The notes under the pieces are model-generated. The model was given only the letters and a program-made list of their open reading frames with translations. It was not told where the DNA came from and ran no database searches. Shown piece after piece: positions 1-33,019 of a stretch of 33,019 nt of DNA. The stretch comes from a virus. The stretch spans positions 1 through 33,019 of IMG/VR virus record IMGVR_UViG_3300027337_000015; one strand, written 5' to 3'. Position numbers and translations under genes: made by a program. Position 1 is the first letter of the stretch; each line of letters begins with the position of its first letter.

Positions 1-146
1 GCCTTGGCTCGTGCTTGATAGTCGCCTGAGTAATGCGGACGCTTGGGCTTGGGATGGAGTCGGTTGTATGTGGTCTGGCAGTCTGGGCATCGGCGTGGGT
101 TGGTGGTGAGATTCCCGCAGGTTAGACATGGTCTAGAGATGGTCAT
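1..146 (-). CDS. HNH endonuclease, N-terminal part (runs off window)
   Basis: The frame opens with ATG at 146 and stays open to base 1, giving 48 residues. It has two CxxC pairs (CLTC near residue 7 and CPDC near residue 20), then a basic stretch RPHYSGDYQARAK. This is the N-terminal zinc-binding layout of the short HNH nucleases found beside phage terminases. The catalytic HNH part lies outside the window, so the call rests on the N-terminus alone. No strong Shine-Dalgarno sequence precedes the ATG. In many actinophages such a nuclease sits just upstream of the small terminase and assists DNA packaging; here the small terminase is at the opposite end of the window. Confidence 0.6.
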   Translation of the reverse strand, partial: MTISRPCLTCGNLTTNPRRCPDCQTTYNRLHPKPKRPHYSGDYQARAK

Positions 147-165
147 AGGTGTGCGCCAGGCATGG

Positions 166-358
166 TCACGCCGTCACGCCAAGTAATACTTGGCGCGGGA
201 CGGCGTATGTGACAAATTGTGTTTCACGCCGTGTTTCACGCCGTGGGTCGGGTTCAATGAATATAAGGGTTTGCGGGCGAAAACGGCGTACGCCGTGGTC
301 ACGCCGTGTGTGGTCGGCGTGACGGCGTAAGCACCTGTTTCACGCCGTGTCACGCCGT
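166..358. repeat. Iteron-like cluster of ACGCCGT/ACGGCGT words
   Basis: Ten copies of a 7-base word lie in 193 bases. Direct copies (ACGCCGT) start at 168, 226, 238, 290, 301, 342 and 352; inverted copies (ACGGCGT) start at 200, 283 and 322. Six direct copies extend to the 9-mer TCACGCCGT (166, 224, 236, 299, 340, 350). The pair at 283 and 290 forms a perfect 14-base palindrome. Some copies are spaced 10-12 bases, about one helical turn. A separate hairpin (CGCCAAGT, loop AAT, ACTTGGCG) lies at 177-195. An AT-richer patch lies at 254-270. The block sits between the primase-helicase and the HNH/packaging genes, fitting a replication origin or operator array; which one is inference. Confidence 0.75.
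260..288 (-). promoter_or_regulatory. Possible promoter overlapping the central palindrome
   Basis: On the minus strand TATATT (265 to 260) resembles a -10 box. Exactly 17 bases upstream, where a -35 box would lie (288-283), is half of the palindrome at 283-296 rather than a TTGACA-like hexamer. A protein bound to the palindrome could activate or block transcription toward the HNH and terminase genes. This is a pattern match only. Confidence 0.25.
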
Positions 359-363
359 GTGGT

Positions 364-2193
364 TTAGAACTGTTCAAAGAGTGGATCATTCATCTGTTCT
401 CGGCGTTGGGTGTGGGCTTGTCGGGCTGTCTTGCGGACTACATGGTAGATGGTTTCGGCGCGTTCTTTGACTTCGGCCCACATGGCGTCGAGGCTGATCG
501 TTGGGTCGATGTTGAGTTCTTCTAGCATCTTGAGAGCTTGGGTTAGTCGTTCGCCGCCTTGGATGTCTTGTGTGAACATCTTGTGTTGGTCGTGGATGAT
601 GAGGTTGATTCGTTCGGGTATCCAGGTGTGCCGGTGCTTCTGTCGGATCATGACTAGGCGTCCGTCTACTTTGGTCATCTGCCAGACCAGGTCGACGTCG
701 TCGTTCTTTGCGCTGGTGCCTCGTGCGCCTTTCTTGAGGTCTTTGCCTGCGTGGTCTATGCGCATGAGTGATCGGCCTTCTTGTTTGAGGTTGATGGCTG
801 TCCAGCGGTAGAAGTTGCGGACGGTGTCGGCGTCGTTCTCTGCGCCTTCGACTGCTCGTGCGAAGGTGTCGATGATGACGAGTTCGGCTTGGCAGGCTCG
901 TGCTAGGTCGCAGATTTGTTTGGCTCCTTCTGGTTTGTCGAGTGAGCCGATTGGTGGGAGTGATGCGTAATGCAACCTTGATAGGTCGGTGTCTTTGTTG
1001 TAGCCCATTGCGGTGAGTCGCTCAAAGAGTACGGCTTGTGACATTTCGTAGTCCATGTAGAGGACGTTGGTTGGTGGTTTGGGTTCGGCGAAGATTTCTT
1101 TGCCTGTGGCGAGTGCGGCTGCGATGTAGAGCGCGAGTAGTGATTTGCCTGTTCCGCCTGGTGCGAAGATGACTACGAGTTGGTTGCGTGGGATGATGGG
1201 TTCGATTAGCCAGTCTTCTGCTGGGAATGATTGGTTCCAGAAGTCTGTCCAGTTGATGAGGATGTTGTCGGTCTTGGTTGGTTGCTCGACTGGCACCAAC
1301 GCTTTGCCTTCTTGTAGGAGCTTCTTGGCGAACGCTGATCGGTCGCCGTTGTGGTGCATGGCGGCGGTGTAGCCGAACCGTGTGTATGTGCCTGCTGGTA
1401 GGCCTGTAATGCTTGTGGTGAATACTTTGAGGATGTCTCTGCCTTGCCATCCTGTTGTCGCTGACGTGCCTTCTCGAATGTCTTTGCCTGGTCGCACCCA
1501 GTGTGATTCGCCTGTTTGGTCGGTGTGTGCGAGTGTCCAGCCGTCTTGTCTTAGTAGTTCGGGCCATGTGGTTGCGGCGCAGTAGCGGGATGCTGGTCCG
1601 TCTTCTTCGAGCAGTAGTGACGGTGCAGTGGGTGTAGTGGGTGTGGCTGGTTCGGCTTTCGCTGTAAGGAGTAACACCATCCACAGTGGCATGTCTGCTG
1701 GTTTGTGGTCGGCGATCGAGCGTTCTTCTGTCCATTGGTATTCTTTGCCGTTCGGGTGAACTGTTGGTGGTGCGAGGACTTGTCCGCCGATGCCACGGAT
1801 GTCGATGCCTTGTCCGAGTTTGCCTGATGCTTCGTTGCGGATCGGTGCGTCGGTGAGGAAGTAGATGTGTCTTCCGCCGGAGCCTGTGATGACTTCGAGT
1901 GTGTCGGGTAGTTTGCCGTGTAGTTGTTCTAGGTCGGCGAGTGTGTCCGAGCCACGGTACTGTTCGCGATCATCAATGTCTACGACGATGAGGTATCGGT
2001 TGCGACATTCACCTGTTGCGATGCCAAGTCCGCAGTTTTTGAACTGTCCTTCGAACCATTGTCGGATTGTGGTCGGGTCGGTGGTGGCTGCGTTCTGCCA
2101 ACCTGACATTGGTGGCCGTTTCTCGCCTTGTTTGATTGGTATGACGCGCACACCTTTGTTGGCGTACGCGAGTGCAGTGGTTAACACGGACAT
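364..2193 (-). CDS. Bifunctional primase-polymerase / RepA-like helicase
   Basis: The 609-residue protein combines two replication enzymes. Residues about 1-175 form a prim-pol (archaeo-eukaryotic primase) domain with the catalytic VVDIDD at 70-75, GSGGRHIYF at 104-112 and GIDIRG at 129-134. After a linker, residues about 325-540 form a RecA-fold hexameric helicase of the RepA/AAA_25 type: Walker A APGGTGKS at 344-351, Walker B LVIIDT at 438-443 and RIDHAGKD at 478-485. It should lay primers and unwind DNA at the phage fork. The start is well supported by AAGGAGA seven bases before ATG. It is the last complete gene of the replication module and adjoins the repeat cluster at 166-358. No DNA polymerase is visible in the window, so the prim-pol domain may also synthesise DNA, or the host enzyme is used. 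Confidence 0.9.
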   Translation of the reverse strand: MSVLTTALAYANKGVRVIPIKQGEKRPPMSGWQNAATTDPTTIRQWFEGQFKNCGLGIATGECRNRYLIVVDIDDREQYRGSDTLADLEQLHGKLPDTLEVITGSGGRHIYFLTDAPIRNEASGKLGQGIDIRGIGGQVLAPPTVHPNGKEYQWTEERSIADHKPADMPLWMVLLLTAKAEPATPTTPTAPSLLLEEDGPASRYCAATTWPELLRQDGWTLAHTDQTGESHWVRPGKDIREGTSATTGWQGRDILKVFTTSITGLPAGTYTRFGYTAAMHHNGDRSAFAKKLLQEGKALVPVEQPTKTDNILINWTDFWNQSFPAEDWLIEPIIPRNQLVVIFAPGGTGKSLLALYIAAALATGKEIFAEPKPPTNVLYMDYEMSQAVLFERLTAMGYNKDTDLSRLHYASLPPIGSLDKPEGAKQICDLARACQAELVIIDTFARAVEGAENDADTVRNFYRWTAINLKQEGRSLMRIDHAGKDLKKGARGTSAKNDDVDLVWQMTKVDGRLVMIRQKHRHTWIPERINLIIHDQHKMFTQDIQGGERLTQALKMLEELNIDPTISLDAMWAEVKERAETIYHVVRKTARQAHTQRREQMNDPLFEQF

Positions 2194-2213
2194 GGTTCTC
2201 CTTGGTTGATTGC

Positions 2214-2960
2214 TTAGTTTAGTGACGGCGTCTCTTGAACTTCTTTTTGATGCGATGTTTCATGTTTCAGATGCCAGTAAGTCAGGTATTCGATCGCATT
2301 ATGCAGCAAGAGCCACGAGTCATTAAAGAAGCCAAGACCGCTATTGCATTTAGTACAAAGTAACCCTCTTGCTTTTTCTGTTTCGTGACAATGATCAAAC
2401 GCCAATGATTTTTTGCTTAATCGGTAACTACGGCAGATCGCACACCGACCGTTTTGAAGCTGTAGTAAAGATTCATAATCACCGCGTTCTACTCCATATC
2501 GTTTGTCTCGTCGCTTATTTTTTGATTCTTGTTTGGCTTTCTTTCGACAGGCATCTGAACAAAGTTTTGTTGCAATCAAGTTGTTGCTCGAGACCATGAA
2601 GTTTTTCCCACACATTCTGCAACGAGTTTCAAAGCGCATTTGCGACCTGGCTATTTGATAACAATCATTTGAACAGTATTGATTCTTGCTTGTAAATCTC
2701 TTACCGCGATAAACTTTCACTTCTTGTTTGAAAGTCTTATTGCACTCTGTATTTGCGCAAACTTGAAAACGATCCTTGATTTTTCTATTTATTTTTGAAC
2801 AATCATTTGAACAATAAACGCGCTTTTCCCAACGATGACTGGTCTTGCCGTTTGGTGCGGTGTAAAAAACTTTTGGTATTTCAAATGTTTTGTTGCACCC
2901 TTTACATGTGCGATAAATAGAGCCGCGGTTAATCTCTCGTTTGACTGCCATGTCAGCCAT
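2214..2960 (-). CDS. Endonuclease VII-like HNH nuclease with zinc fingers
   Basis: The C-terminal third matches the recombination endonuclease VII family: YGVERGDYESLL, then C-A-I-C, LAFDHCHET (His-Me finger), RGLLCTKCN and a helical end. Upstream of it are several CxxC-type modules (CKGCNKTF, YCSNDC, CRMCGKNF, LCSDAC) that probably bind zinc and DNA. I chose ATG at 2960, which overlaps the stop of the preceding gene; the next ATG at 2951 is equally possible and a longer GTG start at 3005 is less likely. No clear Shine-Dalgarno is present. Base composition stands out: 2761-2820 has 16 G+C in 60 bases, against 37 in 60 at 841-900 in the primase gene. This suggests a recently acquired, possibly homing, nuclease; a Holliday-junction resolving role is also known for the family. 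Confidence 0.75.
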   Translation of the reverse strand: MADMAVKREINRGSIYRTCKGCNKTFEIPKVFYTAPNGKTSHRWEKRVYCSNDCSKINRKIKDRFQVCANTECNKTFKQEVKVYRGKRFTSKNQYCSNDCYQIARSQMRFETRCRMCGKNFMVSSNNLIATKLCSDACRKKAKQESKNKRRDKRYGVERGDYESLLQLQNGRCAICRSYRLSKKSLAFDHCHETEKARGLLCTKCNSGLGFFNDSWLLLHNAIEYLTYWHLKHETSHQKEVQETPSLN

Positions 2961-3405
2961 GTTTGCGGATGTTGCCGAGTATGTCGGCAGGTACTTCTCG
3001 GCCACGCAGGTTATAGAGGAATGTGACGAATCCGATCTCGTCTACTTTCTCAATTTTGTTCTCCATGAATGCTGTGGCGAGTGCGTTGATTGGCCAGATG
3101 ACGAACCATGGTTCGCTGTCTTCGGCGACTGGTCCCCACCAACCATCTTGCTTCGAGTGACCGTACTGCACGATAAACGCTGGGATCTTTGCCATGTTGC
3201 CGAGCTGCGCGAGCGTTCGTGCGCCGACATTGATTAGGTCTAGGACTCCGTGTTCGTGTTTGTAGTCGATGAGTGCTTTCGGTATGCACTTGTCGTATTC
3301 GACCATGAGGAAGTCGATGTCCATCGCTGGTGTGTTGTAGCCCCAGCCGCGATGCCGTTGTGATAGCCATGCGTCTCGTTTGAAGTGTTGTTCATTGCTT
3401 GTCAT
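2953..3405 (-). CDS. Possible PD-(D/E)XK nuclease-like protein
   Basis: The 150-residue product starts at ATG 3405, 14 bases inside the preceding HTH gene. An earlier in-frame start at 3525 would overlap that gene far more. It contains DIDFLMVEYD followed by PKALIDYKHE. An acidic residue and then a hydrophobic D-x-K strand is the core arrangement of PD-(D/E)XK nucleases, but the catalytic set is not fully clear. The middle and C-terminal parts are Trp-rich (GWWGPVAEDSEPWFVIWP). It belongs to the leftward early operon between a regulator and the endonuclease VII-like gene. The nuclease assignment is inference; a structural or DNA-mimic role cannot be excluded. Confidence 0.5.
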   Translation of the reverse strand: MTSNEQHFKRDAWLSQRHRGWGYNTPAMDIDFLMVEYDKCIPKALIDYKHEHGVLDLINVGARTLAQLGNMAKIPAFIVQYGHSKQDGWWGPVAEDSEPWFVIWPINALATAFMENKIEKVDEIGFVTFLYNLRGREVPADILGNIRKHG

Positions 3406-3631
3406 ACCAGTCCGTCCATATCTCTGAGGGATGTAGTCCGAGTCGGACTGCATATTTGTCTGCTTGCCATATGTTGAAGTTTGTTGGGTTGTTTCGCCAT
3501 CGTGAGATGACGGTTCTGTTGACACCCAACAGTTCGCCGATGTGTTTCGCCGAAGTGCCAGGTGTCCACAGTTTCAATAGTTCCGATGCCGGATAGCAGA
3601 AGTATTTGACCGCCTGCTGTCTTGTGGTCAT
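3392..3631 (-). CDS. Small helix-turn-helix DNA-binding protein
   Basis: This 79-residue protein starts at ATG 3631, which overlaps the preceding stop in an ATGA. Residues about 24-47 (SAKHIGELLGVNRTVISRW) read as a helix-turn-helix: a helix, a turn at GVN, and a recognition helix TVISRW. The C-terminal part (RLGLHPSEIWTDWY) resembles small phage and plasmid regulators. It may regulate the early operon or the repeat cluster at 166-358; no target is shown by the sequence. No integrase or second repressor is visible, so it need not be a lysogeny repressor. Confidence 0.65.
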   Translation of the reverse strand: MTTRQQAVKYFCYPASELLKLWTPGTSAKHIGELLGVNRTVISRWRNNPTNFNIWQADKYAVRLGLHPSEIWTDWYDKQ

Positions 3632-3936
3632 TGGATTTCGAAGTTTTCGTATGCGTCGTCGCCGATCAGGTCGCGCATGTATTCTTCGCTCTCTGTCAAG
3701 TCGTTGAACAGGATGCGGCGTTTCTCTTCTTGCCACACTGGTTCGAAGTCAATCTTCTCGGTGTTCTTGAATGTCACGATTGACTCTGGGTTGATGCCCG
3801 AAGATTCGATTGGTTCAAGGATTACTGCTTCGATGTTTGTTCCTGGACTTGCCACGATGATGATGTCACGATCATCGTGTTCGTTGTAGTCGATGCGCGT
3901 TGTGCCGAACATCGTGTTGATGTATATCTGTTTCAT
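3628..3936 (-). CDS. Hypothetical acidic protein
   Basis: I do not recognise this 102-residue protein. It is acidic, with an N-terminal beta-rich part (MKQIYINTMFGTTRIDY, IIIVASPGTNIEAVIL) and a helical acidic C-terminus (LTESEEYMRDLIGDDAYENF). The start is strongly supported by AAGGAGG seven bases ahead of ATG. The Shine-Dalgarno lies inside the end of the preceding 58-codon gene and the two overlap by ATGA. It sits in the run of small early genes. Confidence 0.6.
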   Translation of the reverse strand: MKQIYINTMFGTTRIDYNEHDDRDIIIVASPGTNIEAVILEPIESSGINPESIVTFKNTEKIDFEPVWQEEKRRILFNDLTESEEYMRDLIGDDAYENFEIQ

Positions 3937-4109
3937 TGTGCCTCCTTAGGCTTTTGTTTTCGTTGTTGATATTCTTCTTGCTCTTTTGCTAACCATATTT
4001 CGGCATGGACTTGAGCAGCGTGATTCTTGCTGGTTCGGTCCATTTGCCTTTTCTTCTCTAACCATTTAAGTGTTGCGCGTTGCTTTGATGGCCGATTCTT
4101 GCTTGGCAT
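3933..4109 (-). CDS. Small basic helical protein (58 residues)
   Basis: This short gene fills the gap between two better-sized ones. ATG at 4109 overlaps the previous stop by one base (TGATG), with GGAGGA just upstream. Its TGA overlaps the ATG of the next gene at 3936. The product begins MPSKNRPSKQRATLKWLEK and is rich in Lys, Arg, Gln and Glu, probably one or two amphipathic helices. A small DNA- or RNA-associated protein is plausible, but there is no recognisable family. Coupling at both ends is the main evidence that it is real. Confidence 0.6.
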   Translation of the reverse strand: MPSKNRPSKQRATLKWLEKKRQMDRTSKNHAAQVHAEIWLAKEQEEYQQRKQKPKEAQ

Positions 4110-4423
4110 CAGTCCTCCGGTTCTTCGTCTTGGTCGAATGGTTTGAAGTCGAACTTGAAGTCCGCATCTTTGCCGGCGATGTAGTAGCCCATGGTGGGAT
4201 GGTTCGGATTTCGGCGGCGTGTTGCGCGTTTTGCTTGCGGTTTGCCAAGTGTCGCACCTGGGTATCTGACACCGTTGCGCAATGTTTCATGGAATCGCAA
4301 CGCATCAAACACACGATCCATACCGCCGTGGATTAGTGCGTCAGCAAGCATGTCGCAACATTGACGTTCTTGTTCAAGCGAGTTGCTTATTGCTATCAAT
4401 CGTTCTTTTTCTTGCTTATTCAT
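4109..4423 (-). CDS. Hypothetical protein
   Basis: The 104-residue product is not recognised. The N-terminal half is helical (MNKQEKERLIAISNSLEQE), the middle is basic (KPQAKRATRRRNPNHP) and the end is acidic (FDQDEEPED). AGGAGG seven bases ahead of ATG supports the start. It is coupled to the next gene through TGATG. Confidence 0.6.
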   Translation of the reverse strand: MNKQEKERLIAISNSLEQERQCCDMLADALIHGGMDRVFDALRFHETLRNGVRYPGATLGKPQAKRATRRRNPNHPTMGYYIAGKDADFKFDFKPFDQDEEPED

Positions 4424-4441
4424 GTGCAGGCCTCCTATGAC

Positions 4442-4687
4442 CTAATCGTCTTCGAGTAACTGTCTTGCTATTCGAAGTTTCTCGGCAGCTCCCGCTGATT
4501 CGAGAAGACCGATAGTAGTAGATGTGACCTGCTCAGGCGGGCATATCGTAAAAAACTTTTGTTCGGTCGTCACATAGTTCTGGATCGTGGCAACCAGCAC
4601 ATAGGCGGTGCAAACATTGTCGGCATCTACCTGTGACTCGATGAAGTATTTGATGCGGTCATCAATCGGATCTTCGCTCTCATTCAT
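4442..4687 (-). CDS. Hypothetical acidic protein
   Basis: This 81-residue acidic protein has no family I recognise. It has a helical start (DRIKYFIESQVDADNV), a central beta-rich part with two Cys (C26 and C49) and a helical end (AAEKLRIARQLLEDD). GGAGG six bases upstream supports ATG at 4687. That Shine-Dalgarno lies within the preceding 29-codon ORF, which ends inside the start of this gene. Confidence 0.6.
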   Translation of the reverse strand: MNESEDPIDDRIKYFIESQVDADNVCTAYVLVATIQNYVTTEQKFFTICPPEQVTSTTIGLLESAGAAEKLRIARQLLEDD

Positions 4688-4769
4688 CGTCGTCCTCCAG
4701 TTTCTCGCCGCATACGGGCTTGCGTGGCAGGATGCGGTTCGGTAGGCAGGCGCATAGTCGGGCTTCCAT
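4680..4769 (-). CDS. Possible 29-residue Cys-containing microprotein
   Basis: A 29-codon frame starts with ATG at 4769 overlapping the preceding TAA (TAATG) and stops at 4680 inside the next gene. It reads MEARLCACLPNRILPRK followed by PVCGEK and an acidic tail. The CxC plus a third Cys could bind a metal. Coupling at both ends and the exact fit to the gap favour a real gene, but the ribosome site is weak (GGCGGA). A non-coding linker is the alternative. Confidence 0.45.
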   Translation of the reverse strand: MEARLCACLPNRILPRKPVCGEKLEDDDE

Positions 4770-5086
4770 TATCGTTCCGCCACGGTGCGTGGGAACGGTA
4801 GGTCGTTGTATGCCTGGTTGAGTAGGCCGAGGTATCCGAGTGCGTCAGCGAGCGAGTCGTGATGCAATCGGTTCTTGTCGAGGTTGGTGCGGAGTCTTGC
4901 CATCTTGACCGACACCATGAATAGGAGTGCGTCGGCGAGGCTGAGTTTGATGCCGGTTAGTCCTTCGAAGATTTGGGTGACTTTGCTGTAGTCGTCTACG
5001 ACGTTGCCGTAGTCATTGTTGCGTGGTCCTGTGACCAGTTGGTGTGCTTCGAGCAGGATGTCTGCTCCGACCGATTCAGTTTTCAT
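4769..5086 (-). CDS. DUF6378-type phage protein
   Basis: The 105-residue sequence has the layout of a widespread phage family annotated DUF6378: ILLEAHQLV, then GPRNNDYGN, a helical segment, then LSLADALLFMVSVKMARL and a C-terminal HDSLADALGYLGL. The conserved acidic, His and Tyr positions suggest a small all-helical protein; the biochemical function is unknown. AGAGG precedes ATG. It overlaps the previous gene by ATGA and the next through TAATG. Confidence 0.6.
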   Translation of the reverse strand: MKTESVGADILLEAHQLVTGPRNNDYGNVVDDYSKVTQIFEGLTGIKLSLADALLFMVSVKMARLRTNLDKNRLHHDSLADALGYLGLLNQAYNDLPFPRTVAER

Positions 5087-5271
5087 TGTGCCTCTTTGCA
5101 GATTTCGTATTTGGATTGGCTGAATGCGAGTAGCCGTCCGTTGGGTTCTATGCCGACCCAGGTTGGTGCATCTGGGTCACAGAGGCATCCTGTGATGCGG
5201 CGTGTGTCGAGTCGGACTTCACCGTCACACAGTTGGCAGACAATGTATGTGTCGAGGCCGATCGTGATCAC
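5083..5271 (-). CDS. Hypothetical Cys-containing protein
   Basis: This 62-residue protein starts with GTG at 5271, overlapping the upstream stop as GTGA, and ends in an ATGA with the next gene. It contains VCQLCDGEV (CxxC) and later GCLCDP (CxC), so it could be a small zinc-binding protein. There is no recognised family. Clean coupling at both ends supports it as a gene. Confidence 0.55.
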   Translation of the reverse strand: MITIGLDTYIVCQLCDGEVRLDTRRITGCLCDPDAPTWVGIEPNGRLLAFSQSKYEICKEAQ

Positions 5272-5492
5272 AGTTCGATGCCTTGTTGGATGTGGACGCG
5301 GAGTCGGTCTAGTTGTCCGCCGAGTGATTTGATTCGGTCACGACACGCCTCAAGTTCTTGATGTAGTGATTCGGCCGCATCGACGGCGTTGTCACGCTGT
5401 TCGGTCACACGCTCGAGCGCGACTGATAGTTCTGCGACACGGGTTTGCAACTCGATTATCTCTTGACTCATTGCGAATGTATCTGCGGTCAT
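5268..5492 (-). CDS. Small coiled-coil protein
   Basis: The 74 residues are nearly all heptad-like: EIIELQTRVAELSVALERV, ESLHQELEACRDRI and QLDRLRVHIQQ. A single parallel coiled coil or helical hairpin is likely. AAGGAG six bases before ATG supports the start. Function is unknown; similar short coiled-coil proteins are common in phage early operons. Confidence 0.6.
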   Translation of the reverse strand: MTADTFAMSQEIIELQTRVAELSVALERVTEQRDNAVDAAESLHQELEACRDRIKSLGGQLDRLRVHIQQGIEL

Positions 5493-5620
5493 TTCTTGCT
5501 CCTTCTGTCCAGTTCTTGTTTGAGTGCTGCTATTACTTCGAAGAGCCGATCTTGTTCACCGACACCGACGAATTGTCTTTCAAGGAACGCGATTGCGTCT
5601 TGTATATCTTTCTTAGTCAT
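5489..5620 (-). CDS. Small helical protein (43 residues)
   Basis: A 43-codon frame starts with ATG at 5620 behind a good Shine-Dalgarno (GGAGGT, five bases away). Its TGA overlaps the next ATG as ATGA. The product begins MTKKDIQDAIAFLERQ and ends KQELDRRSKK, giving two charged helices. There is no recognised family. The ribosome site and the coupling make it more convincing than its length suggests. Confidence 0.6.
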   Translation of the reverse strand: MTKKDIQDAIAFLERQFVGVGEQDRLFEVIAALKQELDRRSKK

Positions 5621-5645
5621 TCCGACCTCCATTGGTTAGAGGAAC

Positions 5646-5685
5646 GACCCTACTTCGCCGAAAGGGAAGAATGCAAAGTAGGATC
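5646..5685 (-). other. 13-bp stem-loop in an 82-base intergenic gap
   Basis: On the minus strand GATCCTACTTTGC pairs with GCGAAGTAGGGTC across a 14-base loop, with 11 Watson-Crick and two wobble pairs. It lies between the putative ssDNA-binding gene and the 43-residue gene. No U-run follows, so it is not a classical terminator. mRNA protection, processing or attenuation is possible. Confidence 0.5.
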
Positions 5686-5702
5686 GAACCCTGCTTACGG
5701 AC

Positions 5703-6101
5703 CTACCAACGGTCGTCGGTTGCAACCTTTTCTACCTTGGCCGCGAACAGCTTCGGTGCGTTGAACCCTGCCTTCTTTTCACCATCTGCCGAGTATTTGA
5801 CCGAGATTTTGTTGCCGGTCAACTCCGTGACTGATGCTTGCTTCGCTGCTTCACGGATCGCGGTGATCATTGCACCACGCGCCCAAAGGTTCGCGTCGCC
5901 TTCTTTTTCTGTTTTGATTGTGATGACATACACGAAACGAGGATCACCGTTCGGCCATGTCTTTGCGACACCGGCTGGATCACGGTCTTCCAATTTCTTG
6001 ACGTCTGTGACGATACCTGAGTGGACATCGCCGATCTTCTCGAACTTCAAACTTGGCAGTTTGGGTCCGCCTCCTGCTAGGAGATCTTGTTCATCTGACA
6101 T
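5703..6101 (-). CDS. Putative ssDNA-binding (OB-fold) protein
   Basis: The 132-residue protein resembles actinophage proteins that sit in the SSB position. It has a short disordered N-terminus (MSDEQDLLAGGGPK), a beta-rich core with FVYVITIKTE, LWARGAMITAIREAA and ISVKYSADG, then GFNAPKLFAAKVE. The order of beta strands with a helix in the middle fits an OB fold. It lies between the Cas4-like nuclease side and the primase-helicase side of the replication module, where an SSB is expected. There is no acidic SSB-type C-terminal tip. GAGGTAAGC precedes ATG, and the start overlaps the previous gene by 11 bases. Confidence 0.55.
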   Translation of the reverse strand: MSDEQDLLAGGGPKLPSLKFEKIGDVHSGIVTDVKKLEDRDPAGVAKTWPNGDPRFVYVITIKTEKEGDANLWARGAMITAIREAAKQASVTELTGNKISVKYSADGEKKAGFNAPKLFAAKVEKVATDDRW

Positions 6102-6537
6102 TGCTTACCTCATTTTCTTTGCTTGGGAATCCGAAGGAGTCCGTTGATGTGTTCCATACGATGTCTTGTTCATCCCAACGAATAGCGCGACAGATAACAG
6201 CGAACTGTTCTGCACACGCCGCGTCGAGATGCCCGACGGCACCGCCTGCCGATTTGAATAACACACCCTGAATCGAGTGGCAGAGACTCGTGATCAGGAG
6301 TTCGTCACAGTTATCGGACATGATGAGGTCAACTAGACCTCGTCCTATCTGGTATCTGCGATGCGATTTAAGTTGATCTAGTGAGATCGAGTGACCGTAT
6401 TCGTTGCATTCGGTCGCGATCTTCTTCAGCATTGCCCGCTGGTGCGGGCGAAGCGAATCAAAGTCTGTTTGGAGTTGTAGTACGCAGGTTCGGTCTACGC
6501 CTGTGTCGTATGTTCGGCCTTCGAATGTGTCGGTCAT
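6091..6537 (-). CDS. Hypothetical protein of the replication module
   Basis: I do not recognise this 148-residue protein. It is mostly alpha-helical, with SLRPHQRAMLKKIATECNEY, a basic HRRYQIGRGLVDLI and five Cys at separated positions. It starts in an ATGA with the upstream nuclease gene and overlaps the downstream SSB-like gene by 11 bases. Its place between a nuclease and an SSB-like protein suggests a role in DNA metabolism, which is inference from context only. Confidence 0.5.
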   Translation of the reverse strand: MTDTFEGRTYDTGVDRTCVLQLQTDFDSLRPHQRAMLKKIATECNEYGHSISLDQLKSHRRYQIGRGLVDLIMSDNCDELLITSLCHSIQGVLFKSAGGAVGHLDAACAEQFAVICRAIRWDEQDIVWNTSTDSFGFPSKENEVSNVR

Positions 6538-7583
6538 TTCTTTGCCTTCTTGCGTGTCAGTTTCAACGCTGGGTCTGTTTCAAAGAATTGGACATCGTTC
6601 TCGGCTTCAAGTAACCCGACGATCTTGATGAGTAGGTCTATTTGCTCGTTATCGGCTTCACCGAGTTTCGGCACATCGACAGGCCAGAGTGAACGCAACA
6701 TCTTCTGTGCCTTCTCTGGTAGGTGTTTAATTCGTGCTGTCATCCAGTCACGGCGTTTGTCAAGGCTCGGTTCTAATTGAATGATCTTGGCTGACTCGAA
6801 TCGTTCATGTAGGTCGTTGCGTTTACGCCATGCGCGGACATCGAGCGCAAGTTTCAATCCTTCACGACCAGCGTTCAGATCAACCCAATAAAGGTCGCAG
6901 CGTCCTTCGCCTGCTGGTAGATGGAAGACGATTGCTTTGTCTTTTTCAATCATTGGCAGGCTTGTACGCTCGGCTGTTTGGTAGTTGTAGATGTGTTGTG
7001 CGTCAGCGTAGGCAGCCAACTGGATCGAGATTGCCCGCCACGAGTAGGTGAGATCGCTGCCAGTCTTCAAGTCGGCAATGTACATTCGGCCATTGACTTC
7101 TACGATGCGGTCTAATGTGCCGGCATATTCGAAGTCGTCGTTGATGACTACCGACTCAATGTAGTTCGGCATGATGTGAACACCATACTTTTGCAAGGTT
7201 GCAACATAGGCATCAAGGTCTGCTTGCAAGCCTGGAAGGATTGCTGGTTTCTTGCCGAGATCAATCAGTTCAGTTAGTGAGTGAAGTGCTGTGCCGAGGT
7301 TCGCTCGATGACTGCCACCACCTGCGGTGATTGCTTCTTCAGCAATTTTGTTTAGCGCGTTCTTGTCGTCAAGTTTTGTGGATGCTTGCGCAAGTAAGTC
7401 GGAGCGTTGGATAAGTCCTGTGATGACCATTCGGTTCGCCCACGATTTGAGTGCGGCTTCATCGTCCGGACTTTTCGCGATCGTGGTGACACGGGTGTAA
7501 CCGCGTTGTTTGCCGTCAGGTGTTGTGACGAGGTAACGACCCCACCGATCTTTCGGTGCTTCTTGTCGTGTTTCTTCAAGCAT
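6534..7583 (-). CDS. Cas4/RecB-like PD-(D/E)XK exonuclease
   Basis: The 349-residue protein carries the RecB-family nuclease core: H101 in GTALHSLTE, E143 in YIESVV, D158 in GTLDRI, then ADLKTG (D171, K173) and a QLAAY motif at 188-192. Proteins of this kind are often annotated in actinophages as Cas4-family exonucleases and are thought to process DNA ends in recombination-dependent replication. The iron-sulfur cysteines of true Cas4 proteins are not evident, so it is better described as RecB-like. AAGGAGC ahead of ATG at 7583 supports the start. It overlaps the next gene by ATGA. Confidence 0.75.
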   Translation of the reverse strand: MLEETRQEAPKDRWGRYLVTTPDGKQRGYTRVTTIAKSPDDEAALKSWANRMVITGLIQRSDLLAQASTKLDDKNALNKIAEEAITAGGGSHRANLGTALHSLTELIDLGKKPAILPGLQADLDAYVATLQKYGVHIMPNYIESVVINDDFEYAGTLDRIVEVNGRMYIADLKTGSDLTYSWRAISIQLAAYADAQHIYNYQTAERTSLPMIEKDKAIVFHLPAGEGRCDLYWVDLNAGREGLKLALDVRAWRKRNDLHERFESAKIIQLEPSLDKRRDWMTARIKHLPEKAQKMLRSLWPVDVPKLGEADNEQIDLLIKIVGLLEAENDVQFFETDPALKLTRKKAKK

Positions 7584-7625
7584 GTGCAGGCTCCTTGTTT
7601 TCTTGGGAATCTATGTCGGTATTGA

Positions 7626-8003
7626 CTATATCGGATCGGTGTTCGCTGAAGCGGGACCATCAGCAATGTTTTTGTAGGCGTTCCAAAGTTTAAGGAACTC
7701 GGTCATAGTCATGATCGCATACCAAGTGTCCACTTCGACTGCACCTTGTTTCTTGACGGCACAAACACCGTGGTTGGTGCCACGGTTCTTCTGCTCAATC
7801 TCAAGTTCTTTCAACCAGCAACCGATGTCGTGCCTGCGCTGGTCTTTGACTTCTACGGTCAGATCGTCAACTCCGTCTATGTCGCCGCGGTCATCTGTCC
7901 AGCCGGACCTTGATCGTTCAGCTCTTGGATGTCCGTGGTCTTGGAAGAACTTCGCTACCATCAATTCGGCGCGCGTACCTTTTCTTCTTTGTGGATTTGA
8001 CAT
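7626..8003 (-). CDS. Holliday-junction resolvase-like nuclease
   Basis: This 125-residue protein has a PD-(D/E)XK layout typical of small phage and archaeal resolvase-like enzymes: KGTRAELMVAKFF with the first Glu, then DRGDIDG, and after a short strand LTVEVKDQ (E-x-K), followed by a helix and TWYAIMTMTEFL. I prefer ATG 8003 (AGGAAC just upstream, GAAGGAG further) over an in-frame ATG at 8048. Even so, its first 86 bases lie inside the end of the WhiB gene in another frame, and the conserved KGTRAE segment falls in that overlap. It probably resolves branched DNA during replication or packaging. Confidence 0.65.
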   Translation of the reverse strand: MSNPQRRKGTRAELMVAKFFQDHGHPRAERSRSGWTDDRGDIDGVDDLTVEVKDQRRHDIGCWLKELEIEQKNRGTNHGVCAVKKQGAVEVDTWYAIMTMTEFLKLWNAYKNIADGPASANTDPI

Positions 8004-8292
8004 GAGTTCCTGCTCTCCTTCGTCGTCGGGTTTCGTTCCTTCGTTCAACTGTTGTCAGTCCGCCCCACACGCCGACACAATCGTTCGCCAATGCAAAGTC
8101 TAGACACTTCTGACGTACCACGCATATCTCGCAAAGTTTCTTCGCTTCACGGACCGCATGTAGATATCTTTCGTGGAAGAAGATGTCGGTGCCTTCGCCT
8201 CGACATGTTCCGTATTGTTGCCATTCTGGTCGGAGCAATTCAAATATATTTTTTGACTCCGACCAGACGTCGACGATTCCGTATTCGCTCAT
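7918..8292 (-). CDS. WhiB-family iron-sulfur transcription factor
   Basis: The 124-residue protein shows the WhiB signature: C30, then C54-x2-C57-x5-C63, the ligands of a [4Fe-4S] cluster, followed by GVWGG at 74-78. The C-terminus is long and very basic (RRNETRRRRRAGTH, then KKKRYARR), probably for DNA contact. WhiB proteins bind the host sigma factor and are confined to actinobacteria and their phages, which is the best host evidence in the window. The ATG overlaps the upstream stop (TAATG) and has only a weak ribosome site. The basic tail is encoded across the start of the resolvase-like gene. Confidence 0.9.
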   Translation of the reverse strand: MSEYGIVDVWSESKNIFELLRPEWQQYGTCRGEGTDIFFHERYLHAVREAKKLCEICVVRQKCLDFALANDCVGVWGGLTTVERRNETRRRRRAGTHVKSTKKKRYARRIDGSEVLPRPRTSKS

Positions 8293-8474
8293 TATTTGAT
8301 TTCTTTAGTCCAGCGACGAACATGGAACATTGCATAGAAGTTGACTACTGCGTAGATGAATATCTCTACGCCGTTCGCCGGACTTTCTTGCGGCAACCTT
8401 GGCATGAATAACAGCATCATCCATCCCACGATTATGAACGCCAATGTGAACATTATTTTCTCTTGCGGTTTCAT
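8292..8474 (-). CDS. Small membrane protein, two TM segments
   Basis: This 60-residue protein has two hydrophobic stretches, IMFTLAFIIVGWMMLLFM (about 7-24) and VEIFIYAVVNFYAMF (about 36-50), and a basic C-terminus. AAGGAGG seven bases before ATG is a strong ribosome site. It is transcribed just after the transglycosylase gene and just before WhiB, so it could be a holin, antiholin or a superinfection protein. No family is recognised. Confidence 0.6.
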   Translation of the reverse strand: MKPQEKIMFTLAFIIVGWMMLLFMPRLPQESPANGVEIFIYAVVNFYAMFHVRRWTKEIK

Positions 8475-8519
8475 TCTTCCTCCTTGGTTTAGTAACTCGC
8501 CTGTATCAGTTATAGGACA

Positions 8520-9092
8520 TTACGGCACAGATGTGGTGGATGCTTTGCAAACCCGCCAATTACAAGGATTCCACGGCTCGAAGCCTGAGATCCGGTACAG
8601 CACCAGCCCAGCCTTCAGGTTGGTGAGCGGGTCGAGTAGTGGTTCTTGGGTGCAGATGTTCATCTCTCGGCAGACCGCAGCCCACTTGTTTCGAGACTTG
8701 TCATAGTTGACGCCGTTGATCTGCAACAAGCCTGTATCGGAACGATGATTCCATTCGGATACACCTGTAATGTTGCAATCTTTGTCGACGATGTCTCCGC
8801 CTTTTCGGTTTGGGCAGGCTCCGCTTTCGCGTAGCACCAGTTCGGTCAATTTTGGTATCGCATGGTCGGGCCAACCTGCCTGTTTGGCGAGTGACGGTAG
8901 CCAGGACACGTCTCCGTGGCGGAATCTGATGGGTTGGATCGGGTCGAGCCTGTCAGCCATTGGTGGTTGCCAGAGTGGCTGTAATGCGTTTATAGCGTCG
9001 CTGGTGTGGGCTGGTGCGGAGGCTGCTTGGGCTATGCCGAGGCTCATGGTTAGTGTGGCGAGTGTTGCCATGATTGCGGAGAGTATGCGCAT
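8520..9092 (-). CDS. Secreted lysozyme-like transglycosylase
   Basis: I start this 190-residue protein at ATG 9092, where AAAGGA stands five bases upstream; a longer frame up to 9185 lacks the signal-peptide arrangement. It begins with a signal peptide (MRILSAIMATLATLTM to about residue 24, ending AQA). The mature part has LTELVLRESGAC (likely catalytic Glu), TGLLQINGVNY and DPLTNLKAGLVLY, the pattern of lysozyme/SLT-type transglycosylases. At least five Cys could form disulfides outside the cell. It probably cleaves peptidoglycan glycan strands. A Sec signal makes it either a secreted lysis enzyme or a protein acting on the host wall before lysis. Confidence 0.7.
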   Translation of the reverse strand: MRILSAIMATLATLTMSLGIAQAASAPAHTSDAINALQPLWQPPMADRLDPIQPIRFRHGDVSWLPSLAKQAGWPDHAIPKLTELVLRESGACPNRKGGDIVDKDCNITGVSEWNHRSDTGLLQINGVNYDKSRNKWAAVCREMNICTQEPLLDPLTNLKAGLVLYRISGFEPWNPCNWRVCKASTTSVP

Positions 9093-9120
9093 CGTGGTCC
9101 TTTCGTATGTGCAGGAATAA

Positions 9121-9148
9121 CGCAACCAGAAGGAGGTGACTGGTTGCG
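9121..9148 (-). promoter_or_regulatory. Hairpin presenting an anti-Shine-Dalgarno loop
   Basis: In the minus-strand RNA, CGCAACCAG pairs perfectly with CTGGTTGCG (9 bp) around a 10-base loop TCACCTCCTT. That loop equals the 3' tail of bacterial 16S rRNA. It lies in the 125-base gap 28 bases upstream of the transglycosylase start, whose ribosome site AAAGGA could pair with UCCUU of the loop. Translational control of the lysis gene is a plausible role but is inferred. The rest of the gap (9149-9217) shows only weak partial inverted repeats. Confidence 0.5.
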
Positions 9149-9217
9149 GTGCTACATCAACCCTAGTGGGGAGCGCACCTTTCAACCTTAGCCGATGGCA
9201 CCTGATTTTCGCTAGTT

Positions 9218-9481
9218 TTAGCCGTTTTGAGAATTAATTTCTAGATCCATCAACACTTTGATGCCGACAACCATCTTCACGGGTATGTGTAGAACGTGGT
9301 CGATTGCGTCTTCGTTGCGTGACTGGTAGATGGTGACGTGGTCAGGTTTACCGCCATCAGATGTGGCGAGCAGGAAGCCGACCGTTTGAACGACTGCTGG
9401 GTCGAGGTCTAGGTCTTTGATGTTGACCCATGATTCCGATCCGCTGTGCGCATCATGCCAGGTGACAAGGACTGCGCTCAC
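9218..9481 (-). CDS. Conserved hypothetical phage protein near lysis genes
   Basis: The 87-residue protein has VTWHDAHSGSESWV at its N-terminus, then VVQTVGFLLATSDG, a strand with VTIYQSRNED, and IPVKMVVGIKVL. This W-x-D-A ... V-G-x-L ... IP layout is common in small phage proteins of unknown function. It starts with GTG overlapping the upstream stop (GTGA). After it comes a 125-base non-coding stretch with a hairpin, the largest gap in this part of the operon. Confidence 0.6.
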   Translation of the reverse strand: MSAVLVTWHDAHSGSESWVNIKDLDLDPAVVQTVGFLLATSDGGKPDHVTIYQSRNEDAIDHVLHIPVKMVVGIKVLMDLEINSQNG

Positions 9482-9735
9482 TTCTTCTTGCGTGTCGCAA
9501 CCTGCTTGACCTTTAGGTCTTTGCTCGGCTCCTTGGTTACATGCCAGTCGAGGTGACTGGTTAGTTTCGCGCCTTGTTTTGCGACCATGTCGATCAGGTT
9601 GTCTAGTCGCTTTTGTACGATGGCGTGATCGGTTCGGTTTTCTTTGGCGAGGTTTTTCATTTCAATGATGGCGACGATGATTCCGCCGAGTGCAGCGATT
9701 ACTGCTGCGAAGACGGCTGCAAGTCCGGCATCCAT
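9478..9735 (-). CDS. Membrane-anchored coiled-coil protein, holin candidate
   Basis: ATG at 9735 follows the endolysin stop by one base and gives an 85-residue protein. It has one N-terminal transmembrane helix (LAAVFAAVIAALGGIIVAII), then a charged helical segment (VQKRLDNLIDMVAKQG) and a Lys-rich tail ending RKKK. This layout resembles DUF2746-like actinophage membrane proteins found next to endolysins. It could be a pinholin-like or accessory lysis protein. An upstream extension of the frame to 9879 lies inside the endolysin gene and is not used. Confidence 0.6.
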   Translation of the reverse strand: MDAGLAAVFAAVIAALGGIIVAIIEMKNLAKENRTDHAIVQKRLDNLIDMVAKQGAKLTSHLDWHVTKEPSKDLKVKQVATRKKK

Positions 9736-9736
9736 G

Positions 9737-10288
9737 TCACACTGCCTTCTTGCGGTCAAGCCATGCTTGAACAGCTGGTGGCACGTTGTCACCTGCGGTA
9801 TAGCGAAGATGCCATGGTTCTTCTGGTACGACTTCCCATGAGAACCCGAAGTCGAGTGCGTTGGCGAGCATCCATTCAAATCGTTTACCGCTTGCCGACC
9901 AGATGTCTACGGCGATGCCGAGGTTGTGCATCGAGGTGCCAGGCGCAGCGAGCGAAGCGAGTGTCGGTGATTTCTTGTACCACTTCACACCTTCCCAAGT
10001 GCGGGTTTGCGCACCAGCGATCGGTTGCTTCTGGTATCGCTGAAGGAACACTGTGGTTTGCATCGCGAGTGAGCGATAGGTGTCGCCTGCCGAGGTTGGT
10101 TTGAATGGTTTGATTCCATCGGCGAATGCTTTGTCGCGCATCGCATGATATGCGTCGGCTGCCCGCCAATGAAGTTTGCCTTCAGGTTGAACATCACGCA
10201 ACAGATGCGCAGGTACCTCGCCAGGTTTCACGCCTTTCAGATCTGCCGGCAGTGTGACCTTGACTATCGGCCAGTTCTTTGCGTTCAT
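9737..10288 (-). CDS. Endolysin, M15-family D,D-carboxypeptidase
   Basis: This 183-residue protein carries the VanY/M15 zinc peptidase motifs: TYRSLAMQ near 70-77, SMHNLGIAVDIW at 119-130 (zinc ligands H121 and D128), and EPWHLRY at 157-163 (catalytic E157, ligand H160). It should cut the peptide stems of peptidoglycan. There is no signal peptide, so it needs a holin for export; two holin-like genes lie immediately upstream and another small membrane protein downstream. The start overlaps the preceding stop as ATGA. An N-terminal part (about 1-40) has no recognisable cell-wall-binding repeat. Confidence 0.85.
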   Translation of the reverse strand: MNAKNWPIVKVTLPADLKGVKPGEVPAHLLRDVQPEGKLHWRAADAYHAMRDKAFADGIKPFKPTSAGDTYRSLAMQTTVFLQRYQKQPIAGAQTRTWEGVKWYKKSPTLASLAAPGTSMHNLGIAVDIWSASGKRFEWMLANALDFGFSWEVVPEEPWHLRYTAGDNVPPAVQAWLDRKKAV

Positions 10289-10554
10289 TTCTTTTTCTTT
10301 GTGCCTGAGAATGCTTCTTTGATTTCTTCGGCTGACAGTTCGCCATCGACAGATGCTTCGGCGAGTGCGGACACAACTTTGATTACAGCCATCGCACCAG
10401 CCATGATCGCAGCCTTACCAACCGAGATACCGATGACGGCACCTGTGGTGATTGCTGGTAGCGCGTTGGCGAGGAACAGTGAGATGAGTCTTTGTCCGAG
10501 GTCAAGAAACTTGGCGACTGTTGCGTTTTGTTTAATCTTCATTTCCTGTTCCAT
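10285..10554 (-). CDS. Holin-like membrane protein
   Basis: The 89-residue protein has a basic N-terminus, a long hydrophobic region (LISLFLANALPAITTGAVIG, then IMAGAMAVIKVVSALAEA) and a C-terminus with DGELSAEEIKEAF followed by KKKK. The D-G-E-L-S-x-E-E-I element is common in actinophage holin-like proteins. AAAGGAGA precedes ATG at 10554. It overlaps the second holin-like gene upstream by 23 bases and the endolysin downstream by ATGA, the classical lysis-cassette arrangement. Confidence 0.65.
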   Translation of the reverse strand: MEQEMKIKQNATVAKFLDLGQRLISLFLANALPAITTGAVIGISVGKAAIMAGAMAVIKVVSALAEASVDGELSAEEIKEAFSGTKKKK

Positions 10555-10723
10555 CTTCTTCTCCTTTGTCGGTTAATACTCCTGCCAAGTGTAGTGCCAG
10601 CGACATGAACGTGAATATCAACGCCCATGTTTGCAGGCTTCCAGACAAGGTCATGATGGTGATAGCCGACGCTCCAAGGGTGAAGCCGAGGGCAAATATC
10701 TCTTTGCGTAATTTGGCGAACAT
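10532..10723 (-). CDS. Second holin-like protein, two TM segments
   Basis: This 63-residue protein has two transmembrane helices (about EIFALGFTLGASAITIMTL and TWALIFTFMSLALHLAGVL), a short basic N-terminus and an acidic C-terminus (GEEDGTGNED). Size and topology fit a class II holin or an antiholin partner of the adjacent 89-residue protein. The ATG follows the PA14 gene stop by one base, so expression is probably coupled to it. Confidence 0.6.
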   Translation of the reverse strand: MFAKLRKEIFALGFTLGASAITIMTLSGSLQTWALIFTFMSLALHLAGVLTDKGEEDGTGNED

Positions 10724-10724
10724 T

Positions 10725-12218
10725 CTAATTTTCTCTTCTGCGCAGGCCCGCTCCTACCGCAACAAGTGTATTAGAAACCGCAACCAATGTTCTACGCTGA
10801 CCGACAGGAATGGTCTGCCCAACCATCTGGAACGAATCGAAGACGCCTGCGAACACGTTGATTGTTTCTTGGAACGCCTTCTTGACTTTCGTTGGTGCTT
10901 CGTTTAGGGCTGCGACAAGTTCGTCGGCTTGCTCGACTGTGATTTGCTCAACGACAAGTTCTTCGAATATCTGTTCGGCTTGGTCTTGAGTGATTGCCGC
11001 CAAGACCTCAGGACTGGACGCGATGCTGACCGCCTGGTCCGAAGTGATAGCGGTTGTCAAGATCTGCTCGATGGCTGCGACCACTTGCGTCGGTGACGCA
11101 TCCTTCAACTGGTTCAGCACCTCGGCCACCTTCTCATCGGTGATCGGTTGTTCAGGCTCAATGTCAAGTAGCGTGGTGGTTGATGAGATCTCTGTTGTTG
11201 GTGTTGTCGTTTGTGGGATATCTGTTTCTTGCGTCGGCTCTGATGTTGGCACACTTGTTTCGTCGGGCAGAGTTAGAGGCGGAACAGAAGAAGTCAGATC
11301 AGTTGTATTGGGAAGAGGTAAGGAAGGATCGGTTGTAGATGTTTCGAGAATCATGGTGGATGTTGTGGATTCGGGTTCAGGCAAGGAAGTTGTGGTCGTT
11401 GTATCAGGAACTGTTACGACGACTGGTGCGCTAGTCGTCGTGGTTTGAGGAGGAGTGTATGGTGCTTGCGTTGTTGACGGAGCTGGTGCAGTTGTTGTGG
11501 TCGGCGGTTGAGTGGTACTTGTCGTTGATGTGGTTGTGTCTATCTGAGTTGTGGTCGTGGTGCTGGGAGGGATTGTTGTAGATGTCGAAGTTGTCGAGGA
11601 AGAAGTTGAGGTCGTGGTCGTGGTTTCTTCAACTGTCGTTGATGTGGTTGGTGTACTTGATGTGGTTGTTGGCATTGTTGTCGAGGTGACGGCAGCCTGA
11701 GTTGTGTACGCTTCGTCCGGCACGATCGACCAGTCGTCGTCATCTATTTTCCATGCAAGCATTAGGCAGGCCGCTCCGCCGTTCTCGTACATCCACAATT
11801 CGAGTGGCACACTTTCGGCGTTCAGTTGTAGCGGTCCTGACATAGTCCAAGTGCAACCCTGATCCTGCCACACACCGAACGTGTTGCCGTCAATGGTTAT
11901 CTCACCACCGTCATCTGAGGCGATCATGAACTCGATGGTTTGATGTTCAGGAATCGTGATGTAGCCGGTCATGTGAACTATGAACAAGTCATAGGTGCAG
12001 TCTTCGAATAGTTCACCGTCATAACTGCGGTTGATGTTGTTTTCTATCTCGGATCCGCAGACAACATACTCGGATGTCGACTGGAGCGGAGGTATCTCGT
12101 CAATCGTGTAGTAGGTCGTGTTCAATCCTGGCTGTGTTTCGGCTTGAACCGTGGTCGGCCAGAACGCAAACAGGATTGCTGGTAGTGGGATTAGCCACCT
12201 AGTTAGATGGCGACCCAC
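10725..12218 (-). CDS. Secreted PA14-domain protein with Thr-rich linker and C-terminal anchor-like tail
   Basis: The 497-residue product starts with GTG at 12218 and a signal peptide (about 1-26, ending TVQA). Residues about 27-170 look like a PA14 beta-barrel: MIASDDGGEITIDG, VWQDQGCTWTMSG, LELWMYENGG and LMLAWKIDD. PA14 domains bind glycans. Residues about 175-355 are a Thr/Ser/Pro linker, then a helical repeat-like domain (EVLNQLKDASPTQVVAAIEQ, then ITQDQAEQIFEELVV), and the chain ends in LVAVSNTLVAVGAGLRRREN, a hydrophobic segment with a positive tip. No LPxTG is present. The architecture is of a host surface protein, and Thr-rich linkers like this are typical of Acidimicrobiia. It could modify the host surface or block superinfection; a virion adhesin is the alternative. 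Confidence 0.7.
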   Translation of the reverse strand: MGRHLTRWLIPLPAILFAFWPTTVQAETQPGLNTTYYTIDEIPPLQSTSEYVVCGSEIENNINRSYDGELFEDCTYDLFIVHMTGYITIPEHQTIEFMIASDDGGEITIDGNTFGVWQDQGCTWTMSGPLQLNAESVPLELWMYENGGAACLMLAWKIDDDDWSIVPDEAYTTQAAVTSTTMPTTTSSTPTTSTTVEETTTTTSTSSSTTSTSTTIPPSTTTTTQIDTTTSTTSTTQPPTTTTAPAPSTTQAPYTPPQTTTTSAPVVVTVPDTTTTTSLPEPESTTSTMILETSTTDPSLPLPNTTDLTSSVPPLTLPDETSVPTSEPTQETDIPQTTTPTTEISSTTTLLDIEPEQPITDEKVAEVLNQLKDASPTQVVAAIEQILTTAITSDQAVSIASSPEVLAAITQDQAEQIFEELVVEQITVEQADELVAALNEAPTKVKKAFQETINVFAGVFDSFQMVGQTIPVGQRRTLVAVSNTLVAVGAGLRRREN

Positions 12219-12517
12219 TCAAGATCTTCTTCACTCCACCTATATGGTCCACCAGTCGAGGGCATCGGTGTTGGCGGATTCCAAGTTTTATTTGACCAAG
12301 TCCAAGACGGGAATGGTTGTACTTCTCTAAAGTCTTGTGTTGTCAGTAGGTATTCGTACCCGATGCCCGCATAAGTTTTGTCTGAATCATCTATGAATGT
12401 TTCAACCCAAGTGCCTGTGTAGCGTTGTGGGTTTGATTCAAGGAACTCTCGTGACACAACTCGAACATCAATGACGATGTTGTTGTCATCTATTTGTGCA
12501 AAGTATTGTGCGGTCAC
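12203..12517 (-). CDS. Small tail-fibre-associated protein
   Basis: This 104-residue protein begins with GTG in a GTGA overlap with the fibre gene. The pattern YFAQIDDNNIVIDVRVVS, then GIGYEYLLTTQDF, QPFPSWTWSNKTWNPPTP and YRWSEEDLEWV is shared with small proteins beside tail fibre genes in cyanophages and other phages, sometimes annotated as fibre-assembly or tail proteins. The conserved Trp/Pro-rich C-terminus (pyP-SW-W) is distinctive. Its exact role is not known. It follows the fibre immediately, consistent with a chaperone or tip role. Confidence 0.6.
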   Translation of the reverse strand: MTAQYFAQIDDNNIVIDVRVVSREFLESNPQRYTGTWVETFIDDSDKTYAGIGYEYLLTTQDFREVQPFPSWTWSNKTWNPPTPMPSTGGPYRWSEEDLEWVAI

Positions 12518-13560
12518 GAAGTTTTCACTCGAATAAGCACGAGGCCGCTACCGCCAGCACCGCCGTTTTGTGTGCCGCTATTCCCGCCACCACCGCCACC
12601 GCCACCTTTGTTTGCTGTGCCTGCTGTGCCGGGATTTGCGCCCGTTCCACCCGCGCCGCCACCGTCTGATGCTGTTCCGCCGGTAGTGCCGCCGCCACCG
12701 CCGCCACCAGCAACACGAGTGGTATTAGCGGTTTCACCCTTGAACGCACTTATGTCAACACCAGCACCACCAGCACCGCCAGTCGTGCCAGATGCCACCG
12801 ATGACCCAACGGCTCCCGCACCACCACCGCCACCGCCTGCCTGTGTAGTTGGATAAACAACCGTGGTGCCACCTGCATAACCTGTGACACCCGAGATTGC
12901 AGCAACACCACCTGTGTTTGGTGCGTTGCCGTTTGTGGCACCGCCACCTGACGCACCATCACCGCCTGTTATATATCCTGCACCTGTTATGTTGCCTGCA
13001 CCAAAACCGCCGCCACCAATCGAAATAGCACCTGCACCGCTACCGATTGACGATCCTAAACCGCTGACCCGTGTTGCGCCACCTGCGCCGATATCGATTG
13101 TTGCTGTTCCAACTGCGAGATAAATAGTCCCAGTTGAAATACCACCAGCACCGCCACCGCCGCCAACAGTATCAACATTTGTCCGAACACCACCGCCGCC
13201 TCCGCCACCAACCATGTAATAGTCCACGAGGCCCGCTGTCGTGACAACCAAATTGGCGTCAGAGGTGAACGAATGAAGTTTGTATGTATCTGCACCAACT
13301 GTGATTGTCGCGGTTGATGCGCCACCTGAGATTGTTGCGTATGTTGCACCACCAACAGCAACCCATGCTGAACCGTTGAATACTTGTAAACCTGTCGCGG
13401 TTGAATACGCGACCATGCCTGTTGATGGTGATGGGACGGCTGATGCTCGTGCTGCGGTGCCGGCATAAACCTGTACAGCCTGATCCATCAAGTATGTCTG
13501 GACGTTGGTCGAAGTCAATACTTCTCCAGATTGAAATGTGCGATACCCTGCGCCAGCCAT
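12514..13560 (-). CDS. Glycine-rich tail fibre / adhesin
   Basis: The 348-residue protein has a 69-residue N-terminal domain nearly identical to the preceding gene, a short beta region (DTYKLHSFTSDANLVV, then GLVDYYMVGGG), and about 220 residues of glycine-rich repeats with Gly runs. It ends GGAGGSGLVLIRVK. Gly-rich domains closing with a G-S-G-L-V-L-I-R type strand are typical of phage receptor-binding fibre tips. The gene has no Shine-Dalgarno; ATG follows the upstream TAG by two bases, so translation is probably coupled. The plus strand is C-rich here because of the Gly codons. Confidence 0.75.
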   Translation of the reverse strand: MAGAGYRTFQSGEVLTSTNVQTYLMDQAVQVYAGTAARASAVPSPSTGMVAYSTATGLQVFNGSAWVAVGGATYATISGGASTATITVGADTYKLHSFTSDANLVVTTAGLVDYYMVGGGGGGGVRTNVDTVGGGGGAGGISTGTIYLAVGTATIDIGAGGATRVSGLGSSIGSGAGAISIGGGGFGAGNITGAGYITGGDGASGGGATNGNAPNTGGVAAISGVTGYAGGTTVVYPTTQAGGGGGGAGAVGSSVASGTTGGAGGAGVDISAFKGETANTTRVAGGGGGGGTTGGTASDGGGAGGTGANPGTAGTANKGGGGGGGGNSGTQNGGAGGSGLVLIRVKTS

Positions 13561-13562
13561 GT

Positions 13563-13772
13563 CTATACATTAACCCATGCGGAGCCATTAAAAACTTGCA
13601 AACCTGTAGCAGTCGAATACGCGACCATGCCTGCCGATGGTGACGGTACAGCGGATGCTCGTGCTGCGGTGCCTGCATACACCTGCACCATCTGATCCAT
13701 CAAGTACGTCATGACATTATTACTAGTCAGAACTTCTCCCGATGCGAATGTGCGATATCCAGCTCCAGCCAT
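13563..13772 (-). CDS. Stand-alone copy of the fibre N-terminal domain
   Basis: ATG at 13772 with GGAG upstream gives a 69-residue protein from MAGAGYRTF to NGSAWVNV. It matches the first 69 residues of the next gene at 63 positions; the six differences are at residues 10, 18, 21, 28, 47 and 68. The DNA copies also differ at many silent sites, so the duplication is not recent and both copies are probably under selection. The domain likely attaches fibres to the baseplate or trimerises. This copy could be a capping or short-fibre subunit. Confidence 0.7.
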   Translation of the reverse strand: MAGAGYRTFASGEVLTSNNVMTYLMDQMVQVYAGTAARASAVPSPSAGMVAYSTATGLQVFNGSAWVNV

Positions 13773-13779
13773 AATGCTC

Positions 13780-15024
13780 CTATTGTAATCCAACATCAGG
13801 ATCGTCAAGTTGATCTTGATCAAGTATAAATGTGGTCAAAAGTTGTGCTTGACCAAGTCCGAATCTTATCCGATGGTCGGATGTGGTGATGTCGTGATTG
13901 ACGGATTCGATATAGACGGTGTCGGTGCGGGTAAGTGGCAGGCCTTGGTCGTATCGTTTCGTGACGGAAATTAAATCGCCCACGTCGAGTGCTAGAACGG
14001 TTGGCCAAAGTGCCGAACCGCAAGCATTCAGGCTGGTTGATATCTCGTTGAATCGGATGATTGGTTCTTTGTATTTGTCCAATAGGTTCTGTGCCAACGC
14101 TGACCCAGCCGCCAAAGTGTTTAGAGGTACATTTGAGAACGACAAAGTTTGCACACCATACTTGCCTTGGCTTGTCGAGTCGGCTGCGACTTGTGCTGCG
14201 GTGCCACCATCAACATCCACCTGCACACGGTTGAACAAAGTTTCTTGACCGTATGCGACACCGATAGACAGAATCGGTATCTCGTTCGTGGCTGTACCAC
14301 CGAACGATGCGATTGCGGTAGAGAACGTGAAATCTATTCTCGGATCAAACACAATCTGGTTTTTGCGGTTCGCGAACAGTCGACCGTCTTCTGCGACTGC
14401 GACCGCCTGCAACGCTGTCAAAGTGTTCGTGTTGTCTGGATAGGCGACGGTGCCGCATGTTGCGACACCTGTGGCGATGTCACGCAATGCCGTCGAATAC
14501 GCAACCTCGGCTCGATCCAAGATCGCTGACACTCGCGCCGAAGTCAACTGCGACGATGGAGTGAATGCAGTCAGGCTGGTTCGGCTCAACTCGTACAGAC
14601 CGTCCGCTGCGATGATTGACGCGAACGATAGATTCGGCATCTCATAGGTGATGTCTAGATCGGTGATTGCACCGACAAACAGTTCGGCTGTGCCGGCAAG
14701 AACCTTCACCGCACGTCTCGGAGCCAGATCGAAGTCACCTGCATACCAAGTTGACGCGGTGTTCGCTGGGTCGAAGAGTCTGCCTGATGCGCGGTCGTCA
14801 GCCAAGATACGGCAGGTGCCTGGTTGGAATTGTTCTGTTTGTGCGCCACGGCCACGCTGAACCGACACGGCAAGAATGTATTCGGTTGCGTCCACAAAAT
14901 CCGTTGAACCATCCAACACATCCGTACCATCAAGAGTTGACGAGTCGAGTGTGAACGCATCGGCGACCGCGCCGACATCCAACAGAACTGAATACTCTTG
15001 ACCCCACTTGAGTGTCTTAGGCAT
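13780..15024 (-). CDS. Minor tail / distal tail (tail hub) protein
   Basis: The 414-residue protein follows the tape measure gene by two bases, the usual place of a distal tail or hub protein. It has an N-terminal beta region with LDSSTLDGTDVLDG, a middle with FVGAITDLDI and LSFASIIAADGLYEL, a helix SARVSAILDRAEV, and a C-terminal beta part (LDVGDLISVTKRYD, VYIESVNHDI). This matches siphovirus minor tail proteins that follow the tape measure. The STLDG...VLDG element recurs in the virion protein at 28210-28959. The ATG has no evident ribosome site and depends on coupling. Confidence 0.65.
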   Translation of the reverse strand: MPKTLKWGQEYSVLLDVGAVADAFTLDSSTLDGTDVLDGSTDFVDATEYILAVSVQRGRGAQTEQFQPGTCRILADDRASGRLFDPANTASTWYAGDFDLAPRRAVKVLAGTAELFVGAITDLDITYEMPNLSFASIIAADGLYELSRTSLTAFTPSSQLTSARVSAILDRAEVAYSTALRDIATGVATCGTVAYPDNTNTLTALQAVAVAEDGRLFANRKNQIVFDPRIDFTFSTAIASFGGTATNEIPILSIGVAYGQETLFNRVQVDVDGGTAAQVAADSTSQGKYGVQTLSFSNVPLNTLAAGSALAQNLLDKYKEPIIRFNEISTSLNACGSALWPTVLALDVGDLISVTKRYDQGLPLTRTDTVYIESVNHDITTSDHRIRFGLGQAQLLTTFILDQDQLDDPDVGLQ

Positions 15025-15026
15025 AA

Positions 15027-17174
15027 TTACGCAACCGCGAACTCTAGAAAGTTCCCACCAGCGATCCGACTATATTGCTGCAACACCTCAACAATTTGAC
15101 GCCCAGCCTCAACACCATTCGTGCCGATACCTGTATTGATGATGTACTGGTTCCCGTTGCTACCAGTCGGCGTCGCGGTTGGAGTTGCGACTGGAGTCGG
15201 AACAGTTGGCAGAGTTGGGATAGATAGACCAGTTCGACCAGTGTTTTTGGCTGCTTCGGCAACCTTCTCAATCGCTTCTCGAAGATTGTTATACGCCTCT
15301 TCTTCACGTTCGATTGCTTCAGTGTTTCGTTCTGATGCTTCTATCTCTTTTTTCTTTGCATCATTGAGTTCAACCAAGAACTTCTTATAAGTTTCAGAAC
15401 CTACCGCCGCACCATCAACAGCCTCATTCAACAGAAGTTGAGCTTCCTTCAACTTCTCTGTCGCGTCAAACTGAGAATCGGTTGCATCAGCGACAGCCAA
15501 CTTTGCTTGCTCAAGATCAATCTCGGCTTGACGGATATCTTGTGCGTTCGCTTCTGGATCTTTACGCAAATCAGCAAGTTTCTTTTCAGCATCGCGAACA
15601 GCAAACACCGATTCCTCGATACGGAACCCAGCCTCAGCGACATTGCGTTGAGCCTTGGACAACTCACGTTGAGCCGCTTTTGCCTGATCTGAATCCGCAC
15701 CGTATCCATTGACCGCATCATTCAACGCCTTTTGCTTGGCCCTCACATCATTCGTGGCGTCACGCAAACTTTGAGCAGTCTTATCGGAAGCCTTCTGCGC
15801 ACTGTTGAACGCCTTCTGTGCAGATGTCGAGGACTTCAACGCATCTGTATATTTCTCAAACTTTTGTTTTGCTGTCTCAATCGTCTTGCTTGCACCGCCG
15901 GCAGAACTTTGAAGCCCTTCCAAAGTTTTGTTGTATTCGTCTTGAATCTGTTTGGCTGTCTTGGTCTTGCCTGCAAGCGAACCGTAGCCTGCGATCATTG
16001 GGCCGATGAACTTTTGAACTGGACCTCCAGCAGCGATACCGCGTTGCACCTGGTCTAAGTCTCGTAATTGTTGCTGAGTGACTGTTGCTGCGGCTGCGAC
16101 ACCAAGAACATCGGTTCGGAATCGGTCAAACGCTGCACCAGTCACAGCAGTATCGGTTTTCAACCCGTCAAGACCAGCGATGAAATTGTTGACTGCAAGA
16201 CCGACATTGTCGAATGCGTCTTTGCCACCTCGGACGAAGGCAATCATCGAGACAATGGCACCACCTGCAAGGATGATTGGTTTCACAAGATCGATGAACA
16301 CATTGGCAATCTGACCAACTGTTTCCACGACGGTCTGAACCATGTCGACTACCTTCAAACCGAACTCACCTGCCTCAGCCGTTGCGGCAAGTAACGCATC
16401 ACGCAAACTGCCACCACCAGATAGTTCGTCAGCGAATGCTTGAATGACCGGCACCACATTCTTTTGAATGAACGCAACAAGTTTCTCGGCGATAGGAAGC
16501 AACGCATATCCGATACCTTCCCAGGCTTCGCCGATTGACAATTTCAATATGTCCAAACGACCGGCGAAAGTATCTGCCGCAGCAGCCGCCGCACCACCAA
16601 ATTGAGTGTTAAGAGTTTCAACGATTGAACTCAAGTCCTTAGACTTCTTGACGTTCTCATCGAGTGGAATACCTAATTTGGTGAGCGCACCAACATTGCC
16701 TCCGAAGGCTTTACCTAAGGCAAGAGAAACTGCTTCCAAGTCCTGCCCTGTTGCAGCACTTATGTCGAGCGCAAGTCCAAGGTTTGTTTGAGCGAAAGTG
16801 ATGTCACCTGTCGCTCTCGCGAGGTTCGCTAGGGCTGGACGAAGAGCATCATCGGCCACTCCGACAAGCATTTGTTGTTTGGATATATATTTTTCAACGG
16901 ATGCAATCTGTTCATCGGTTGCATCCATTGTTCGACGTAACTGGTCGGCAAGTTTCTTTTGACTTTCTTGATCTTCTGTGGCTGCCTTTACTGCGCTGAA
17001 TGCTGCACCTGCGATGGCACCTGCCGCAGCCGTCGCAATTAATGCACCTTTCTTGGCGACATCAAAGACTTGTCCAAGCGCATCCGATCCTTCTTTGCCA
17101 AGTTTCTTGAACGCCGTGATGGCACTGTCGGAATTGCCTAAGATTCGTACGAGGAATGTGCGTTCACCTGCCAT
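15027..17174 (-). CDS. Tape measure protein
   Basis: This 715-residue protein is the longest in the window. It has an N-terminal hydrophobic segment (GALIATAAAGAIAGAAF, about 43-59), the TMP-typical DISAATGQDLEAVSLALGKA near 140-160, and a central hydrophobic stretch (about 275-335). A long charged coiled-coil part follows (about 420-650, with LRDATNDVRAKQKALND, QRELSKAQRNVAEAGF and YNNLREAIEKVAEAAK). A Thr/Pro linker leads to a compact C-terminus. At the usual 1.5 angstrom per residue the tail would be about 105 nm. It lies downstream of the frameshifting chaperone gene as expected, except that the AEP-like gene is wedged between. Confidence 0.9.
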   Translation of the reverse strand: MAGERTFLVRILGNSDSAITAFKKLGKEGSDALGQVFDVAKKGALIATAAAGAIAGAAFSAVKAATEDQESQKKLADQLRRTMDATDEQIASVEKYISKQQMLVGVADDALRPALANLARATGDITFAQTNLGLALDISAATGQDLEAVSLALGKAFGGNVGALTKLGIPLDENVKKSKDLSSIVETLNTQFGGAAAAAADTFAGRLDILKLSIGEAWEGIGYALLPIAEKLVAFIQKNVVPVIQAFADELSGGGSLRDALLAATAEAGEFGLKVVDMVQTVVETVGQIANVFIDLVKPIILAGGAIVSMIAFVRGGKDAFDNVGLAVNNFIAGLDGLKTDTAVTGAAFDRFRTDVLGVAAAATVTQQQLRDLDQVQRGIAAGGPVQKFIGPMIAGYGSLAGKTKTAKQIQDEYNKTLEGLQSSAGGASKTIETAKQKFEKYTDALKSSTSAQKAFNSAQKASDKTAQSLRDATNDVRAKQKALNDAVNGYGADSDQAKAAQRELSKAQRNVAEAGFRIEESVFAVRDAEKKLADLRKDPEANAQDIRQAEIDLEQAKLAVADATDSQFDATEKLKEAQLLLNEAVDGAAVGSETYKKFLVELNDAKKKEIEASERNTEAIEREEEAYNNLREAIEKVAEAAKNTGRTGLSIPTLPTVPTPVATPTATPTGSNGNQYIINTGIGTNGVEAGRQIVEVLQQYSRIAGGNFLEFAVA

Positions 17175-17190
17175 GGTGAAGCAATTCTAC

Positions 17191-17904
17191 TCAGTTAGCA
17201 GCCATCCGTTTACGCAGTTCGGCCCACTCGCGTTGCATGTCTTTATGTATCTCTTCTTGTGTCATGCCGTCATATTGTGAAAGATCAACTGGTGCATTCC
17301 ACCACTTCGGGTCAAGAACACATCGCATTGGATTACCGCGACGCGGCTGACGAGTCGAGCGAATGCTTGGTGTTGAGAACGTGCGTGTCGGTGCTGCGAT
17401 ATCGGTAATGGTCGGGTCAAGGAATCGCCAACCTGAATGATGTGTGTGGAATGGCTGACCAGCTTCGTGCTGTGGCAGATAGAAGATACGGGCAGGGTCT
17501 TTGGTTGCTGGATCGCCTTTGAGACGAAGACGCTCATGTGTCTCATACCAGACTTCTTCCCAATTCTGTACCGGCACAGCCTGCTCGAATGGAACGACAA
17601 CGTGCCAGTGTGGATCGTTGTCACGATGCGACCAGGTTGTGTATGCAAAGTGTATATACGATCCGAGATCGGCCTGTTCGAATGCTTCGCCGTCAAGGTC
17701 GGCGACTAACGCCCAAACATGTGACACGTTGCGATTGCCACGGGTTGTGTGTTCACGATATGTGACTGGCGAATATAACTTGCCGTCAGACTTCTGCTCG
17801 CGTTCTTGATGGTCGCCGAGTATTGCGGCGAAGTCCATCCAAGATGTTGCGATGGTCTTTGGGTAGATGGATTTGACGGATGGGAACCCGACGACTTCAA
17901 ACAT
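17191..17904 (-). CDS. Primase-polymerase (AEP)-like protein in the tail module
   Basis: The 237-residue protein has the layout of archaeo-eukaryotic primase-like replication proteins: WALVADLDGEAF with D69-L-D71, YTTWSHRDND at 89-97, HWHVVVPFEQAVP at 99-111, and KDPARIFYLPQHEAG at 135-149. The DxD, the S-H and the D-P-x-R-I-F-Y-L-P elements are the expected catalytic and nucleotide-binding positions. It lacks a helicase domain, unlike the prim-pol at 364-2193. AGGAGGT eight bases before ATG gives it strong independent translation. Its position between a neck-like gene and the tape measure is out of place for a replication gene. Activity is likely but not certain. Confidence 0.65.
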   Translation of the reverse strand: MFEVVGFPSVKSIYPKTIATSWMDFAAILGDHQEREQKSDGKLYSPVTYREHTTRGNRNVSHVWALVADLDGEAFEQADLGSYIHFAYTTWSHRDNDPHWHVVVPFEQAVPVQNWEEVWYETHERLRLKGDPATKDPARIFYLPQHEAGQPFHTHHSGWRFLDPTITDIAAPTRTFSTPSIRSTRQPRRGNPMRCVLDPKWWNAPVDLSQYDGMTQEEIHKDMQREWAELRKRMAAN

Positions 17905-17923
17905 TGTGCAGAACCTCCTAGGT

Positions 17924-17942
17924 TCAGGATAGTGAATCCTGA
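17924..17942 (-). other. Short hairpin before the AEP-like gene
   Basis: TCAGGAT and ATCCTGA form a 7-bp stem with a 5-base loop in the 52-base gap upstream of the AEP-like gene. No U-run follows on the minus strand. It could be an operator or an mRNA stability element that separates this gene from the tail genes. Confidence 0.35.
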
Positions 17943-17956
17943 GCCGAATGCAAGTA

Positions 17957-18502
17957 TCAAATACCTAGTTGTTTTACGACTTTATCTATGCCTTCTAGGT
18001 ATTCTTTGGCGATTTCGTTCTTGCGTTTGCGGACGGTCGGCCAGAAGAAGTAGCCGGATTGACCGCGATGGCGAAGGAATTGAAGGGTTGTCCGTCTTGC
18101 ACCGCCACCAAACTCCGCACCGAAGAACACATCGCCACGAGTTACCTTGATTCTGCGTTTACTATTCGGACGCGACTTTGAAATAAAAGGTTCTTTACTT
18201 CGAAGTCCGATGGTTGGAATGCGGTCATTCTTTGCACGTAATCCTCTAGCGACTTGTATTGCTTGACTTGCTCGACTGACTGTGCCTGCTTCTATGCGAA
18301 CTTGACCTTCTAGATCCCTTGCGATTTGATAAGCAACTTTGCGCATTTCACCATTGAATGCTTTGCTTGCTTTTTGAAACTTGTTAAGAGTCTCGAATAG
18401 GTCTTTGACGATGACTGTATTGTTTGCGACAGCTGCGGTGCCGGCACGACCAAGAGTTCCACCTGTGTCACCTGGAACATTCGGGAATGCTGAGAATGCC
18501 AT
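17957..18502 (-). CDS. Neck / HK97 gp10-like tail completion protein
   Basis: I place the start at ATG 18502, seven bases after AAAGGA, rather than a GTG one codon earlier. The 181-residue protein has a helical middle (LFETLNKFQKASKAFN, MRKVAYQIARDLEGQV) and a C-terminal DVFFGAEFGGGARRTTLQF followed by HRGQSGYFFWPTVRKRKNEI. The E-F-G-G...F...P-t-R series resembles the HK97-gp10 family of neck proteins that join head and tail. Such genes usually precede the major tail protein; here it follows the tail chaperone, so its role may differ. The ATG overlaps the frameshifted chaperone stop by one base. Confidence 0.55.
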   Translation of the reverse strand: MAFSAFPNVPGDTGGTLGRAGTAAVANNTVIVKDLFETLNKFQKASKAFNGEMRKVAYQIARDLEGQVRIEAGTVSRASQAIQVARGLRAKNDRIPTIGLRSKEPFISKSRPNSKRRIKVTRGDVFFGAEFGGGARRTTLQFLRHRGQSGYFFWPTVRKRKNEIAKEYLEGIDKVVKQLGI

Positions 18503-18660
18503 CACTTGATCCTTTGTGGTGGATTGGATTTGATGCTCTTCCAGCGCAGATAGCCGAGCATCGTGTACAGCATTCTAGGTGATTCTTGTAGAAGGAGACT
18601 TGGCGCAATCGAAGTCTCGCAGGCGAGGTATGCGATCAGCCAGTGGGCTGAGTTTTCTCC
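18502..18660 (-). CDS. Tail assembly chaperone, -1 frameshift extension
   Basis: After a -1 shift at CCCTTTG the ribosome would read 52 more codons: GENSAHWLIAYLACETSIAP, then a helical part with MLYTMLGYLRWKSIK, to TGA at 18504-18502. The W-L-I-A-x-L-A-C-E-T-x-I-A-P-S pattern is the hallmark of the second half of actinophage tail chaperones. It has no start codon or ribosome site of its own at the right place, so it is expressed only as a fusion (about 139 residues in total). Its stop overlaps the next ATG as TGATG. Confidence 0.85.
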   Translation of the reverse strand, partial: GENSAHWLIAYLACETSIAPSLLLQESPRMLYTMLGYLRWKSIKSNPPQRIK

Positions 18661-18920
18661 AAAGGGTTGATCGCCGAAGATTCGGCACCAACCTCCACAC
18701 TGTCAACTGTCTCAGTCCACTGATCAAAGTTCAATGCAGTTTTCTTGGTGCGTTTCTCGGCATGCCAAGCCAACCAAGCAAGATCGGTCAATTTCAATTC
18801 TGTTTGAAAATTTGCAACAGAACGATTCTGTTCTCTTTCGAATGCGATGAAGTCGGCGAACTGTGCCGTCACTTTTGTGGTGACGTTCTCTAGCGTCGTG
18901 ACTTCTAGGTTGATTTTCAT
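18636..18920 (-). CDS. Tail assembly chaperone, unshifted form
   Basis: The 94-residue protein lies between the major tail protein and the tape measure region, where the chaperone is expected. It is a compact acidic helical protein with KVTAQFADFIAFEREQNRS and LTDLAWLAWHAEKR; the A-W-L-A-W-H-A element is common in this family. AGGAGG six bases before ATG gives strong translation. Together with the frameshifted longer form it should bind the tape measure protein and recruit tail tube subunits. Both forms are normally absent from the finished virion. Confidence 0.85.
   Translation of the reverse strand: MKINLEVTTLENVTTKVTAQFADFIAFEREQNRSVANFQTELKLTDLAWLAWHAEKRTKKTALNFDQWTETVDSVEVGAESSAINPLEKTQPTG
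18660..18666 (-). promoter_or_regulatory. Programmed -1 frameshift slippery site
   Basis: The minus strand reads C CCT TTG in the zero frame, a canonical X XXY YYZ heptamer. Both tRNAs can re-pair one base back (CCC, TTT). The zero frame continues only eight codons more before TGA at 18638-18636, while the -1 frame opens into the conserved chaperone extension. Frameshifting at this gene is well known in long-tailed phages. Confidence 0.85.
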
Positions 18921-18948
18921 TCTTTCCTCCTGATTGTTTTGTTAAGAA

Positions 18949-19359
18949 TTATGCAGTTGTCTTTGTGATTGTTCCGCTGATCGGCCACGTTACGTCGGCT
19001 GTGTTTAGCTCGCCCACCGCACCGTTCACGGGACTCCATTCCGTTACGAGAACCGAGAAGCTGAAATGTGGCGAAGCCGTTCCTGCTGCGGCTGTGCCGG
19101 CTGGTTTAATAACCATGGTCACGGCTGTCGAACCAACAAGCGGATAGATCAAGCCTTCGACTGACGAGTATTCGTTGTGAAGTGAAAGTGTCACCGAGTT
19201 GTCGATCAAGCCTGCGACGCGAGTTACTGCACCACCAGATCCGAACGATGTTGTTGGTACTTCTGCGGCTGTCGTTGACAGAGTGATTGCAGCGACATCG
19301 TTTGAGATGTCTGTGCCGTTGAGTGTGACTACTGAGTTTGTGAGAACTAACTTTGCCAT
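18949..19359 (-). CDS. Major tail tube protein
   Basis: This 136-residue protein is beta-rich and Thr/Val-rich: MAKLVLTNSVVTLNGTDIS, VAAITLSTTAAEVPTTSFG, VTLSLHNEYSSVEGLIYPLV and a closing VTWPISGTITKTTA. This is the pattern of small actinophage tail tube proteins that stack in hexameric rings. It is directly upstream of the chaperone, as expected. AGGAGA lies eight bases ahead of ATG, inside the end of the preceding gene. Confidence 0.8.
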   Translation of the reverse strand: MAKLVLTNSVVTLNGTDISNDVAAITLSTTAAEVPTTSFGSGGAVTRVAGLIDNSVTLSLHNEYSSVEGLIYPLVGSTAVTMVIKPAGTAAAGTASPHFSFSVLVTEWSPVNGAVGELNTADVTWPISGTITKTTA

Positions 19360-19361
19360 GA

Positions 19362-19529
19362 TTATTTATCTCCTGCCTTGTCGGCTTTAGAAGTTGATTT
19401 TTCTGCCACCAGAACAATGCGACCCGATGCCAGTAGAGAGTCTAGATGGTCAACTTCGTTGCCATCAATAGTGGCTGGATATTGTTTATCTAGAACGGTG
19501 AAGCCTTCGACGACCTGATATTTTGCCAT
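19362..19529 (-). CDS. Small protein between tail terminator and tail tube (55 residues)
   Basis: A 55-codon frame starts at ATG 19529, three bases after the previous stop, and ends at 19362, two bases before the tail tube ATG. It begins MAKYQVVEGFTVLDKQYPAT, continues VDHLDSLLASGRIVLVAE and ends in a Lys/Ser/Asp tail. The pattern of a strand, then L-x-x-L-L-A-S-G-R-I resembles small phage connector-region proteins. The exact fit to the gap supports it; the lack of a Shine-Dalgarno suggests coupling. Confidence 0.6.
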   Translation of the reverse strand: MAKYQVVEGFTVLDKQYPATIDGNEVDHLDSLLASGRIVLVAEKSTSKADKAGDK

Positions 19530-19532
19530 GGG

Positions 19533-19943
19533 TTAAGCGTACACCACGACACGGAAGTCGACTGTCAGATAGGTTGTGTCGTTCGCGTCAACGGTTGTGA
19601 TGTTGGATGCTTCTTCGACGATCAATGTTTTGGCATATCCGCCGAGGGTTGTGTCGGCTTCGATCGCGGCACGAATCCCACCGTCATAAGACAAGTAGGT
19701 GTCCATCAATGCTTGCGCGGTGCGCTCGGCTGCACGACCCACGATCACACTGACCGTGAAGACATGTGTGACCAAGCCTGCTCGCATCGCACCGTGATAG
19801 GTGATCGACTCCAAGGTCGGCCATGCGATACCACCGATTGACGGGTTTACTTGATCTGGTTGTTGTGCGTAGGCGCGAAGGTTGGTGATTGTTGCAAGAC
19901 GTGTCTGAAGTCCTGTTTTGAGTTCGGTTACTGTTGCGCTCAT
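19533..19943 (-). CDS. Tail terminator / tail completion protein
   Basis: The 136-residue protein begins with a helix MSATVTELKTGLQTRLATI, followed by strands and FTVSVIVGRAAERTAQALMD, then a helix and VEEASNITTV, DTTYLTVDFRVVVYA. This alternation with a closing F-R-V-V-V strand is typical of tail terminator proteins that cap the tail tube. Its place between the connector and the tail tube gene agrees. The ATG overlaps the connector stop as ATGA. Confidence 0.7.
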   Translation of the reverse strand: MSATVTELKTGLQTRLATITNLRAYAQQPDQVNPSIGGIAWPTLESITYHGAMRAGLVTHVFTVSVIVGRAAERTAQALMDTYLSYDGGIRAAIEADTTLGGYAKTLIVEEASNITTVDANDTTYLTVDFRVVVYA

Positions 19944-20563
19944 GCGAACATCCGCATTCGGCGATATGGCTCGACAAGTTGTGCGACGTCTGGGTCGAGT
20001 GCGCGTGTCACTCGTATCGCACCCAAGTCTCCGAAGCCGGCAACGCCGAGCGGTGAATCGTAACGCTTGAAGATTCTTGAAGCCTGAATGATCACAGCCT
20101 GTGTGATTGGTTCAGGTACAGATGGCCACCCGTAAACAGCGGTGAGTTGCACCAATGCTTCCGATCCGAAGTTCGCGTTCAATGTCGGGAACAGATAGTC
20201 GCCGACTGCACGAATGCGTGTGTATGGAACGGTGAGTCCGTCCAAGATTCCGTTGACTGGTTCTAGTTGCCAATCGCTTGAAGTCCATGTGACATCAAAG
20301 TTGCCGTCTGCGAGTGTTGATGTTTTGAGTGTGATCGCTGTTCCTGAGATGTCATCAATCTCGCAAACAAACTCATCACCTGCCGTGAACACTCTTGTCG
20401 TCGCCGAGCCATACGCCCAGAACTGTCGGTTCGCATAACCATCAATGAGACGACTGGCAGCTCCGGCACAGTTGTCAATCAGTTCGTCATCTTGTGTGTC
20501 GGCTGTGCCGATACGAAGAGCAGCCTTGATCTGGTTGCGTGTCGCGTAGCCGTTTGTAATCAT
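19940..20563 (-). CDS. Head-tail connector (gp6-like adaptor)
   Basis: This 207-residue protein has an N-terminal helical bundle (YATRNQIKAALRIGTADTQD, DELIDNCAGAASRLIDGYA) followed by a beta insertion (EFVCEIDDISGTAITL, FDVTWTSSDWQLEP) and a helical C-terminus (VPEPITQAVIIQASRIFKR) with VAQLVEPYRRM. It matches the gp6-like adaptor proteins that dock on the portal ring. It is the first structural gene after the glycosyltransferase cassette and is expected straight after the capsid gene, so the cassette splits a standard head-tail order. Confidence 0.75.
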   Translation of the reverse strand: MITNGYATRNQIKAALRIGTADTQDDELIDNCAGAASRLIDGYANRQFWAYGSATTRVFTAGDEFVCEIDDISGTAITLKTSTLADGNFDVTWTSSDWQLEPVNGILDGLTVPYTRIRAVGDYLFPTLNANFGSEALVQLTAVYGWPSVPEPITQAVIIQASRIFKRYDSPLGVAGFGDLGAIRVTRALDPDVAQLVEPYRRMRMFA

Positions 20564-20588
20564 GGTGCTTCAATCCTACTTCAGAGTC

Positions 20589-21215
20589 TCAACGAGTGTA
20601 CTCGGCAATGAACTTGTGCATCTCAACATCAGCCTCAATATGGGAATCCGATGAGATACGGTTCGGTCGAATATCGTTCACCAAAACTTGCACACCAGCA
20701 GGCTTGAACCATCGCGCACCATGCACATGACACTTCCACCAAAACGCCCAATCCGACCAATACACAGCAGGCCAACCACCAACCCGTTCCCAAATATCTT
20801 TCGTGAACCAAGACGTACCCATCACATGATTTGACATCGGATATGTAGCGAACCGTTCAGGTGCAGAAGGGTTCGCACCGCCATGCGACATGAACCGCAA
20901 AGTGTTCGCAACTACATCAAAACCGTCTTCAGGCAGGCAACTAAAAGCGTCAGGATATAGACGGTCATCCATTGCTAGCGGAGCAATCCACCCGTCAGCA
21001 ACGGTCGCAATCGCAGCATTGATCATCGCATCACAAGTCCGAACCCGACACTCAACTAGCCGACACGGCAAATCCTTCACACCACAATCATCATCAGGAT
21101 GATATGCAACAACCACATCATCAGCCGGTGGGTTCAACGCTTGTACCGAATCCCACCAACCTTGCACCTCACCTTTGTAGGTCGAACCCCACGCAAACCC
21201 GACAACCGTGATCAC
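20589..21215 (-). CDS. GT-A type glycosyltransferase-like protein (cassette gene 5)
   Basis: The 208-residue product begins MITVVGFAWGSTYKG and has WIAPLAMDDRLYPDAF (D83-D84), the acidic metal-binding position of GT-A enzymes, then FTKDIWERVGGWP and a Trp-rich acceptor region (YWSDWAFWWKCHVHGARW). It is shorter than most GT2 enzymes and may be a minimal or specialised member. It starts with GTG in a GTGA overlap with the previous cassette gene. The minus strand is G/T-rich here, unlike the connector gene that follows, which marks a boundary at about 20580. Confidence 0.6.
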   Translation of the reverse strand: MITVVGFAWGSTYKGEVQGWWDSVQALNPPADDVVVAYHPDDDCGVKDLPCRLVECRVRTCDAMINAAIATVADGWIAPLAMDDRLYPDAFSCLPEDGFDVVANTLRFMSHGGANPSAPERFATYPMSNHVMGTSWFTKDIWERVGGWPAVYWSDWAFWWKCHVHGARWFKPAGVQVLVNDIRPNRISSDSHIEADVEMHKFIAEYTR

Positions 21216-21970
21216 AACGCCTGAGTTTTTTCGATGAACACATCCAACTGCTCAGCCATCGTCGCAAAGTAATCAAGATACGCCTGAAATGATTTGCCGA
21301 CCTCGGCTCGAGCCTGATCAAGTTTTGATACACAATCAACCGCACCAAATACTTTCATCGGACCAGAAGTCAACTGCCCAATATCCCAAGCGTTCTCACC
21401 TTGAATCAACACAACTGGACATCCACACAAAGTTGCCTCATGCACAATCGCCGTATACGGATCAAACGAAATCAGATACTCCGCCGACCGCATCTCATCG
21501 GCAAGATCTTTGCGTGACGCAGGCCAAGAATGCGTGATCAACTTCGCACCATCAGGCACATACCCTTCACGACCCTTACCAACCCAAACCAACACACCCG
21601 ACCTTTCACCGTCACCAGGATGAAACAAATCAGGTTCCAGATAAGGCACATTCAACACAGGACTCTGATTGATGTTCGGATGCCAAACAAACTGCAAGCC
21701 ATCTTTCTTCGCATGATTCAACAACCACCACACGACACGATCCGAACCCGAAGGATTACCTTCAACAATCTCAGGATAAACATGAATCGCATCGTCAGGA
21801 ATCTCAAGACATTCAGGCACCGACCAAGGATTATCAACAAATGGCATATGGGTCATCTTCATCTCCGCTTGCAACCCACGGTCACGCAACAGTTTGCCGA
21901 GCAGATACAGCACCCGAATCCCGCCCGACACACGCCTATAGTCAGGCGACCAAATCACATACGGTTTCAT
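21212..21970 (-). CDS. GT-B glycosyltransferase (cassette gene 4)
   Basis: ATG at 21970, in an ATGA overlap, gives 252 residues; an ATG five codons earlier at 21985 has no better ribosome site. The N-terminus has YRRVSGGIRVLYLLGKLL, typical of the donor-independent half of GT-B enzymes. Later come WVGKGREGYVPDG and, in the nucleotide-sugar-binding half, YTAIVHEATLCGCPVVLI. The H-E-A-T-L-C-G-C-P-V-V element corresponds to the conserved C-terminal Glu motif of GT1/GT4 enzymes. It is shorter than most GT4 proteins. The sugar and the acceptor are unknown. Confidence 0.7.
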   Translation of the reverse strand: MKPYVIWSPDYRRVSGGIRVLYLLGKLLRDRGLQAEMKMTHMPFVDNPWSVPECLEIPDDAIHVYPEIVEGNPSGSDRVVWWLLNHAKKDGLQFVWHPNINQSPVLNVPYLEPDLFHPGDGERSGVLVWVGKGREGYVPDGAKLITHSWPASRKDLADEMRSAEYLISFDPYTAIVHEATLCGCPVVLIQGENAWDIGQLTSGPMKVFGAVDCVSKLDQARAEVGKSFQAYLDYFATMAEQLDVFIEKTQAL

Positions 21971-22701
21971 CGCCGCCACACCCATGATGCAGGATGCTTG
22001 CCGTCACGGATCCACTTCGGCCAATCAGCCGAAATCTCAACCTCATGCAGAACACCACGATCCAAGAAAACTCCTTCTTTGAAACATCGAGCAATCGTCT
22101 CCTCGACATCGCCGACATTCAATTCTTGATGGCTGAATTGTTTGATTTTGTTGATGCAGCGTTCAGGTCCACCCATCCAACCCAAATGCCATCCGCCGTG
22201 TAAACGATAAAAGTTGTATCTCATTTGGCGTCGCATCACATCGGCTGTGCCGTTACGAAACCGCCAAGGACCACCAATACAAGTCAACTCCATCGGTGCT
22301 TCCCAATGGACACTGAACACCAGATGTCGCATCATCACACCATGCCAAGCATCAGAGAACGAACCGATCATCGAAGGCGACCAGATCTCGTCGGTATCGG
22401 CGACCGTGATCACATCATCATTTTGAATGCCTAACTTTTCGGCAACAGTAAAAATTTGATTCCGAGCCTCCGCCTCGCTATCCCACGCATTGGGATGAAC
22501 AGTTGTCTCATAATCAACCCAATGAATCTTGTCCTGCCATTGCTCAAACTTCTCACGCGACTTGCGTTCCCTCGGAATACCCGTGAACGACTTGTCGCCT
22601 TCAATGATGATGAACTTGTCAACGTAATCGGCGAGTTCGTAAAGGCGGCATTCTAAGACGTCGTCTTCGCCGTTGTACAGGATGCCGTCAAAGACTTGCA
22701 T
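21967..22701 (-). CDS. GT17-like glycosyltransferase (cassette gene 3)
   Basis: I start this 244-residue protein at ATG 22701, where it overlaps the preceding stop as TGATG. It begins MQVFDGILYNGEDDVLECRL, then DKFIIIEGDKSFTG, EAEARNQIF and ITVADTDEIWSP, with the DxD metal motif at 102-104. This series (F-D...N-E-D-x-L-E-x-R...E...T-F-x-G...D-x-D-E) is that of glycosyltransferase family 17, N-acetylglucosaminyltransferase-like enzymes. It lies mid-cassette, coupled on both sides. Confidence 0.75.
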   Translation of the reverse strand: MQVFDGILYNGEDDVLECRLYELADYVDKFIIIEGDKSFTGIPRERKSREKFEQWQDKIHWVDYETTVHPNAWDSEAEARNQIFTVAEKLGIQNDDVITVADTDEIWSPSMIGSFSDAWHGVMMRHLVFSVHWEAPMELTCIGGPWRFRNGTADVMRRQMRYNFYRLHGGWHLGWMGGPERCINKIKQFSHQELNVGDVEETIARCFKEGVFLDRGVLHEVEISADWPKWIRDGKHPASWVWRR

Positions 22702-23354
22702 CAATCCCAACTCAGGTCTAGACGCCTTTGCAAATCCCATTCGCCAGCATCAAGACGCACGTTCCGCAACCTGAACAGTTCAAGGTTTGATTCAAAACTT
22801 TTGCGATTCTTTTCAGCCAGCGACGGGTCGGAGTTGAGTGTTGATGAGTTGTCGTGGTAGACGATTGCGTTTGTTTTAATAATTTTCTTTTGCATCCGTG
22901 TCGCTCGACGCTCATAGTCGTTGTCTTCGAAATAGGCGGGATGGAATGCCTCACAGAACAAGCCGACATCTTTGACGACTTGTGAGCCGATCCATGCACA
23001 GCACCAACCTGGTTGACCTGCGAGATGTATCTCATCGGTGTGGCATCCGCGATAGAACTTTTGGAGTTCGTCGCGTTCAAAATAGGCGTCCGAGTTTAGA
23101 AGAATCCAACCTTGTGCGAATGGCGTCATTTTGATACCAAGATTCCAAGATGTCGCCACACCAAGATTGCTCGGCATGTTCAAGATGTATCGGTTCTCAA
23201 TGTTCGAGTTTTTCGGCAATGACAAACAATCCTTTTCGATTAGTCCGCCGTTGTCGATGATGATGAGATTCTCGACCGCGTAGTCGATTGATTTGATGCA
23301 GCGTTCAAGTAGGTCATATCGGTTGAGTACGGGTATGACTATGACCGGCACCAT
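22701..23354 (-). CDS. GT2-like glycosyltransferase (cassette gene 2)
   Basis: ATG 23354 with AAGGAG eight bases upstream gives 217 residues; a longer frame would run further into the preceding gene. The N-terminus VPVIVIPVLNRYDLLERC, then NLIIIDNGG, SNLGVATSWNLGI and WILLNSDAYF are GT2/rhamnosyltransferase-like features, with NSDA in the DxD position. FHPAYFEDNDYERR probably supplies the catalytic acid. Unlike its cassette neighbours, its plus strand is G/T-rich and the gene is AT-richer, suggesting a separate origin. It overlaps the preceding gene by 16 bases. Confidence 0.75.
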   Translation of the reverse strand: MVPVIVIPVLNRYDLLERCIKSIDYAVENLIIIDNGGLIEKDCLSLPKNSNIENRYILNMPSNLGVATSWNLGIKMTPFAQGWILLNSDAYFERDELQKFYRGCHTDEIHLAGQPGWCCAWIGSQVVKDVGLFCEAFHPAYFEDNDYERRATRMQKKIIKTNAIVYHDNSSTLNSDPSLAEKNRKSFESNLELFRLRNVRLDAGEWDLQRRLDLSWD

Positions 23355-24634
23355 GCAGACAGCTCCTTCATTGCAGGCTTCCAATGCTCCTCAAAAACCT
23401 TGTCCGCTCCGTACCCTAGGGCATGGGTGATCGCGTCCTTAGACGGGCCTCTAGGCGCGTTATAAGCCGACTTGAGGGCATTGACGATGTCTGGCACGTT
23501 AGGTGTGAAGAACCATGACTTCTGTGCCGCATCCCACCAAGGCTGACCTTCGACTGTCCAGCCGTCACCGACCAGTTCAGGTTGGGCTGTGAAGTTTGAG
23601 ACGATCACTCGACAGCCACAACTTTGGGCCTCAATGACGGGTATCCCGAACCCTTCTCCCATACTGCAAGCAAGAAGAACATCGGATGCTGTGTACATCG
23701 CAGCCATCACATTCTGAGGCATACCATGCCGATACGCATACTGATCAACAATTCGATACTTGTCATCACCGATACCGCAAGCACCCATCAACTCGACCAG
23801 ATTGATACCAGACATCGCACCATTCGGTTCCGTATATAAATACAGCACAGCGTCAGGATGATCTTTAGCAAAGATAGAGAACGCAAGAATGTTCTCAGCC
23901 CAAGCCTTACGCGCAGGCTGCGAACCTTTATTCGTCGCAACCATCGACACCACAAATCTGTCTTCTTCCCAGCCCATGAACTCGCGACCAGTCATCTTCC
24001 GACCGTTCGCCAACGTCACCGATTCGGTTGGTTGAAACACAGGTTCGATTGCGTGAGGAACATAAAGATGATTCACACCGGCGATGTCAAGCATCCGCGA
24101 ACCGAACTTTGACATCGCTATCGGTCGCACATTTTTGCGTGAACACCAAGCCAACACATCTGGCGGTGTCGGCTGATGATCAATCGGAACCCACGACGCG
24201 ATGTTCTTCCAATCTTTCAACGACTCAGATTTCAACACCCACACATCAAACAAAGTCATCAACAACGTCGGTGTCGACAAATCCTGATTAGCCCATTCCA
24301 TTGTGTGTGCGACAACGACATCGTCAGAGTATGTGAAGAGTCCTTGCGGATATATTTTGAATCCGTTCCATGTCGATGCCGAACCTGCTAGTCCGTACAT
24401 CGCGTGGACTGCTACTTGGTGGCCTTCTTTCGCGAGCCTTTGGATGACTTGCGCGGTTTGCTGACCGTATCCTGTTGCTGCCCAAGGTGCGTTGCTATAC
24501 CAGAGGACTCGGAGTCGGTCGGGATTGGTAGGTCTGACACTTCCAACAAGTGCGCTACGCCCGCTCGGAGCAAACGCTCCGCTAAATATCCCGGCATCTC
24601 CACCGGTCGTCCTTTTACTATTACCGTTTCCCAC
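23339..24634 (-). CDS. GT-B (GT4-like) glycosyltransferase (cassette gene 1)
   Basis: The 431-residue protein has a GT-B fold. The acceptor half starts at about residue 41 with LRVLWYSNAPWAATGYGQQT. Later come WVPIDHQPTPPDV and MSKFGSRMLDIAGV, and the donor half has VSMVATNKGSQPARK and the E-x7-E motif in GEGFGIPVIEAQSCG. No ATG, GTG or TTG occurs in frame between residue 1 and the start of the conserved domain, so translation must begin at GTG 24634, five bases behind AGGAGG. The first 40 codons and part of the enzyme domain lie over the 74-residue gene at 24412-24636 in another frame. It is probably the first glycosyltransferase in the pathway encoded here. Confidence 0.75.
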   Translation of the reverse strand: MGNGNSKRTTGGDAGIFSGAFAPSGRSALVGSVRPTNPDRLRVLWYSNAPWAATGYGQQTAQVIQRLAKEGHQVAVHAMYGLAGSASTWNGFKIYPQGLFTYSDDVVVAHTMEWANQDLSTPTLLMTLFDVWVLKSESLKDWKNIASWVPIDHQPTPPDVLAWCSRKNVRPIAMSKFGSRMLDIAGVNHLYVPHAIEPVFQPTESVTLANGRKMTGREFMGWEEDRFVVSMVATNKGSQPARKAWAENILAFSIFAKDHPDAVLYLYTEPNGAMSGINLVELMGACGIGDDKYRIVDQYAYRHGMPQNVMAAMYTASDVLLACSMGEGFGIPVIEAQSCGCRVIVSNFTAQPELVGDGWTVEGQPWWDAAQKSWFFTPNVPDIVNALKSAYNAPRGPSKDAITHALGYGADKVFEEHWKPAMKELSAWCRS

Positions 24635-24636
24635 AT
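24412..24636 (-). CDS. Small head-region protein nested over the glycosyltransferase start
   Basis: ATG 24636, three bases after AGGAGG, gives 74 residues: MWETVIVKGRPVEMPGYLAE, then RLLRAGVAHLLEVSDL and a Ser/Lys tail ending SSKGSRKKATK. The V-x-G-R-P-V-x-x-P...A-x-x-L-L-x-A-G-V-A pattern is familiar from small phage proteins encoded next to capsid genes. It lies where a small head gene is expected, straight after the capsid gene. All but two of its bases are shared with the glycosyltransferase gene in another frame. The protein pattern supports it, and both genes are probably used. Confidence 0.55.
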   Translation of the reverse strand: MWETVIVKGRPVEMPGYLAERLLRAGVAHLLEVSDLPIPTDSESSGIATHLGQQQDTVSKPRKSSKGSRKKATK

Positions 24637-24665
24637 GATCCTCCTAAGTTTAGTGCAGAAATGGA

Positions 24666-24704
24666 AAGTCCACGGCCAACCCTGCACGAAATGGCCGTGG
24701 ACTT
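24666..24704 (-). terminator. 13-bp hairpin downstream of the capsid gene
   Basis: AAGTCCACGGCCA and TGGCCGTGGACTT pair perfectly with a 13-base loop. On the minus strand the stem is followed by TTTCCATTTCT, a broken U-rich run. It lies after the major capsid gene, where phages often reduce read-through. It is likely a partial terminator. Confidence 0.65.
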
Positions 24705-24714
24705 AATCCTAGTC

Positions 24715-24732
24715 ACAGTCCTTGCGGACTGT
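24715..24732 (-). other. GNRA-capped hairpin just after the capsid gene
   Basis: On the minus strand ACAGTCC-GCAA-GGACTGT is a 7-bp stem with a GCAA tetraloop, a very stable RNA fold. It precedes the larger hairpin at 24666-24704 within the same 120-base gap. It may protect the 3' end of capsid mRNA. Confidence 0.5.
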
Positions 24733-24756
24733 CATGTTTTTACTTTGACAGAACTA

Positions 24757-25953
24757 TTAAGCAGTTCCACCGATGAAGTATTTGACATGTGATGTTTGTG
24801 GCAAGTTGCCGTCAACACGCATCGTTGCGCGGAAGGTAACAAGACCAGCGTTGAATGCGTAGTCATCGCTTCGATCCAACTTGATGCCGCCAACTTGACG
24901 AACATAGTACGAAGGAAGGTGTCCGAAGATTACCGACTTCGCGCTAGTTGCTGCATCTGCCATTCCTGGGTTCTCGTATACCGGGTATCCGAGGAGCAAG
25001 TCTTGTGCATCAGCATTGAGTGCTGGTGAGAAGACGTAGTTGCCTGCGGTGTCCTTCAACGAACGCATTGCTGCGATTGACTTCGAGTTCATCTGGAAGC
25101 CTGAACCTGCAAGACGACGACCTGCTGTGTCTACCGAGTAGACGAGGCTGATCAAGTTGTCTGCTGTGAACGCGCCCGACACACCCGTTCCGCCAGTTAC
25201 GCCGGCAGCTGCTGCTGTGACGATACCTTTTGGTTGGTTTGTGCCTGAACCAGTTGTCAACGCTGCGTTGACACGGAAGCCAAGTTCGTTGCCGACTTGA
25301 TCTGCCAAGAATGACAAGATGTCGACACCGCTGTCTTCGATCAACTCTGTTGAGAGTTGAACAAGGAACGAGTACTTGTATGCACCAAGTGTGATGAACG
25401 AGTTGAACACTGGATCAGATTCAGCGATTGCTGTGCCTTCACCTGTGATTGCTGCCGTTGAATACTGGGCAAGTGATGGAATCTGAAGATTCTCACCCGA
25501 TGCCGTGTTCAACACAGTTGATGTCTGGAGCATCGGACCAACGTGACGAGCAAGCATGATGACCTGATCGTAGAAAGATGTTGGAACTGGTGCGCCAGCA
25601 GATGTCTTTACAACATCACGCTTTTCAAACGAGTACGAACGAAGTTCGCCTTTTGCCATCGAGCGGATAACTTCTGCATCTGAACGAACACCGCGTGGTG
25701 CATCGGCGACTGGGCGAACCTGGTCTGCGATGTCACGAGTTGCTGCTTCAAGACGAAGTTCACGGGCCTCATCGGCGCGGAGCTTCTCAATTGTTGCTTG
25801 GCGATCCTCAAGTTCTTTGGTGATGCGCTCGTATGTTTGAGTCTCTTCTGCTGACAGGTCACGCTTCTCAGCGGCTGCAACATCAAGAATCTTCTTTGCG
25901 GCTTCCCACGCTGTAGCGCGTTGAGCCATTTGTTGTTCAATGAATTGTTTCAT
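24757..25953 (-). CDS. Major capsid protein, HK97 fold
   Basis: This 398-residue protein starts with a charged helical region (about 1-80, MKQFIEQQMAQRATAWEAAK) that fits the delta domain or scaffold removed by the protease. The HK97-family core follows: TSFYDQVIMLARHVGPML, ENLQIPSLAQ, YKYSFLVQLSTELIEDS, FLADQVGNELGFRVNAAL, TTGSGTNQPKGIVTA, FQMNSKSIAAMRSLKD and LLLGYPVYENPGM, with a C-terminal YAFNAGLVTFRATMRVDG. These are diagnostic of the phage_capsid family. GGAGA lies before ATG. It has its own 123-base leader and downstream hairpins, consistent with high expression. Confidence 0.93.
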   Translation of the reverse strand: MKQFIEQQMAQRATAWEAAKKILDVAAAEKRDLSAEETQTYERITKELEDRQATIEKLRADEARELRLEAATRDIADQVRPVADAPRGVRSDAEVIRSMAKGELRSYSFEKRDVVKTSAGAPVPTSFYDQVIMLARHVGPMLQTSTVLNTASGENLQIPSLAQYSTAAITGEGTAIAESDPVFNSFITLGAYKYSFLVQLSTELIEDSGVDILSFLADQVGNELGFRVNAALTTGSGTNQPKGIVTAAAAGVTGGTGVSGAFTADNLISLVYSVDTAGRRLAGSGFQMNSKSIAAMRSLKDTAGNYVFSPALNADAQDLLLGYPVYENPGMADAATSAKSVIFGHLPSYYVRQVGGIKLDRSDDYAFNAGLVTFRATMRVDGNLPQTSHVKYFIGGTA

Positions 25954-26076
25954 GATTTCTCCATGATTGGTTAAGTTTGTGGATGCGCAGGAAGTTGTAT
26001 TCCGAATGGCGCGGAACGCTGACCAATCTCTAGTCGTAGCGGGACGCTTACCGACAGACCGAGTGTATATGAGAAA
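25954..26076 (-). other. Leader region of the capsid gene
   Basis: This 123-base gap between the protease and capsid genes has no ORF. It holds a 7-base inverted repeat, GATTGGT and ACCAATC, about 50 bases apart on the minus strand, the second just before the capsid ribosome site, and a smaller TTCCG/CGGAA stem between them. I see no convincing promoter. A structured leader or internal promoter is plausible. Confidence 0.35.
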
Positions 26077-27936
26077 CTAGAAGTTTTTCAACAGTTCAAG
26101 TTTTTTCGCCAACAGGTTCACCGACGCCGGAACTTTGGTTGGTTCGGCTCGAAGTTTGCTGACCGCGCTCGACAACAGATCAGCCGATTCATCAGTCAAA
26201 GTGTTACCTGATTCGAGCATCGTGATCGCTTCGGCGAGTTTGTTTGCGTCAACGCCTGTGCGCTCGGCAAGAATATCCAATGATCGTACAGAAGCCGAAG
26301 TGGCCGTATAAGCAGGGAACCCTGTCACAACTGAAACCTCATGCAAACGCACCTGACGCAGTTCGCGGGTCATTCCGTCATCTGACCATTTGTCGCCACC
26401 GGCAGGAACCGAGAACCCGAATGACATTGAGTCAACATCGCCGCGCTTCATCAACACTGACAAGTCACGACCGACTGTCGTGTCTGGAAGATCGGCTTCA
26501 ACAAGCAAACCTTTTGAGTCTTCTTGCAGACGCAAAGTCTTTGAACGTGTCGAAGCAAGAAGCATTGACGAATCATGGTTCATGTACATCTTGATTGTGT
26601 TGCGACCTTTCAAAGATTTCTTGAACGCACCTGGTGCGATTCGCTCGATGAACGGCAACGGTTCGGAATCAGAGTTGAAGACTGCTGCGTAACCTGTGAA
26701 AGACATTCCGTCACCTGTTGGACCTTGACGCAATTCGAAGTCGTTGATATGAATGCGGCGTGTCTCTAATGATTCGCTCATGCCGTCAATCATAACAACA
26801 TTCACGGGCAAGGTTCTAGAAGATCTCGGATGATCTTTTGGAAGTAGATCATTGTCGGTGATATAGGCAGGATTCTCTGGACGACCGTTGCGCAACAAAT
26901 ACAAGAACGAATTGACCCGCGCATATGCCCATTGATTCCTGGTCATTCCTGGACGGTGAGATGTCGAATATGCTCCGGCACCGCGACGGAACACGGTTCG
27001 CAACATGCCGACAGTTGCCCGCTTCCAAGACGGATCCGCGCTATCAAGTTTTGAGTTGTGTTCATCGGCCTTGTTCTTCAAGCCTTCTTCGATTGCTTCG
27101 GTCAACTCGATTGTGTCCGACCCAGCAGGAGCTTTCGCCGATCCTTTCGGATTCTTATCCGAACCAACGATCTGGTCTGATGGTGGTGCTGGTGCGCGTT
27201 CGGATTGGATTGCTTCAGATTTTCTTGCGAACCAATCTCGTGCCGGTTGAGGGTTCAACGGGTTGATGCCCCACAGATAGTGTGCGACCGCACCCGCACC
27301 AGGGAACTGGTCGTTGGTCGAATCCGAGTTCTTTGGTGCTTGTAGGTCTACGGCGTGTCGTTGCGCCCATGCGTTCGCTCGCACGACTTTGTCTTCGGTG
27401 ATGTCGCCTCGCGCCATGTCTCGTGCCTCACGAACGGTTCTATCGACCAGCCCTTCACCCGCGAGACCCTGACCGTAGTAGTCCAATCCTTTTCGGGCTG
27501 CGGTGCGAATGTAGACAGGTACCTCAAGAGATACCTGACGCACCGATTCTTCTTCTTCTTCTTCTTCTTCTTCTTCTTCTTCCATCTCTTCTTCGTGTGG
27601 TTGCCATGCGTTGCAATAGAATCCGCCGTCAACATACTCATCCCACTTCTCGCACCATGCTTTGAGATTGTCACCATCTGCGATCACATTGTCATCATCG
27701 TAGAACGCACAGTTCCCGCAAGCGCGACCTTCAGGAACATCAGCCGATAACGCAGGCCGATAATTGTCAGGCAACGCCCGCTCGCCGCCAGGTTCCATAT
27801 CCTCGGCAATGGATACCGCGACCATCTGATCGATTGCATCCTGTTTCGTTGTGTGACAGCCAATCACTTCACCATCTTCTTTGATGGTTGCCCACCCAGA
27901 ACAATCTGGTGATTTGTCAGTAATGAAGTAAGGCAT
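26077..27936 (-). CDS. Multidomain prohead protease (HK97/S78 type)
   Basis: The 619-residue protein is about three times a standard prohead protease. Residues about 405-550 are the S78 protease: GYAAVFNSDSEPLPFIERI, APGAF, NHDSSMLLAS (H454), GRDLSVLMKRGDVDSMSFGF (Ser near 503-505), and VRLHEVSVVTGFPAYTAT (E533). Upstream are an N-terminal WATIKEDGEVIGCHTTKQDA domain, a Cys module (C73, C76, C95, C108, ending YCNAWQ), a run of 12 Glu (119-130), a helical part with ITEDKVVRANAWAQRHAVDL and FPGAGAVAHYLWG, and VGMLRTVFRRGAGAYSTSHR followed by MTRNQWAYARVNSFLY. It should cut capsid and scaffold during maturation. The ATG overlaps the upstream stop (TAATG). Confidence 0.85.
   Translation of the reverse strand: MPYFITDKSPDCSGWATIKEDGEVIGCHTTKQDAIDQMVAVSIAEDMEPGGERALPDNYRPALSADVPEGRACGNCAFYDDDNVIADGDNLKAWCEKWDEYVDGGFYCNAWQPHEEEMEEEEEEEEEEEESVRQVSLEVPVYIRTAARKGLDYYGQGLAGEGLVDRTVREARDMARGDITEDKVVRANAWAQRHAVDLQAPKNSDSTNDQFPGAGAVAHYLWGINPLNPQPARDWFARKSEAIQSERAPAPPSDQIVGSDKNPKGSAKAPAGSDTIELTEAIEEGLKNKADEHNSKLDSADPSWKRATVGMLRTVFRRGAGAYSTSHRPGMTRNQWAYARVNSFLYLLRNGRPENPAYITDNDLLPKDHPRSSRTLPVNVVMIDGMSESLETRRIHINDFELRQGPTGDGMSFTGYAAVFNSDSEPLPFIERIAPGAFKKSLKGRNTIKMYMNHDSSMLLASTRSKTLRLQEDSKGLLVEADLPDTTVGRDLSVLMKRGDVDSMSFGFSVPAGGDKWSDDGMTRELRQVRLHEVSVVTGFPAYTATSASVRSLDILAERTGVDANKLAEAITMLESGNTLTDESADLLSSAVSKLRAEPTKVPASVNLLAKKLELLKNF
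27547..27582. repeat. Perfect (TTC)12 / (GAA)12 microsatellite
   Basis: Twelve uninterrupted TTC units on the plus strand encode 12 Glu (GAA) in the protease linker. All codons are identical rather than a GAA/GAG mix, which points to slippage expansion. Length changes would keep the frame. Confidence 0.95.
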
Positions 27937-28199
27937 TACGGAGTGATGAGAGTGAACGCTACTGAATGACCTGTTTTGGTTGATATCGCGTACATGCTTT
28001 GTCCTGGGTACATGACAAAGTCTTCTGATGAACTTTTCTGCAACGCATGACCTGCGTTTACTGTGATTGCTGCGCCGCCGAGAAAGATTGTGTCGGTGTT
28101 GTCAAGATTGCTGACATGTAATTGTCCTGGGTTCACTCCGCTGTGTGTGATGAGTGTGGCGGCTGTGCCGACCGTGATAGATCCGTTTGTCATTGGCAT
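27936..28199 (-). CDS. Small beta-rich virion protein
   Basis: The 87 residues form short strands with many Gly, Thr and Asn: GSITVGTAATLITHSGVNPG, VSNLDNTDTIFLGGAA, MYPGQSMYAIST and VAFTLITP. The pattern (L-x-V-x-N-x-D...I-x-L-G...P-G) is common in small phage decoration or connector proteins encoded near the portal. GAGGT lies six bases before ATG. Its stop overlaps the protease ATG. Confidence 0.55.
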   Translation of the reverse strand: MPMTNGSITVGTAATLITHSGVNPGQLHVSNLDNTDTIFLGGAAITVNAGHALQKSSSEDFVMYPGQSMYAISTKTGHSVAFTLITP

Positions 28200-28209
28200 G
28201 ATTGTTACC

Positions 28210-28959
28210 TCAGAGCATCAATAGTAGTTCAGCGTCATCTTCCAAGATGCTGAATGTGATAGTGCTTGTCGCTTGTGCCTGCATCCCTGTCAACGATGTT
28301 GATGCAACCGCATAACGTCGTTTCGGTTCAATGACTGGTATCTCGACGATTGGCTCGATGACGGGTTCAATCTTTTTGCGTGGTGTTGTTGAATAAACTC
28401 TGCGACCGCCAGACGGTGTCGGTGTGGGTTCAGGTGCTGGTGGTGTCGGTATTGAATTAACTGTTGCGACTAGACCGCCGAGGGTTGCGGTTGCGACGGC
28501 GTTCTGTTTGACTGCTGTGATAGCCGAAGCGGCAAGACCGCCGAGGTCAGTCGATGCGGTTGCTGGTAGTGCGACTGTGGCAGTGGCCGAAGAAGCAAGA
28601 CCGCCGAGAGTTGCCGAGGCTGTTGCCGGTAGGACAACTGTTGCGGTCGCTGTGGCGACAAGTCCGCCGAGTTCTGCTTCGCCTGTTGCATCCGTTGTGA
28701 CGATGACTTGCGCAACCTGAGCAACAAGTTCACCGAGAGAAGCCGAAGCGGTCGCGAAGTGTGCGACGGTCGCTGTCGCTGTAGCCGACATTCCGCCGAG
28801 TGTCGCTGCACCTGTGGCTGTGGTTAGGAACTCTGCACCGTCAAGGACTCGTATGCCGTCGAGTGTGCTGGTGTCAAGGATGAATGCAAGACCGCCATCA
28901 AGTCCTGTGGTGCTGTCGTTCAGTGTGCTTGTATCAAGCACGAACCTTTTGACCGCCAT
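28210..28959 (-). CDS. Repetitive Ala/Thr/Gly virion protein
   Basis: The 249-residue protein opens with two LDTSTL elements, the second DTSTLDGIRVLDG, then has about six repeats of a 22-28 residue unit with the core T-x-x-L-G-G-L-x-A-x-A-T-A-T-V (for example SATLGGLASSATATVALPAT). A Pro-rich linker (PTPPAPEPTPTPSGG) leads to another unit near the C-terminus (STSLTGMQAQATSTITF). Regular alternation of small residues suggests a beta-repeat fibre or a head-surface protein. There is no known family. The gene lacks a clear ribosome site and starts seven bases after the upstream stop. Confidence 0.5.
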   Translation of the reverse strand: MAVKRFVLDTSTLNDSTTGLDGGLAFILDTSTLDGIRVLDGAEFLTTATGAATLGGMSATATATVAHFATASASLGELVAQVAQVIVTTDATGEAELGGLVATATATVVLPATASATLGGLASSATATVALPATASTDLGGLAASAITAVKQNAVATATLGGLVATVNSIPTPPAPEPTPTPSGGRRVYSTTPRKKIEPVIEPIVEIPVIEPKRRYAVASTSLTGMQAQATSTITFSILEDDAELLLML

Positions 28960-28966
28960 GGCGGTA

Positions 28967-29350
28967 CTAACTTGCGACTGTTAAGGACGCACTGAGATTC
29001 CCAGATGAGATTGTGTAAGTGTCACCAGCGGTGTAGGCGTTGCCTGTGATCGTGCCTGAAAACAAGAAATTGCCGGCACTGACATTGTCCCAAGCGGTGA
29101 AATGTGTTGCGTCTTGCGAACCTGCGATATTCGTCCAACTGATATCCGCATCCGATGTGATCGCACCAGCAGAAGCCGCACCGAACGAAACAGATTTGCG
29201 TGTCGTTTCGGTCGCAGCATTCGAAGTGCCATTCGCACCAGGATCACCAACATGAAGTTTGATGTACACAGTTGACACCGAATACGCAGTCGCGTTACCG
29301 AGCGCATCAAGAAACGAGTTGCAAAGATAAGCAGATAAACCTGTAGCCAT
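28967..29350 (-). CDS. Conserved small structural protein
   Basis: The 127-residue protein starts MATGLSAYLCNSFLDALGN, then VSTVYIKLHVGDPGANGTSN, and ends in Thr/Ser-rich strands (TISSGNLSASLTVAS). The opening helix followed by x-V-Y-x-x-L-H-x-G-D-P-G occurs in many phage structural proteins of the tail or head surface. It starts in a TAATG overlap with the portal gene. Location suggests a capsid decoration protein. Confidence 0.55.
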   Translation of the reverse strand: MATGLSAYLCNSFLDALGNATAYSVSTVYIKLHVGDPGANGTSNAATETTRKSVSFGAASAGAITSDADISWTNIAGSQDATHFTAWDNVSAGNFLFSGTITGNAYTAGDTYTISSGNLSASLTVAS

Positions 29351-30879
29351 TACTCTTCAACCCTTTCGGTGATAGTCAAGATTCTACCTTCGGTATCACG
29401 TTCAACTGTGCGAACAGTCGGCTTGTTCTCCGGCACGTTCACACGCACCACAGTTTCAGGAACATTGATAACAGGTGCGGCCACATTCACGTTCGCTGGT
29501 GGAACATTCACAACCACCTCAGGCATCGTCACATTCACATCACGCTGATTCACATCATAGGTCGGTGCTGGTTCGGTGACAGGTTGCAACATGTTCGGTG
29601 CGACACCTGTGTGTGCTATCGGATCAATATCAATTGCTTTCAGCACAGCGGCAGGTTCGAAACCTGAGTTGATTAGACGCTGAGCGATTGCGGTCTTGCG
29701 GTCAAGTTCTGTAAGTCCAGCAGCGGCAAGATCGACGTTTGCGAGCGGTACACGATAAGCCTCGCCACCTTCGGCAGGTCGAAGATCTTCGAATCGTCGG
29801 ACATCGTTGATTGACAGCCAGCCAGCTTGCAGACCTGATGAGTATCCTGCGACACGCGAACTGAAGTCGCCGCGCATCAAACCGTCAAGGTTGAACTTCA
29901 TGAACGCACCGTTCGTGAGAAGTTTGTTGGAGTATCCGTCTTCGATCTTGGTGACGTATGGTCGGAGTGTGTGCATCACGAAGTGGATGCCGTTCATTTC
30001 AACCGAAGCATAGGCTTGCGCACCTGACTGGATCACACCAGCCATTGATGGTGGTACACGGAACGCACGAAGGATTTCTTCGACTGCGAACTGTCGTGAT
30101 TGTAGGAATTGTGAGTCGTCTGGTGCGACCGAAGTTGTCGTGTACTTCGCACCACCGAACAGGATGCCTGGACGGTGTGAGCGACGCAAACCTTTGTGAC
30201 CTTCTTCGAATCCGTCAACGAGCGACTTGGCTTGTTCACGGGTCAGGTTGCCTGGGAACTCAATGATGCCAGAGGTGTGCGAACCCTGACCGAAGAACCT
30301 CGCAGCGAACTCTTCCAACGCCTTCGACAAACCGAGGTTCTCTTTGATTAGTTCGATGCGTGAACGGCCACGAAGATCACCAGGTAAACGCAACTCGGAC
30401 AGATGAATCATGTCATCATGCTCGATGATGTACTGATTGTCGTAAACGTAGATGATGCGACGCGACTCATCGCGTTTCACTTCAACTTTCAACGGATTCA
30501 AAACCGACAGACCTGCAACACCTTGACTGTCACGAATAATGCGTGTGAACGAGTTACCGTTCAACAGCATCGAGACAAGTACCTGCTGGAAGTGGTCGGT
30601 GCGTGACACACCAATTTCTGGCATGTCAACCCATTCTGGTCGCGGTCGGTAAGGACGACGATCACCATCGACACGAATGTATGTGTCGACTGGCAGAGTT
30701 GAGATAGAGTCAGCGATCAATCGGACACACGCATACACGGTTCCGATCTTGAGAGAATCTTCTTGCGTGACAACTGTGCCGGCGTTCGTTGTGAATTGGA
30801 ATGCGTCACCTGCCGCGAACAAAGATTGAAATGAGACCGCTCTTTCTTCTTCTCTTGGGTTGAACAGTCTTGACAACAT
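29350..30879 (-). CDS. Portal protein (HK97 type)
   Basis: This 509-residue protein has portal features: EDSLKIGTVYACVRLIADSI near 41-60, FQQVLVSMLLNGNSFTRI, VLNPLKVEVKR, GRSRIELIKENLGLSKALEE and QFAVEEILRAFRVPPSM. It forms the dodecameric DNA gate. Residues about 430-490 form an unusual tail of V-N-V-P repeats (for example VVVNVPPANVNVAAPVINVP). The ATG overlaps the stop of the upstream 50-residue membrane protein (TAATG) with no ribosome site, so translation is probably coupled. Confidence 0.9.
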   Translation of the reverse strand: MLSRLFNPREEERAVSFQSLFAAGDAFQFTTNAGTVVTQEDSLKIGTVYACVRLIADSISTLPVDTYIRVDGDRRPYRPRPEWVDMPEIGVSRTDHFQQVLVSMLLNGNSFTRIIRDSQGVAGLSVLNPLKVEVKRDESRRIIYVYDNQYIIEHDDMIHLSELRLPGDLRGRSRIELIKENLGLSKALEEFAARFFGQGSHTSGIIEFPGNLTREQAKSLVDGFEEGHKGLRRSHRPGILFGGAKYTTTSVAPDDSQFLQSRQFAVEEILRAFRVPPSMAGVIQSGAQAYASVEMNGIHFVMHTLRPYVTKIEDGYSNKLLTNGAFMKFNLDGLMRGDFSSRVAGYSSGLQAGWLSINDVRRFEDLRPAEGGEAYRVPLANVDLAAAGLTELDRKTAIAQRLINSGFEPAAVLKAIDIDPIAHTGVAPNMLQPVTEPAPTYDVNQRDVNVTMPEVVVNVPPANVNVAAPVINVPETVVRVNVPENKPTVRTVERDTEGRILTITERVEE

Positions 30880-31031
30880 TAGTTTTTAGCCGCTTTCTTG
30901 GACCGCTCGAAAGCCAACGTGAAGGCCAACAGAGATACGCCCGTAAATATTAACCCAAGCGGAAGCGCAATGTAAAATACGCCGACCGCAATCAACAAAA
31001 TTGCGACTAGTTCCAATAATAAAACAATCAT
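30879..31031 (-). CDS. Small membrane protein between terminase and portal (50 residues)
   Basis: ATG 31031 with AGGAGT about eight bases upstream gives MIVLLLELVAILLIAVGVFY, then IALPLGLIFTGVSLLAFTLA and a basic FERSKKAAKN. Two transmembrane helices fill nearly the whole protein. The TAA overlaps the portal ATG. Such small membrane proteins appear between terminase and portal in several actinophages; the function is unknown. Confidence 0.65.
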   Translation of the reverse strand: MIVLLLELVAILLIAVGVFYIALPLGLIFTGVSLLAFTLAFERSKKAAKN

Positions 31032-31041
31032 CTCATCACTC

Positions 31042-32511
31042 CTAAACTACGAAGAACCCTGGTTGCTGAACACTCTCGACCCGTCTCGTTGCACGATCCA
31101 CAGCCATCGCCAATGCTATCGCAGCGTCAATCTTGCGTTTCGATTTACCTTTAGACAAACGCCAACCCATGTCGGTTGAGCGTTGCGCAGCCGACAACAC
31201 CTGATCGGTGAATACTGGATCACCGTTGTGTGAGAGACGACCGTTCACGATGAACTCGTACAAAGTTCCGCAAGCAGGCACCATGCGCGCAGTCGACTGG
31301 CTGAACTCAACCATCGTGAACCCTTCATCGGACATCGCTTCCGCTGAACGCTGAAAGAATGCTGGGTCATAAGCGAACTCTTGCACCGTGAACTCGCGAC
31401 CCAAATCACGGATGTGTTGCTCGACTGCGGCCACATCCATCACACCGCCATCAGGATGCCAAATCTTCGCCCGAACAACAATCCGACCAGACTCCTGCGG
31501 TTGCGCAATCACCACCGCAATCGAGTCATGCTTCAACGCCATGTCAATGCCGACGAACACAGGAATGTTCGGATCAAGTTCATCATCACTACGACACAAC
31601 TCCCACGCACCTTTCGGCAACCACGACTCACCATCGGTACGAACCCATTGATTCAACCGGTAGCGACGGAACGCGACTTCGGCAGTTTGCATCATTGACA
31701 CTTCCATGTCTTGCATGTCCAACAAACCTTCAGCCAAGTTCGGATTTGACTCAGCCCAAGCTTCACGGTCATGAATCTCACAATCGGCTGGTGCTTCCCA
31801 CCAAAAGAAACCGAACCGTTCGTCTTGTTTGGTGTCGGCAACAATCTCTTTGCCGTAGTTGTATAGACGACCACACACCGTGTCCAAATCAAAACCTGCC
31901 GTGGTGATAGCGACAATGTTCGGATCCTTACGCGCACCAGAACCCAACGTCAACGCATTCCACAAATCATCATTCGGTTGAACATGCAACTCATCAAATA
32001 CAACCGTTGAAGGATTCAAACCTTGTTGAAGTTTCGCGTCGCTCGATAGCACACGATAGATCGCACCAGTCGAAGGAACTTCAACAACATCGCGATACAC
32101 CTTGCACACACCCGACAACGCAGGCGACTGAGTGATCTGCCACTTCGCCTCATTGAACACAACACGCGCCTGCTGTCTGTCACCCGCCGCCGAGTAAACC
32201 TCAGCACCAGGCTCACCTTCGATCAAGCCGTACAGCGCAATGAGTGAACCGAGCAACGACTTGCCGTTCTTCCGACCCAACCCGATCAGGCTGCGACGAT
32301 ACCGAAGCAACCCATCATCACGACGCTCATAAAGTGCGTCAAGAAGTGCAACCTGCCAATCGGTAAGAATCAGAGGCTGACCGGCACGAACACCCTTGCT
32401 TACATGCAAGAACGTGCGGGCAAAGTCAACGACCTTGTGACCATCAGACTTGCTGTATAACTTCGGCGTCGACCAAGTTGGAGTTCCTTTGTCGATATGC
32501 GTCAAGCTCAT
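31042..32511 (-). CDS. Terminase large subunit
   Basis: The 489-residue protein has the packaging ATPase, with RRSLIGLGRKNGKSLLGSL (Walker A-like) near 72-90 and PSTVVFDELH (Walker B with catalytic Glu) near 167-176. The C-terminal nuclease follows, with FVGIDMALKHDS, the aspartate strand FAYDPAFF and a final KRKIDAAIALAMAVDRA. It translocates DNA into the head through the portal and cuts it. AAGGGTGGC stands just before ATG. The start lies 68 bases inside the small terminase gene. Confidence 0.93.
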   Translation of the reverse strand: MSLTHIDKGTPTWSTPKLYSKSDGHKVVDFARTFLHVSKGVRAGQPLILTDWQVALLDALYERRDDGLLRYRRSLIGLGRKNGKSLLGSLIALYGLIEGEPGAEVYSAAGDRQQARVVFNEAKWQITQSPALSGVCKVYRDVVEVPSTGAIYRVLSSDAKLQQGLNPSTVVFDELHVQPNDDLWNALTLGSGARKDPNIVAITTAGFDLDTVCGRLYNYGKEIVADTKQDERFGFFWWEAPADCEIHDREAWAESNPNLAEGLLDMQDMEVSMMQTAEVAFRRYRLNQWVRTDGESWLPKGAWELCRSDDELDPNIPVFVGIDMALKHDSIAVVIAQPQESGRIVVRAKIWHPDGGVMDVAAVEQHIRDLGREFTVQEFAYDPAFFQRSAEAMSDEGFTMVEFSQSTARMVPACGTLYEFIVNGRLSHNGDPVFTDQVLSAAQRSTDMGWRLSKGKSKRKIDAAIALAMAVDRATRRVESVQQPGFFVV

Positions 32512-32986
32512 TTGCCACCCTTATCTCCGCCAAACCCAACCTGGCACGATCGCTCGGAGTGAACCCAAGCAAACTCAACCAAGCCGTACATTGCGCGTCC
32601 ATCTGTTCTATCTGCTTCACCGCAGGATGAGTCACAATCTGCCCATTCGGCGACGTGTACCAGCGCGTCGTCACATCGTCGCCCAACCAAACTTCCAGAT
32701 CGTAAATCTTTTGATAGTTCCGACACAGCCGACCCATCAACGGACCATCGTGCAACTCGGACAGATGACGCCGACCACCAGTCCACAACACCGTCCAATA
32801 CTCGGTGCCAACTTTGCCCAAACCTTTCGGTGCGACCGGCACAACCGACATGTCGACCAGCGCGAGCGCAGTCTCTGGCATAGGCGAAGCCTTCAAACCT
32901 GTGCGGATGCGTGAACCTTTGAGACGCTTGCGCTCGATCGGAGTTGCGGATGATCCGCGACCGACTCCAGTTGATTTGGTGGCCAT
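32444..32986 (-). CDS. Terminase small subunit, P27 family
   Basis: The 180-residue protein has a basic disordered N-terminus (RGSSATPIERKRLKGSRIRT) and then the P27 pattern: GTEYWTVLWTGGRRHLSELH, GPLMGRLCRNYQKIYDLEVW, a Gly-rich turn, THPAVKQIEQMDAQCTAWL, and the hallmark LLGFTPSDRARLG. It recognises phage DNA and loads the large subunit. ATG 32986 has only a weak upstream GGTGG, and no better start is visible before the window ends. The remaining 33 bases to the right hold no gene I can support. Confidence 0.88.
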   Translation of the reverse strand: MATKSTGVGRGSSATPIERKRLKGSRIRTGLKASPMPETALALVDMSVVPVAPKGLGKVGTEYWTVLWTGGRRHLSELHDGPLMGRLCRNYQKIYDLEVWLGDDVTTRWYTSPNGQIVTHPAVKQIEQMDAQCTAWLSLLGFTPSDRARLGLAEIRVANELDAYRQRNSNLVDAEVIQQV

Positions 32987-33019
32987 GCCACCAATGGTAG
33001 CCGTGACCCCACCACCGAC

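Follow-up and report, generated by a model that had tools for sequence, protein, structure and literature searches.

A word-switched iteron array behind a phage PrimPol-helicase gene is a probable replication origin

What is the function of a dense cluster of short repeated words that lies between the replication and packaging genes of an uncultured phage? The cluster is found in the IMG/VR virus contig IMGVR_UViG_3300027337_000015 (positions 1 to 33,019), and this whole stretch of 33,019 bases is referred to below as the window. All recognised phage genes of the window lie on the minus strand and thus run in a single direction, in the order small and large terminase, portal, protease, major capsid, tail genes, exonuclease, WhiB, small replication-side genes, endonuclease VII and, as the last, a PrimPol-helicase of 609 aa. 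The nearest cultured relative by the large terminase is Pontimonas phage phiPsal1 (39% identity); this match and the WhiB gene suggest an actinobacterial host, and in a prophage search for the host the primase had no relative among genome contigs. The array fills the gap from the primase stop at 364 to the start of an HNH-type gene at 146. A first-pass annotation of this DNA had named three possible functions, namely an origin, an operator and a pac/cos-associated site. Our analysis gave the best support to the origin and contradicted the packaging site, while an operator is less likely and no promoter scores. The features concerned are as follows.

1–146, minus strand: 5′ part of the next gene on from the array, an HNH-type endonuclease gene cut off at the contig end
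166–358, no strand assigned: iteron array with the type A word ACGGCGT/ACGCCGT, ten exact sites and one with a mismatch
168–206, minus strand: bulged hairpin just before the HNH start, from folding and two-sided changes in relatives
254–275, minus strand: AT-richer central patch AAACCCTTATATTCATTGA, partly kept between types
283–296, no strand assigned: 14-bp perfect palindrome ACGGCGTACGCCGT, formed by two abutting inverted sites
364–2193, minus strand: PrimPol (PF09250) and RecA/KaiC-fold helicase (AAA_25), 609 aa, the proposed initiator
364–669, minus strand: C-terminal ~100 residues (509–609) of the primase-helicase, which switch with the array type
391–552, minus strand: predicted three-helix bundle, residues 548–601, from structure prediction
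32444–32986, minus strand: small terminase subunit (TerS), the first gene past the putative cos site

The words counted at first pass, seven ACGCCGT and three ACGGCGT, were all recovered on the plus strand within 168–358, as were the extension of six of them to TCACGCCGT and the 14-base palindrome at 283–296. The exact 7-mers start at 168, 200, 226, 238, 283, 290, 301, 322, 342 and 352, and 314–320 adds an eleventh with a single mismatch. Across the whole window the 7-mer occurred 18 times against 5.2 expected, and the exact TCACGCCGT 9-mer, for which a genome-wide count had been proposed, was absent elsewhere in the 33 kb. In local dinucleotide shuffles any 7-mer reached at most six copies, compared with the ten observed (0/2,000). 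Read on the minus strand, the sites follow the order F F R (R′) F F R F F R F, where R′ is the mismatch site. This near-repeating direct-direct-inverted arrangement was absent from the earlier annotation, as were the bulged hairpin at 168–206 and the cut-off HNH gene at 1–146. The patch at 254–275 is short and only mildly AT-rich, and it is a candidate unwinding element or core promoter. A search of Rfam gave no match for the array stretch.

A primase search yielded 38 loci. More than 20 relatives, whose primases share between about 76% and 98% identity with that of the window, kept the words with unchanged spacing (type A); loss of the array in close relatives had been named as refuting its significance, and in close relatives it was kept. 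The palindrome at 283–296 was likewise retained by nearly all type-A relatives. Eight of the loci lacked ACGCCGT and carried ACAAGCA/TGCTTGT in its place (type B); four more were found in later scans (L089, L131, L133 and L135), and the type-B set comprises at least ten relatives. When site positions were read from the primase, the type-B sites (8/8) coincided with eight of the eleven type-A sites in equal orientation and with a shift of 25–28 nt. None of 20,000 random layouts was as good with the list of 11 type-A sites, and with only the ten exact type-A sites a single layout in 20,000 equalled the observed number. Where the sites match, AC-GGCGT in type A corresponds to AC-AAGCA in type B, with two deviations, ACACGCA at one B site and TCGGCGT at one A site. 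By this comparison, the A and B sites are homologous, with the word exchanged at every one of them, and therefore a single reader protein with changed specificity is indicated.

The array was always located directly after this primase gene. All viral contigs with the type-A core (24/24) were members of this primase family, as were the genuine extra matches of type B. Actinobacterial genomes gave only two scattered matches to the array core, with 2–3 words nearby, which we took as chance. Matches to the pattern GCTTGCKTGTTGCTTGTT in L124, L126–L128, L132 and L134 were dropped on reading as unrelated contigs, mostly AT-rich. One relative, L027 (IMGVR_UViG_3300020042_006521), runs on beyond its array into the same array in inverted orientation, most likely a fold-back artefact of assembly.

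Which protein changes together with the word? Among the columns that separate type A from type B, 40 of 43 fell inside primase residues 509–606. The HNH gene lies about equally near on the other side of the array, and 0 of its 108 columns separated the types, which rules it out as the partner. This control argues against linkage as the whole explanation of the co-switching of primase and array; linkage may add to it, since the primase C-terminus adjoins the array. In the chimera L023, a primase N-terminus 98% identical to type B accompanies an array of type A, and in L015, L018 and L025 a window-like primase N-terminus is joined to another C-terminus. Word A accompanies two C-terminal families (A-I and A-II) that are just 15–25% identical to each other and no closer to each other than either is to B. 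The HNH assignment itself rests on the motif alone (CxxC..CxxC, DH..N), because the gene at 1–146 had no Pfam match at E 0.01. As a separate observation, the HNH gene is swapped for other genes in L024 and L035, where the array stays with the primase, and the replacement gene in L024 resembles a phage DNA adenine methyltransferase.

The remaining genes were compared through two long type-B contigs, G022 and G018, which jointly span nearly the whole genome; no other shared gene in them tracked the array type. Most genes of G022 were 89–100% like those of the window (to about 20 kb), and its WhiB was 94% identical to that of the window despite the type-B array, whereas its primase was at 74%. 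In G018, also of type B, most structural genes were 86–93% like the window. The HTH protein (3392–3631), put forward at first pass as a possible binder, had no detectable homologue beside the primase in several type-A relatives with a complete array and is therefore an unlikely one. These natural recombinants show that the word type is set neither by the terminase, exonuclease, WhiB, HTH or HNH genes nor by the N-terminal part of the primase; the small genes, too, varied independently of the array type. The C-terminal ~100 residues of the primase-helicase thus emerge as the apparent sole shared coding segment that switches with the word, and we infer that this C-terminus reads it. The primase had also been suggested as the binder, and this fits, with the likely reading part narrowed from the whole protein to its C-terminal ~100 residues.

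The PrimPol domain was recognised by PF09250 (E 9.6e-43), and the helicase part is AAA_25 with a RecA/KaiC-like fold rather than the SF3 helicase of the pRN1 type. The full-length primase folded poorly (mean pLDDT 50), so the C-terminal part alone was used for structure; its last 74 residues were predicted to form a three-helix bundle, in which the helices were modelled with good confidence. Profile and fold searches with this C-terminal domain against the PDB returned nothing significant.

At the HNH side of the array, the hairpin at 168–206 has 17 pairs, a 3-nt loop and a 2-nt bulge confined to the 5′ arm (z = -6.2, for the whole stretch). Its outer arms are the last two iterons, and it ends about 20 bases before the HNH start. 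The hairpin was present in all types, with arms perfectly paired in most types except for small 5′-arm bulges. The sequence of the inner stem differed by group and was always matched, with 3 two-sided changes in type A and 3 in type B, each count being over three distinct sequences; no pair was broken, and slid controls were nearly all zero. The structure is likely to be real but short of certain, because only three sequences underlie each count and a dyad bound by a symmetric protein would also keep the symmetry.

The genome ends of this phage group appear to lie elsewhere than at the array. Between the HNH and small terminase genes, 566–583 bases past the primase stop and beyond the HNH gene, relatives share a conserved element, ATGAC followed directly by CCATGCCGTTGGCG (ACGAC in L015). 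Seven contigs end exactly beside it (L005, L006, L008, L015, L028, L031 and L036), and other relatives continue through it into the terminase side. In L002 the element is at 8395–8425. It is retained even where a different gene follows. We regard this element as a putative cos site, about 200 bp further on than the array and past the HNH gene start; the window's own copy would fall into the gap between the contig ends. The array is therefore not cos, which is a conserved element of its own on the far side of the HNH gene. The sign of the GC skew flips at the cos site and not at the array, in the direction expected for an origin near this junction, and hence GC skew does not place the origin. 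In four relatives (L009, L018, L022 and L023) another gene, which starts MIQKDLLxLACPI and at first sight is ParB-like, directly follows cos in place of TerS, and a distant match to TerS lies farther along in L009, L018 and L023. In L014, L017, L021 and L036, some of the relatives only, an A-rich low-complexity stretch (AAATAAAAATC-like) lies between the HNH gene and cos.

Several other readings of the array have to be weighed against an origin. That the array is a packaging site (cosB- or pac-like) bound by the small terminase is suggested by its place within about 600 bp of the cos site and TerS, but this is scarcely credible: the TerS of the type-B contig L029 is 93% identical to that of the window, the type-A contigs L009, L018 and L023 have TerS matches in parts only (32–52% identity), and contigs end at the CCATGCCGTTGGCG element beyond the HNH gene and not at the array. 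Which array type a contig carries does not depend on its small terminase, and this rules out TerS as the binder. The strong hairpin downstream of the primase gene could be read as a mere transcription terminator with the words as a by-product. No terminator was called and no T tract was recognised at the array or hairpin, however, and at least eight words over 190 bp that switch in concert are unneeded for termination, which leaves this reading highly improbable.

An operator or promoter, at which a regulator binds the words and controls a TATATT promoter for the HNH and terminase genes in an early–late switch, would account for an intergenic stretch placed ahead of the packaging genes in a set of unidirectional genes, and type-A relatives retain the TATA-like patch together with a palindrome at the -35 place. 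The first-pass annotation had put the half-palindrome where a -35 box for TATATT would lie; TATATT is indeed at 265–260, but the hexamer at the -35 place is CGCCGT and the case for such a box is weak. A sigma-70 scan of the array stretch gave no promoters, as no recognisable -35/-10 boxes were found. The -10-like hexamer is moreover not retained in type B, the array persists where the downstream gene is exchanged (L024 and L035), and no phage-encoded regulator switches with the word, given the near-identical WhiB of G022 and the HTH protein not found by several type-A arrays. We consider an operator as the main function unlikely, and the initiator may also repress a promoter at the array. The words could alternatively be sites for a protein of the host, for instance a nucleoid factor or one like DnaA, with A and B phages differing in host. 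This would explain why word A is common to two unlike primase C-termini. The DnaA box is TTATCCACA, which the words do not resemble, and G022, whose array is of type B, is 89–100% identical to the window in most other genes, which makes different hosts less likely; we rate a host protein as very unlikely.

The reading that best fits these observations is that the array is the phage replication origin, with iterons and a stem-loop read by the adjacent PrimPol-helicase, to which we assign a probability of roughly 0.7. As in iteron origins, copies of a word lie in non-coding DNA beside the putative initiator gene, with spacing and orientation conserved, and replication would start at the array. 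Several copies of the PrimPol-helicase would bind the words through the C-terminal three-helix domain and load as helicase around the central patch, and the N-terminal PrimPol domain would then prime DNA synthesis. The bulged hairpin beside the HNH gene could expose single-stranded DNA for loading or priming. More tentatively, at somewhat under even odds, a single fused PrimPol-helicase reads both iterons and stem-loop, and co-circulating close relatives exchange modules of origin and initiator tail, such that words fully switched at homologous positions would mark replication incompatibility types that spread via intra-primase recombination.

Known systems share parts of this arrangement. Streptococcus thermophilus phage Sfi21 (NC_000872, misc_feature 34487-34784) has a 302-bp non-coding origin directly after a primase gene, as here, annotated 'origin of replication ... 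phage inhibitory sequence', with AGTAAC/GTTACT words in both orientations around an AT-rich core, and many S. thermophilus phages have a relative of the window's PrimPol-helicase. Sfi21 differs in that its words are others, its origin is far more AT-rich, and PrimPol and helicase/primase are separate genes; its word density was not beyond that of its own shuffles (48/2,000). Four distant PrimPol/helicase phages (Arthrobacter Eileen, Rhodococcus Shagrat, Streptomyces mu1/6 and Podoviridae sp. ctjLE16) had no comparable gap directly after the primase/helicase gene. The alpha protein of phage P4 has a Toprim-type primase and an SF3 helicase and reads short repeats, unrelated to those described here, at two separate sites (ori and crr). 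Its primase, helicase and C-terminal origin-binding domain are fused (comparison in PMC4234260). In ORF904 of the Sulfolobus plasmid pRN1, PrimPol, helicase and a C-terminal DNA-binding domain likewise form one protein, and replication depends on a stem-loop immediately 3′ of the gene, which varies in sequence while its fold is kept (PMC4234260). The window resembles pRN1 in its fused PrimPol-helicase and in a conserved stem-loop directly 3′ of the gene, here shorter and with a 3-nt loop; pRN1 has no iterons, its helicase is SF3 and not RecA-like, and its stem-loop spans about 100 bp and has a large loop. Since the window combines iterons with a stem-loop and has a RecA-like helicase, we did not file it as pRN1 type. 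In the PLE satellites of Vibrio cholerae, the origin-binding domain of RepA and the iteron origin are exchanged jointly between close relatives, and RepA/origin modules function only as cognate pairs (PMC8263062). The PLE case differs in its separate RepA with an N-terminal binding domain and in its iterons, which are three semi-palindromes of ~30 bp.

To our knowledge, phage origins are seldom known outside model phages, and here comparison alone yields a 200-bp candidate origin together with a likely reader domain. Because the word exists as two natural alleles across eight homologous positions, it becomes possible to test directly how initiator specificity evolves. Origin alleles of this kind bear on competition among co-infecting phages and on origin-directed defences: lambda is blocked by ectopic origins (PMC4488673), and ICP1 Odn mimics the initiator to cut PLE origins (PMC8263062). 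The putative cos site would in addition fix the genome ends of this uncultured phage group.

Two further regions of the window stood out in the comparison. The endonuclease VII gene (2214–3005) adjoins the primase, has a low GC content (43% for 2001–3000) and is missing beside the primase in nearly all relatives; it looks like a recent insertion and is possibly a free-standing homing endonuclease. Between the head-tail connector and glycosyltransferase genes, the stretch at 20589–22740 holds genes with few or no homologues among seven long relatives compared and forms a hypervariable spot.
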